A stretch of 64,000 bases of DNA from NCBI RefSeq assembly GCF_007923255.1, contig NZ_VOHJ01000004.1, forward strand, positions 1-64,000. Direction: 5' to 3'. Under the pieces are notes generated by a model. It saw only the letters and a program-made list of their open reading frames with translations. It searched no databases and was not told where the DNA came from. The position numbers were made by a program, and so were the translations under genes. The DNA is from Vulcaniibacterium thermophilum. Its GTDB lineage: Bacteria; Pseudomonadota; Gammaproteobacteria; Xanthomonadales; Xanthomonadaceae. Within the stretch, counting starts at the first letter, position 1; the number at the start of each line of letters is the position of its first letter. Below, in pieces: positions 1 through 64,000 of this stretch.

Positions 1-38
1 TCTCGACCCTTCGCGGTCAGGCGCGCATTCTTGTGCAT
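1..38 (-). CDS. IS481-like transposase, first 12 codons only (runs off the window)
   Basis: On the minus strand an ATG at 38 opens MHKNARLTAKGR and continues past the window edge. This opening closely resembles the N-terminus of IS481-family (rve integrase core) transposases, which commonly begin MHKNARLT followed by a Gly-Arg. A GAGGGG Shine-Dalgarno lies 7 bases upstream (39-51). Only 12 residues are visible, so no domain can be checked and it is unknown whether the element is intact. It lies downstream of lpdA in the same orientation, so read-through from the suc operon would enter it. Confidence 0.6.
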   Translation of the reverse strand, partial: MHKNARLTAKGR

Positions 39-112
39 GGTTGTTCCCCTCGCGGATGGGAGCTGGGTGTTTGGCGACATCAGCTTCGCCCTCCGGTCAG
101 AGGGGAACAACC
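39..112 (-). promoter_or_regulatory. Long hairpin covering the transposase ribosome-binding site
   Basis: A perfect 13-bp inverted repeat (39-51 and 100-112) directly abuts the transposase ATG. Inside it, GGA/GGG/AGCTG at 54-65 pair with CAGCT/CCC/TCC at 81-94 across small bulges, giving one long imperfect hairpin of about 74 nt. The inner strand of the outer stem is the GAGGGG ribosome-binding site. The distal arm (on the minus strand TGTTCCCCTC, 109-100) begins with TGT and could be the insertion-sequence terminus. An RNA that starts outside the element would fold and mask the start site. Confidence 0.5.
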
Positions 113-173
113 TCTTGAAACATCACAGCTAGCCAGCGGCGGAATCCGTCGCATCGCAGCGTGTCTCTTCGAC

Positions 174-201
174 GATTCTCGATTCCCCATTCCCGATTCC
201 C
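174..201. repeat. GATTCCC heptad array (4 units)
   Basis: Four consecutive 7-mers (GATTCTC, GATTCCC, CATTCCC, GATTCCC) end 6 bases past the lpdA stop codon. The same family recurs at 1648-1742 and 40909-41044. Such GGGAATC/GATTCCC arrays are a recurring intergenic element in xanthomonads; their function is not known to me. Confidence 0.8.
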
Positions 202-207
202 GGCGAC

Positions 208-1644
<1,437 letters not shown>

Positions 1645-1647
1645 TCA

Positions 1648-1742
1648 CGGGAATGGGGAATGGGGAATAGGGAATCGCAGAAGCGGGGGAAGCGAGCGTC
1701 GGGAATGCTGATTCCATTCCCGATTCTCGATTCCCGATTCCC
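1648..1742. repeat. Inverted pair of GGGAATC heptad arrays between sucB and lpdA
   Basis: Left arm 1648-1676 has four GGGAAT-type heptads; right arm 1710-1742 has four to five in the opposite orientation (GATTCCC, GATTCTC), with a 33-base spacer. The arms are complementary enough to form a long stem in the suc transcript. The arrays fill nearly the whole sucB-lpdA gap. Confidence 0.8.
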
Positions 1743-1747
1743 GCGCC

Positions 1748-2962
1748 TTACATGCCCAGCAGCATCCGATGCGGATTCTCGAGCTGGTTCTTGATGTCGA
1801 CCAGGAACAGCACCGCGTCCTTGCCGTCGATGATGCGATGGTCGTAGGAGAGCGCGATGTACATCATCGGCGCGATCACCACCTGGCCGTTCTCGGCGAC
1901 CGGGCGCTCCTTGATGGCGTGCATGCCGAGGATCGCGCTCTGCGGCGGGTTGACGATCGGCGTGGACATCAGCGAACCGAACGTGCCGCCGTTGGTGATG
2001 GTGAAGGTGCCGCCCTGCAGGTCCTCCAGCGTCAGCTTGCCGTCGCGCGCCTTCCTGGCGTAGTCGGCGATGCCGCGCTCGATGTCGGCGAAGCCCATGC
2101 GCTCGACGTTGCGCAGCACCGGTGTGACCAGGCCCTTGTCGGTCGCCACCGCGATCGAGATGTCGGCATAGCCGTGGTAGATGATGTCGTTGCCGTCCAC
2201 CGAGGCGTTGATGATCGGATGGCGCAGCAGCGCGTTCGCCGCGGCCTTGGCGAAGAAGCTCATGAAGCCGAGCTTGATGCCGTGGCTCTTCTCGAACTGC
2301 TCGGCGAGCTCCTTGCGCATCGCCACGACCTTCGACAGGTTGACCTCGTTGAACGAGGTCAGCATCGCGATCGAGTTCTTCGACTGCATCAGGCGCTCGG
2401 CGATGCGCGCGCGCATGCGCGTCATCGGCACGCGCTCCTCGGGGCGCGCGCTGCCGGCCACGCCGCCGGCGCGGGCGAAGTTGACGATGTCCTCCTTGGT
2501 CACCGCGCCGCGGCGGCCGGTGCCTTCGACCTGGGCCGGATCGATGCCTTCCTTCGCGGCGGCGAAGCGCGCGCCCGGCGGCAGATCCTCGGCCGCGGCG
2601 GCGGCCTTCGGCGCCTGCGCCTTGGGCTGCACCGGCTGCGCCTCGATCGTGGTGGCGACCTCGTTCTTGTTGTCCATCGCCTTCGCTGCCGGCGTCTCCG
2701 CCTTCGGCGCCGCTGCGGCGGCCGCGCCTTCGACGACGATGCCGATCACCTGCTGGCTGGTGACGGTGGCGCCGACTTCGAACTTGATCTCCTTCAGCAC
2801 GCCGTCGACCGGCGAGGGGACCTCGAGCACCACCTTGTCGGTCTCCAGGTCCACCAGGTTCTCGTCGCGCTTGACCGCATCGCCCGGCTTCTTGTGCCAC
2901 GCGGCGATGGTCGCGTCGGAAACCGACTCGGGCAGGACGGGGACTTTGATCTCGGTGCTCAT
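1748..2962 (-). CDS. sucB: 2-oxoglutarate dehydrogenase E2, dihydrolipoyllysine succinyltransferase
   Basis: E2 core of the 2-oxoglutarate dehydrogenase complex; it transfers the succinyl group from lipoyl-lysine to CoA. An N-terminal lipoyl domain (residues 1-80) has the lipoylated Lys at K43 in [10 protein letters not shown]. An Ala/Pro-rich linker follows, then a small peripheral-subunit-binding domain near 115-150 ([11 protein letters not shown]) and the catalytic domain ending in SYDHRIIDG with catalytic H375. 404 aa, one lipoyl domain, normal for SucB. It starts 43 bases after the sucA stop codon, and the start is fixed by the conserved opening [12 protein letters not shown]. Confidence 0.97.
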
Positions 2963-3005
2963 GCGAAGGGCATCCTGGCTGGCGTAGAGGGGGAGGCGGG
3001 GGACG

Positions 3006-5828
3006 TCACTCGGCGTCCCGCTCGCCGTTGAGCGGATTGACCAGCGCGTCGGCGACGAGCTGGGTCTGTTCGGCGACGTGGTCGGACAGATGCCCGACCG
3101 CCGGCGCCGGCGAACTGGCGCGGCCGGCGTAGTGCAGGGTCTGCTTCGGTGCCAGGCACGCCCTGAGGTGGTGGCGGATCTGGTACCAGGCGCCCTGGTT
3201 CATGGGCTCCTCCTGGCACCACACCACGTCGCGCACGTGCCCGAAGCGGGCGAGTTCGGCGCTCAGCTCGGGGCGCGGGAACGGGTAGAGCTGCTCGACG
3301 CGAACCAGCGCCACGTCCTCGGCGCCGCGCTTCTGCAGGTCTTCCAGCAGGTCGTAGTACACCTTGCCGGCGCAGACCACGACGCGCTTCACCTTCTTCG
3401 GGTTGGCGTGCGCGTCCGGGATCAGGGTCTGGAACGACCCGCCGGCGAGCTCGTCCAGCGTGGACACCGCGAGCTTGTGGCGTAGCAGCGACTTCGGCGT
3501 CATCACCACCAGCGGCTTGCGCGTGCTCATGTGCATCTGGCGGCGGATCATGTGGTAGGCCTGCGCCGGCGTGGTCGGCACGCAGACCAGCATGTTCTGC
3601 AGCGCGCAGAGCTGCAGGAAGCGCTCCAGGCGCGCCGAGCTGTGTTCGGGACCCTGGCCCTCGTAGCCGTGCGGAAGGAACAGCGCCAGACCGCACAGGC
3701 GGCCCCACTTGGCCTCGCCGGACGACAGGAACTGGTCGATCACCACCTGCGCACCGTTGGCGAAATCGCCGAACTGCGCCTCCCAGATGTCGAGCGTCAT
3801 CGGGTCGGCGGTGGCGTAGCCGTACTCGAACGCCATCACCGCCTCCTCGCTGAGCAGCGAGTCGATGATGGTGACGTCGTGCGGGTTCTTCACCAGTTGG
3901 CGCAGCGGCAGCAGGTACTCGTCGGTGCCCTGTTCGTGGAGGATGGCGTGGCGGTGGAAGAAGGTGCCGCGGCCGCTGTCCTGGCCCACCAGGCGCAGCT
4001 TGTAGCCTTCGGTCAGCAGCGTGGCGTAGGCGAGGTTCTCGGCGAAGCCCCAGTCGCCCGGCAGCTCGCCGGCCGCCATCTTGCGGCGGTCCTCGTAGAT
4101 CTTGGCCACGCGCGGGTGCAGCCTGAAGCCGTCGGGGATCGTGTTGATCAGGGCCGCCAGTTCGTCCAGCCGGCGGCGGTCGAAGCGGGTGTCGACCGGG
4201 TCGGCCAGGCGCCCCTGCAGGAACTTCGACCAGTTGGAGGTGAACTCGTCCGGCGAGACCGCGACCACCTCGGCGGTGACTTCGTTGGCGTCGAGCTTGT
4301 CGCGGTAGGCGTCGACCAGCGCCCGAGCCTCGTCGGCACCGAGCACGCCCTCGCCGGCGAGCTTCTCGGCGTACAGCTCGCGCGGGGTCTTGTGCTTGCG
4401 GATGACCTGGTACATCACCGGCTGCGTCGCGGCCGGCTCGTCGGCCTCGTTGTGGCCGTGGCGGCGGTAGCACACCAGATCGATCACCACGTCCTTGCCG
4501 AAGGTGTTGCGGAAGTCGAGCGCGAGCTCGGCGCAGAACGCCACCGCTTCCGGATCGTCGCCGTTCACGTGCAGCACCGGCGCGCCGACCATCTTGGCGA
4601 CGTCGGTGCAGTACAGCGTGGAGCGGGCGTCCTGGCGCTCGCTGGTGGTGAAGCCGACCTGGTTGTTGATGACGATGTGCACCGTGCCGCCGACCGCGAA
4701 ACCGCGCGCCTGCGACATCTGGAACAGCTCCATCACCACGCCCTGGCCGGCGAACGCGGCGTCGCCGTGCATCAGCACCGGCAGCACCTGCGCGCGGCCG
4801 TTCTCGCCGCGGCGGATCTGGCGCGAACGCACGCTGCCGGCTACCACCGGATCGACGATCTCCAGATGCGACGGGTTGAACGCCAGCGCCAGGTGCACCG
4901 GGCCGCCCGGAGTGGCCACGTCGGCCGAGAAGCCCATGTGGTACTTCACGTCGCCGGTGTGCGCGCGGTCGTGCGGGTGCTCGAACTTGCCTTCGAACTC
5001 GTCGAACAGCTTGCGCGGCGGCTTGCCGAGCGTGTTGACCAGCACGTTGAGGCGACCACGGTGGGCCATGCCCATCACGACTTCCTTCACGCCCTGCTCG
5101 CCGGCGCGGCGGATCAGCACGTCGAGCATCGGGATCAGCGCGTCGCCGCCTTCCAGCGAGAAGCGCTTCTGGCCGACGTACTTGGTGCCGAGGTAGCGCT
5201 CCAGGCCCTCGGCCGCGGTCAGACGCTCGAGGATGCGCTTCTTCTGTTCGGGCGTGCGGCCGAAGCGGCCGCCCGCGGCCTCCAGCCGGGTGTACATCCA
5301 GCGACGCTGTTCGGCATCGGCGATGTGCATGAACTCGGCGCCGATCGGCCCGGTGTAGGTGGCCTTCAGCAGCGCGAGCAGATCGCCGAGCTTCATGCGG
5401 TCGCGGCCGGCCACGCCGCCGGTCGAGAATTCGGCGGACAGGTCGCGCTCGGACAGGCCGTGGAAACCGAGCTCGAGGTCGGGCGCGGCCGGCTTCTCGG
5501 TCAGGCCGAGCGGGTCGATGTCGGCCGCCAGGTGGCCGCGCGAGCGGTAGGCGATGATCAGCTTGCCGACCGCGCGCTCGCGCTCGTCGGACACGCCGGT
5601 GGCCAGCAGTCCGCGCTGGGCGGCCTGGCCGGCGACCGCGATCGCGTGCTGTACGGCGGAGTGCGGCACGTCGCCGCCGTCGCGGCCCTTGATGCCGTCG
5701 AAGTACGCCTTCCATTTCGGCCCGACGCTGTCGGGGGACACCAGGTACTGCTCGTAAAGCTCCTCGATGTAGGCCGCATTGGCACCGAGTTGCGAGGACT
5801 GGGCGAACTGCTTGAGAAGACTGTCCAC
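3006..5828 (-). CDS. sucA: 2-oxoglutarate dehydrogenase E1 component
   Basis: Thiamin-diphosphate enzyme that decarboxylates 2-oxoglutarate and succinylates the lipoyl group of SucB in the TCA cycle. 940 aa, the usual SucA length. The N-terminus ([19 protein letters not shown]) is the conserved E2-interaction segment. The [10 protein letters not shown] motif near residue 350 belongs to the thiamin/Mg2+ site, followed by [10 protein letters not shown]. The C-terminal transketolase-like part ends with the [11 protein letters not shown] motif. First gene of the operon; a TATAAT box lies about 80 bases upstream. Confidence 0.97.
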
Positions 5829-5907
5829 GATGGCGTCGAAGGAGGGAGGCGAGGGATTGCGGCGCGTTTCGCGGGATTTGCCCGCAGATGCGGCGACAAG
5901 ACTCGGA

Positions 5908-5913
5908 ATTATA
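5908..5913 (-). promoter_or_regulatory. Putative -10 box for sucA
   Basis: A perfect TATAAT reads on the minus strand here in an otherwise very GC-rich 127-base gap between sucA and the GNAT gene. No recognisable -35 hexamer lies at the right distance. Transcription from here would give a leader of about 70 nt. It also separates sucA from the upstream roxA-GNAT pair. Confidence 0.5.
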
Positions 5914-5955
5914 GACCCAGCGGCGCGGCCGATGGCGCCCGCGTGAAGGGCCGGT

Positions 5956-6882
5956 TCACAGGCCGAGGGCGCGGAACTCGGTGCAGGGGCGCGCCCGCTC
6001 CCAGACCGGCTCGAACGCCAGGCGGAGCTGGCGCGCCCGGACCTCGTCGTCCAGCCGCAGTTCGCCCTCGTGGCGATGGCCCAGCGGGCGGAAGAACCAG
6101 CCGCCGCGGTCGCTGGCGACGTAGGCCGAGGGGTAGCCGCGGTCGGTCGGGTCCTCGACCGCGCGGAACTCGAACGCGCTGGGGCGTCGCTGCGCCAGTC
6201 CGATCAGCGGCGCCAGCGCGTTCTGGGCGGCGGCCGGATCCTGCAGGAGGATGCGGGCATGGCCGCCGCGCATGGCGAACCGGCGCAGCGCGGTCAGGAC
6301 CGGCGGCTGGTCGAGCTGGCCGGGGTCGAGATCGCGGCTGTAGACCGCCAGTTCGCGGCGCGCGCTCGCGAGCACCGCCAGCCACGCGGCGAGGGCGCCG
6401 TCGCGGGTCTCGACCGACATCGCCGTGTCCAGCGTGAGGCGCATCGTCCGATGCTCGATGCCCGCCTCCATGAAGCGCGGGCCCTCGGGCAGGAAGCCGT
6501 GGCGGGCGTAGAAGTCGATCACCGGCGCCTGCGCATGCAGCATCAGACGGCGCCAGCCCCGCGCACGGGCTTCGCCGACCAGCGCGCGCAGCAGCGCATC
6601 GCCGACGCCGCGCCCGCGCCACGGCCGCAGCACCGCCATGCGGCCGATCCGCGCCTCCGCGCGATCCGGATCGGCGAGGAACGGCGGCACCAGCCGGCCG
6701 GTGCCGACCGGGTGTCCGTCGGGGTCGAGCGCGAGCGCATGGCGGCAGAGCGGATCGAGCGCGTCGCGTTCGAGCTCGCCGGGCACGCCCTGTTCGCGCA
6801 GGAAGACCGCATCGCGCACGGCGTGCAGCGACGCCGCCGCGTCGGCGTAGTCGACGATGGCGACGTGCAGGTCGCAGGTCAC
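5956..6882 (-). CDS. GNAT N-acetyltransferase with unknown C-terminal domain
   Basis: 308 aa with two parts. Residues 1-155 are a GNAT domain: RPWRGRGVGDALL (87-99) is the acetyl-CoA pyrophosphate-binding loop, and VIDFYARHGF (121-130) is the last conserved motif. Residues about 158-308 form a separate domain with no motif I can name; it resembles C-terminal DUFs found in xanthomonad proteins. The GTG start at 6882 overlaps the roxA stop codon as GTGA, so translation is coupled to roxA. The acetylated substrate is unknown; the coupling suggests, without proving, a role connected to the ribosome or its modification. Confidence 0.85.
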   Translation of the reverse strand: MTCDLHVAIVDYADAAASLHAVRDAVFLREQGVPGELERDALDPLCRHALALDPDGHPVGTGRLVPPFLADPDRAEARIGRMAVLRPWRGRGVGDALLRALVGEARARGWRRLMLHAQAPVIDFYARHGFLPEGPRFMEAGIEHRTMRLTLDTAMSVETRDGALAAWLAVLASARRELAVYSRDLDPGQLDQPPVLTALRRFAMRGGHARILLQDPAAAQNALAPLIGLAQRRPSAFEFRAVEDPTDRGYPSAYVASDRGGWFFRPLGHRHEGELRLDDEVRARQLRLAFEPVWERARPCTEFRALGL

Positions 6883-8087
6883 GGCGTCTCGTCCTCGGCC
6901 AGACGCCAATGGCCGCCCGCCAGCAGCGCGTGCACGCAGGCGCGACCGGCGTCGGACAGGCGGGCGAACGCGGCGCCGTCCAGCCGTTCGGCATTGGCGA
7001 GCAGGCGGGCGTCGGCCACCGGCAGCGAGAACGCCTCGCCGGCGGCGTACAGCCGGGCGCCGCGCGCGGCCCGTCGCCAGGCGGTGCGCGACCACGGATG
7101 GCGGTGCAGTTCGCCGCCGCGGCCGAGCGCTTCGCGCAGCGTCGCGGCGGAGGGCGTTGGGCCCGCCGGCGCGGGCGAGGCCGCGCTGCGGTAGGTGGTG
7201 ATGAAGCTGCCGAACCAGTCGCCGAGGCGGTCGGGATCGTTCATCCGCAGCGCGTTCAGCGCGGCGACCACGCGCGCCATCGCGGCGGCGTCGATCTCGG
7301 CCGGATCGCGCGCCGGTGCGAGGTCGGGGTCGGCGTAGCGGATGGCGTCGTCGGCGTCGGCGGTGAGCGCATCGACGAAGTCGGTCAGCAGTTCCGCCGC
7401 CGAGGGCGCGCGCATGCCGACGGAGAAGGTCAGGCAGGCGTCCTCGGCGATGCCGTGATGCGGCACGCCGGGCGGCAGGTAGAGCATGTCGCCGGGCGCG
7501 AGCACCCATTCGTGGGTCGGATGGAATTCGCGAAGGAGCTTGAGCTCGGCGTCGTCGCGGACATCGGTGGGCGGATTCGGGGAGGCGTCGATCAGCCAGC
7601 GCCGGTGGCCCTTGGCCTGCAGCAGGAACACGTCGTACTGGTCGACATGCGCGCCGACCGAGCCGCCGGGGGCGGCGAACGACACCATGATGTCGTCGAT
7701 GCGCCAGCGCGGCAGGAAAGCGAACGCCGGCAGCAGCGCGGCGACGTCGGCGTCCCACTTGTCGACGTCCTGCACCAGCAGCGTCCAGTCGCGCTTCGGC
7801 AGGCGGGGGAAGAACGCCTCGTCGAACGGGCCGTGCTGCAGCGTCCAGCGGTCGCGCCTGCGGTCGTGGCGCACCACGCGCGAGAGGGCGAACTCCTCGC
7901 ACGCAAGGCCCGCGAGGTCCTCCGGCTCCAATGGCGAGACGAACCCCGGGAACGCATTGCGGATCAGCAGCGGCCGCTTCTGCCAGTAGTCGCGCAGGAA
8001 GACCGCGGCCGCCATGCCGAGCGGCGGGTGCGGCGCGGCATCGATTTCGATGGGGTGTGCGCGGCGGGCGGGGCGACGTGGCGTCAT
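6879..8087 (-). CDS. roxA: JmjC/cupin ribosomal protein L16 arginine hydroxylase (RoxA/YcfD family)
   Basis: Fe(II)/2-oxoglutarate oxygenase of the YcfD family, which hydroxylates an arginine of ribosomal protein uL16. The metal triad is visible: H147-x-D149 in GAHVDQYDVF and H210 in LPPGVPHHG; K159 with R162/R163 follow in the LLQAKGHRRW stretch typical of the family. The C-terminal 150 residues match the winged-helix half of these proteins. 402 aa, near the usual 370-390. Followed by the GNAT gene with a 4-base overlap. Function is assigned by family; the substrate is not shown by the sequence. Confidence 0.88.
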   Translation of the reverse strand: MTPRRPARRAHPIEIDAAPHPPLGMAAAVFLRDYWQKRPLLIRNAFPGFVSPLEPEDLAGLACEEFALSRVVRHDRRRDRWTLQHGPFDEAFFPRLPKRDWTLLVQDVDKWDADVAALLPAFAFLPRWRIDDIMVSFAAPGGSVGAHVDQYDVFLLQAKGHRRWLIDASPNPPTDVRDDAELKLLREFHPTHEWVLAPGDMLYLPPGVPHHGIAEDACLTFSVGMRAPSAAELLTDFVDALTADADDAIRYADPDLAPARDPAEIDAAAMARVVAALNALRMNDPDRLGDWFGSFITTYRSAASPAPAGPTPSAATLREALGRGGELHRHPWSRTAWRRAARGARLYAAGEAFSLPVADARLLANAERLDGAAFARLSDAGRACVHALLAGGHWRLAEDETP

Positions 8088-8149
8088 GCGGTCGGGCGTC
8101 CTGGCGGGGCTTCGTGCGCCAGGACGCGCGCGCAGCCGGGCGCGGCAGT

Positions 8150-8521
8150 TTACCGGCTGGGCGCGCGCCGCCGCGTCTTCGCCGTCTTCTTCAACTTGGC
8201 GCCCACCTCGACCAGCGCGCGGATCGCCGGCAGCAGCTCGTGGCCCAGCGGCGTCAGCGCGTACTCCACCGACGGCGGCGACGTCGCCAGCACCTGGCGG
8301 TCGATCACGCCCCTGGCCTCGAGTTCGCGCAGGCGGGCGCTCAGCACCCGCGCCGAAATCGCCGGGATGTCGTGGCGCAGCTCACCGAACCGGCGCGGTC
8401 CGGCACCGAGGTACCAGATCACGTTGGGCGCCCACGCGCCCTTGAGCAGCGACATGCACTCGGTCAGCGGGCAGGTCGGCGGCGGGGAAGCGACTTTGTT
8501 CTTGCGCAGGGGAAGGCCCAT
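8150..8521 (-). CDS. HxlR-family transcriptional regulator
   Basis: 123 aa winged-helix protein of the HxlR family. CPLTECMSLLKGAWAPNVIWYL is the conserved N-terminal segment with C17, a cysteine often used for redox or electrophile sensing in this family. RRFGELRHDIPAISARVLSARLRELEARGVI is the recognition helix region, followed by the beta wing and YALTPLGHELLPAI. The tail is basic. It is divergent from the nitronate monooxygenase-GST pair, and the shared region holds four GGTWWCC-type sites, so it probably represses those genes and itself. Confidence 0.9.
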   Translation of the reverse strand: MGLPLRKNKVASPPPTCPLTECMSLLKGAWAPNVIWYLGAGPRRFGELRHDIPAISARVLSARLRELEARGVIDRQVLATSPPSVEYALTPLGHELLPAIRALVEVGAKLKKTAKTRRRAPSR

Positions 8522-8549
8522 GGCGGCACCGCTGTGTTGCAGGAATTCC

Positions 8550-8612
8550 GGTTACCGGCTGGATACCACATTTTGATGCTAACGGGCGGTTATCTGGTAT
8601 CCAGTGGTTACC
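8550..8612. promoter_or_regulatory. Putative HxlR operator with four half-sites
   Basis: GGTTACC (8550-8556) and GGATACC (8561-8567) on the left mirror GGTATCC (8596-8602) and GGTTACC (8606-8612) on the right. CTGGATACCA at 8559-8568 and TGGTATCCAG at 8595-8604 form a perfect 10-bp inverted repeat. This lies in the 134-base divergent region, close to both start codons. The arrangement suits a dimeric winged-helix repressor binding two sites; the regulator is inferred from position. Confidence 0.6.
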
Positions 8613-8655
8613 AGGGTGGCTAGGATGTTCCCACGCAACGGACGAGGCCCCTTCG

Positions 8656-9756
8656 ATGTCAGCAACGACGCGCAACGCCGCCACCCGCCTGCTCGGGATC
8701 GAGCATCCGATCGTGCAGGGGCCGTTCGGCGGCGGCCTGTCGAGCGTGGAGCTGGCCGGCACCGTTTCCGACCTCGGCGGGCTCGGTTCGTTCGGCGCGC
8801 ACATGCTGCCGCCGGAGAGGATCGGGCCGCTGGTCGAGGCGCTGCGCGCCCGCACCCGCCGCCCGTTCGCGGTCAACCTGTGGGTGTCCGACCACGACGC
8901 GGGCGGGCTGGATCTGGACGAGGCCACGTTCGAACGCCACTGGCCGCTGTTCGAGCCGTACTTCCGCGAGCTGGGCGTGCCGAAGCCGGAGCGCATGGAA
9001 CGCGGGCATCCGCCGTTCGCGGCGCAGGTCGAAGCGCTCCTGGAGGCGCGGCCGCCGGTGTTCAGTTTCGTTTTCGGCATTCCCGAGGCCGGCGTGCTGC
9101 GCGAGTGCCGGCGGCGCGGCATCGTGACCGTCGGTGCGGCCACGACGGTGGCGGAGGCGCAGGCGCTCGACGAGGCCGGCGTCGATGCCATCGTCGCCAC
9201 CGGCGCCGAGGCGGGCGGGCACCGGCCCTCGTTCCTCGCGCCCGCCGAGGAGTCGCTGACCGGTACGTTCGCGCTGGTGCCGCTGGTGGTCGAGCGCGTG
9301 CGCGTGCCGGTGATCGCCGCCGGCGGCATTGCCGACGGCCGCGGCGTGCGCGCGGCATTGGCGCTGGGCGCGCAGGCGGTCCAGATCGGCACCGCATTCC
9401 TGGCCTGCCGTCAGTCCGGCACCAGCGATCTTCATCGTGAAGTGCTGTTCTCGCCGCAGGCATGCGAGACCACGCTGACGCGCGCGTTCACCGGGCGGCT
9501 GGCGCGCGGTGTGCGCAACCGGTGGACCGAGCAGATGGCCGCATGCCGCGATCGGCTGCCGCCGTTTCCGATCACCGGCTGGTTCGTCTCGCGGCTGAAG
9601 CCCGCCGCGCTCGCTGCGGGCCGCAGCGATCTGCTCTCGCTCTGGAGCGGGCAGATCGCCCCGAATCTGCGTCATCGCGATGCGGTCGCGCTGATGCAGT
9701 CGCTCCTGGCCGAGCTCTACGGCCATTCCCCCACCCACGAGGAGAAACTTGCATGA
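8656..9756 (+). CDS. Nitronate monooxygenase (2-nitropropane dioxygenase family)
   Basis: FMN-dependent TIM-barrel enzyme that oxidises alkyl nitronates. The N-terminal HPIVQGPFGGG loop and the TGAEAGGHR motif with catalytic H189 identify the family; VIAAGGIADGRG (phosphate-binding) and GAQAVQIGTAFL complete the FMN site. 366 aa, normal. The stop codon overlaps the following GST start as ATGA. With an HxlR regulator upstream and a GST downstream it looks like a small electrophile or nitro-compound detoxification operon. FMN-dependent enoyl reductases share the fold and are the main alternative. Confidence 0.85.
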   Translation: MSATTRNAATRLLGIEHPIVQGPFGGGLSSVELAGTVSDLGGLGSFGAHMLPPERIGPLVEALRARTRRPFAVNLWVSDHDAGGLDLDEATFERHWPLFEPYFRELGVPKPERMERGHPPFAAQVEALLEARPPVFSFVFGIPEAGVLRECRRRGIVTVGAATTVAEAQALDEAGVDAIVATGAEAGGHRPSFLAPAEESLTGTFALVPLVVERVRVPVIAAGGIADGRGVRAALALGAQAVQIGTAFLACRQSGTSDLHREVLFSPQACETTLTRAFTGRLARGVRNRWTEQMAACRDRLPPFPITGWFVSRLKPAALAAGRSDLLSLWSGQIAPNLRHRDAVALMQSLLAELYGHSPTHEEKLA

Positions 9757-10373
9757 AGCTCTACTACCTGCCCGGCGCCTGTTCGCTCTCGCCGCATATC
9801 GTCGCCCGCGAAGCGGGGTTGCCGCTGTCGCTCGAGAAGGTCGACGCCAAGTCCAAGCGCACCGAGAGCGGGCGCGATTTCCTGACGATCAATCCGAAGG
9901 GCTACGTGCCCGCGCTGGAGCTGGACGACGGCGAAGTGCTGACCGAAGGCCCGGCGATCGTGCAGTACCTCGCCGACCTCGCGCCCGCGAGCGGACTCGC
10001 ACCGGCCGCGGGGACGCTGGCGCGCGTTCGGCTGCAGGAGTGGCTCTCCTACATCACCTCCGAGCTGCACAAGAGCTACAGCCCGCTGTTCGCGCCGCAC
10101 ACGCCGGCGGAGGTGCGCGAGGAGCGGCAGGCCTACCTCGAGCGCCGCTATGGCCTGATCGAGGACGTGCTGGCGCGGCAGCCGTTCCTGCTCGGCGAAC
10201 GGTTCACCGTCGCCGACGCCTATCTGTTCGTGGTGACCAACTGGTCGAAGGCGGTGGGACTGGATCTGTCGGCGTTTCCGGCGCTGCTCGATTTCCAGAA
10301 ACGCGTCGCCGCGCGACCGGCCGTACGCGAGGCGATGGCCGCGGAAGGGCTGCTCAAGGCCGCGGCGGCCTGA
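9753..10373 (+). CDS. Beta-class glutathione S-transferase
   Basis: 206 aa. The N-terminal thioredoxin-like domain begins MKLYYLPGACSLSPH, with C10 at the position used by bacterial beta-class GSTs to bond glutathione. NPKGYVPAL and LTEGPAIVQYL build the glutathione site; the C-terminal helical domain has the LGERFTVADAYLFVV motif. The ATG overlaps the stop codon of the nitronate monooxygenase gene (ATGA), with GGAG 9 bases upstream, so the pair is translationally coupled. Probably conjugates electrophiles; the substrate is unknown. Confidence 0.92.
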   Translation: MKLYYLPGACSLSPHIVAREAGLPLSLEKVDAKSKRTESGRDFLTINPKGYVPALELDDGEVLTEGPAIVQYLADLAPASGLAPAAGTLARVRLQEWLSYITSELHKSYSPLFAPHTPAEVREERQAYLERRYGLIEDVLARQPFLLGERFTVADAYLFVVTNWSKAVGLDLSAFPALLDFQKRVAARPAVREAMAAEGLLKAAAA

Positions 10374-10727
10374 GCGTTTGCGTGCCGGGTGCGGGTGAGC
10401 CGTGTCGCCCCACGCCATGCACCGTTACCCCGGCCCCTCGTCCCGCCCGTCGCTGCGCGGCGGGAGAGGGGCCAGGGACGTCCATGGATTCCCGCTTGCG
10501 CGGGAATGACGAGACGGTGTGCGGACTGCGCGGCAACGACGAAGACGCGGCAAAGTGTCGACGGCATGGTGCCCGGCCCGCGGATCGCGCCCTCCCCTCA
10601 AGGGAGGGTGGGGTGGGGAGGGGATGGCGTCGGGGCTCGCGAAACCTCGGATTCCGCTCGCCTCCTCCGGCCTCCCCCTGCTCACTGCGTGAACGAAGGC
10701 GATCAGACGACGCGCCCCGATGCCCGA
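10374..10727. repeat. Gene-free stretch with three types of palindromic repeat
   Basis: No credible gene between the GST and purB, which are convergent. It holds three palindromic elements: GGCCCCTC at 10431-10438 pairing with GAGGGGCC at 10465-10472 around a GC-rich hairpin; ATTCCCGC-N5-GCGGGAAT-like at about 10488-10508; and a CCCTCCCCTCAAGGGAGGG unit at about 10590-10608 followed by TGGGGTGGGGAGGGG. The last belongs to the family that also sits inside metH2 (22912-23009). The open frames here merely translate the repeats. Confidence 0.75.
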
Positions 10728-13654
<2,927 letters not shown>

Positions 13655-13665
13655 CCGCCGCCGGA

Positions 13666-14271
13666 TCAGCCTTCGCGCGCGGTGTCGCGGCGACAGTCGT
13701 CGATGTCGTCCTGCGACATCGTCGCGTAGGGGCGGAACGCGGGGATCGCCGCGGCCGCCTTCTGCTGCGCCGCCATCATCGCCGGCAACCGGTCGCACAG
13801 GCGTGCGGCGGACCGTTTGATCTTCGCCGCCTCGGCCTCGACCGTGCGCTCGATCTCCTCGCCCGACTTGCCGGCGAACACGCCCTTCAACGCTTCGCCC
13901 ACCGCGGTGGCGGCCACGTCGGCGCCCTGCGTGCCGATCTCCATGCCCATCTCGGCGACCGCGGCGATGTGGCCGCGATACTCCAGCAGCAGGGCGCGCT
14001 GTTCCGGCGTCAGCGCCACCGCGCGCCCGTCGATCAGCAGATCGCCCTTGGACGTGATCTCGGCCTTCGGATGGCCGTCGTGCGAGATGGTGATGTTTTC
14101 CCGTGCGATCCCGCGGCGGGCCTCGCGGACCGCTTCGCGGATGCCGTCCTGGATGGGCCCGTGGACGTCCTCGCGCACCTGCGGACCGGGATCGCGGTCG
14201 GGAGCGCAGGCGCCGAGCAGAGGCAGGGCGACGACCAGCAGGAGGGAGGGAAGGGCGGCTCGCGGGAACAT
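13666..14271 (-). CDS. YggN-like (DUF2884) lipoprotein
   Basis: 201 aa envelope protein. Starting at ATG 14271 gives MFPRAALPSLLLVVALPLLGAC, a lipoprotein signal with lipobox LLGAC, and a GGAG Shine-Dalgarno 7 bases upstream; a further ATG 24 bases upstream is less likely. The rest is helical and charged, with SHDGHPKAEITSKGDLLIDGRAV and LTPEQRALLLEYR, the pattern of DUF2884/YggN proteins of unknown function. It follows the ABC transporter genes by 100 bases with a GC-rich hairpin between, so it may be only partly co-transcribed. Confidence 0.75.
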   Translation of the reverse strand: MFPRAALPSLLLVVALPLLGACAPDRDPGPQVREDVHGPIQDGIREAVREARRGIARENITISHDGHPKAEITSKGDLLIDGRAVALTPEQRALLLEYRGHIAAVAEMGMEIGTQGADVAATAVGEALKGVFAGKSGEEIERTVEAEAAKIKRSAARLCDRLPAMMAAQQKAAAAIPAFRPYATMSQDDIDDCRRDTAREG

Positions 14272-14334
14272 GGTCGTACTCCGGAAGGGCTGCATGAGGC
14301 GTTCGATGACGGACGCATCCGTGCCGGGTGCCGC

Positions 14335-14357
14335 CGCCCGGGCGTCCTGCCCGGGCG
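14335..14357. other. GC-rich hairpin between ABC permease and DUF2884 gene
   Basis: CGCCCGGGC (14335-14343) and GCCCGGGCG (14349-14357) form a 9-bp stem with a 5-nt loop and no U-tract. It could cap the mRNA end or weaken read-through from the ABC operon. Confidence 0.5.
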
Positions 14358-14371
14358 TGGGGCGATGCCGG

Positions 14372-15394
14372 TCAGCCTTCGTCGCGCCAGCGGCGCAGGC
14401 GGATCGCGGCGTAGATCAGGGCCGCGCCGACGATCGCGCCGATCCAGAGGTCGAGCGTCGCGAAGGCCTGCCAGCCGGAGCTGAGGTTCAGCGCTTCCAT
14501 CAACTGGCCGGGATGCTCGATCGATTCGATCTCGTGGCCCACCGACGGGTGGAAGAACCAGGTGCCGGGCACGATGCTCAGCAGACCGCGGAAGACCAGC
14601 GTGTACCACACCTTGTCGTGCGGGATCTCGATGCCGGGCAGGGTGTCCAGCCAACTGATCAGCACCGCGCCCAGCACCGGGACCAGCACCGACCACAGGA
14701 AGGGCACGCGGCGCGCCCAGGCCGAGCAGAACATCAGCCAGCCCACGGTCGGCAGCGCCCACAGCGCGTACACCGGCAGCAGCGAGACGGTTTCGGCGAC
14801 CACACGGAACGGATGCGACTCGGTCAGCAGCGCCTGGATGCCCGGCAGGCCGGTGAGCGCCAGCGACAGGATCGACAGCAGCCACATGCCCAGGCCGATC
14901 AGCAGGCCGATGCCGACCGCGAGCGCCGGCGCCAGCAGCAGCGCCCACAGCGCCTTCGACAGCACCGTCTGCGCATCCGACACCGGCAGCGACTTCCAGA
15001 ACAGCACGCTGCGGTCGCGGCGCTCGTCGTACAGCGAGCCGAGCGAGTAGAAGAACACCACGAACACCAGCACCGCGCAGGCGATCCCGACGCCGGTGAG
15101 CAGGGTGATGTCGCCGGCCGCGCCGAACACGTGCTGGTGGCCGTCGATCTCGACCTTCACGTCCTCGATCGGCAGGTGGCCCTGCGACTTGGCGCGGTGG
15201 AACAGGATCGTGCTGGTGATGGTGCCGAGCAGGCCGATCAGCAGCACGATCAGCCCGGTCACCACCGGCGCCCACAGGAAGCCGCCGCGGTTCTCCCAGA
15301 ACTCGCGCCGCAACAGCATGCGGAAGGTGTGGGTGGGGTGGATCGCGGCCGCCGCGCGCGGGACGGCCATCGCTTCGGTGTCGAGGGCGTTCAT
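14372..15394 (-). CDS. ABC transporter permease of the YtrA-controlled operon
   Basis: 340 aa integral membrane protein. After a cytoplasmic N-terminus with RREFWENRGGFLWAP, about six hydrophobic segments are visible: near residues 40-60, 110-130, 160-190, 215-240, 250-275 and 310-330. The TM1-TM2 segment has a large extracytoplasmic loop. The ATG at 15394 overlaps the ATPase stop codon (ATGA). Families under YtrA regulators export antimicrobial peptides or sense envelope stress; the substrate here cannot be read from the sequence. Confidence 0.85.
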   Translation of the reverse strand: MNALDTEAMAVPRAAAAIHPTHTFRMLLRREFWENRGGFLWAPVVTGLIVLLIGLLGTITSTILFHRAKSQGHLPIEDVKVEIDGHQHVFGAAGDITLLTGVGIACAVLVFVVFFYSLGSLYDERRDRSVLFWKSLPVSDAQTVLSKALWALLLAPALAVGIGLLIGLGMWLLSILSLALTGLPGIQALLTESHPFRVVAETVSLLPVYALWALPTVGWLMFCSAWARRVPFLWSVLVPVLGAVLISWLDTLPGIEIPHDKVWYTLVFRGLLSIVPGTWFFHPSVGHEIESIEHPGQLMEALNLSSGWQAFATLDLWIGAIVGAALIYAAIRLRRWRDEG

Positions 15395-16257
15395 GCGTAG
15401 GTCCCCTTCATGGTGGCGACGAACAGGTCGGCGAGGCCAGGCGTGCGGGTTTCGCCGAACGCGGCCAGCCGCGCGGGATCGGCGCCGTCGAACAGCATCA
15501 CGGTCTTGCCGAACGGCAGGGCGCGTTCGTCGAGCGGTTTGAGCGCGCGCGCCGCCTCGGTGCGGTCGGCGTTGACGAGCACTTCGGTGAAACGCTCGCC
15601 GAGCGTGTCCATCGCCTGCTCCAGCACGATCTTGCCGTCGCGGATGAACATCACGTCGGTGAGGATGTGCTCGATCTCCTCGACCTGGTGGGTGGTGACG
15701 ATGATCGTCTTCTGCTCGTCGAAGTAGTCCTCCAGCAGGCGCTGGTAGAACTGCTTGCGGTAGAGGATGTCGAGCCCGAGCGTCGGCTCGTCGAGCACCA
15801 GCAGGCGCGCGTCGATCGCCATCACCAGCGCCAGGTGCAACTGCACGATCATGCCCTTGGACATCTCGCGCACCCGCATGTCCGGCTTGAGCTGGGTGTT
15901 GGCCAGGAAGCGCTCGCACTTGGCGCGGTCGAACCGGGGGTGGACGCCGGCGACGAACTCGACCGCCTCGCGCACCCGGATCCAGCGCGGCAGCACGGCG
16001 ACGTCGGCGATGAAGCAGACCTCGCGCATGAGCTCGTCGCGTTGCGTGCGCGGGTCGTAACCCAGCACCTTCAGCTCGCCCTCGAACGGGATCAGGCCGA
16101 GGATCGCCTTCAGCGCGGTGGTCTTGCCGGCGCCGTTGGGACCGATCAGGCCGACGATCCGGCCGGCCTCGATGCGGAAATCGGTGCCGTCGAGCGCCAG
16201 CTTGTTCTTGTAGGCCTTGCGCAGGCCGCGCGCGGTGACGATGGGAGCGGCGTTCAT
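15391..16257 (-). CDS. ABC transporter ATPase of the YtrA-controlled operon
   Basis: 288 aa. Walker A GPNGAGKTT near residues 39-47, and LLVLDEPTLGLD as Walker B with D-loop. The signature motif is unusual: MSKGMIVQLHLALVMA replaces the canonical LSGGQ with MSKGM, as in several ABC-2-type ATPases of the YtrB/BcrA group. The switch H is in VTTHQVEEIE. The C-terminal 60 residues are an accessory region. Overlaps by 4 bases with the YtrA gene upstream and with the permease downstream. Confidence 0.93.
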   Translation of the reverse strand: MNAAPIVTARGLRKAYKNKLALDGTDFRIEAGRIVGLIGPNGAGKTTALKAILGLIPFEGELKVLGYDPRTQRDELMREVCFIADVAVLPRWIRVREAVEFVAGVHPRFDRAKCERFLANTQLKPDMRVREMSKGMIVQLHLALVMAIDARLLVLDEPTLGLDILYRKQFYQRLLEDYFDEQKTIIVTTHQVEEIEHILTDVMFIRDGKIVLEQAMDTLGERFTEVLVNADRTEAARALKPLDERALPFGKTVMLFDGADPARLAAFGETRTPGLADLFVATMKGTYA

Positions 16258-16625
16258 TGCTGGGTCTCCTTGCGGCGGTCGCGCAGCAGTTCCTCCAGAC
16301 TCAGCCCCAGGCGCTGGATGCGCTCCAGCACCTGCGGCCATTCCTCGCGCAGGAAGCGCTCGCGCTCGCGCATCAAGAGTTTTTCGGTAGCGCCTTCGGT
16401 CACGTACATGCCGAGTCCCCTGCGTTTTTCGACCAGTGCCTCGTCCGCGAGCTCCTGATAGGCGCGCGAGACGGTGATGGGATTGAGCCGGTACTCGGCA
16501 GCCACCTGCCTCACGGAAGGCAGCGCGTCGCCCGGCTTGAGGACGCCGTCCAGAAGCATCGCGACGACGCGCTCCTTGAGCTGGCGATAGATCGGAGCGG
16601 CATCGCTCCATTCGATTGCGGTCAT
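16254..16625 (-). CDS. YtrA-subfamily GntR repressor
   Basis: 123 aa. The N-terminal GntR winged helix (APIYRQLKERVVAMLLDGVLKPGDALPSVRQVA, then LNPITVSRAYQEL) is followed by only about 50 residues, MREREREFLR-like helices rather than a ligand-binding domain, which defines the YtrA subfamily. It is the second gene of its operon, 4 bases behind a small exported protein and overlapping the ATPase gene. The operon promoter carries GGTG-N16-CACC, the site reported for a Xanthomonas YtrA regulator, which supports autorepression. Confidence 0.93.
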   Translation of the reverse strand: MTAIEWSDAAPIYRQLKERVVAMLLDGVLKPGDALPSVRQVAAEYRLNPITVSRAYQELADEALVEKRRGLGMYVTEGATEKLLMRERERFLREEWPQVLERIQRLGLSLEELLRDRRKETQQ

Positions 16626-16629
16626 GGGT

Positions 16630-16974
16630 TCAGCCCCGCGGTGCGAGTGAGAAGTACGGCATGACCAGGGTCTGCCGGTGGGCGCGCGCGCGGCGCTTGG
16701 CCGGGCGCGCGGGGGACTCGTCCTTGGAGAGCGCCGCCCCCCGGTCCGCCGCGGGGGCGACCGGCAGGGCGGAGGCGAACGCACCGGCGGAGGCGAGGCG
16801 GGCGTGCGCCGCCGGTTCCAGGTCGCCCGCCGAGGCGTTCCGTACACCGGTCACCAGCGGTGCACCGGATGCGGCAGAAACCTGCGCGCCCGGATGCGCC
16901 ACCACCAGGCCCAGGACCAGCAGCGAGGCCGAGGTGGCCAGGCCGGCGAGGGAATTGCGGAGCTTGCGGTTCAT
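16630..16974 (-). CDS. Small exported protein leading the YtrA operon
   Basis: 114 aa from ATG 16974, which has AGGA 8 bases upstream; an ATG at 16992 lacks any Shine-Dalgarno. It begins MNRKLRNSLAGLATSASLLVLGLVVAHPGAQVSA, a signal-peptide-like or single membrane-anchor segment (residues about 9-30). The rest is Ala/Arg-rich, with a basic stretch PAKRRARAHRQ near the end. I do not recognise a family. It is the first gene after the YtrA-controlled promoter, so it should be induced with the transporter. No function can be assigned. Confidence 0.65.
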   Translation of the reverse strand: MNRKLRNSLAGLATSASLLVLGLVVAHPGAQVSAASGAPLVTGVRNASAGDLEPAAHARLASAGAFASALPVAPAADRGAALSKDESPARPAKRRARAHRQTLVMPYFSLAPRG

Positions 16975-17001
16975 GGCGAACGTCCTGCTCATTGGTAGAC
17001 C

Positions 17002-17042
17002 GGTGTTGTATGCAACTATAACACCAAAACAGCCCCCGTCAA
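17002..17042 (-). promoter_or_regulatory. Promoter and YtrA operator of the ABC operon
   Basis: On the minus strand TTGACG (17042-17037), a 16-base spacer and TATAGT (17020-17015) form a strong sigma-70 promoter. GGTGTT (17002-17007) and AACACC (17020-17025) form an inverted repeat reading GGTG-N16-CACC, overlapping the -10 box and start site. That matches the binding motif I recall for the YtrA regulator of Xanthomonas citri. A repressor bound here would block the promoter. Confidence 0.8.
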
Positions 17043-17202
17043 CGACCCGCCACCCAACTGAAGTCATACTCGCCGGGCGGGCGGGCCCGAGCCGGGAACC
17101 GGACCCCGCCATCCCGGTCCATGCTTGCGGCCGGCAGGATCCGGGCGCCTCGCCCCCGGCGCCGGCTCTCCGCCCCCGTCATCCCCGTCCAGGAGTACCG
17201 CC

Positions 17203-17769
17203 ATGGCCATCCGCCGTTTCCTGCTCGCCCTCGCGCTGCTCTGCGCGGCCGGCATCGCCCCGGCCGGCGGGGGCCTGCTCGACCGCAGCTACCGCCCGCT
17301 GGCCGGCAGGACGCCGGTCCATCTGCAGAAGACCTACGGCGGCCAGGTGCTGCTGGTGGTCAACACCGCCAGCAAGTGCGGTTTCACGCCGCAGTTCGAG
17401 GCGCTCGAAGCGCTGCATGCCCGCTACCGCGGCCAAGGGTTCGCCGTGCTCGGATTTCCGTCCGGCGATTTCCGCGAGCAGGAATTCGAGGACGAGAAGC
17501 AGATCCGCGAGTTCTGCACGCTCACCTACGGCGTGAAGTTCCCCATGTTCGAGAAGGTGCACGTGGTGGGCGCCCGGGCCACGCCGCTCTACCGCGATCT
17601 GGCCGCCGCCGCGGGCGAGGCACCGAAGTGGAACTTCCACAAGTACCTGATCGGGCGGGACGGCAAGGTGCTGGCGAGCTTCGGCAGCCGGACCCGGCCC
17701 GACGATCCCGACGTGGTGGCCGCGATCGAACGCGCGCTGAAGGCGCCGCGCCCGGCTGCCGCACGCTGA
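17203..17769 (+). CDS. Exported glutathione peroxidase-like thiol peroxidase
   Basis: 188 aa with a signal peptide (MAIRRFLLALALLCAAGIAPAGG), so probably periplasmic; AGGAG lies 7 bases before the ATG at 17203. The peroxidatic cysteine is C59 in NTASKCGFTPQ, and W143-N144 of the catalytic tetrad is in KWNFHKYLI. The conserved Gln of GFPxNQF is not present: the sequence is GFPSGDF with D89 there. A possible second cysteine, C105 (REFCTLTYG), could resolve the disulfide. It likely uses thioredoxin-type reductants rather than glutathione. Confidence 0.9.
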   Translation: MAIRRFLLALALLCAAGIAPAGGGLLDRSYRPLAGRTPVHLQKTYGGQVLLVVNTASKCGFTPQFEALEALHARYRGQGFAVLGFPSGDFREQEFEDEKQIREFCTLTYGVKFPMFEKVHVVGARATPLYRDLAAAAGEAPKWNFHKYLIGRDGKVLASFGSRTRPDDPDVVAAIERALKAPRPAAAR

Positions 17770-17780
17770 GCGCGGTGGCG

Positions 17781-17809
17781 TTGCCGCCACCGTGCGCGGC
17801 CGCGACAAT
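17781..17809 (+). promoter_or_regulatory. Putative promoter of the first FKBP gene
   Basis: TTGCCG (17781-17786), a 17-base spacer and GACAAT (17804-17809), 58 bases before the ATG at 17867. Confidence 0.4.
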
Positions 17810-17866
17810 GGCCGGCCGCCGCCTACGCGCGCGGCCCATTTCCCGTTTCCTGGAGCGATACCCCCG

Positions 17867-18814
17867 ATGAAGGTCTATCTGCGCGGCGCCGCCGTGCTTC
17901 TCCTCAGCGCCGTGGCGTGCGCCGGCGTCGTCCTCGCGCAGCAGAGCGCGGCACCGGCGAAGACCACGCTGGCCAGCGAGCGCGACCGCGTCAGCTACGC
18001 CATCGGCCTGGACGTGAGCAACTCGCTCAAGGCGATCGCTCCCGACCTCGACTACGCCGCGTTCGAACGCGGTTTGCGCAACGGCCTGGAAGGCAAGGAT
18101 GCGCTGCTGAGCGCCTCGGAGATCCAGCAGGTCGGCCGCGATCTGGTGACGCGCATCCGCGCGCGCGCCGGTCAGCCGCCGCAGGACGGCAAGATGCCCG
18201 AGGTGGCCAAGGACAAGGTGGGCCTGATGGTCGGTGGCGACGTCGGCCGTTCGCTGGCGCAGTTGAAGGACGAGATCGACGTGCCGACCTTCATGCAGGC
18301 GCTGCGTACCGGCCTGGGCGGCGGCACGCCGCTGCTCGCCGAGGCGGAGATGCGCTCCGTGCTGGAAGGGTTCGCCTCGCGCGTGCGCGGTCGGCTCGAG
18401 GCCGAGCGCAAGGCGCAGGGCGAGAAGCACCGGGCGGAGGGCGAGGCGTTCCTGGCCCGCAACAAAGGCGTCAAGGGCGTGGTCACCACCGCGTCGGGCC
18501 TGCAGTACATGGTGTTGCGCCAGGGCAACGGCCCGCGCCCGAAGACCACCGACCGCGTGCGCGTCAACTACCGCGGCACGCTGCTCGACGGCAAGGTGTT
18601 CGACAGCAGCTACGACCGCGGCCAGCCGGCCGAATTTCCGCTCGACCGCGTGATCGCCGGCTGGACCGAAGGCGTGGCGCTGATGCCGGTGGGCAGCAAG
18701 TACCGGTTCTGGATCCCGGCCCGCCTGGCCTACGGCGAGGCCGGCACCCCGGACGGCTCGGTTCCGCCGAACGCCGTGCTCGTCTTCGACGTCGAGCTCA
18801 TGTCCATTCTCTGA
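17867..18814 (+). CDS. Periplasmic FKBP-type peptidyl-prolyl isomerase with doubled N-terminal segment
   Basis: 315 aa, signal peptide MKVYLRGAAVLLLSAVACAGVVLAQ. The C-terminal FKBP domain (about 200-315) has VRVNYRGTLLDGKVFDSSYDR, VIAGWTEGVALMPVGSKYRFWIP and PNAVLVFDVEL. The N-terminal FkpA-type dimerisation motif seems to occur twice: RVSYAIGLDVSNSLKA near residue 43 and KVGLMVGGDVGRSLAQ near 115. One copy is normal for FkpA/Mip proteins. A second FKBP lipoprotein gene follows 55 bases downstream, so they may form a periplasmic foldase pair. Confidence 0.9.
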   Translation: MKVYLRGAAVLLLSAVACAGVVLAQQSAAPAKTTLASERDRVSYAIGLDVSNSLKAIAPDLDYAAFERGLRNGLEGKDALLSASEIQQVGRDLVTRIRARAGQPPQDGKMPEVAKDKVGLMVGGDVGRSLAQLKDEIDVPTFMQALRTGLGGGTPLLAEAEMRSVLEGFASRVRGRLEAERKAQGEKHRAEGEAFLARNKGVKGVVTTASGLQYMVLRQGNGPRPKTTDRVRVNYRGTLLDGKVFDSSYDRGQPAEFPLDRVIAGWTEGVALMPVGSKYRFWIPARLAYGEAGTPDGSVPPNAVLVFDVELMSIL

Positions 18815-18869
18815 TCCTGTAGCTCATCCGTGGGGCGACCGCCCCGCGGGCCACAACGGAGTGTTCCCG

Positions 18870-19637
18870 ATGAAATCGCTGCGTTTGCTGCCGGTCGCGT
18901 CCGCGGTCGGCCTGATCCTCGCTCTGGCCGCGTGCCAGCCCAACGACGGCGGCAAGGATGCGGGTTCCAAGGCCGCGACCGCCAAGGGCGCCGCCTCGGG
19001 CGACGCCATCCCCGGCCTTCCGACCGAGAAGGACCAGGCCAGCTACATGGTCGGCATGGACATCGGCAAGTCGTTGCAGCCGATCAAGGACGAGATCGAC
19101 GTGGAGGTGATGGTGCGTGCGCTGAAGGCCTCGCTCGCCGGCCAGAAGCTGCAGATGACCGACGAACAGGCGCAGAAGGTGCGCGAGGCGTTCGCGCAGC
19201 GCCTGCAGGCCAAGCAGATCGCCGACATGATGGCGAAGGCGAAGAAGAACGCGGAGGAAGGCGAACGTTTCCTCGCGCAGAACGCCAACAAGCCCAACGT
19301 GAAGGCGACCGCGTCCGGCCTGCAGTACGAAGTGCTGCGCCAGGGCAACGGTCCGACGCCGAAGGCGACCGACCTGGTCGTCGCCCACTACAGCGGCAAG
19401 CTGCTCGACGGCACCGAGTTCGACAGCAGCTACAAGCGCGGCGAACCGGCGACGTTCCGCCTCGACCAGGTGGTGCCCGGCTGGTCCGAAGGCGTGCAGA
19501 TGATGCCGGTCGGCAGCAAGTACCGGTTCTGGATCCCGGCCAAGCTCGGCTACGGCGAACAGGGCACGCCGGGTGGCCCGATCCCGCCGAACGCCACCCT
19601 GGTGTTCGAGGTCGAGCTGCTCGAGATCAAGAAGTAA
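18870..19637 (+). CDS. FKBP-type peptidyl-prolyl isomerase lipoprotein
   Basis: 255 aa. Lipoprotein signal with lipobox ALAAC (C about residue 22), so a membrane-anchored periplasmic foldase. N-terminal FKBP dimerisation segment (ASYMVGMDIGKSLQPIKDEIDVEVMVRAL), a long charged helix, then the catalytic FKBP domain: VVAHYSGKLLDGTEFDSSYKRG, VVPGWSEGVQMMPVGSKYRFWIP and PPNATLVFEVELLEI. This is the Mip/FkpA layout. ATG 18870 is chosen because GGAG lies 8 bases upstream; a GTG at 18861 is the alternative. Confidence 0.93.
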   Translation: MKSLRLLPVASAVGLILALAACQPNDGGKDAGSKAATAKGAASGDAIPGLPTEKDQASYMVGMDIGKSLQPIKDEIDVEVMVRALKASLAGQKLQMTDEQAQKVREAFAQRLQAKQIADMMAKAKKNAEEGERFLAQNANKPNVKATASGLQYEVLRQGNGPTPKATDLVVAHYSGKLLDGTEFDSSYKRGEPATFRLDQVVPGWSEGVQMMPVGSKYRFWIPAKLGYGEQGTPGGPIPPNATLVFEVELLEIKK

Positions 19638-19751
19638 TCCGCCAGGCCGCCGCAGAGCGGCCGGCGCTCCGCTTTTCGCGATTCCCACCCGCCCGTGATC
19701 AGGGCGTCGGCCCGCTGCGGCCGGCGCCTGCCATGACAGAAGGATTCCCCC

Positions 19752-21092
19752 ATGCGCGTCACGATTTTCGGAACCGGCTATGTCGGTCTCGTCACCGGCA
19801 CCTGTCTGGCCGAGGTGGGCCACGACGTGGTGTGCGTCGATATCGACCAGCAGAAGGTCGACGGCCTGAACCGCGGCGTCATCCCGATCTACGAGCCGGG
19901 ACTGGAGCCGATGGTGAAGGCCAACCACGCCGCCGGACGCCTCAAGTTCACCACCGACGCCGCCTCGGCGATCGGCCACGGCGAGATCATCTTCATCGCG
20001 GTCGGCACGCCGCCCGACGAGGACGGCAGCGCCGACCTCAAGTACGTGCTGGCGGTCGCCCGCACCGTCGGCGAGCACATCGAACGGCCCGCCATCGTCG
20101 TCAACAAGTCGACCGTGCCGGTCGGCACCGCCGACAAGGTGCGCGCGGCCATCGCCGAGGCGCTTGCCCGCCGCGGCGCGCAGGTGCCGTTCGAGGTGGT
20201 CTCCAATCCGGAGTTCCTCAAGGAGGGCGACGCGGTCAACGACTGCATGCGTCCGGACCGCATCGTCATCGGCTCCGGCAGTCCGGAGGCGATCGAGAAG
20301 CTCAAGCGCCTGTACGCGCCGTTCAACCGCAACCACGAGCGCATCGTCGTGATGGACGTGCGTTCGGCGGAGCTGACCAAGTACGCCGCGAACGCGATGC
20401 TGGCGACCAAGATCTCCTTCATGAACGAGATCGCCAACATCGCCGAGTGCGTCGGCGCCGACATCGAGATGGTGCGGCAGGGCATCGGTTCCGACCCGCG
20501 CATCGGCTGGCACTTCATCTATCCCGGCGCCGGCTACGGCGGCTCGTGCTTCCCGAAGGACGTCCAGGCGCTCGCGCGCACCGCGCAGCAGTGCGGCTAC
20601 AAGCCCGAGCTGCTGGAGGCGGTGGAGTCGGTCAACTATCGCCAGAAGGGTCACCTGTTCGAGTTGATCCAGCGCCACTACGGCGGCTCGGTCGCGGGCA
20701 AGACCTTCGCGGTGTGGGGCCTGGCGTTCAAGCCGAACACCGACGACATGCGCGAGGCGTCCAGCCGCCGACTGCTGGCGCAGTTGTGGGAGGCCGGCGC
20801 CAGGGTGCGCGCCTACGACCCGGAGGCCATGCACGAGGCGCGGCGGGTCTTCGGCGAGCGCGACGACCTGGTGCTGTGCGACTCCGCGCACGCGGCGATC
20901 GCCGATGCCGACGCGCTGTGCGTGGTCACCGAGTGGAAGCAGTTCCGCAGCCCGGACTTCCCGCGCCTGCGTTCGAGCCTGCGCGATGCGGTGATCTTCG
21001 ACGGTCGCAACCTGTACCATCCCGACCAGGTCGAGGGCGCCGGCATCGCCTACTACGCGATCGGCCGCGGCCGCTCGGTCAACAAGCCGTAA
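19752..21092 (+). CDS. ugd: UDP-glucose 6-dehydrogenase
   Basis: NAD+-dependent four-electron oxidation of UDP-glucose to UDP-glucuronate for exopolysaccharide or LPS sugars. 446 aa. N-terminal Rossmann motif [18 protein letters not shown]; catalytic C266 in [12 protein letters not shown]; the substrate Lys/Asn lie in [27 protein letters not shown] and VVTEWKQF are in the C-terminal UDP-binding domain. GMD-type dehydrogenases are excluded by the overall motif set. No polysaccharide genes adjoin it here. A strong hairpin follows 4 bases after the stop codon. Confidence 0.97.
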
Positions 21093-21096
21093 ACGG

Positions 21097-21127
21097 CGAG
21101 GGGCGCGGCCCGGCGTCGCGCCCCTCG
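21097..21127. terminator. Strong hairpin between ugd and slyX
   Basis: CGAGGGGCGCG (21097-21107) and CGCGCCCCTCG (21117-21127) form a perfect 11-bp stem with a 9-nt loop. No U-tract follows, and the slyX ATG begins 11 bases later. It could shield the ugd 3' end or modulate slyX translation rather than terminate by the classical mechanism. Confidence 0.5.
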
Positions 21128-21138
21128 TGGATCCCGCC

Positions 21139-21366
21139 ATGCATGACCTGGAACAACGCCTGATCGATCTGGAAACGCGCGTCGCGTTCCAGGAGCATGC
21201 GATCGCCGAACTCAGCGACGCGCTCGCCGAGGCGCGCGAGGAGAACGCCCGCACGCTGCTGGCGCTGCGCCGCGTGCTCGAGGAACTGAAGCAGGTCCGC
21301 AGCACGCTGGCCGGCGACCTGTTCGGCAGCGACCCGGCCAGCGAGCCGCCACCGCCGCATTACTGA
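21139..21366 (+). CDS. slyX: SlyX family protein
   Basis: 75 aa coiled coil with the SlyX pattern: LEQRLIDLETRVAFQEHAIAELSDAL, then a long heptad helix and a Pro-rich tail ending PPPPHY. The C-terminal PPHY is the family hallmark. Function is unknown in all bacteria. ATG 21139 (MHDLEQRL) matches the family start; a GTG 12 bases upstream is the alternative. The Shine-Dalgarno is weak. DUF2058 follows after 4 bases, so the two are one transcription unit. Confidence 0.88.
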   Translation: MHDLEQRLIDLETRVAFQEHAIAELSDALAEAREENARTLLALRRVLEELKQVRSTLAGDLFGSDPASEPPPPHY

Positions 21367-21370
21367 TCCG

Positions 21371-21973
21371 ATGAGCAACAGCCTCCGCGACCAGTTGATG
21401 GGCCTGGGCTTCAAGCCCCTGCCCAAGTCCGAGCGCAAGCCCGAGCAGAAGGGAGGCGGCGGCCGGCCGCAAGCCAGGTCGCGGCCGGGAGCGTCGCCGG
21501 CGCAGAAGCCGTCCGGGCCGCACCCGCCCAAACCGCCGCGCGAGCCGGGCGAGATCGATCTCGCCAAGGCCTACGCCCTGCGCGCGCAGCGCGAGCAGGA
21601 AGAGCGCCTGGCGGCGCAGAAGGCCAAGGAAGAGGAGGCGCGCCGTCGCCGCGAGGCCCGGGCGAAGCTCGCCGAGCTGCTGAAGGGCAGGACGTTGAAC
21701 GACCCGGACGCCGAGATCGCCCGTCACTTCGAATACGGCGGGAAGATCAAGCGCATCTACGTCAATGCCGAACAACTGCGCGCGCTCAACGCCGGCGAGC
21801 TGGGCGTGGTGCAGCTCGACGGCCGCTACCTGCTGGTGACGGCGGCGACGCTCGCCGAGGCCGAGGCGGTGTTCCCGCCGTGCGTGGCGCTGAAGGTCGA
21901 TCCGAACGCGCCCGCCGAGGACGATCCCTACGCCGACCCGAAGTACCAGGTGCCGGACGATCTGGTCTGGTGA
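21371..21973 (+). CDS. DUF2058 protein (YaiL family)
   Basis: 200 aa, cytoplasmic. Opens with MSNSLRDQLMGLGFKP, the conserved YaiL/DUF2058 N-terminus. A low-complexity Lys/Pro/Arg stretch (residues 15-60) and a charged helix with EEERLAAQKAKEEEARRRREARAKL-type repeats (split here by family variation) precede the globular C-terminal part (RHFEYGGKIKRIYVNAEQLRAL to YQVPDDLVW). The role is unknown; nucleic-acid or ribosome association is suggested only by the basic linker. It is 4 bases behind slyX. Confidence 0.87.
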   Translation: MSNSLRDQLMGLGFKPLPKSERKPEQKGGGGRPQARSRPGASPAQKPSGPHPPKPPREPGEIDLAKAYALRAQREQEERLAAQKAKEEEARRRREARAKLAELLKGRTLNDPDAEIARHFEYGGKIKRIYVNAEQLRALNAGELGVVQLDGRYLLVTAATLAEAEAVFPPCVALKVDPNAPAEDDPYADPKYQVPDDLVW

Positions 21974-22284
21974 AAGGCGGCATTGCAGGAGCGCATAGCC
22001 CGGGCAAGGGGGAGGTCCGCACCCGGGGTTCCCGGCGCGTGCGTCGACTTGATTCCATAGGTTGGGCTGAGCCGAAGGCGAAGCCCAACACCACCATCAC
22101 CGCCACGCGCCGGCTCGCCGACCCGGCCGTTGGGCTTCGCTTAGCCCAACCTACGCGAGCAGCGCGTAGTCCGGGTTCGGGCGAGGTCCGCCCCCGGGAA
22201 CAGCGCCGGCTCACGCCCCGGGCGCGCTCCGCTTGCCCGGGCTACATCTGATGGGTTCCGGGACCGAGGCAAGGAACGGGCGGC
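21974..22284. repeat. Gene-free stretch with nested inverted repeats
   Basis: Convergent gap between the DUF2058 gene and metH2. TAGGTTGGGCT...GCCCAAC (22058-22089) is mirrored by GTTGGGC...GCCCAACCTA (22129-22153). A second family, GCGCGTAGTCCGGGT...CCCCCGGG (22162-22198), is mirrored by CCCCGGGCGCG...GCCCGGGCTAC (22216-22245); a third copy related to it is at about 21989-22027. These are dispersed palindromic units common between xanthomonad genes. No gene or promoter is credible here. Confidence 0.8.
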
Positions 22285-25058
<2,774 letters not shown>

Positions 25059-25062
<4 letters not shown>

Positions 25063-26267
25063 GCGTTTTGCTCCTCCCCCTGCGCATGCAGGGAGAGGTT
25101 GGGAGGGGGCGGAGCGGGGTCGAGCGCGCGGTCGGGTTCGACTTCGCCCCTTCCCGACCCTCCGCTCCCTCCGGAGGGGAGGGGGGCGAGCGCAGGCACG
25201 ACTCGCGGCCGCACGCCGCGCATGGCCTCGGCGATCGCGGCGATGTGCGCGGGGGTGGTGCCGCAGCAGCCGCCGACCAGATTGAGCAGGCCGGCGCGGC
25301 CGAATTCGCCCAGCACGCGGGCCATGTCCTCCGGCGTCTCGTCGTAGCCGCCGAACGCGTTCGGCAGGCCGGCGTTGGGGTGGCAGCTCACGTGGGTGTC
25401 GGCCACCTGCGCGAGGGCGTCCACGTGCACGCGCAGCTCGCGCGCGCCGAGCGCGCAGTTGAGCCCGATCGCGACCGGGCGCGCGTGCGCGACCGAGTAC
25501 CAGAACGCTTCCGCGGTCTGCCCCGACAGCGTGCGTCCCGACGCATCGGTGATCGTGCCGGACACCATCACGGGCACACGCGCCCCGCGCGCGTCGAACG
25601 CTTCTTCGATCGCGAACAGCGCCGCCTTCGCGTTGAGCGTGTCGAACACGGTCTCGACCATCAGCACATCCGCGCCGCCGTCGAGCAGGCCCTCGGCGGC
25701 ATCGCGGTAGGCGTCGCGCAGTTCGTCGAACGTCACCGCGCGGTGCCCCGGCCGGTTGACGTCCGGGCTGATCGAGGCGGTGCGGTTGGTCGGGCCCAGC
25801 ACGCCGACCGCGAACCGCGGACGCGCCGGATCCTGCGCCTCGACCGCGTCGCAGACGCCGCGCGCCAGCCGCGCGCCCGCTTGGTTCAGCTCGCGGGCGA
25901 GGTGCGACAGGCCGTAATCGGCCAGCGCGATCGCGGTCGAGTTGAAGGTATTGGTCTCGACGAGATCGGCGCCGGCTTCGAGATAGGCGCGGTGGATGGC
26001 GGCGATGACGTCGGGGCGGGTCAGCGTCAGCAGGTCGTTGTTGCCCTTCTGGTCGTGACCGCAGCCGCAGCCCGGCCCGTGCGCGTGGCCGTGCGTCGCG
26101 TACAGAGCGTCGTAGCCGTGGGCGAATCGCTCGCCGCGGTAGTCGTCCTCCTGCAGGCCGTGCTGCTGGATCATCGTGCCCATCGCGCCATCGAGCACGA
26201 GGATGCGCTCGCGCAGCGCGTCCAGCAGCGCCCCGGCGCGCGCGGGATTCAGCCAGGGCAGCATCAT
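25059..26267 (-). CDS. metH1: Methionine synthase homocysteine-binding part
   Basis: 402 aa; the zinc-dependent homocysteine domain of MetH encoded as a separate protein. [14 protein letters not shown] near the start, [13 protein letters not shown] in the barrel, and zinc cysteines in GLNCALGA and GGCCGTTP identify it. Residues 59-71 ([13 protein letters not shown]) are an unusual His/Cys-rich loop before KGNNDLL. The last 40 residues or so (after [12 protein letters not shown]) are translated palindromic repeat. ATG at 26267 overlaps the stop codon of the regulator upstream (ATGA); a second ATG follows directly. It needs MetH2 for the folate/B12 half. Confidence 0.95.
25071..25190. repeat. 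Paired palindromic repeats forming the metH1 C-terminus
   Basis: CCCTGC/GCAGGG palindrome (25078-25093) with GAGAGGTTGGGAGGGGG flank, and CTCCCTCCGGAGGGGAG (25165-25181) with the opposite flank, about 70 bases apart in inverted orientation. Both are within the coding frame of metH1 and produce its Gly/Ser- and Pro-rich tail, ending just before the coupled metH2 start. Confidence 0.8.
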
Positions 26268-27208
26268 CCCGGCTTCCTCACCGGCTTGTGCGCGATCAGC
26301 GCGATCACCTCGAAATGCGGCGGCCGCCGCTCGCGGGTGACGATGCCGGCGCTGGCGACTTCCACGCCCGCCTTCTGCGCGAAGCGCAGCAGCTCCTTTT
26401 CCGTGAACCCGAGATTCACGTGGCCGTAGGCGGCCACCACGTTGCGGTGCTCGTGCCGCGCCAGCACCGTGACCAGCAGCCGCCCGCCCGGACGCAGCAC
26501 GCGGGCCGCTTCGGCGACCGCCTGCGCGGGATGTTCGGAGTAGGTCAGCGCGTGCATCAGCACCACCAGATCGAAGGTGTTGGCGGCGAACGGCAGCGCG
26601 TGCATGTCGCCTTCGCGCACCTCGACGTTGCGCAGGCGGCTGAGCCGTTCGGATGCGGCCATCACCACCTTGCTGCTGGCGTCCAGGCACACATAGCGGT
26701 GCGAATGCGGCGCCATCAGTTCGGCGAGCACGCCGTCGCCGGAGGCGATGTCGAGCACGTCGCCCGGCGCCAGCAGCGGCAAGGCCGAGCGCGCCAGCGC
26801 TTCCCAGGTGCGGCCGGGCGAGTAGTGGCGCTCCATGTCGCCGGCGACCGAGTCGGCCCAGTTCTGTTCGGCGGCGCGTGCGGCGAGCACGTCGGCGATG
26901 CGTTCGGCGTCCTGACGCAACAGGGGGTCGTCGCTGCCTTCGCGCAGCGTCCGCCACAGCGCGCGCTGCGCGGGGTCGAGCGCGTCCTCGTCGAAGCGGT
27001 AGTACGCCGACACCCCGGCGCGACGGTCGCGGACCAGGCCGGCTTCCTTGAGCTTCGCCAGGTGGGTGGACACGCGCGGCTGCGCCAGCCGCGTGATCGC
27101 CGACAGTTCGGCCACCGTCATCTCTTCCTGCTCCAGCAGCGCGAGCAGACGCACGCGGGTGGCGTCGGCGAACACCTTCAGACGGGTCGACCAGCCTTCC
27201 AGGTCCAT
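26264..27208 (-). CDS. ArsR-family regulator fused to SAM-dependent methyltransferase
   Basis: 314 aa. Residues 1-90 are an ArsR winged helix ([16 protein letters not shown], then [19 protein letters not shown]). Residues about 130-314 are a class I methyltransferase: [20 protein letters not shown] (SAM motif I), [24 protein letters not shown] and [17 protein letters not shown]. First gene of the operon with metH1 and metH2, coupled by ATGA. A regulator that can bind SAM or S-adenosylhomocysteine before metH suggests control by methylation state, as ArsR-type SahR does elsewhere. No ribosome-binding site is seen before the ATG. Confidence 0.88.
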
Positions 27209-27212
27209 TCGA

Positions 27213-27242
27213 AATATCGGCCTATCGCGATAGAGCGATAAG
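27213..27242. promoter_or_regulatory. Extended palindromic operator upstream of the ArsR-metH operon
   Basis: TATCGCGATA (27223-27232) is a perfect palindrome. It is flanked symmetrically by ATATCG (27214-27219) and CGATAA (27236-27241) with 3-base gaps, making a three-part palindrome centred at 27227/27228. It begins 6 bases upstream of the regulator's ATG, and would also cover the start side of the divergent acyl-CoA dehydrogenase gene region. Likely the autoregulatory site of the ArsR domain. Confidence 0.65.
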
Positions 27243-27301
27243 TGTCGGGCGCGGGCGCGGGCGCGTCAAGCGGAAGAGGGGCTTTGGCGCGCCGGCGCGG
27301 C

Positions 27302-27307
27302 TACAAT
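27302..27307 (+). promoter_or_regulatory. Putative -10 box for acyl-CoA dehydrogenase
   Basis: TACAAT, 36 bases before the GTG start. No convincing -35 upstream. Confidence 0.4.
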
Positions 27308-27342
27308 TCGCCGCTCACGACCCATGCCGTCGAGGTGCAGCA

Positions 27343-28506
<1,164 letters not shown>

Positions 28507-28520
28507 CCGAACCCACCGTG

Positions 28521-28546
28521 GCCCGCGCACCGGCGCGGGCTTTCTT
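28521..28546 (+). terminator. Rho-independent terminator after acyl-CoA dehydrogenase
   Basis: GCCCGCGC (28521-28528), 4-base loop, GCGCGGGC (28533-28540), then TTTCTT. Confidence 0.75.
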
Positions 28547-28561
28547 CCGGATACGTCCCAC

Positions 28562-31500
28562 ATGACCACCGCCACTCCGAAAGCCGGCAGGAAATCGGCC
28601 GGCAAAGCCGCTGCCGCATCCGCCAAACCCAAACCGGCCGCCGCCGCGATCGACGGCGTCTCGCTCGAGCCGATCGTCGCCGCGATCCTCAAGCGCGTGC
28701 CCAAGGCCCGTCACGGCGAGGCCGAGGCGTTCGTGCGCGCGTTCTACCGCCGTATGAGCGGCGACGAGCTGCCGCAGCACAGCGTCGACGGCTGGGCCGC
28801 GCTGGCCGCCGACTTCCTCGAGTTCGCCCGCGCCCGCAAGCCGCGCACCGCGCTCGTGCGGCTGTTCAATCCGTCGATGAAGACGCACGGATGGGAATCG
28901 GCGCACACGGTCGTGCAGATCGTCAACGACGACATGCCGTTTCTGGTCGACTCGGTGACGATGGCGTTGGCCGAGATCGGCATCGGCGTGCACGTGCTCG
29001 GCCATCCGGTCGTGCGCTTCACGCGCGATCGCGCAGGCAAGCTGCTCGCGGTGGGCGAGGGCGCGCCCGAGTCTCTGATGCATCTGGAGATCGACCGCCA
29101 GGCGATCGATGCGATGCCGGCGATCGAGGAGCGTCTGCACGGCGTGCTCGCCGACGTGCGCGCCATCGTCGCCGACTGGCAGCCGATGCGGCAGAAGATG
29201 CTCGAGGTGGCCGAAGACCTCGGCCGCCGCGCGCTGCCGATCGGCGAGGCCGAGCGCGTCGAGGCGCAGGAGTTCCTGCGCTGGGCGGCGGACAACCACT
29301 TCACCTTCCTCGGCTACCGCGAGTACGAGGTGGCCCGCGAGGGCGGCAAGGAAGTGCTGCGCGCCAAGCCCGATTCGGGCCTCGGCCTGCTGCGCGGCAA
29401 GGAGGTCGGCAAGCCGCGCCTGCTCTCCACGCTGGCGGCGCAGCGGGTGAAGAGCTCCGGCATCGAGGAAGCGCTGATCCTCACCAAGACCAATTCGCGC
29501 TCGACCGTGCACCGGCCGGGCTACATGGATTACATCGGCGTGCTCGCCTTCGACAAGCACGGCAAGCCGATCGCCGAACAGCGCTTCATCGGCCTGTACA
29601 CCTCCAGCGCCTACAACCGCCGGCCGTGGGACATCCCGGTGGTGCGCCAGCGCCACAACCACGTGATGGAGCAGTCGGGGCTGGCCCCCGACAGCCACAG
29701 CGGCAAGGCGCTGCGCCACATCCTGGAGACGCTGCCGCGCGACGAGCTGTTCCAGGCCAACGAACAGGAGCTGCTGGCCACGGCGATGGGCATCCTCGGC
29801 CTGCAGGAGCGCGTGCGCAGCCGGCTGTTCCTGCGGCGGGACCGCTACGGCCGGTTCTTCTCGGTGCTGGTCTACATCCCGCGCGAGCGCTTCAACACCG
29901 ACATCCGGCTGCGCATCGAATCGATGCTCAAGCGCGTGCTCGACGGCGAGCACGTCGATTCCAACGTGGTGATGGGCGAGTCGCCGCTGGCGCAAGTGCA
30001 TCTGCTGGTGCGGCCCCACGGCGGCGAGGCGGTGGAGGTCGATCCGGCGCTGATCGAGGCCGAGCTCGCCGAGATCGTCCGCAACCGCCAGGACGACCTG
30101 CGCGAGGAGCTGGTCCGCCGCCACGGCGAGGAGCAGGGCCTGCGCCTGGCGCGCGGCTACGGACGCGCGCTGTCGAACGAGTACCTGCGCGACATCGCCG
30201 CGGCCGACGCGGCCGACGACGTCGAGCATCTCGCCGCGCTGCGCGAGGCAGACGATCTCGGCCTGCGCCTGTACCGCAGCGACCGCAGCGAAGGCGGCCT
30301 GCGCTTCAAGCTCTACCGCCTGAACGACGACATCCCGCTGTCGGACGTGCTGCCGCTGATGGAGAACCTCGGTCTGCGGGTGATCGCCGAGCACCCGCAC
30401 CGCATCGAGCAGGGCGGCCAGGTGGCCTACATCCAGGACTTCGAGGTGCAGCCGCTGAACGGCACGCTCGACGTCGAGGGGCTGGACGCCGCGTTCGAGG
30501 ACGCCTTCGCGCACGTGTTCCGCGGACAGGCGGAGAACGACGGCTTCAACCGGCTGGTACTCGATGCCGGCCTGTCGTGGCGCCAGGTGGCGATGCTGCG
30601 CGGCTACTGCAAGTACCTGCTGCAGGTGGGCGTGCCGTTCTCGCAGGCGTACGTCGAGCAGACCTTCGCCCGCTATCCGCTGCTGGCGCGCCTGATGGTC
30701 GAGCTGTTCGAGGCCCGCTTCCACCCCAGCACCGGCAGCGAGAGCAAGGCCGAGATCAAGGCCGGGCAGGAGCGTTTCCGCGCGCAGATCACCGCGCTCG
30801 CCGGCGACGATGGCGCGGCGTTGGCCGCGATCGAACCGGTGATCGCCGCGCGCGCCGGCAAGCGCGCCGAGCAGGAAGCCGCCGCGCGCGAGGCGCTCAC
30901 CGGTCTGCTCGACCGCGTCGCCAGCCTCGACGAGGACCGCATCCTGCGCAGCTTCATGGGCGTGATCGAGGCCACGCTGCGTACCAACTACTTCCAGCGC
31001 GGCGCCGACGGCCGGCCCAAGGGCTACATCAGCTTCAAGTTCGATTCGGCGCGCGTGCCGGATCTGCCCAAGCCCAAGCCGTACCGCGAGATCTTCGTCT
31101 ACAGCCCGCGCGTGGAGGGCATCCATCTGCGCTTCGGCCCGGTCGCGCGCGGCGGCCTGCGCTGGTCGGACCGCCGCGAGGACTTCCGCACCGAGGTGCT
31201 GGGCCTGGTCAAGGCGCAGATGGTGAAGAACACCGTGATCGTGCCGGTCGGCTCGAAGGGCGGTTTCTTCGTCAAGCGTCCGCCGGCCGGCGACCGCGAC
31301 GCGCTGCAGGCCGAGGGCATCGCCTGCTACCAGACCTTCATCCGCGGTCTGCTGGACGTCACCGACAACATCGTCGGCGGCCGCATCGTGCCGCCGGTGG
31401 ACGTCGTGCGCCACGACGACGACGACCCGTATCTGGTGGTCGCCGCCGACAAGGGCACGGCGACGTTCTCCGACATCGCCAACGCGATCTCGCGCGAGTA

Positions 31501-33553
31501 CGGCTTCTGGATGGACGACGCGTTCGCCTCGGGCGGCTCGGCCGGTTACGACCACAAGGGCATGGGCATCACCGCGCGCGGCGCGTGGGAGTCGGTCAAG
31601 CGCCACTTCCGCGCGATGGGGCGCGACTGCCAGAAGGAAGACTTCACCGTGGTCGGCATCGGCGACATGTCCGGCGACGTGTTCGGCAACGGCATGCTGC
31701 TGTCCAAGCACATCCGCCTGGTCGCCGCGTTCGACCATCGCCACATCTTCATCGACCCGAACCCCGATGCGGCGAGGAGCTACCGCGAGCGCGAGCGGAT
31801 GTTCAAGCTGCCGCGCTCGTCGTGGGACGACTACGACAAGTCGCTCATCAGCAAGGGCGGCGGCGTGTGGCCGCGCAGCGCCAAGTCGATCCCGCTCTCG
31901 CCCGAAGCCAAGGCGGCGCTGGGCATCGATCCGGCGGTGCCGGCGATGAGCCCGAGCGAACTGCTGAGCGCGATCCTGCGCGCGCCGGTGGACCTGCTGT
32001 GGAACGGCGGCATCGGCACCTACGTCAAGGCCAGCAGCGAGAGCCACGCCGACGTCGGCGACCGCGCCAACAACGCCATCCGCATCAACGGCCGCGACCT
32101 GCGCTGCAAGGTGGTGGGCGAGGGCGGCAATCTCGGTCTGACCCAACTGGGCCGCATCGAGGCGGCGTTGCACGGCGTGCTGCTCAACACCGACTTCATC
32201 GACAACTCGGCCGGGGTGGACACCTCCGACCACGAGGTCAACATCAAGATCCTGCTCAACGCCGAGGTGCAGGCCAAGCGGCTCACGCTGCCGGCGCGCA
32301 ACAAGCTGCTGGCGGCGATGACCGACGAAGTCGCGGAACTGGTGCTCAACGACAACTACCGCCAGAACCAGGCGATCAGCCTGATGGAGCGGATGAGCCA
32401 CACCCGGCTCGGCTCCAAGCAGCACTTCATCCGCACGCTGGAACAGCAGGGCCTGCTCGACCGCCAGATCGAGTTCCTGCCGTCGGACGCCGAGATCGCC
32501 GAGCGCAAGGCGCGCGGCGTCGGCCTGACCCGGCCGGAGCTCGCCGTGCTGCTGTCCTACGCCAAGCTGGTGATCTACCCGCAACTGCTGGCATCCGACG
32601 TGCCGGAAGATCCGTACCTGTCCAAGGAGCTGGTGCGCTACTTCCCGCAGCCGCTGCAGGAGAAGTACGCCAAGGCGATGCAGGGCCACCGCCTGAAGCG
32701 CGAGATCATCGCCACCGCGGTGACCAACTCGCTGGTCAACCGCATGGGCGCCACCTTCACCATGCGCATGCAGGAGGACACCGGCCGCAGCGCGGCGGAG
32801 GTCGCGCGCGCCTACACCATCGTGCGCGAGGCGCTGGAGGCGCGCGATCTGTGGGCGCAGATCGACGCGCTCGACGGCAAGGTGCCGGAAGCCGCGCAGA
32901 TCGACGCGCTGCAGACCATCTGGCATCTGATGCGCACGATGTCGCGCTGGCTGCTGTCGCGTCCGGGCAAGCTGCCGGAGATCACCCGGGCGATGGCGCA
33001 GCTCGGCGAGGGCCTGCGCGAAGTGCGCTCGGCGTTCCCGGACGTGCTGTCGGACGTGCGCCGCGACGCCTACATGGCCCGGCTGCAGGACTGGAAGGCG
33101 AAGGGCTTCCCCTCCGCGCTCGCGCAGCAGCTCGCGGCCTTGCCGCTGCTCGAATTCGGTTGCGACATCGTCGAGATCGCGCAGGCCCGCCGGCTGTCCG
33201 CGGTGGAAGTCGCGCGCGCCTACTTCGCGCTGGGCGCGGCGCTGCATCTGCCGTGGCTGTACGACCAGATCGATGCGCTGCCGGTGGACGGCCGCTGGCA
33301 GGCGCTGGCGCGCAATGCCCTGCGCGAGGAGCTGGCGACGCAGCAGCGCGCGATCGTGACCCAGCTTCTGTCCGACCGCGGCCGCAAGCCGATGGAGGCG
33401 CGCGTGCGGGCGTGGCTGGATCGCGACGATCCGACCCTGCGCTTCACCCAGGCGATGCTCGCGGACCTGCTCAACCAGAAGTCGCTGGACTATCCGACCC
33501 TGTCGGTGGCCGTGCGGCGCCTGGCGCAGGCGGCTTCGGCCGGCGCGGGCTGA
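28562..33553 (+). CDS. gdhB: NAD-specific glutamate dehydrogenase, large (about 180 kDa) type
   Basis: 1663 aa, in the range of the giant NAD-GDH family; oxidatively deaminates glutamate to 2-oxoglutarate and ammonium. An Ala/Lys-rich N-terminal tail (1-30) precedes about 700 residues of ACT-like regulatory region. The catalytic core starts near 860: GPVARGGLRWSDRREDFRTE, then KNTVIVPVGSKGGFFVK with the catalytic lysine. GGSAGYDHKGMGITARGAWESVKRHF and VGIGDMSGDVFGNGML bind NAD. Transcribed alone between two clear terminators. It feeds the TCA cycle at the level of the sucAB complex. Confidence 0.95.
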   Translation: MTTATPKAGRKSAGKAAAASAKPKPAAAAIDGVSLEPIVAAILKRVPKARHGEAEAFVRAFYRRMSGDELPQHSVDGWAALAADFLEFARARKPRTALVRLFNPSMKTHGWESAHTVVQIVNDDMPFLVDSVTMALAEIGIGVHVLGHPVVRFTRDRAGKLLAVGEGAPESLMHLEIDRQAIDAMPAIEERLHGVLADVRAIVADWQPMRQKMLEVAEDLGRRALPIGEAERVEAQEFLRWAADNHFTFLGYREYEVAREGGKEVLRAKPDSGLGLLRGKEVGKPRLLSTLAAQRVKSSGIEEALILTKTNSRSTVHRPGYMDYIGVLAFDKHGKPIAEQRFIGLYTSSAYNRRPWDIPVVRQRHNHVMEQSGLAPDSHSGKALRHILETLPRDELFQANEQELLATAMGILGLQERVRSRLFLRRDRYGRFFSVLVYIPRERFNTDIRLRIESMLKRVLDGEHVDSNVVMGESPLAQVHLLVRPHGGEAVEVDPALIEAELAEIVRNRQDDLREELVRRHGEEQGLRLARGYGRALSNEYLRDIAAADAADDVEHLAALREADDLGLRLYRSDRSEGGLRFKLYRLNDDIPLSDVLPLMENLGLRVIAEHPHRIEQGGQVAYIQDFEVQPLNGTLDVEGLDAAFEDAFAHVFRGQAENDGFNRLVLDAGLSWRQVAMLRGYCKYLLQVGVPFSQAYVEQTFARYPLLARLMVELFEARFHPSTGSESKAEIKAGQERFRAQITALAGDDGAALAAIEPVIAARAGKRAEQEAAAREALTGLLDRVASLDEDRILRSFMGVIEATLRTNYFQRGADGRPKGYISFKFDSARVPDLPKPKPYREIFVYSPRVEGIHLRFGPVARGGLRWSDRREDFRTEVLGLVKAQMVKNTVIVPVGSKGGFFVKRPPAGDRDALQAEGIACYQTFIRGLLDVTDNIVGGRIVPPVDVVRHDDDDPYLVVAADKGTATFSDIANAISREYGFWMDDAFASGGSAGYDHKGMGITARGAWESVKRHFRAMGRDCQKEDFTVVGIGDMSGDVFGNGMLLSKHIRLVAAFDHRHIFIDPNPDAARSYRERERMFKLPRSSWDDYDKSLISKGGGVWPRSAKSIPLSPEAKAALGIDPAVPAMSPSELLSAILRAPVDLLWNGGIGTYVKASSESHADVGDRANNAIRINGRDLRCKVVGEGGNLGLTQLGRIEAALHGVLLNTDFIDNSAGVDTSDHEVNIKILLNAEVQAKRLTLPARNKLLAAMTDEVAELVLNDNYRQNQAISLMERMSHTRLGSKQHFIRTLEQQGLLDRQIEFLPSDAEIAERKARGVGLTRPELAVLLSYAKLVIYPQLLASDVPEDPYLSKELVRYFPQPLQEKYAKAMQGHRLKREIIATAVTNSLVNRMGATFTMRMQEDTGRSAAEVARAYTIVREALEARDLWAQIDALDGKVPEAAQIDALQTIWHLMRTMSRWLLSRPGKLPEITRAMAQLGEGLREVRSAFPDVLSDVRRDAYMARLQDWKAKGFPSALAQQLAALPLLEFGCDIVEIAQARRLSAVEVARAYFALGAALHLPWLYDQIDALPVDGRWQALARNALREELATQQRAIVTQLLSDRGRKPMEARVRAWLDRDDPTLRFTQAMLADLLNQKSLDYPTLSVAVRRLAQAASAGAG

Positions 33554-33573
33554 AGCGGGAGAACGCGCGACGG

Positions 33574-33601
33574 AAACGCCCGGGTCCGCCCGGGCGTTTT
33601 C
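33574..33601 (+). terminator. Rho-independent terminator after NAD-GDH
   Basis: AAACGCCCGGG (33574-33584), TCCG loop, CCCGGGCGTTT (33589-33599), then a T run to 33600. An 11-bp stem, 20 bases after the stop codon. Confidence 0.9.
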
Positions 33602-33659
33602 GTGTCGGGGTCGTGCGGCGGCGGCCGCGCCGGTCGACGAAGTGCGGCAAGGCCGCGCG

Positions 33660-34514
33660 TCAGGCCATCAGCAGGGCGAGCTTGTCGCGGTAGCTGCGCG
33701 AGAGTTTCAGCTCCTGGCCGCAGTCCAGCCGCAGGAAACTCTCGCCGTTGGTGTGCGGCCGCATCTCCACCACGCGCCGCAGGTTGACGATGGTGGAACG
33801 GTGGATGCGGGCGAAACGGCGCGGGTCGAGCTGGCGTTCGAGCTCGCTCATCGTCGCCCGCAGCACCAGCGTCTCGCCGTCGATGTGCAGGCACATGTAG
33901 TCGCCGGCGGCGTCGATCCAGCGCAGGGAATCGAGGTCCACGCGCACGATGCGGCCGCCCTCGCGCACCACCAGGCGGTTGTCGCGCCTGAGCTGCGCGG
34001 CATAGGCCGGGTCGAGCGCCTGCTCGAGCGTGAGCGGGCCGCGGCCGTCCAGTTCGCCCAGCAGCCGCAGGAGCTGCGCGCAATGGGTGCCGGAGGCGCG
34101 CTGCGCCAGCTCGTGCCGGACGCGGTCGAGGGCCTGGGACAGGCGCTCGTCGTCCACCGGCTTGAGCAGGTAGTCGATCGCCGCGGCCTCGAACGCGCGC
34201 AGCGCGAAGTGGTCGTAGGCGGTGACGAACACCACCAGCGGCATCGCCGAGGCCGGGATCGCGCGCAGGGTGTCGAAGCCGTCCGCGCCGGGCATCTGCA
34301 CGTCGAGGAACATCACGTCCGGCTGCAGACGGTGCACGGCGGCGATCGCCGAAGCGCCGTCGCCGCACTGGCCGACGATCTCCACCCCCTCGGCCTGCGC
34401 CAGCCGAAGTTCCAGCCCGCGCCGCGCGAGCGGTTCGTCGTCCACGATCAGGGCGCGGATGCGCGCCTCGCCGGCATGCGCGGTCGGAGCGGGAACGGAA
34501 GGGTGCGCAGCCAT
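33660..34514 (-). CDS. LytTR response regulator (AlgR-like)
   Basis: 284 aa. Receiver domain (about 18-135) with the acidic pocket VDDEP, phosphoacceptor D71 in VMFLDVQMPG, T/S near VFVTAYD and K in LLKPV. The C-terminal LytTR DNA-binding domain (about 180-284) has IDAAGDYMCLHIDGE, RFARIHRSTIVNL and LSRSYRDKL. It follows the sensor kinase gene by 10 bases on the same strand, so the pair is one operon. Family members (AlgR, LytR) control exopolysaccharide, motility or autolysis; the target genes here are not evident. Confidence 0.93.
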   Translation of the reverse strand: MAAHPSVPAPTAHAGEARIRALIVDDEPLARRGLELRLAQAEGVEIVGQCGDGASAIAAVHRLQPDVMFLDVQMPGADGFDTLRAIPASAMPLVVFVTAYDHFALRAFEAAAIDYLLKPVDDERLSQALDRVRHELAQRASGTHCAQLLRLLGELDGRGPLTLEQALDPAYAAQLRRDNRLVVREGGRIVRVDLDSLRWIDAAGDYMCLHIDGETLVLRATMSELERQLDPRRFARIHRSTIVNLRRVVEMRPHTNGESFLRLDCGQELKLSRSYRDKLALLMA

Positions 34515-34524
34515 GGTCGTCGCC

Positions 34525-35613
34525 TCACGGAATCGCGGAAGTGCCGGTCTCGAACGGCAGCCGCAGCGTCACCGTCAGTCCCGGCGAGCGGTTGCGCACG
34601 TCGAAGCCGGCCTGCTCGCCGTAGAGCACCTGCAGCCGCTCGCGCGTGTTGCGCAGGCCGACGCCGGTGCCGGGCGGCAGTTCGCCGCCCTCCAGCGCCC
34701 AGCAGCCCGGGCCGTCGTCGCTGACCTCAAGTTCGAGCCGCTCGCCCGCGCGGCGCGCTTCGATCCGCAGCAGGCCGCCCGCGACCTGGCGCGCCACCGC
34801 GTACTTGATCGCGTTCTCCACCAGCGGCTGCAGCAGCAGGCTCGGCACGTGCGCGTGCCAGCAGCCCGGTTGCACGTCGATCTCCACGCGCAGGCGGTCG
34901 CCGAAGCGCACCTTCTCGATGTCGAGGTAGAGGTTCAGCGCGTCGATCTCCTGGCGGAGGTTGACGCGCTGCATCGGATCGCTGTCGAGCGAGTGCCGCA
35001 GGAACGCCGACAACCCCAGCACCATGCGGTTGGCGGTGCCGTTCTCGCGGTCCAGGATCAGCGTCGAGATCGCATTGAGGGTGTTGAACAGGAAATGCGG
35101 GTTGAGCTGGTAACGCAGCATCTTCAACTGCGCCTGGTGCGCCATCGTGCGCGCCGACAGCGCGCGCCGCATCTCGGCCTGCAACTGGCCGTAGTACTTG
35201 ATGCCGAGGTACAGCCCGACCCACGCCAGCACCACGTAGATGTTGCTCAACGCATAGGCGACGTAGGCCGCGCGCGAGGCCGGCGCGCAGCTCGCGCAGA
35301 AGTCCACCAGCACCCGCCGCAGGGCGAAGTCCATGCCCGCCGAGCACAGCAGCACCGGCACCACCATCAGCGCCAGCAGCCGGGCAGGGGGCAGGGCGCT
35401 GGCGGCGCGCAGCAGGTACCGCAAGCCGAGCGTCAGCAGCGCGCCAGTGACCGCGCCGGTGAACGGCACGACCCAGTAGCCGGACGGTTTGCCGTGCGCG
35501 ACGCCGGACAGCGTGCCCAGCGCGAAGTACGCGGACCAGCCGCTCAGGTGCAGCAGCCAGAACGCGCGCTCGCGGCTCAGCGCGAAGCGGGGGACGGAGG
35601 CGGCGACGGCCAT
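34525..35613 (-). CDS. LytS/AlgZ-type sensor histidine kinase
   Basis: 362 aa from ATG 35613; upstream in-frame codons lack hydrophobic or conserved sequence. About four membrane segments lie in the first 140 residues (17-35, 48-68, 78-98, 118-140), with no large periplasmic domain. The His_kinase motif has H173 in YQLNPHFLFNTLNAIS; the ATPase domain shows ENAIKYAV and GTGVGLRNTRERL. Partner of the LytTR regulator immediately downstream. The signal is unknown; the short-loop membrane sensor suggests membrane-state sensing, which is inference. Confidence 0.92.
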   Translation of the reverse strand: MAVAASVPRFALSRERAFWLLHLSGWSAYFALGTLSGVAHGKPSGYWVVPFTGAVTGALLTLGLRYLLRAASALPPARLLALMVVPVLLCSAGMDFALRRVLVDFCASCAPASRAAYVAYALSNIYVVLAWVGLYLGIKYYGQLQAEMRRALSARTMAHQAQLKMLRYQLNPHFLFNTLNAISTLILDRENGTANRMVLGLSAFLRHSLDSDPMQRVNLRQEIDALNLYLDIEKVRFGDRLRVEIDVQPGCWHAHVPSLLLQPLVENAIKYAVARQVAGGLLRIEARRAGERLELEVSDDGPGCWALEGGELPPGTGVGLRNTRERLQVLYGEQAGFDVRNRSPGLTVTLRLPFETGTSAIP

Positions 35614-35759
35614 GGCGGTTCCGGCGGGTGGACGTGCGCCGATCCTATCCCGCTTCGGCGCGGGCGCCGCACGGTTCGTCGCGCGCATGGCACGGATCGT
35701 CGCGGGCGGCGGTTCAGGCCCGCCGCGGCCGGCGCGGCCGGCGCTGCGCCCCCGGGCGC

Positions 35760-35765
35760 TAGAAT
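35760..35765 (+). promoter_or_regulatory. Putative -10 box for class I fumarase
   Basis: TAGAAT, 33 bases before the GTG start. No recognisable -35. Confidence 0.4.
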
Positions 35766-35798
35766 TGACGCTTCCTCCACGCCAGCTCCCCGCCCGCC

Positions 35799-37313
35799 GT
35801 GACCGTCATCAAGCAGGACGACTTCATCCAGTCGATCGCCGACGCGCTGCAGTACATCAGCTACTACCACCCGGTCGACTACATCAGGAATCTCGCCGCC
35901 GCCTACGAGCGCGAGCAGTCGCCGGCCGCGAAGGACGCGATGGCGCAGATCCTGATCAACTCGCGCATGTGCGCCGAGGGCCATCGCCCGATCTGTCAGG
36001 ACACCGGCATCGTCACCGTGTTCCTGCGGATCGGCATGAACGTGCGCTGGGACGCCACGATGTCGGTGGAGGACATGGTCAACGAGGGCGTGCGCCGCGC
36101 CTACAACCACCCGGACAACAAGCTGCGCGCCTCGGTGCTGGCCGATCCGGCAGGACGGCGGCTCAACACCCGCGACAACACGCCGGCGGTGATCAACATG
36201 ACGGTGGTGCCGGGCGACACGGTCGACGTGATCGTGGCGGCCAAGGGCGGCGGCTCGGAGGCCAAGAGCAAGTTCGTCATGCTCAACCCGTCGGATTCGA
36301 TCGTCGACTGGGTGCTGAAGACCGTGCCGACCATGGGCGCCGGCTGGTGTCCGCCGGGCATGCTCGGCATCGGCATCGGCGGCACCGCCGAGAAGGCGAT
36401 GCTGCTGGCCAAGGAGGCGCTGATGGAGCCGATCGACATCCAGGAGCTGATCGCGCGCGGCCCGTCCAACCGGATCGAAGAGCTGCGCCTGGAGCTGTAC
36501 GAGAAGGTCAACGCGCTCGGCATCGGCGCGCAGGGCCTCGGCGGCCTCACCACCGTGCTCGACGTCAAGATCAAGGATTACCCGACCCACGCCGCGAACC
36601 TGCCGGTGGCGATGATCCCGAACTGCGCCGCCACCCGCCACGCGCATTTCGTGCTCGACGGCAGCGGCCCGGTGGCGCTCGAGCCGCCGTCGCTCGAGGA
36701 CTGGCCGCAGCTCACCTACGATGCCTCCAAGGGCCGGCGCGTGGACCTCGACACAGTGACGCGCGAGGAGGTGGCGAGCTGGAAGCCGGGCGAGGTGCTG
36801 CTGCTCAACGGCAGGCTGCTGACCGGTCGCGACGCCGCGCACAAGCGCATGGTCGACATGCTCGACCGCGGCGAGCCGCTGCCGGTCGATTTCAACGGCC
36901 GCTTCATCTACTACGTCGGCCCGGTCGATCCGGTGCGCGACGAGGTGGTGGGCCCGGCCGGCCCGACCACCGCCACGCGCATGGACAAGTTCACCGAGCA
37001 GGTGCTGGCGCAGACCGGCCTGCTCGGCATGGTCGGCAAGGCCGAGCGCGGCCCGGCGGCGATCGAGGCCATCCGCAGGCACCGCTCGGTGTACCTGATG
37101 GCGGTCGGCGGCGCGGCCTACCTGGTCTCCAAGGCGATCCGCGCCGCGCGCGTGGTCGCGTTCGAGGACCTCGGCATGGAGGCGATCTACGAATTCGAGG
37201 TGCGCGACATGCCGGTGACGGTCGCCGTCGATTCCAGCGGCGAATCGGTGCACACCACCGGCCCGCGCGAATGGCAGGCGCGGATCGGCAAGATTCCGGT
37301 GGTGGTGGCGTAA
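35799..37313 (+). CDS. fumA: Class I fumarate hydratase (4Fe-4S)
   Basis: 504 aa iron-sulfur fumarase of the TCA cycle, with both alpha and beta domains in one chain. The cluster cysteines are C66 in PICQDTG, C184 in GWCPPGMLG and C276 in PNCAATRH, the three expected positions. C-terminal beta-domain motifs include YYVGPVDP, GPTTATRMDKF and MVGKAERG. GTG start at 35799. Oxygen-labile, so the class II enzyme at 12236-13654 is a plausible backup under oxidative or iron stress. Tartrate dehydratases are the main relatives but are usually two subunits. Confidence 0.94.
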   Translation: MTVIKQDDFIQSIADALQYISYYHPVDYIRNLAAAYEREQSPAAKDAMAQILINSRMCAEGHRPICQDTGIVTVFLRIGMNVRWDATMSVEDMVNEGVRRAYNHPDNKLRASVLADPAGRRLNTRDNTPAVINMTVVPGDTVDVIVAAKGGGSEAKSKFVMLNPSDSIVDWVLKTVPTMGAGWCPPGMLGIGIGGTAEKAMLLAKEALMEPIDIQELIARGPSNRIEELRLELYEKVNALGIGAQGLGGLTTVLDVKIKDYPTHAANLPVAMIPNCAATRHAHFVLDGSGPVALEPPSLEDWPQLTYDASKGRRVDLDTVTREEVASWKPGEVLLLNGRLLTGRDAAHKRMVDMLDRGEPLPVDFNGRFIYYVGPVDPVRDEVVGPAGPTTATRMDKFTEQVLAQTGLLGMVGKAERGPAAIEAIRRHRSVYLMAVGGAAYLVSKAIRAARVVAFEDLGMEAIYEFEVRDMPVTVAVDSSGESVHTTGPREWQARIGKIPVVVA

Positions 37314-37382
37314 GCGGCCTGCACGCCGGAGCCACCGCGCCCCGGCTATACCGGCTCCGCGCCCACGTGCACGGAGGATCCG

Positions 37383-38294
37383 GTGCCCCGCAGGCCCGTC
37401 GCTGCCGCATTGCTCATCGTCGCCCTGGGCTGTGATGCCCGCACCGACGACGTCGCCCCTTCACCGCCCGCCGCGCCGCCGTCCGCGCTGGCATCGCGCA
37501 TCGCCGCGATCGCGCTGGCCGAACACGCGCTCTGGCACCGGCCGTTCATCGACGAGAACGGCCGGCTGGCCAGCATGACGGTCGCGGAGGCGGAGGGCGC
37601 CCGGCTTGCCGACGGGCGCACCGAGGCCTGGCGGCGTGTCGCCGCCTACTGGCGCGAGAGCGGCCTGCTGTGGCGGATGCGCGCCATGCCGGGGGCCGCC
37701 GAATGCGCCTATTCGCCCGACGACGCGGCCGCGATCGCGCTCTGTCGCACCTTCCTGATCGACCACCCGTGGTCGGCCGCGTTCGTGTCGTGGGTGATGA
37801 CGAAGGCGGGGGTTCCCGGCTTCGTCGCCTCGCCCAGCCACGTCGAGTTCGTGGCGCACGCCTACCGGGCGCCGGGCGGTCGGCCGTACCGGCTGACCGA
37901 TCCGGCGCTGGAAGCGCCGGCGGCAGGCGATCTGCTGTGTTTCGTGCGCAGCGCGGGCGAGCCGCTCGGACACGCCGGGCTGCGCGCGTTCCTCGACTCG
38001 CACGGCGATGCGGCGTTGCCGATGCACTGCGAGATCGTCGCGGCCGTGGGGCAGGGGCGCGCGCACCTGGTCGGCGGCAACGTGCTGCAGGGCGTGACCT
38101 TGCGCGTGCTGCACGTGAACCGGCTCGGGCGTCTGTGGGGACTGCCGCAGCGCACCGGCCTGGACCCCGGTTGCGCGCCCGAGCGGCCGCAGGCGTGCAG
38201 CTTCAACCGGCAGGACTGGGCCGCGCTGCTGAAGCTCGATCCGTCGCTGCAGGCCGCGGCGCCGCCACCGCTTCCGTCGCCGCCGGCGCGCTGA
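37383..38294 (+). CDS. Secreted DUF2272 (NlpC/P60-like fold) protein
   Basis: 303 aa. GTG start at 37383 with GGAGG 6 bases upstream; hydrophobic signal [19 protein letters not shown], possibly a lipoprotein signal with C17, though the residue before the lipobox is atypical. The core has [27 protein letters not shown] and GDLLCFVR, with H and D/E residues arranged as in DUF2272/CHAP-like domains. No proven enzymatic activity; cell-wall hydrolysis is inference. It stands alone between fumA and folD. Confidence 0.75.
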
Positions 38295-38330
38295 GTCCGG
38301 CGGGCGCGTGGCCGCCTCCGCGCGTTGGGC

Positions 38331-38336
38331 GATAAT
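38331..38336 (+). promoter_or_regulatory. Putative -10 box for folD
   Basis: GATAAT, 34 bases before the folD ATG. Confidence 0.45.
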
Positions 38337-38364
38337 GCGCGGCCCGCTCCGCAGCCGACCGCCC

Positions 38365-39225
38365 ATGCCCGCCCGCATCCTCGACGGCAAACGCATCGCC
38401 GACGATCTGCTCGATTCGCTCAAGGCGCAGGTCGACGCGCGCGTGGCCGCCGGCAAGTCGCGGCCGGGGCTCGCGGTGGTGCTGGTCGGCAACGATCCGG
38501 CGTCCGCCGTCTACGTGCGCAACAAGCGGCGCGCCGCGGAGAAAGTCGGGATCCGCGCGATCGACTTCGACCTGCCGGCCTCGACCACCGACGCCGAACT
38601 GCTGGCGCTGGTGGACCGGCTCAACGCCGATCCGGCCGTGCACGGCATCCTCGTCCAGTTGCCGCTGCCCGACCGGCGCGACGCCACCGCGCTGATCCAC
38701 CGCATCGATCCGCGCAAGGACGTGGACGGCTTCCATCCGCAGAACGTCGGCCATCTCGCCCTGCGCCAGTTCGGCCTGCGTCCGTGCACGCCGCGCGGCA
38801 TCACCACCTTGCTGGCCTATACCGACCGCCCGGTGCGCGGGGCGAGCGCAACCGTGGTGGGCGTGTCCAACCACGTCGGCCGGCCGATGGCGCTGGAGCT
38901 GCTGATCGCTGGCTGCACCGTCACCAGTTGCCACAAGTTCACGCCGCCGGACGTGCTGGAAGCGGCGGTGCGCGGCGCCGACATCCTGGTGGTCGCGGTC
39001 GGCCGGCCGCGCCTGATTCCGGGCGAATGGGTCAAGCCGGGCGCGGTGGTGATCGACGTCGGCATCAACCGCCTCGACGACGGCCGCCTGGTCGGCGATG
39101 TCGGTTTCGAGGCCGCCGCCGAACGCGCGAGCTGGATCACGCCGGTGCCCGGCGGCGTCGGGCCGATGACCGTCGCCACGCTGATGCAGAACACCCTCGA
39201 AGCCGCGCAGGCGCTGGATCCCTAG
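38365..39225 (+). CDS. folD: Methylenetetrahydrofolate dehydrogenase/cyclohydrolase
   Basis: 286 aa bifunctional enzyme that interconverts 5,10-methylene- and 10-formyl-tetrahydrofolate with NADP+. Y50 and catalytic K54 lie in [18 protein letters not shown] and PCTPRGI follow; GVSNHVGRP is the NADP site, where most FolD proteins have GRSxxVG(R/K)[17 protein letters not shown] closes the family. ATG 38365 (MPARILDGK) is chosen from the conserved start. It links folate to purine synthesis beside guaB/guaA downstream. The S-N for R-S change in the nucleotide loop is worth noting. Confidence 0.96.
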
Positions 39226-39360
39226 CACGACGTCGGCCGCCGATCGACGCGGATGCACGCGATCGAAAGAGCGATCCGGCTGGTCGGGCGGGCGCGAAAG
39301 ACGCGCCGCCGCCGCTGGACCCGCATCCGGCTTCGCCCCGATCCGCGTTCATCCGCGTAA

Positions 39361-40902
<1,542 letters not shown>

Positions 40903-40908
40903 TCGCAG

Positions 40909-41044
40909 CGGGAATCGGGAATGGGGAATCGGGAATCGTCGAAAGCGATCCGTCGTTCTTCCGATCCCGGTCCCGGCTTCGCGACAGCACAATGCGCGTC
41001 CGCACGCGGTCCCGTCCGACTTCCGATTCCCCATTCCCGATTCC
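40909..41044. repeat. Inverted pair of GGGAATC heptad arrays between guaB and guaA
   Basis: Four GGGAAT heptads (40909-40936) and three opposite ones, GATTCCC, CATTCCC, GATTCCC (41024-41044), with an 87-base spacer. The arms are close to perfect complements and would form a long-range stem in the guaB-guaA transcript. The right arm ends 10 bases before the guaA ATG and so may overlap its translation initiation region. Confidence 0.85.
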
Positions 41045-41054
41045 CGGCCGCCCC

Positions 41055-42623
41055 ATGACCGACATCCACGGCGACAAGATCCTCATCCTCGACTTCGGCG
41101 CGCAGTACACGCAGCTCATCGCGCGCCGCATCCGCGAAATCGGGGTGTATTGCGAGATCTGGGCCTGGGACCACGATCCCGCCGAGATCGCCGCGTTCGG
41201 AGCGAAGGGCATCATCCTCTCGGGCGGGCCCGAATCGACCACCCAGCCGGACTCGCCGCGCGCGCCGCAGGTGGTGTTCGACAGCGGCGTGCCGGTGCTC
41301 GGCATCTGCTACGGCATGCAGACGATGGCCGTGCAGCTCGGCGGCGCCACCGAAGCCGGCGACCAGCGCGAGTTCGGCCATGCCGAGGTCGCGGTGGTTG
41401 CCGCCGACCGCCTGCTCGATGGCCTGAAGGACACGCCCGGCGCGCCGCCGCGGCTGCACGTGTGGATGAGCCACGGCGACCACGTCAGCCAGGAGCCGCC
41501 GGGCTTCGTGGTCACCGCGCGCACCGACCGCATCCCGGTCGCCGCGTTCGCCAACGACGAGCGCCGCTGGTACGGCGTGCAGTTCCATCCCGAGGTCACC
41601 CACACCCGCAGCGGCGAGGCGATGCTGCGCCGTTTCGTGGTCGACATCTGCGGCTGCCAGACGCTGTGGACGCCGGCCAACATCATCGAGGACCAGATCG
41701 AGCGCGTGCGCGCGCAGGTCGGTTCCGACGAGGTGGTGCTGGGCCTGTCCGGCGGCGTCGACTCCTCGGTGGTCGCCGCGCTGCTGCACCGCGCGATCGG
41801 CGACCAGCTCACCTGCGTGTTCGTCGATACCGGCCTGCTGCGCTGGCAGGAAGGCGACCAGGTGATGGCGATGTTCGCCGAGCACATGGGCGTCAAGGTG
41901 ATCCGGGTCAACGCCGCCGACCGCTTCTTCCATGCGCTGCAGGGCGTCGCCGATCCCGAGGCCAAGCGCAAGATCATCGGCAACCTGTTCGTCGAGATCT
42001 TCGACGAGGAAGCGCACAAGCTCACCAACGCCAGGTGGCTGGCGCAGGGCACCATCTATCCCGATGTGATCGAGTCGGCCGGCAGCAAGACCGGCAAGGC
42101 GCACGTCATCAAGAGCCATCACAACGTCGGCGGCCTGCCGGAAAAGATGAAGCTCGGCCTGGTCGAGCCGCTACGCGAGCTGTTCAAAGACGAGGTGCGC
42201 CGGCTCGGCCTCGAACTCGGCCTGCCGCGCGAGATGGTCTACCGGCATCCGTTCCCCGGCCCGGGCCTGGGCGTGCGCATCCTGGGCGAAGTCCGGCGCG
42301 AATACGCCGAACTGCTGGCGAAGGCCGACCACATCTTCATCGACGAACTGCGCCGCGCCGGCCTGTACGACAGGGTGAGCCAGGCGTTCGCGGTGTTCCT
42401 GCCGGTGAAGTCGGTCGGCGTGGTCGGCGATGCCCGCGCCTACGAGTGGGTGATCGCGCTGCGCGCGGTCGAGACCATCGACTTCATGACCGCGCACTGG
42501 GCGCACCTGCCGTACGACTTCCTCGACTTGGTGTCGCGCCGCATCATCAACGAACTGCGCGGCGTCTCGCGCGTGGTCTACGACATCAGCGGCAAGCCGC
42601 CGGCGACGATCGAGTGGGAGTAG
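41055..42623 (+). CDS. guaA: GMP synthase (glutamine-hydrolysing)
   Basis: 522 aa; amidates XMP to GMP with glutamine and ATP. The N-terminal class I glutaminase has nucleophile C85 in GICYGMQ, with H178 and E180 in VQFHPE. The ATP-pyrophosphatase P-loop is [12 protein letters not shown], followed by FVDTGLLR and the C-terminal dimerisation domain with [12 protein letters not shown] and [14 protein letters not shown] 41055 gives the conserved start. The gene forms a pair with guaB; the right heptad array lies just upstream of the start. Confidence 0.98.
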
Positions 42624-42646
42624 GGCGCCGCCCGGTACCTTCCCGC

Positions 42647-44134
<1,488 letters not shown>

Positions 44135-44158
44135 GACGCGGTGCTCCCGGGCGTCGGC

Positions 44159-44164
44159 TATGAT
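44159..44164 (+). promoter_or_regulatory. Putative -10 box for orn
   Basis: TATGAT, 28 bases before the orn ATG, in the 57-base divergent gap. Confidence 0.45.
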
Positions 44165-44191
44165 GCCGCCACTTCCATCGCCCCGCGAGCC

Positions 44192-44752
44192 ATGAGCGAC
44201 GACACGAGCCTGCGCCTGATCTGGATCGATCTCGAAATGACCGGGCTGGATACCGACCGCGACTCGATCCTCGAAATCGCCACCGTGGTCACCGATGCGC
44301 AGCTCAACATCCTCGCCGAGGGGCCGGAGCTCGCCATCGCCACGCCGCTGGAGCGGCTGGAGGCGATGGACGAATGGAACCGCAACCAGCACCGCAAGTC
44401 CGGCCTGTGGCAGCGCGCGCTCGAACAGGGCGTCCCGCTCGCCGAGGCCGAGCAGCGCACGCTGGAGTTCCTCGCCAGGTGGGTGCCCGAACGCGCCTCG
44501 CCGATGTGCGGCAATTCGATCTGCCAGGACCGCCGCTTCCTGTATCGCGAGATGCCCAAGCTGGAACGCTACTTCCACTACCGCAATCTGGACGTCAGCA
44601 CGATCAAGGAGCTGGCACGGCGCTGGGCGCCGGACGTGCTGGCGGAACTGCGGAAGGAGTCGGCGCACACGGCGCTGAGCGACATCCGCGACTCGATCGC
44701 CGAGCTGAAGCACTACCGCGCCGCGATGGGGCGCCTGGCCGGCCTGACCTGA
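44192..44752 (+). CDS. orn: Oligoribonuclease
   Basis: 186 aa 3'-5' exoribonuclease of the DEDDh type that degrades the shortest RNA fragments and pGpG from cyclic-di-GMP turnover. D13 and E15 are in [22 protein letters not shown] (third acidic site) and the [11 protein letters not shown] segment (H and D of DEDDh) are present. Typical family length. ATG 44192 matches the conserved N-terminus. Convergent with mscS, which ends 18 bases away. Confidence 0.97.
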
Positions 44753-44769
44753 TCGCGCCCGGGGAACCT

Positions 44770-45711
44770 TCAGCGCGTCCGATCGGCCGCGCCGACGACC
44801 GGCGGATTGGCGCGCAGCGGATCATCGCCCTCGCCATCGTCGGCCACGCGGGCCAGCAGGTCCACGAGCGGGCGGCCGTCGGCGTCGTGGTGGTAGACGT
44901 GCAGGTCGCGCTGCGGATAGGGAATGTGCAGCCCGTGTTCGATCAGGCGGATGCGCACCGCTTCCACCAGTTCGCTGCGCACGTCGATGAAGTCGGCGGT
45001 CGGCACCCAAACGCGCAGCTCGAGGTTCACGCTGCTTTCGGCCAGCGTGGTCACCAGCACCTTCGGCTCGGGCTCGCGCAGCACGCGCGGGTGGTCGTGG
45101 GCGATGCGCAGCAGCACCTCGCGCGCCTGGCGCAGGTCGTCGTCGTAGCCCACCCCGACCGCGATGTCGGCGCGCCGCGCCGGGTTGGCGGTGAAGTTGG
45201 TGATCGGCGCGGCGGTGATCATGCTGTTGGGCAGGATCACCGCGCGGTTGTCCGGCGTGCGCAGGTGGGTCTGGAACACGCGCACCTGTTCGACCGTGCC
45301 CTCGACGCCCGCGGCCTGCACGTAGTCGCCGGCGCGGAACGGGCGCAGCACGATCAGCATCACGCCGGAGGCGATGTTCGACAGCGAATCCTTGAGCGCC
45401 AGGCCGACCGCGAGGCCGGCCGCGCCGAGCACCGCCAGCACCGAGGTGGTCGGCACGCCGGCGGCGGTCAGTGCGGCGATCACCACCACGATCAGCAGCG
45501 CAGGGTGGGCGACGTTGCGCAGGAACCCGCGCAGCGTCGGTTCGACGTTGGCGCGGGCGAGGCCGGCGTCGAGCGCGCGCAGCAGGCGCCGCGTCAGCCA
45601 CAGCCCGACGACCAGGATCAGCAGCGCGCCGAGCAGGTCGAGCGCGCGCCCCTGCATCCAGGCGAGCAGCTTGGACGCCTGCGCCGGATCGAGCAGGTCG
45701 CGGACGTCCAT
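44770..45711 (-). CDS. mscS: MscS-family mechanosensitive ion channel
   Basis: 313 aa. Three membrane segments: about 25-45, 70-92 and the pore-lining TM3 from about 93-125 (VLAVLGAAGLAVGLALKDSLSNIASGVML), with the small-residue pattern of MscS. The beta domain has LRPFRAGDYV and AVILPNSMIT, then the alpha/beta C-terminal part. Slightly longer than E. coli MscS (286). Gene begins 7 bases after the ppsA stop codon, so it is probably co-transcribed with it. It protects against osmotic downshock. Confidence 0.94.
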   Translation of the reverse strand: MDVRDLLDPAQASKLLAWMQGRALDLLGALLILVVGLWLTRRLLRALDAGLARANVEPTLRGFLRNVAHPALLIVVVIAALTAAGVPTTSVLAVLGAAGLAVGLALKDSLSNIASGVMLIVLRPFRAGDYVQAAGVEGTVEQVRVFQTHLRTPDNRAVILPNSMITAAPITNFTANPARRADIAVGVGYDDDLRQAREVLLRIAHDHPRVLREPEPKVLVTTLAESSVNLELRVWVPTADFIDVRSELVEAVRIRLIEHGLHIPYPQRDLHVYHHDADGRPLVDLLARVADDGEGDDPLRANPPVVGAADRTR

Positions 45712-45718
45712 GCGCCGG

Positions 45719-48100
<2,382 letters not shown>

Positions 48101-48222
48101 GGGGCGTTCTCCGGTAGCGGCCGGGACAGAGGGCCGGCGCGAGGTGAGCGCGTTATGATCGCGCGCCGCGTCGGTTTCGTACAAGCTTGATTCCATGGGT
48201 TTTTTCGTATTGAGAGGATGAA

Positions 48223-49044
48223 ATGGCAGGCACGCGCCCGGTGTTCTACATCTCCGACGGCACCGGCATTACCGCCGAAACCATCGGCCACAGCCTGTTG
48301 ACGCAGTTCACCGAAACGCGCTTCGTCAGCGAGCGGATTCCGTTCGTCGACACGGTCGAGCGGGCGCGCGAAGTCATCGAAACCATCCGCGCCGCGGGCG
48401 AGCGCCACGGCACCCGCGCGATCGTGATCAATTCGTGCGTCAACGCCGAAGTCAGCGCCGCGCTCGGCGAGAGCGGGGCGCTGATGCTCGACGTGTTCGC
48501 GCCGTTCATCGAGCCGCTCGAACGCGAGCTGGGCGAGGCGCGCAAACGCTGGATCGGCCGCGCCCACGGCATGGTGGACTTCGAGACCTACCATCGTCGT
48601 ATCAACGCCATCAATTTCGCGTTGAGCCACGACGACGGCGCCAGCACCGACTATTCGGAGGCGGACCTGATCCTGGTCGCGGTGTCGCGCGCGGGGAAGA
48701 CGCCGACCTGCCTGTACCTCGCGCTGCACTACGGCATCTGCGCGGCGAACTATCCGCTGACGGCCGAGGACCTCGAGCACGACCGCCTGCCGCCGCGCCT
48801 GCGGCCGTACCGCAACAAGCTGTTCGGATTGACGATCGATCCGATGCGGCTGCAGCAGATCCGGCAGGAGCGCCGGCCCAACTCGCGCTATGCGCAACTG
48901 GAGACGTGCCGACGGGAAGTGGCGGCGGCCGAGAAGATGTTCCGCGCCGAGGGGATTCCGACGCTCAGCACCACGCACACCTCGATCGAGGAGATCGCCA
49001 GCAAGGTGCTCACCACCCTCGGCATCCACCGCGAGATGTTCTGA
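48223..49044 (+). CDS. ppsR: PEP synthase regulatory protein (bifunctional kinase/pyrophosphorylase)
   Basis: 273 aa DUF299 protein that inactivates PpsA by ADP-dependent phosphorylation of its catalytic threonine and reactivates it by phosphorolysis. [13 protein letters not shown] opens the family; the P-loop-like [16 protein letters not shown] is around residues 149-164; GLTIDP and NSRYAQLE are also conserved. GAGAGG lies 5 bases before the ATG. The divergent arrangement with ppsA, 122 bases apart, fits its role and rules in PpsA rather than PPDK as the target. Confidence 0.96.
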
Positions 49045-49102
49045 GCGGCGATCTACATGAACGCATGACCGCGTGCGGTCGCGCAAGCGGGCAGGGTGCG
49101 GG

Positions 49103-49108
49103 TAGCAT
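49103..49108 (+). promoter_or_regulatory. Putative -10 box for a possibly leaderless DUF1249 mRNA
   Basis: TAGCAT ends 6 bases before the ATG at 49115, so transcription would start at or next to the start codon. No Shine-Dalgarno is present between them. Confidence 0.4.
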
Positions 49109-49114
49109 CGGCCC

Positions 49115-49618
49115 ATGTCGCATCTCGCCGCCCGTCCGCTGCGCGTTCCCCGTCTCAGCCGCTTCGGCTGGCTGATGGCGCTGTATGCCGAGAATCATGC
49201 CCGGCTGGTGCGCCTGTTCGATCCGGCGCGGCTCGCGGCCGGCACGTACGTGTCCTCGGTCGGCGACGGGCTCGATCTGCGCGTCGAGGTGATCGAGCAG
49301 CATCCGTACACGAGCGAACTGCGGCTGACGTACGACCTGCGCGACCCGGTCACCGGCGAGCCCGATCCGTCCGCATACGTGCGGCTGTACACCGATGCGC
49401 GGCAAGCGGAAGCGACGCATTGCTACGTCGGCCGGCGCTGGCAGGACGTGCTCGGTCTGAATCCGCCGCCGGCCCGTGTGCTCGGGCACCGGCTGCGGAT
49501 GAACACGTTCCTCGGCAAGTGGCTCGAGTACCTGGCCGAGCGCGGCCACGGCGTGGCGACGCTGCGGCGGGTCGATGCCGACGTGGCTGCAGTCGATCGC
49601 GTGATCGGAGAGTGTTGA
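49115..49618 (+). CDS. DUF1249 protein (YqiB family)
   Basis: 167 aa, cytoplasmic, no membrane segment or catalytic motif. The conserved YqiB pattern is present: FGWLMALYAENHARLVRLF, then LDLRVEVIEQHPYTSELRLTYDL and NTFLGKWLEYLAERGH. Family function unknown; E. coli yqiB neighbours cAMP phosphodiesterase genes, not seen here. The start ATG 49115 fits the family and appears to lack a leader. The stop codon (TGA 49616-49618) sits inside the -35 box of the tRNA promoter. Confidence 0.85.
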   Translation: MSHLAARPLRVPRLSRFGWLMALYAENHARLVRLFDPARLAAGTYVSSVGDGLDLRVEVIEQHPYTSELRLTYDLRDPVTGEPDPSAYVRLYTDARQAEATHCYVGRRWQDVLGLNPPPARVLGHRLRMNTFLGKWLEYLAERGHGVATLRRVDADVAAVDRVIGEC

Positions 49619-49643
49619 CGAGTTCGTGAAGCGACTCTAAGAT
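49615..49643 (+). promoter_or_regulatory. Promoter of the tRNA-Ala-tRNA-Glu unit
   Basis: TTGACG (49615-49620), a 17-base spacer and TAAGAT (49638-49643), about 20 bases before tRNA-Ala. The -35 box contains the stop codon of the preceding gene. Confidence 0.75.
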
Positions 49644-49662
49644 GGCGTTCTTTCCAGCGCGT

Positions 49663-49738
<76 letters not shown>

Positions 49739-49783
49739 GGTTCCAGCACCCCGGCAAGGTGGCCGGGGTAGCGAAAGGAAAAC

Positions 49784-49859
49784 GTCCCCATCGTCTAGAG
49801 GCCTAGGACACAACCCTTTCACGGTTGCGACCGGGGTTCGAATCCCCGTGGGGACGCCA
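49784..49859 (+). tRNA. tRNA-Glu (TTC)
   Basis: 76-nt cloverleaf: GTCCCCA/TGGGGAC acceptor, anticodon stem CAACC/GGTTG with loop CTTTCAC (anticodon TTC), GTTCGAATC T-loop and CCA encoded. Follows tRNA-Ala after 45 bases containing a CCCCGGC/GCCGGGG hairpin that may guide processing. Confidence 0.97.
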
Positions 49860-49870
49860 ACAACGCGGAA

Positions 49871-49896
49871 CGGCCGCCCGAAAGGGCGGCCGTTTC
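49871..49896 (+). terminator. Rho-independent terminator after tRNA-Glu
   Basis: CGGCCGCCC (49871-49879), GAAA loop, GGGCGGCCG (49884-49892), then TTTCT. Ends the tRNA transcript. Confidence 0.9.
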
Positions 49897-50022
49897 TGCT
49901 TGGGGAGTTCCCAGCCTTCCCGGACCCGGATGGCGCGTGGCCCCCGGATGGACGATTGCCGGTTCGTCATCCGGCGGATGCCGGGATCCGATTCGACAAT
50001 GCCGGCGTTCCTTCTCGATGGG

Positions 50023-50040
50023 CCCCGGCGTGCGCCGGGG
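50023..50040. repeat. REP-like palindrome
   Basis: CCCCGGCG-TG-CGCCGGGG, a perfect hairpin between tRNA-Glu and cueR. The 281 bases from 49860 to 50140 hold the tRNA terminator, this element and a related weak copy near 49983; no gene is apparent. Confidence 0.65.
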
Positions 50041-50140
50041 CGACGGATGCGGGCAGCGTCGCGAGCCGGTTCACTCGCTTGCTCGTCATCGGTCGCGGCT
50101 GAAGACGCTCCTGCAGTCGCCGGGGCGCCGGTCGCGGGCG

Positions 50141-50623
50141 TCAGCGTCGCCGTGCGGTGTTCCGCGGCGCGGGTGGCGCGGCGTCGGGGGCGGCGAGGTC
50201 GTCGAGGATCGGGCAGTCGGGCCGGTGGTCGCCGTGGCAGCGCTCGGCGAGATTCTCCAGCGTGCGCTGCATCGCCTGCATCTCGCGGATCTTCACCGCG
50301 AGCGCGTCGGCGTGGGCGCGCGCCAGCTTCTTGACCTCGGCGCTCGCGCGGCCGCGGTCGTCCCACAGGCCGAGCAGCGTCTCGATCTGCTTGACCGGAA
50401 AGCCGAGGCTGCGCGCGCGCTTGATGAAGCGGATGCGGTGCAGGTCGTTGTCGCCGTAGATGCGGTAGCCGGCGAAGGTGCGGCCGGCGGCCGGCAGCAG
50501 GCCGATCTGCTCGTAGTGGCGGATCATCTTGGCGCTGACGCCGGTCAACTGCGCGGCCTCGCCGATGTTGTGGAAGCCCTGTTCCTTCGCTTCGGCCAGT
50601 TCGGGACGCGTGACGTGCTTCAT
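50141..50623 (-). CDS. cueR: CueR-type copper-sensing MerR regulator
   Basis: 160 aa. The N-terminal MerR helix-turn-helix (NIGEAAQLTGVSAKMIRHYEQIGLL) follows a 17-residue extension. The metal loop CHGDHRPDCPIL has C129 and C137, 8 apart, exactly as the two Cu(I)-ligand cysteines of CueR. Activates promoters with a 19-base spacer when copper rises. Located 13 bases behind copA, the reverse of the usual order with a separate gene. Two matching boxes lie upstream of copA and copZ (53080-53167). Confidence 0.92.
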   Translation of the reverse strand: MKHVTRPELAEAKEQGFHNIGEAAQLTGVSAKMIRHYEQIGLLPAAGRTFAGYRIYGDNDLHRIRFIKRARSLGFPVKQIETLLGLWDDRGRASAEVKKLARAHADALAVKIREMQAMQRTLENLAERCHGDHRPDCPILDDLAAPDAAPPAPRNTARRR

Positions 50624-50636
50624 GGCGTTCTCTCCC

Positions 50637-53051
50637 TCAGGCGCGCGGCGACCAGCGGCGCAGCAGCAGGGTATTGGACACCACGCTGACCGACGAGAAG
50701 GCCATCGCCGCGCCGGCGATCACCGGATCGAGCAGGCCCAGCATCGCCAGCGGAATGCCGACCACGTTGTAGCCGAAGGCCCAGAACAGGTTCTGGTGGA
50801 TCTTGCGGGTGGTGCGGCGCGAGATGTCGAGCGCCGCGGCCACCAGGTCGAGGTTCGGACGCATCAGGGTGATGGCGGCGGCGTGCATGGCGACGTCGGT
50901 GCCGCTGCCCATCGCCACGCCGACGTCGGCGGCGGCGAGCGCCGGCGCGTCGTTGATGCCGTCGCCGACCATCGCCACCGCGCCGCCCTCGCGGAGCGCG
51001 CGCACCGCATCGGCCTTGCGGTCGGGGGTGACGTTGGCGCGCACGCTGTCGATGCCGAGCTGGCGGGCGACTGCGGTGGCGGCGCCCAGGTTGTCGCCGG
51101 AGATCATGACCGTGCGGATGCCCAGCCGATGCAGCCGGGCGACCGCCTCTGCGGCACCCGCGCGCGGCTGGTCGCGGAAAGCGAGCAGACCGAGGAGACG
51201 GAGCTCGGCGCCGTCCTCGCCGAGCCAGGACACGGTGTGGCCGCTGGCGCCGAACGCCTCGGCGCGGGCGGAGAGCAGGGCGGTGTCGATGCCGGCCTCG
51301 CGCATCATCGCCTCGTTGCCGAGCAGCAGCGCGCGGCGATCGACCGTGCCGCGCACGCCGCGGCCGGGCACGGCGCGCACGTCCGCCGCGGCCGCCGGCT
51401 GCGCACCGCCGAACGCGGCGATCACCGCCTTGGCCAGGGGATGCTCGCTGTGCGCCTGCAGCGCGGCGGCGAGCGCGAGCAGGCGCGCGTGGTCGCCGTC
51501 GAGCGCGACGTGCTCGCTCAGCACCGGCTTGCCTTCGGTCAGGGTGCCGGTCTTGTCGAACGCCACCGTGCGCACCTTGTGCGCGATCTCCAGCGCCTCG
51601 GCGTCCTTGATCAGGATGCCGGCGCGCGCGGCCACGCCGGTACCGGCCATGATCGCGGTGGGAGTGGCCAGGCCGAGCGCGCACGGACAGGCGATCACCA
51701 GCACGGCCACGGCGTTGAGGATGGCGGCGCTCCAGTCGCCGCTGTACAGGCCCCAGCCGAGCAGGGTCAGCGCCGCGATCGCCATCACCACCGGCACGAA
51801 CACCGCGCTGACGCGGTCGACCGTCTGCTGGATCGGCGGCTTCTTCGCCTGTGCGTCCTCGACCAGCCGGATGATCCGCGCCAGCGCCGTCTCCGCGCCG
51901 ACCGCGGCGGTGCGCACCACGACCAGCCCTTCGCCGTTGACCGCGCCACCGGTGACGCGGTCGCCCTCGTTCTTGGCGACCGGCAGCGATTCGCCGGTGA
52001 TCAGCGCCTCGTCGGCGTGGGTGCGGCCCTCGATCACCGTGCCGTCGACCGGGATGCGTTCGCCGGGCTTGACCACGACCTCGTCGCCGACCGCCACCTC
52101 GCCGATCGGCACCTCGACGGCCGTGCCGCCGCGGCGCACGCGCGCGGTGGCCGGGCGCAGCGCCTGCAGGGCGCGGATCGCCTCGGTGGTCTGGCGCTTG
52201 GCGCGCGCCTCCAGCCACTTGCCGAGCAGGATCAGCGTCAGCACCACCGCCGAGGCCTCGAAGTACAGCGGCAACTGGCCGTGGTGCGCGGCGCCGGCGA
52301 GCAGGTGGTAGACGCTCAGGCCGTAGCCGGCGCTGGTGCCGATCGCGACCAGCAGGTCCATGTTGCCGGTGCCGGCGCGCAGCGCGTGCCAGCCGGCGCG
52401 GTAGAAGCGCGCGCCGAGCCAGAACTGCACCGGCGTGGCCAGCACGAGCTGCAGCCAGCCCGGCAGCATCCAGTGCTGGCCGAACGGCAGGGCGAGCATC
52501 GGCAGCACCAGCGGCAGCGACAGCGCGATGGCGAGGATCAGGTGGCGCGTTTCCTTCGCCGCGAGCGGGTGCGGCCTGGTCTCGGGCGTCTGCGCCGCGG
52601 TCTCGGTGGCCAGCGGCCGCGCACCGTAGCCGGCATCGGCGACGGCGGCGACCAGGCGGGACGTCGGCACCTCGCCCAGCACCTGCACGCGGGCGCGCTC
52701 GGTGGCGAGGTTGACGCTCGCCTGCAGCACGCCGGGCACCTTCTTCAGCGCGCGCTCGACGCGGGCCACGCACGAGGCGCAGGTCATGCCCTCGATGATG
52801 AGTTCGACCGTGGAGGTGGCGACCGCGTAGCCGGCCTTCTCGACCGCGGCGACCAGCGTGGGCGCGGGCACGGTGCCGTCGAACGCGACTTCGGCCGCCT
52901 CGGTGGCGAGGTTGACGCTGGCCTGCGCCACGCCCGGCACCGCCTTCAGGCTGCGCTCGACTCGGGTGACGCAGGATGCGCAGGTCATGCCGACGATGCC
53001 GAAGCGCATCGGCTGCGCGAGCGGTGCGGTGGTGGATGCGGATGCGTTCAT
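50637..53051 (-). CDS. copA: Copper-exporting P1B-type ATPase
   Basis: 804 aa inner-membrane Cu(I) pump. Two N-terminal HMA domains: GMTCASC at residues 22-27 (C24, C27) and IEGMTCASC near 90. Eight membrane helices; the transmembrane metal site [13 protein letters not shown] is near the middle, DKTGTLTEG gives the phosphorylated Asp, and [13 protein letters not shown] binds Mg-ATP. ATG 53051 is chosen since the residues upstream are low-complexity. Preceded by a CueR box; cueR follows on the same transcript. Confidence 0.96.
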
Positions 53052-53079
53052 GGCGCTGCCTCGCGTGGGAGTCGGACGC

Positions 53080-53110
53080 ATGCTCCGGGTTCCCATCATG
53101 GGAAGGTCAA
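53080..53110 (-). promoter_or_regulatory. CueR-controlled promoter of copA
   Basis: Minus strand: TTGACC (53110-53105), 19-base spacer, GAGCAT (53085-53080). The spacer holds ACCTTCCC-N5-GGGAACCC (53107-53087), close to the MerR/CueR operator. The right half-site is imperfect. Confidence 0.7.
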
Positions 53111-53136
53111 GCGCCGCGTGGCGGATGTTCCGCGTC

Positions 53137-53167
53137 TTGACCTTGCCCTTGCGGGAAGGTCGATGCT
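53137..53167 (+). promoter_or_regulatory. CueR-controlled promoter of copZ
   Basis: Plus strand: TTGACC (53137-53142), 19-base spacer, GATGCT (53162-53167). The spacer carries ACCTTGCC-N5-GGGAAGGT (53140-53160), a near-perfect CueR box like that of E. coli copA. Confidence 0.8.
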
Positions 53168-53216
53168 GCTCCACGTCGGCGCTTCGGCCGGCTTACGCAC
53201 CACGGGAGACATTCTC

Positions 53217-53474
53217 ATGAAACTCATTGTCGAAGGCATGACCTGCGGGCACTGCGTCCGCGCGATCACCCAGGCGATCGGCAGGATCGCGCCGGCGGCG
53301 AAGGTCGCCGTCGATCTGGACGCGCGCAGCGTGACCATCGAGGGCGCGGTCGACGCGGGCGCGGCGAGTGCGGCGATCGAGGAGGAAGGCTACACCGTCA
53401 CCGCGATCGAGGCGGGCGGCGGCGCGGTCGAGGCGAAGGCGGCGAACTGCTGCGGCGGCTGCGGGCACGCCTGA
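53217..53474 (+). CDS. copZ: Copper chaperone CopZ-like, with extra C-terminal cysteines
   Basis: 85 aa. A single HMA domain: MKLIVEGMTCGHCVRAITQAI with C10 and C13 as the Cu(I) site, betaalphabeta fold up to about residue 68. It then carries a tail ending NCCGGCGHA with three further cysteines, not part of a usual CopZ. Divergent from copA and preceded by a CueR box. ATG at 53217 with GGAG about 9 bases before it. The tail may add a second copper site or donate to another protein. Confidence 0.88.
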   Translation: MKLIVEGMTCGHCVRAITQAIGRIAPAAKVAVDLDARSVTIEGAVDAGAASAAIEEEGYTVTAIEAGGGAVEAKAANCCGGCGHA

Positions 53475-53542
53475 ACGGCGCGGTTGGATCATGCGCGCTG
53501 CGTTACGCTGCCCGCATTCCCGATGCGGACGGAGTACGACGG

Positions 53543-54112
53543 ATGAGCATCACCCGCACCTTGCTGTTGGGGACGGCGCTGGCGGCCGCGGGCGCCAGCG
53601 TCGCCTGCGCGCGCACGCCCACGCCCGCGCCCGCGCCGGAGCGCGCGACCGCCACGGTGCGGCCCGCCCCGGCGCAGACGCCGGCGGCCACCGCTCGCCC
53701 CCGCGCCGGCACCCCGCAGGCGGCGCTGCCGCCCGTGGTGGTGCACAAGAGCCCGACCTGCGGCTGCTGCACGCTGTGGGTCGAGCACATGCGCGCGGCC
53801 GGATTCGCCGTGGAGGTGCGCGAGACCGATGCGCTGGAGCCGGTCAAGCAGAAGCTCGGCGTGCCCTACGGCAAGGGCTCGTGCCACACCGCCGAGATCG
53901 CCGGCTACTTCGTCGAAGGCCATGTGCCCGCCGACGACATCAAGCGTTTCCTGCGCGCGAAGCCGAAGGCGAAGGGGCTGGTGCTGCCGGGCATGCCGCT
54001 CGGTTCGCCCGGCATGGAGACGCCGGACGGCCGCGTCCAGCCGTACACGGTGGAGCAGGTGCAGGCCGACGGCAGCACGGTGCCGTTCGCGCGGCACGGC
54101 CAGGAGGACTGA
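53543..54112 (+). CDS. Exported DUF411 metal-binding protein
   Basis: 189 aa. Signal segment MSITRTLLLGTALAAAGASVACA, then a Pro/Ala/Thr-rich linker (25-60), then the DUF411 domain: HKSPTCGCCTLWVEHM with a CGCC motif, GVPYGKGSCHTAEI, YFVEGHVPADDIKRFL and VLPGMPLGSPGME. DUF411 proteins are periplasmic and tied to copper handling, often beside cbb3 oxidase or copper genes. The gene is 68 bases behind copZ, which itself answers to CueR, so it belongs with the copper module. Enzymatic activity unknown. Confidence 0.88.
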   Translation: MSITRTLLLGTALAAAGASVACARTPTPAPAPERATATVRPAPAQTPAATARPRAGTPQAALPPVVVHKSPTCGCCTLWVEHMRAAGFAVEVRETDALEPVKQKLGVPYGKGSCHTAEIAGYFVEGHVPADDIKRFLRAKPKAKGLVLPGMPLGSPGMETPDGRVQPYTVEQVQADGSTVPFARHGQED

Positions 54113-54128
54113 AGGCCCGCAAACGGAA

Positions 54129-54154
54129 ACGGGCCGGCATCGCTGCCGGCCCGT
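54129..54154 (-). terminator. Hairpin terminator for tRNA-Val
   Basis: ACGGGCCGGCA (54129-54139), TCGC loop, TGCCGGCCCGT (54144-54154). On the minus strand it follows tRNA-Val by 5 bases and is followed by TTTCCGTTT, giving a usable terminator. On the plus strand no U-tract follows, but it may end the DUF411 transcript. Confidence 0.7.
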
Positions 54155-54159
54155 GGAAT

Positions 54160-54234
54160 TGGTGGGCGGTGTAGGGTTCGAACCTACGACCCCTGCCGTG
54201 TGAAAGCAGTGCTCTACCGCTGAGCTAACCGCCC
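54160..54234 (-). tRNA. tRNA-Val (CAC)
   Basis: 75-nt cloverleaf on the minus strand: GGGCGGT/ACCGCCC acceptor, TAGCTCAGCGGTAGAGC D-arm, anticodon loop TTCACAC (anticodon CAC), TTCGAAC T-loop and encoded CCA. Confidence 0.96.
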
Positions 54235-54287
54235 GATGGGAGGCGCGCAGTGTACGGATGCGTCGCGCCCAAGGCAAGCCTTCCGGT

Positions 54288-55142
54288 TCATTCCTCCAGT
54301 TGCGAGCGCGCGTAGGCGGCGTCGAGCGCCTCCATCGCGTCGCGCGGCTTGCAGCGGGCGGCCGTCTCGTAGGCGGCGGCGGCGTCGTCCTCGCGCTTGT
54401 CCCCGTACAGCAGCAGGAGCACGTTGCCGTGCTCGATGTGGGCGATCGGCGAGTCGGGCGTGAGCTTGAGCGCGGTGGCCACGTGCTTCTCGGCCTCGGC
54501 CGCCTTCGCGCCGTAGGTGAGGCCGCCGATCATCGCCCCGACCTTGTCGATCACCTCGGCGTGGTAGACCGCCATCGCCAGATGCGCCTCGGCGTGCTTC
54601 GGCGCCAGCTCGAGCGCGGCGTCCAGCGCCTTGCGCACCTTGCCGGCGATGCCGTCCTTCAGCGCTTTCACGATGCTCAGCCCCTGGCTGTAGCGGCCGA
54701 GCGCGAACGCGTAGCGGTAATGGCTGTTGGCCTCCTCGGGCAGGACCTCGATGGCGGCCTCCGCCAGGCCGGCGGCGCGCTGGAAACGCTTCAGTCTCTC
54801 CGCCTCGTCCTCCACCAGATGCGTGGCGTGGATGCCGAGCGCCTTGACCGCGACCGAGGCGCCGAGCGGACCCAGCTTCTCGCCGAGCTCGAATGCGGTG
54901 CGGAAGTCGCCGCGGTGGAACGCGCGCCAGGCGTCCTGCAGCGACTGCGCCACGGTGTCGGCGTCCGCGCCCTTCGGCGCCGCCTTGCCGGCCTGTTTCA
55001 GCAGCGCGGCGGCGCGTCTGGCGTCGGGGAAGGGTTCGGCGTCGCCCGCGTGCAGTTTCGGCCAGGCCTTGCGCAGCGCCTCGCCCGGGTAATCGAACGC
55101 GGCCGCGTCGTGCGGAAAGGGAGCCCAGGCGGTCTTGGCCAT
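54288..55142 (-). CDS. TPR-repeat protein of unknown function
   Basis: 284 aa, no signal peptide, entirely helical with repeated TPR-like units: GDFRTAFELGEKLGPLGASVAVKALG, EAAIEVLPEEANSHYRYAFALGRY, LDAALELAPKHAEAHLAMAVYHAEV and ALKLTPDSPIAHIEHGNVLLLLYG. The last segment has the P-helix terminal pattern. Probably a scaffold or adaptor; I recognise no named family. ATG 55142 is chosen from the consensus-like opening MAKTAWAPF; upstream in-frame residues are unlike a protein start. It is divergent from the phasin-like gene. Confidence 0.8.
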   Translation of the reverse strand: MAKTAWAPFPHDAAAFDYPGEALRKAWPKLHAGDAEPFPDARRAAALLKQAGKAAPKGADADTVAQSLQDAWRAFHRGDFRTAFELGEKLGPLGASVAVKALGIHATHLVEDEAERLKRFQRAAGLAEAAIEVLPEEANSHYRYAFALGRYSQGLSIVKALKDGIAGKVRKALDAALELAPKHAEAHLAMAVYHAEVIDKVGAMIGGLTYGAKAAEAEKHVATALKLTPDSPIAHIEHGNVLLLLYGDKREDDAAAAYETAARCKPRDAMEALDAAYARSQLEE

Positions 55143-55279
55143 GCGGACGGTCCTTGCGGGTCGAGGCATGCAGCATCCTGCGCGCACGTGCCGCGCGCAA
55201 GCGCGTCGTAGTGTGTTTGCTCGGCGCGATCGGAGGACAGTGGCATCGACCGCTCCTCCGCGCGCACTGGAGTCCGCTC

Positions 55280-55633
55280 ATGGCGACCGCACGTCCTTCC
55301 GCGATCCATCCCGTTTCGCTCCGCCACGTCTGGCTGGCGGGCCTGGGCCTGGTGTCCGTCGCGCATCGCGAGGCGTTGGCCGGACGCGAGCGGCTGACGG
55401 CCGCGCTGGCGCGCACGCGCCGCTGCGCGGCGACGGCGGTCGCCGAGATGCCGGCCGCGTTGCGCGGCACGCTCGGCCGGATCGAGCCGCTGGCGATGAA
55501 GCTCGGCGGCGAGGTGCATACGCGCCTGGGGCCGGTGCTGGCGCGCATGGGCGCGGGCGCGAAGCCGGCGCGCCGGGCGACGCGGACTGCGCCGCGTGGG
55601 GCGCGCAGGGCGTCGAAGCGCGGCGCGAAGTGA
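55280..55633 (+). CDS. Phasin-like protein with histone-H1-like basic tail
   Basis: 117 aa. The body, residues about 10-85, is an amphipathic alpha-helical segment (VWLAGLGLVSVAHREALAGRERLTAAL...) of the kind in polyhydroxyalkanoate granule-associated phasins. The last 30 residues are almost all Ala, Arg and Lys (GAKPARRATRTAPRGARRASKRGAK), resembling histone-H1-like AlgP/PhaF tails that bind DNA. GGAG lies 8 bases before ATG 55280. No PHA synthase is in the window, so a granule role is inference from composition. Confidence 0.6.
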   Translation: MATARPSAIHPVSLRHVWLAGLGLVSVAHREALAGRERLTAALARTRRCAATAVAEMPAALRGTLGRIEPLAMKLGGEVHTRLGPVLARMGAGAKPARRATRTAPRGARRASKRGAK

Positions 55634-55677
55634 GCTGCTGGCGCTGATCGCGGGGTTCGCTGGCGGTCCCGGCCCTC

Positions 55678-55714
55678 ACCCTAACCCCTCTCCCGCACGC
55701 GGGAGAGGGGCTTT
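55678..55714. repeat. REP-like palindrome after the phasin-like gene
   Basis: CCCCTCTCCCGC (55685-55696), AC, GCGGGAGAGGGG (55699-55710), a perfect 12-bp stem followed by CTTT. It may double as the terminator of the phasin-like gene. Confidence 0.75.
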
Positions 55715-55732
55715 GAAGCTGGGCTTGGGGCG

Positions 55733-56452
55733 TCAGCTTGCGACGAGGCTGCGGCAGCCGAGGGCGTCGAGCGCGCCGTGCAGGGCGGGGGCGTGCGCAA
55801 GCCACGGAGCGGCCAGGGTCAGCACGCCGGCCGCCAGCACCGTACCGCCGGCGACGGCGCGCCAGCGGCCGTGCTGCAGGGCGGTGAGGCGGCTGCCGGC
55901 CCAGGTGAGCGGGATCATCAGCGGCAACGTGCCGAGGCCGAACGCGGTCATCGTCAGCGCCCCGTGCAGCGGATCGGCCTGCAGCCAGGCGGCGGCGAGC
56001 AGGGTGGTGCTGAGGCCGCACGGCATCCAGCCCCACAGCATGCCGAGCGCGAGCCGCTTCGGCAGCGTGTTGGCCGGCAGCAGCCGCTTCTGCAGCGGGC
56101 GCAGCCACTGCCACACGCGCTGCCCGGGCGCGCCGAACACGCCCAGCCGGCCGTGGCGGTCGAGCAGGCGCAGCGCGGCGACGATCAGCACCGCCCCCAC
56201 CGCGGCACGCAGCGCGAGCGCGAAACCCGGCACCCGCACCACGCCCAGCAGGCCCGCGCCGAACGCGCCGACCAGCGCGCCTGCGAGCGTGTAGCCGAGC
56301 ACGCGGCCGAGGTTGGGCTGTACCGCGCGCCACCAGCCGCCGCGCTGCGCCAGCGTGAGGCCGGTGGCGATGCCGCCGCACATCGCCGCGCAGTGCGCGC
56401 CGCCGAGCAGCCCGGTCAGCGCCGCGGCGCCGAGCACCAGCCAGTCAGGCAC
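55733..56452 (-). CDS. SafE/TauE-type membrane protein of the cbb3 locus
   Basis: 239 aa, six or so hydrophobic segments (about 1-25, 45-65, 72-95, 130-155, 165-185, 200-225). GGAHCAAMCGGIATGL near the start and GMLWGWMPCGLSTTLL carry Cys residues (C21, C25 and a later PCG) typical of the DsbD-like branch of the SafE/TauE group found at the end of cco operons. Its first 8 codon bases overlap ccoS. Proposed roles in copper or thiol delivery to cytochrome oxidase are inferred from context. Confidence 0.85.
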   Translation of the reverse strand: MPDWLVLGAAALTGLLGGAHCAAMCGGIATGLTLAQRGGWWRAVQPNLGRVLGYTLAGALVGAFGAGLLGVVRVPGFALALRAAVGAVLIVAALRLLDRHGRLGVFGAPGQRVWQWLRPLQKRLLPANTLPKRLALGMLWGWMPCGLSTTLLAAAWLQADPLHGALTMTAFGLGTLPLMIPLTWAGSRLTALQHGRWRAVAGGTVLAAGVLTLAAPWLAHAPALHGALDALGCRSLVAS

Positions 56453-56606
56453 GGCCGGGGCCCCCCTGCGCGTCGTCGGTCAGGATGTCGAGCGCCGCGG
56501 CGTCGAGTTCGTCGAACTGGCCGCGCCGCACCGCCCACACGAACGCCCATACCGCCACGCCCAGCAGCATCAGGCTCAGCGGAATCAGCATCAGCAGGAT
56601 GGTCAT
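56445..56606 (-). CDS. ccoS: cbb3 oxidase maturation protein CcoS
   Basis: 53 aa. One membrane helix (ILLMLIPLSLMLLGVAVWAFVWAV, residues 3-26), followed by RRGQFDELDAAALDILTDDA; the QFDDLD-like motif is the CcoS hallmark. Small assembly factor needed for heme and CuB incorporation. The ATG at 56606 overlaps the ccoI stop codon (ATGA), and its end overlaps the SafE-like start by 8 bases. Confidence 0.9.
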   Translation of the reverse strand: MTILLMLIPLSLMLLGVAVWAFVWAVRRGQFDELDAAALDILTDDAQGGPGRA

Positions 56607-59008
56607 GGCGCCTCCCGGCGGGCGAGCCGCAGTGCGTTGAGGGTGACGGTGAGCGAGGAGACGGCCATGCCGAGCGCGGCGATCCACGGCGTCACCAGCC
56701 CGAGCATCGCCAGCGGCAGCGCGACCACGTTGTAGCCCACCGCCCAGGCGAAGTTCTGGCGGACGATGGCGCGCGTGCGGCGGGCCAGCGCGAACGCCGC
56801 CGGCAGGCGGTCCAGGCGCGCGCGCGTGAGCACGAAGTCGGCGCTGCGGTGGGCGAGCGCGGCACCGCTGTCCATCGCGAAGGACACATCGGCGCCGGCC
56901 AGCACGGGCGCGTCGTTGAGGCCGTCGCCGACCATCGCCACCCTGCGGCCGTCGTGCTGCAGCGCGCGGATGCGCTCGAGCTTGTGTTCCGGCAGCAGGC
57001 GCGCCTGCGCCGCGTCGATGCCGAGCGTGCGCGCGGTGCGGGCCACCGCCTCGGCGCCGTCGCCGCTGGCGAGCTGCAGCGACAGCCCCGCCGCGCGCAG
57101 CGCCGCCAGCGCGGCGGGCGCGTCCTCGCGCAGGCGCTCGCCGAGCACGAAGCGCGCGGCGGCGGTGCCGTCCACGCCCAGCCACACCTGGCCGTCGTCC
57201 TGTGCGCCGTCGACCGCGAAACCGGCCTGGCCGAGCCGCCAGCGGCGGCCGTCGATGACGCCTTCGATGCCGCGCCCGCCGACCGCGACGACCTCGCGCA
57301 CGGCGCGGCCGTCGTCGTGCGCGGCGAACGCCTGCGCCAAGGGATGGCCGCTGTCGCGTTCGAGCGCGGCGGCGATCGCGAGCGCGTCGCGCTCGGACAC
57401 GACGCCAAATGTGTCGATGCGTTCGAGCGCGGGATGCGGATCGGTCAGCGTGCCGGTCTTGTCGAACACCACCGTGTCGATTTCGGCCAGGCGTTCGAGC
57501 GCGTCCGGCCGCAGCGCCAGCACGCCCATCCGCGCGAGCGCGCCGTGGGCGACGGCCAGCGCGGTCGGCACCGCCAGCGACAGCGCGCACGGGCAGGAGA
57601 TCACCAGCAGCGCCAGCGCAACCTCGAATGCGCGCTCGGGCGCGTACAGCCGCCAGCCGAGCCAGGTCAGCGCGGCGAGCAGGAGCAGCGCGACCACGAA
57701 CACGCTGGCGACGCGGTCGGCCACGCGCGCCAGCGGCGGGCGGTGCGCCTGCGCCTCCTCGACCAGCCGCGCGAGTTGCGACAGCCGGGTGGCGGCGCCG
57801 GTGGCGGTCACGCGCAGGCGCGCCGGGCGCTCGCGGCACAGCGTGCCGGCGTAGACGCGCTCGCCGGCCGCGCGCGCGACCGGATGCGATTCGCCGGTCA
57901 GCAACGCTTCCTCGAACGCGGCCGGTTCCAGCAGCTCGCCGTCGGCGGGGACGGTGTCGCCGATGCCGAGGCAGACCACGTCGCCCACCGCCAGCGCCGC
58001 CAGAGGCACCGACTCGCGGCCGCCGTCGGCGCGTTCGCGCACGGCGAACGCCGGCCGCGCCCGCGCCAGCGCGTCGACCTGCGCGCTGGCGATCGCGCGT
58101 GCGCGCTGTTCGAGCATGCGCGCGGCCAGCAGCAGGAACACGAACATCACCGCGGCGTCGTACCAGACGTGGGCGCCGCCGCGGACGGTCTCGATCGCGC
58201 TCGCCGCCCAGGCGAGCAGGGTGGAGGCGGCCACCAGCGTGTCCATGCCCGGCCGGTGCCCGCGCAGCTCGCGCGCCATGCCGGTGAGGAACGGCCAGCC
58301 GGCGTAGAACACCACCGGGGTGGCGACGAGGAAGGTGATCCAGCGCAGGAAGTCACGCGTGGGGATCGCCATGCTGCCGGTGGTGTCGAGGTACAGCGCC
58401 TCGGCGAACATCATCGCCTGCATCGCGCCGAGCCCGGCCACGCCGAGCCGCAGCAGCCAGCGGTTGCGCTCGCTGCGGCGCGCGCGCTCGCGCTGCTCGC
58501 CGGTGGCGAGCCACGGCCGGTAGCCGAGCGCGGCCAGCCGGCGCAGCGGCTGCGAGAGCGGCGCCACGCGCGGGTCCCACACCAGCCGCACGCGGCCGGT
58601 GACCGCGTTCGCGCCGGCCTCGCGCACGCCGGGCTCGCGGCTCAGCGCGCGGTCGATCAGCCAGGCGCAGGCCGCGCAGCGCATGCCGTCGGCGACCAGG
58701 GTGATCTCGCGGCAGCCGTCCTCGCGCGTGCGCGCGTGCTCGGCGAGCACGTCGTCGCGGTCCCACAGCGACAGGTCGGGCAGGTCGGGCTGCACCTTCG
58801 CGCCTTCCGCGGTGCGCAGGCGGTAGTAGTCGTCGAGGTGGGCATCGACGATCCACTGCGCGGCCGCCAGGCAGCCGTCGCAGCAGAACGCGCGTTCGGC
58901 GCCGGCGAACGCCGCGCGCAGTGCGTCGGCCGCCGCGGGCTGGCCGCAGTGGTGGCAGCACGCGGAAGCGGCGGCGGCCGGAACGGCGGTGGCGGCGACG
59001 GCGTTCAT
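56603..59008 (-). CDS. ccoI: Copper P-type ATPase for cbb3 oxidase assembly (CcoI/FixI)
   Basis: 801 aa inner-membrane Cu pump that supplies copper to CcoN. N-terminal CCHHCGQP zinc/copper finger (C18, C21), then a variant HMA domain with GMRCAACAWLIDRAL. Metal site CPCALSLAVP, phosphorylation DKTGTLTDPHP, and AMVGDGLNDAPVLA are present. This is the CcoI/CtpA branch, not the CopA branch, from the N-terminal finger and from the cco context. Overlaps ccoH and ccoS by 4 bases each. Confidence 0.95.
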   Translation of the reverse strand: MNAVAATAVPAAAASACCHHCGQPAAADALRAAFAGAERAFCCDGCLAAAQWIVDAHLDDYYRLRTAEGAKVQPDLPDLSLWDRDDVLAEHARTREDGCREITLVADGMRCAACAWLIDRALSREPGVREAGANAVTGRVRLVWDPRVAPLSQPLRRLAALGYRPWLATGEQRERARRSERNRWLLRLGVAGLGAMQAMMFAEALYLDTTGSMAIPTRDFLRWITFLVATPVVFYAGWPFLTGMARELRGHRPGMDTLVAASTLLAWAASAIETVRGGAHVWYDAAVMFVFLLLAARMLEQRARAIASAQVDALARARPAFAVRERADGGRESVPLAALAVGDVVCLGIGDTVPADGELLEPAAFEEALLTGESHPVARAAGERVYAGTLCRERPARLRVTATGAATRLSQLARLVEEAQAHRPPLARVADRVASVFVVALLLLAALTWLGWRLYAPERAFEVALALLVISCPCALSLAVPTALAVAHGALARMGVLALRPDALERLAEIDTVVFDKTGTLTDPHPALERIDTFGVVSERDALAIAAALERDSGHPLAQAFAAHDDGRAVREVVAVGGRGIEGVIDGRRWRLGQAGFAVDGAQDDGQVWLGVDGTAAARFVLGERLREDAPAALAALRAAGLSLQLASGDGAEAVARTARTLGIDAAQARLLPEHKLERIRALQHDGRRVAMVGDGLNDAPVLAGADVSFAMDSGAALAHRSADFVLTRARLDRLPAAFALARRTRAIVRQNFAWAVGYNVVALPLAMLGLVTPWIAALGMAVSSLTVTLNALRLARREAP

Positions 59009-59514
59009 CGCGTGCCGGTGGCCTCCGTGAGCGCCGGCGCCAGGCGCACGGCGTACTGCGCGCGCGGCAGGCGGCCGACGATGCGCCAGCGGCGGGCCTG
59101 GTCGCCGGCTTCGAGATTCCAGTCGTGGCCGTCGTCGAGCGCCGCCTTCGCGCGCCAGCCGGTGGCGGTGGGCTGCAGCACCAGCCGCACGTCGCGCGCG
59201 GCCTCGGTCGGGTGGCGGGCGAACACCTGCAGCGGCTGTGCGCGGTCGAAGTCGCCGGTGACGGGCAGCAGCTCGACCACGCCGTCCTGACTGCGCAGCA
59301 CCGCGCTGAGCTTGCGCGCGCGCGCCTCGGCGTCGGGCCCGACGTCGGCCACCTGCACCTGCGCGGTGCGCCGCACCGGATCGGCCACGCTGTCGATGCT
59401 GCCGCCGCGCGAGGAGATCACCACCATCGCGATGCCGGCGACGATCGCCACCGCGGGCAGCGCGATCACCAGCCAGACGATGGGCACGCGCCAGAAGGGC
59501 GTCTTTTCGTTCAT
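59005..59514 (-). CDS. ccoH: cbb3 oxidase assembly protein CcoH (FixH)
   Basis: 169 aa. One N-terminal membrane helix (VPIVWLVIALPAVAIVAGIAMVVIS, residues 9-33) and a periplasmic FixH domain ending RIVGRLPRAQYAVRLAPAL. FixH proteins stabilise the CcoI/CcoN complex. ATG overlaps the stop codon of ccoG (ATGA), and its own stop overlaps ccoI. Confidence 0.85.
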   Translation of the reverse strand: MNEKTPFWRVPIVWLVIALPAVAIVAGIAMVVISSRGGSIDSVADPVRRTAQVQVADVGPDAEARARKLSAVLRSQDGVVELLPVTGDFDRAQPLQVFARHPTEAARDVRLVLQPTATGWRAKAALDDGHDWNLEAGDQARRWRIVGRLPRAQYAVRLAPALTEATGTR

Positions 59515-61058
59515 GGTTGCGGTCCGAAGAAGGTGTTCTCGACGGTCCGGCTTCGGCCGTCGTCGGACTCGACGATGAAGGCGATCTCGTGACGGCCGCG
59601 CACCGGGCCGCTCGCCAGCACCGTCAGCGGCACCGCGCTCACCGCCGAGGCGGCGACGTCGATGCGCAGCTCGCCGCCGCGCAGCGTCAGCGGCAGGCCG
59701 GCCGCGTCGAGCCGCACGCGGTAGCGGTGCGGCCGGTCGGTCTTGTTGACCAGCTTGAGCGTGTAGCCGTTCTCGATGCCGTCGGCGCTCGCGCGGTAGA
59801 GCGCGTTGCGGTCGCGCAGCGCCTCGGCGATGAACGGCTCGCGGTGGGTGACGCCCCAGGCGAACGCCGACAGCAGCACGAGCAGCAGCGTGCCGTAGAC
59901 GAAGATGCGCGGCCGCAGCACGCGCGAGGGCCTGCCGTCGATCGCGTTCTGGGTGGTGTAGCGGATCAACCCGTGCGGATAGCCGAGCTTGCCCATGACG
60001 TCGTCGCAGGCGTCGATGCAGGCGCCGCAGGCGATGCACTCGTATTGCAGGCCGTTGCGGATGTCGATGCCGGTCGGGCAGACCTGCACGCAGATGGTGC
60101 AGTCGATGCAGTCGCCCAGCTCCTCCGGCGCGAACTTCGGCAGCGGCTCGGCCTTCTCGCCGGCATGGGCGAGCGTGATGGTGCCGCGCGCCTGCGCACG
60201 CGCGTCCGCCGCGCTCGGGTGCCGGCTGGCGCGGAACACGTAGTCGTAGGCGGTCGACAGGTCGAGCAGGCCGCGCGCGCGCTCCAGCACGCTGGCCAGT
60301 CCGCGCTTGCGCGGGCCGCGCGGTTCGCCGCGGCGCGGGTCGTAGGCGATCAGCAGCGTGTTGCGGTCGAACATCGCGCTCTGGAAACGCGCGTACGGGC
60401 ACATGTACTTGCACACCTGCTCGCGCAGGAAGCCGGCGTTGCCCCAGGTGGCGAGCGCGTAGAACAGCACCCAGAACGTCTCCCAGCCGCCCCATTCGAA
60501 CGGCACCAGGCGCGCGGCGAGGTCGGTGATCGGGGTGAAGAAGCCGACGAAGGTGAAGCCGGTCCAGAGCGCGAACGCGAGCCACAGCAGGTGCTTGGCG
60601 CCCTTGCGCAGCGCCTTCTCGCGCGTCCACGGGCCCTGGTCGAGCTTCATGCGCCTGCCGCGGTCGCCTTCGGTCCAGCGTTCCATCCACAGGAACACCT
60701 CGGTCCACACCGTCTGCGGGCAGGCGTAGCCGCACCACAGGCGGCCGGCGAGGGCGGTGAAGAAGAACAGCGCGATGCCGGCGATGATCAGCAGCAGCGC
60801 CAGGAACACGAAGTCCTGCGGCCAGAACGTCAGCCCGAACACGTGGAACCTGCGCGCCGGCAGGTCGAACAGCACCGCCTGGCGACCGTCCCAGCGCAGC
60901 CAGGGGAACACGTAGAACATGCCGAGCAGCCAGATCACGGCCGCCACGCGCAGGCGCGCGAACGTGCCGGACACGTCGCGCGGGTAGATCTTGCGCTCGC
61001 TGACGTAGAGCAGGTTGCCCTCGTCGTCGCGCAATTGCAGGGGGATGGCTTTGCTCAT
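59511..61058 (-). CDS. ccoG: cbb3 oxidase accessory ferredoxin protein CcoG
   Basis: 515 aa. Five or so membrane helices with WCGYACPQTVWTEVF; then a double ferredoxin: DCIDCTICVQVCPTGIDIRNGLQ and YECIACGACIDACD, holding two 4Fe-4S clusters. C-terminal Ig-like domain (Val/Thr-rich, about 400-515). Of the CcoG/RdxA/FixG type, which reduces Cu(II) to Cu(I) for oxidase assembly. Starts 4 bases after the small membrane protein gene. Confidence 0.95.
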   Translation of the reverse strand: MSKAIPLQLRDDEGNLLYVSERKIYPRDVSGTFARLRVAAVIWLLGMFYVFPWLRWDGRQAVLFDLPARRFHVFGLTFWPQDFVFLALLLIIAGIALFFFTALAGRLWCGYACPQTVWTEVFLWMERWTEGDRGRRMKLDQGPWTREKALRKGAKHLLWLAFALWTGFTFVGFFTPITDLAARLVPFEWGGWETFWVLFYALATWGNAGFLREQVCKYMCPYARFQSAMFDRNTLLIAYDPRRGEPRGPRKRGLASVLERARGLLDLSTAYDYVFRASRHPSAADARAQARGTITLAHAGEKAEPLPKFAPEELGDCIDCTICVQVCPTGIDIRNGLQYECIACGACIDACDDVMGKLGYPHGLIRYTTQNAIDGRPSRVLRPRIFVYGTLLLVLLSAFAWGVTHREPFIAEALRDRNALYRASADGIENGYTLKLVNKTDRPHRYRVRLDAAGLPLTLRGGELRIDVAASAVSAVPLTVLASGPVRGRHEIAFIVESDDGRSRTVENTFFGPQP

Positions 61059-61062
61059 CGCA

Positions 61063-61347
61063 TCACGCGTCCGGCGGCAGCGGCTTGTTGAAGCGGCTGG
61101 CCGGGCGCAACAGGATCCAGGTGAACAGGCTGGAGGCGGCGGTCGACGCCCAGAACAGGAAGAACGCCACCGAATAGCCCAGCCCGCGGCTGATCCGCAG
61201 CCGCGGGAAAGTGATGTCGCGCAGTTCGAGCGGATCGACGAAGGCGAAGAACACCATCGTCGCCACGCCCGCCGCGAAGAAGCTGGGCCACAGGATCGCG
61301 CCGAGGCGCTGGGCCAGCGGTCGCGGCGGGTGGTCGAACGCCGTCAT
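61063..61347 (-). CDS. Small membrane protein between ccoP and ccoG
   Basis: 94 aa. Two membrane helices: AILWPSFFAAGVATMVFFAFV (about 17-38) and LGYSVAFFLFWASTAASSLFTWILL (about 54-80). The termini are short and charged. I recognise no family, though similar short proteins of this position are frequent in xanthomonad cco operons. It lies 4 bases before ccoG and 4 bases after ccoP, so it is certainly part of the operon and probably helps assembly or stability. Confidence 0.7.
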   Translation of the reverse strand: MTAFDHPPRPLAQRLGAILWPSFFAAGVATMVFFAFVDPLELRDITFPRLRISRGLGYSVAFFLFWASTAASSLFTWILLRPASRFNKPLPPDA

Positions 61348-61351
61348 CGCA

Positions 61352-62347
61352 TCACTCCAGCGCGCGCATGGTCGGCGCTTCGCCGTCCGCACCGGCGGTG
61401 TCCGCCGACGCGGTCGCGGTCGCCGTTGCGGTGCGCGTGGCGGCGGCGTTGGACAGCGACCACACGTACGCCGCGACCAGACGCGCGCGGGTTTCGCCGA
61501 GCAGCTCGCGGTGCGCCGGCATCACGCCGTGGCGGCCTTCGCGGATGGTCTTGACGATGCTGGCCTTGTCGCTGCCGTACAGCCAGTAGTCGTCCGTCAG
61601 GTCGGGCGCGCCCATGCTGGGGTTGCCCTTGCCGTCGACGCCGTGGCAGGCGGCGCACACACCCTCGTAGTACTTGCGGCCCTGATGGGCGAGCACGTCG
61701 TTGGCGGGGATCTTCTCCATGCCCATCACCTGCACGTACGCCGCCACCGCGTCCACCGCGATCTCGCCGCCCATGCCGGTCAGCACCTGGCCCCAGCCCG
61801 GCATGACGCCTTCGCGGCCGTCGAGCACGGTTTCGAGGATGCGCTCGGGTTCGCCGCCCCAGTGCCAGACGTCGTCGGTGAGGTCGGGGTAGCCGACCGC
61901 GCCCTTGCCGCCCGAGCCATGGCAGGTGGCGCAGGTGTTGGCGAAGATGGACCGCCCCAGCTCCAGCGCGCGCGGGTCGCGTGCCAACGCGTCGACCGGC
62001 TTGCCTTCGTACGGCGCGAACGTCTCGGCCAGGCGTGCCTGGTAGCGCGCCTTCTGCAGGTCGTGCTCCTTCGCCGAGCTCCAGCCGCCGTAGCCGGCGA
62101 AGCTGCCGAGGCCGGGATACCAGATCAGATAGCCGATGCTGAAGACGATGGTCAGATAGAACAGGTTGATCCACCAGCGCGGCAGCGGCTTGTTGTACTC
62201 GGTGATGTTGCCGTCCCACACGTGGCCGGTGTCTTCGGGCTTGGGGTCGCCCGGACGGCGCCTGGCCGTCCACCACAGCAGCCACACGCAGCCGACGATG
62301 TTGATCGCGACCAGCGCGATCACGTACCAGGACCACGAGGCGCTCAT
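61352..62347 (-). CDS. ccoP: cbb3 cytochrome c oxidase diheme subunit CcoP
   Basis: 331 aa. Two N-terminal helices (about 4-26 and 60-80), then two c-type hemes: CATCH and CAACH, each followed by the GxYPDLT/MGAPDLT folds with distal Met (in GVMPGWG and GVMPAHRE). Electron entry subunit of the oxidase. Longer than usual by an Ala/Thr-rich C-terminal tail of about 20 residues. Its start overlaps ccoQ by ATGA. Confidence 0.95.
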   Translation of the reverse strand: MSASWSWYVIALVAINIVGCVWLLWWTARRRPGDPKPEDTGHVWDGNITEYNKPLPRWWINLFYLTIVFSIGYLIWYPGLGSFAGYGGWSSAKEHDLQKARYQARLAETFAPYEGKPVDALARDPRALELGRSIFANTCATCHGSGGKGAVGYPDLTDDVWHWGGEPERILETVLDGREGVMPGWGQVLTGMGGEIAVDAVAAYVQVMGMEKIPANDVLAHQGRKYYEGVCAACHGVDGKGNPSMGAPDLTDDYWLYGSDKASIVKTIREGRHGVMPAHRELLGETRARLVAAYVWSLSNAAATRTATATATASADTAGADGEAPTMRALE

Positions 62348-62487
62348 CGCTGCGTCTCCCCTTCGTGCTCATCCAGCGGCATGCGCGCCGCTTCCTCGAA
62401 CTCCGCGCGCCGGCGCGGGCTCCAGACCCAGATCGTGCCGCCGACGAACAGCGTCAGCAGCGTGGCGGTGACGATTCCCGACAGCAT
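62344..62487 (-). CDS. ccoQ: cbb3 oxidase subunit CcoQ
   Basis: 47 aa, identified by reading the strand directly: MLSGIVTATLLTLFVGG (membrane helix) then WVWSPRRRAEFEEAARMPLDEH. Single helix and a short charged tail is the CcoQ/FixQ layout, and position between ccoO and ccoP fits. ATG 62487 is 3 bases after the ccoO stop codon; its TGA overlaps the ccoP ATG. It stabilises the CcoP-CcoNO association in homologues. Confidence 0.85.
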   Translation of the reverse strand: MLSGIVTATLLTLFVGGTIWVWSPRRRAEFEEAARMPLDEHEGETQR

Positions 62488-62490
62488 CGG

Positions 62491-63105
62491 TCAGTTCCCC
62501 TTGGGTGCGTGCTTGCCGAGGCCCTGCAGGTAGGCGACCACGGCATCCAGTTCGGTCTTGCCGGCGACGTCGGCGGCGGCTCCGGCGATCTGCTCATCGG
62601 TGTACGGATCGCCCAGCGCCTTGAGCGCGCGCATCCGCTCGGCGACCTGCGCGCCGTCGATCTCGCGCTCGGCCAGCCACGGGAACGAGGGCATGTTCGA
62701 CTCCGGCACCACGTCGCGCGGGTTGATCAGGTGGACGCGGTGCCAGTCGTCGGAGTAGCGGCCGCCGACGCGCGCGAGGTCCGGCCCGGTGCGCTTGGAG
62801 CCCCACTGGAACGGGCGGTCGTAGACCGACTCGCCGGCCAGCGAGTAGTGGCCGTAGCGCTCGGTCTCGAAGCGCAGCGTGCGCACCATCTGCGAATGGC
62901 AGTTGTAGCAGCCCTCGCGGACGTAGACGTCGCGCCCGGCCAGCTCCAGCGGCGGATACGGCTTCACGCCCGGCAGCGGCTCGATCGCCTCGGCCTGGTA
63001 CATCAGCGGCACGATCTCGGCCAGGCCGCCGAAGGAGACGACCACCGCGATCAGCACGGCCAGCAGGCCGACGTTCTTCTCGACTTTCTCGTGTGCAAGG
63101 CTCAT
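62491..63105 (-). CDS. ccoO: cbb3 cytochrome c oxidase monoheme subunit CcoO
   Basis: 204 aa. One N-terminal membrane helix ([23 protein letters not shown]) and a single c-type heme site CYNCH in [12 protein letters not shown]; the axial Met is in [10 protein letters not shown]. Carries electrons from CcoP to CcoN. Length matches the family. 9 bases after the ccoN stop codon. Confidence 0.96.
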
Positions 63106-63114
63106 GTGCGGTCC

Positions 63115-64000
63115 TCAGGCGCGCGCTTCTTCGGGGTGCGGCATCAGCACCGGCTGCTCGGCCGGCTCGCGCGCCATCGCGTAGGTCTTCCAGGTGTTCC
63201 AGGCCATCACGCCCATGCCGCCCAGCACCAGCAGGCCACCGGCCAGACGGCCGAGGTAGTAGGGGTAGGTGGCGTTGAGCGCCTCGACGAAGCTGTAGGT
63301 GAGCGTGCCGTCGGGGTTGGTGGCGCGCCACATCAGGCCCTGCATCACCCCGGCGATCCACATCGAGACGATGTAGAACACCACGCCGACGGTGTGGATC
63401 CAGAAGTGCAGGTCGATCGCCCGGATCGAGTACATCGACTTCAGGCCGAGCATGCGCGGCAGCAGCGCGTACAGCGAGCCGATCGAGATCATCGCCACCC
63501 AGCCGAGCGCGCCGGCGTGCACGTGGCCCACCGTCCAGTCGGTGTAGTGGCTGAGCGAGTTGACCGTCTTGATCGACATCATCGGCCCCTCGAAGGTGGC
63601 GATCATGTAGAACGAGACGGCGACGATCAGGAACTTCAGGATCGGGTCGGTGCGCAGCTTGTACCAGACACCCGACAGGGTCATGATGCCGTTGATCGCG
63701 CCGCCCCAGGACGGGGCCAGCAGGATCAGCGAGAACACCATGCCCAGCGACTGCGCCCAGTCGGGCAGCGCGGTGTACTGCAGGTGGTGCGGGCCGGCCC
63801 ACATGTACACGGCGATCAGCGCCCAGAAGTGCACGATCGACAGGCGGTAGGAGTAGACCGGGCGCTCGACCTGCTTGGGGATGTAGTAGTACATCATCCC
63901 GAGGAAGCCCGCGGTCAGGAAGAAGCCGACCGCGTTGTGACCGTACCACCACTGCACCATCGCATCGACCGCGCCCGAGTACACCGGGTACGACTTCCAG
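63115..64000 (-). CDS. ccoN: cbb3 cytochrome c oxidase catalytic subunit CcoN (C-terminal part)
   Basis: About 295 residues of the C-terminal portion; the gene starts beyond the window. [24 protein letters not shown] carries a CuB ligand His, [13 protein letters not shown] holds the other two CuB His, and HVHAGALGW gives the heme b and b3 ligands. This is the heme-copper active site of a C-type oxidase with high oxygen affinity. First gene of the operon ccoN-O-Q-P and accessory genes. Confidence 0.97.

Follow-up and report, generated by a model that had tools for sequence, protein, structure and literature searches.

A predicted antisense-RNA hairpin at the transposase start of IS481 elements, with a mirror-image fold in read-through mRNA

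The left end of an IS481-family insertion sequence (IS) next to lpdA in Vulcaniibacterium thermophilum carries a perfect inverted repeat at the transposase start, and we consider it likely that this control region is built like RNA-IN/RNA-OUT of IS10, that is with an antisense-RNA hairpin whose mirror image masks the read-through mRNA. In the proposed mechanism, a weak outward promoter in the first transposase codons would produce an antisense RNA starting at the foot of the inverted repeat; this RNA would fold into a long hairpin, pair with the 5' end of the transposase mRNA and block its translation. The native mRNA would start between the two arms, as published for B. pertussis IS481, and have a more open ribosome site, while read-through RNA from a neighbour such as lpdA would carry both arms and, by energy calculation, fold shut. 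One inverted repeat would thereby serve as both brakes, with selection on the core pairing acting mainly through the antisense strand. Such a folded-RNA switch probably keeps the transposase from being made. For the family as a whole we lean, more cautiously, towards an old family of transposon antisense-RNA hairpins found in most main-group IS481 elements, with a promoter in codons 4, 11 and 12 and a stem that drifted while its antisense-strand pairing was kept, combining antisense control with silence upon read-through in Proteobacteria and probably in Actinomycetota.

The element and its setting

The window, that is the whole stretch of 64,000 nucleotides analysed here, starts with the first base of contig 34 of its genome, and the remainder of the IS copy lies outside it. 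The element is represented by:

1..128, minus strand: left (transposase-start) end of an IS481-family IS, running off the contig; family taken from the full copy L017
129..132, no strand: CTAG target-site copy adjoining the tip; CTAG is at both flanks of L017
1..38, minus strand: first 12 transposase codons (MHKNARLTAKGR), an open reading frame that stays open to the contig end

The tip of the element is base 128 and CTAG follows directly. A CTAG-centred target is an IS481 trait, and this tetranucleotide was found at both flanks of L017 and at the one flank present in the window. On the minus strand, the ATG of the transposase (38..36) opens MHKNARLTAKGR. The window itself holds 12 codons of the gene; L017 is a full-length copy with 98% identity to window 1-132, and its frame of 311 aa matches the IS481 model NF033577 with 312.5 bits (cut-off 224) and contains the Pfam domains rve, rve_3 and LZ_Tnp_IS481. 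The same copy, from Silanimonas lenta DSM 16282 and also recorded as L047, is 1022 bp long with one 311-aa frame, and its ends agree at 20/26 positions. Together, the DDE transposase, the terminal repeats and the ~1-kb length of L017/L047 clearly place the element in the IS481 family by sequence, in agreement with the first-pass annotation, which had called the transposase IS481-like.

Seven contig-end left ends, including the window copy, and two diverged internal remnants (L018 and L019) were found in the same genome. Both arms of the repeat are exact in the six other contig-end copies and in L017, while neither arm is exact in the remnants. Apart from this loss in the remnants, neither of the two outcomes that the first-pass annotation had named as counting against it came true. 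The six other contig-end copies align over just 126-134 bases, which suggests that the repeat collapsed in assembly. Contigs C40, C21, C17, C60 and C51 stop ~126-134 bases into the element, most of which is therefore hidden by the assembly. When the genome was searched with the transposase protein, C-terminal pieces (residue 240 onwards) and a single distant match at 25% were returned, and the central part of the protein had no close counterpart.

The lpdA gene spans 1635..208 on the minus strand, 79 bp from the tip, so that its transcripts head into the element. No terminator-like site was found on the minus strand within 1-230, and the transposase is indeed downstream of lpdA in the same orientation, as previously annotated. 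A short repeat of the GGGAATCGGGAATGGGGAATC type is present at window 168-214 and ~1650-1740, with roughly 65 more matches in the genome; its direct and inverted copies lie in intergenic gaps such as lpdA-IS and sucB-lpdA.

Folding and conservation of the hairpin

The inverted repeat and the terminal repeat that it overlaps comprise:

39..51, minus strand: inner arm of the hairpin with a Shine-Dalgarno-like run, abutting the ATG
52..99, minus strand: apical region with a second, weaker stem (AGCTG...CAGCT)
100..112, minus strand: outer hairpin arm, at positions 17-29 counting from the tip
105..127, minus strand: terminal inverted repeat, positions 2-24 from the tip, defined from 71 distinct elements

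The arms GGTTGTTCCCCTC (39-51) and GAGGGGAACAACC (100-112) are exact reverse complements (13/13), which confirms the 13-bp perfect repeat abutting the ATG, and a Shine-Dalgarno-like run, GAGGGG, lies within 39-51, the arm earlier proposed as the ribosome-binding site. The minus-strand RNA from 130 to 1 folds at -52.0 kcal/mol (z -3.2; 1/200 shuffles as good). For the 74-nt hairpin alone, we obtained -39.7 kcal/mol (z -5.9) on the minus strand and -42.8 kcal/mol (z -4.5) on the plus strand, with 0/200 shuffles as good in either case. Searching window 1-300 against Rfam gave no match above the gathering score, two matches being below it (12.1 bits vs 37 and 9.6 vs 80).

For transcripts of the window leader that start at -75 or beyond, the 13 nt preceding the ATG had a mean unpaired probability of 0.00, against 0.56-0.65 for starts at -63 or closer. 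The same tendency was observed in 59/59 entries (58 clusters and the window, leaving aside seven clusters removed by hand as listed below as well as L023, L189 and L201, which have no assigned start codon), the start region opening up when the outer arm is left out (mean 0.51, vs 0.19 with the arm). By this modelling it is plausible that the ribosome site is closed on read-through RNA carrying the outer arm and mostly open on RNA that does not carry it. The earlier proposal that the hairpin hides the start from read-through RNA holds as far as the energy calculation goes, but it is incomplete, given that a predicted antisense RNA hairpin is encoded by the same repeat.

Masking of this kind requires a native mRNA without the outer arm. 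In B. pertussis IS481, the transposase start was mapped by 5'RACE, with a Pin made of -35 TGGAAA and -10 TTCACT (PMC11774165). Both strings are found between the arms in three Bordetella-type leaders, L109 (Bordetella genomosp. 2) and, from viral contigs, L173 and L181, at a place matched by the apical region 52..99 of the window; their native mRNA would thus be free of the outer arm. In these Bordetella-type elements the ATG is part of the inner arm, and the stem begins further in, whereas the inner arm of the window abuts the ATG. No sigma-70 match at 9/12 was found on either strand of window 1-230, and Pin was not recognised there. This would fit a native start at or outside the terminal repeat, for example at a circle junction, in which case all transposase mRNA would carry the hairpin as a standing brake; the mapped hexamers between the arms of the Bordetella-type leaders argue against such an arrangement, which we regard as distinctly unlikely.

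The first-pass annotation had also suggested that the outer arm might itself be the IS end. In 71 distinct elements with both ends (right ends chosen by CTAG and at least 14/26 matches), the left end matches the right end best at positions 2-5, 11-13 and 16-24, and from 27 the agreement is at background. The outer arm occupies positions 17-29, so it starts inside the terminal repeat and extends past it: it overlaps the transposase end and is not a copy of it, and the suggestion was rejected. Outer arm and terminal repeat have GGTTGTT in common, and one could imagine that the repeat works at the DNA level, as a second, inverted transposase-binding site or as a cruciform. However, about half of the arm lies beyond the terminal repeat, the letters of the stem vary between elements while pairing is kept, and a DNA-level role gives no reason for the strand bias in mismatches reported below, which makes it very improbable in our view.

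Our set comprised 130 leaders, 107 of them distinct and falling into 68 clusters at 80%, from genome contigs, plasmids, further genomes and viral contigs. Among the 80 genome-contig loci, 10 near-duplicates (L061, L063, L066-L069, L076, L079, L085 and L096) were dropped, together with 4 more that had too little upstream DNA. A comparable fold exists well beyond this copy, as the start region pairs upstream in 61/68 clusters vs 136/680 dinucleotide shuffles; the pass mark (at least 9 of 17 start-region bases paired with sequence more than 30 nt upstream) is also reached by 20% of shuffles, and a few of the 61 clusters may be chance. The seven clusters failing the mark are L062, which looks 5'-truncated, L117, L135, L137, L046, L188 and L167. 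For counts of helix start and composition, the seven set aside by hand were L062, L134, L135, L137, L046, L188 and L167, L134 being removed despite passing the pairing mark as its fold looks unrelated. By eye, the fold is present in actinobacterial plasmid elements of Streptomyces, Kitasatospora, Dietzia, Mycolicibacterium, Pseudonocardia, Tessaracoccus, Rhodococcus and Paenarthrobacter, and absent from the actinobacterial plasmid elements L046, L134, L135 and L137.

Two of the leaders have features of their own. In L135, a perfect 14-bp hairpin at 328-359 (GATGGGGCTGCACC, ACAG, GGTGCAGCCCCATC) lies upstream of the transposase start of an Arthrobacter IS481 element, at a distance of ~35 nt. 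This hairpin leaves the start uncovered and may represent a different control. On the viral contig L188, four copies of TGTCATGACA spaced exactly 24 bp apart (505-586) lie just upstream of an IS481-type transposase and, judging from the sequence, look like an array of protein-binding sites.

Exchanging arms between 49 clusters reduced the mean pairing energy from -32.0 kcal/mol with own arms to -21.7 kcal/mol with swapped ones, and 0/10000 permutations were as good. The own arm ranked in the best 5% of its row in 27/49 clusters and beat every swap in 12/49, the latter being rare because some stems are alike. In a 35-row stem alignment kept in one register, from which three window-type rows (different register) and the rarely paired column pair 12-93 were left out, 89.9% of cells are paired and double-changed cells number 65 vs 26.3 in shuffles. 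Covariation reached 0.288 vs 0.136, with 0/500 shuffles as high and slid partners at 0.205 or less; further standard pair types were not raised in this alignment (14 vs 15.8 in shuffles, 496/500 as high). Chance or coding constraint might be invoked, as the inner arm overlaps codons in most relatives and the start base lies inside the helix in 50/61 clusters; yet the swap, shuffle and slide controls contradict this, and both window arms are outside the annotated frame, so that we find it scarcely credible.

In the main group, firmly kept pairs reach the base preceding the first shared codon (alignment column 91, 35/35), and the start codon is six bases further upstream than in the window. Past column 91 the pairs are patchier: 11-94 and 13-92 are Watson-Crick in 23/35 and 22/35 rows, and 10-95 is kept in 34/35, a pair in which the terminal repeat and a His codon may fix both letters. 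The stem and the predicted antisense start seem to stay in register with each other, unlike the start codon, although only a few subfamilies bear on this point.

A predicted outward promoter and the strand probably under selection

The predicted antisense unit consists of:

3..8, plus strand: predicted Pout -35 TCGACC, complement of codons 11-12 (GGT CGA), from sequence only
26..31, plus strand: predicted Pout -10 CATTCT, 17 bp from the -35, from sequence only; it coincides with the position published for CATGCT in B. pertussis IS481
39..112, plus strand: predicted antisense RNA hairpin reading outwards toward the lpdA 3' end, with a start at ~37-39 placed from the -10

By comparing codon use in 63 cluster members over 147 conserved columns, we found that the three most biased residues are R12, N4 and G11. 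CGA encodes R12 in 40/62 members vs 240/2546 past residue 26, AAT encodes N4 in 45/55 vs 109/554, and GGT encodes G11 in 30/43. Read on the opposite strand, codons 4, 11 and 12 give TCGACC, 17 bp and CATTCT. The -35 TCGA and the -10 CAT occur together in 36/44 proteobacterial-type clusters (consensus score 6.7/12 vs a background of 2.4), and the predicted -35 is not conserved in the 21 actinobacterial-type clusters. These groups were sorted by hand, the actinobacterial type including viral contigs and L046 and the proteobacterial type including MAGs labelled outside Proteobacteria; L062, L137 and L167 are in neither. The predicted Pout of the window matches just 7/12 of the consensus.

In B. 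pertussis IS481, the antisense RNA starts 19 nt inside the transposase start from a Pout with -10 CATGCT (PMC11774165), which lies at the same codons as our predicted -10. CATGCT is also found on the opposite strand of L173. As -35, that source names TCGAGT, whereas the hexamer kept in the family at 17 bp spacing is TCGACC, TCGACT or TCGACG (PMC11774165 for the former); in L173, TCGAGT is 22 bp from CATGCT and TCGACG is 17 bp away. The outward promoter sequence in the first codons is conserved and codon-biased, and its activity is predicted. The antisense start would fall at ~37-39, at the foot of the stem (39), and the hairpin taken from this putative RNA 5' end has a stable predicted fold (z -4.5). 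By sequence, a candidate antisense promoter close inside the transposase start, as in IS10-like IN/OUT systems, is present. From window 39 rightwards, the predicted promoter would send antisense RNA into the lpdA 3' end (stop at 208), comparable to the B. pertussis antisense on fim2.

A G·U pair is tolerated in RNA whereas A·C is a mismatch, and each G·U on the sense strand reads as A·C on the antisense strand and vice versa. We counted mismatches in 72 of the 130 leaders that share one register and a 280-aa frame, without duplicates, the window subfamily or Bordetella-type elements. Of the cells in the six non-coding core pairs, 375 are Watson-Crick, 42 are A·C and 2 are G·U, and 13 fall outside these classes; letters shuffled between elements yield 70.8 A·C cells and 34.2 G·U cells. 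In a parsimony count, the core stem gained A·C 28 times and G·U twice, with 26 double changes from Watson-Crick to Watson-Crick. The mismatches were examined by column, by parsimony and with shuffles, the initial counts coming partly from one coding column (Asn codon); given the shared descent of the elements and a parsimony tree that was built quickly, the counts are a strong hint and not a formal test. With 42 A·C against 2 G·U, the core-stem pairing looks selected on the antisense strand and preserved mainly there. Sense wobble had been considered as a sign of mRNA selection, a candidate that was rejected when the reverse was found in the outer stem.

Other comparisons qualify this picture. 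The foot and coding part of the stem gained 15 G·U vs 8 A·C, and the outer arm is held there by the terminal repeat. Whole-leader z values barely differ between strands (sense -4.0, antisense -4.4; Wilcoxon p 0.023). A mutational origin of the bias was also considered: within the arms, changes of both kinds occur (outer arm, C>T 16 and G>A 11; inner arm, G>A 16 and C>T 7), while four-fold sites show C>T 148 and G>A 33 as raw counts without base-content correction. Drift in the outer arm only would give 62% A·C by composition of the whole helix, and the core has 42/44.

These counts bear on the first-pass reading taken alone, in which the repeat closes the ribosome site on incoming RNA and no antisense RNA matters. 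The opening of the Shine-Dalgarno region without the outer arm in the window, and of the start region in all 59 entries (the window included), is in line with it, and so is the location of the outer arm at the very edge of the element. The weaker apical stem also leans this way (G·U 24 vs A·C 7 in 61 clusters), its helices being short and the lean due partly to one shared TGGAG/CTTCAG column. But the core mismatches avoid sense wobble and the antisense promoter is conserved in codons, and masking without antisense RNA appears unlikely to us. We keep the antisense-RNA hairpin as the favoured explanation, with masking as its counterpart.

Relation to known systems and significance

In IS10 and IS50, a read-through hairpin hides the ribosome site of the transposase. 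With a predicted antisense hairpin encoded by the repeat studied here, read-through masking would be its mirror-image effect, as in IS10. We liken the element to RNA-IN/RNA-OUT of IS10/Tn10 for its outward antisense RNA, whose expression is predicted here, and for its read-through hairpin, although IS10 belongs to the IS4 family and our element to the IS481 family. The outward antisense RNA of IS10 blocks ribosome binding on the transposase mRNA (PMC5006887; PMC9330008). The overlap between the two RNAs is 35 nt for IS10 and 19 nt for IS481 (PMC11774165), and RNA-OUT ends inside IS10 at nt 47 (PMC5006887), whereas a terminator was not found after the IS481 Pout (PMC11774165). Antisense control of the transposase is reported for IS10, IS1999, IS30 and IS200, with antisense promoters in IS200, IS30 and IS1999 (PMC9330008); these last three belong to families other than IS481. 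In IS200, one stem-loop stops impinging transcripts and another occludes the ribosome binding site (cited in PMC3196728).

Another close system is B. pertussis IS481 (BP1118 locus, with Pin, Pout and the antisense RNA Rfi2), which has the same transposase family and, in Bordetella-type copies, a similar leader layout. Its antisense RNA binds the transposase mRNA in vitro by EMSA, and antisense control has been proposed for it since 2025 (PMC11774165). Outward promoters in the IS481 family had already been reported (PMC9330008), and a transcript most likely from IS481 Pout appears in Hfq RIL-seq chimeras (PMC12235514). Five elements of Amoebophilus have predicted hairpins within their first 50 bp, the two IS481 elements ISCaa11 and ISCaa12 not being among the five (PMC3196728). 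The words "hairpin", "stem-loop" and "secondary structure" are absent from the main text of PMC11774165, and we found no description of the hairpin in PMC11774165, PMC3196728 or PMC7335449. In the open-access literature we found no description of a hairpin in IS481, of its family-wide conservation or of a codon-embedded promoter. Antisense control of transposases is known, then, and within that literature the IS481 hairpin and its conserved codon-embedded promoter appear to be new.

A double brake that is conserved would account for how these elements can lie next to transcribed genes and yet stay off. The outward promoter further predicts antisense RNA into whichever gene adjoins the element, here the 3' end of lpdA. 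Finally, testing which strand tolerates G·U offers a cheap way to separate selection on antisense RNA from selection on mRNA in other transposons.
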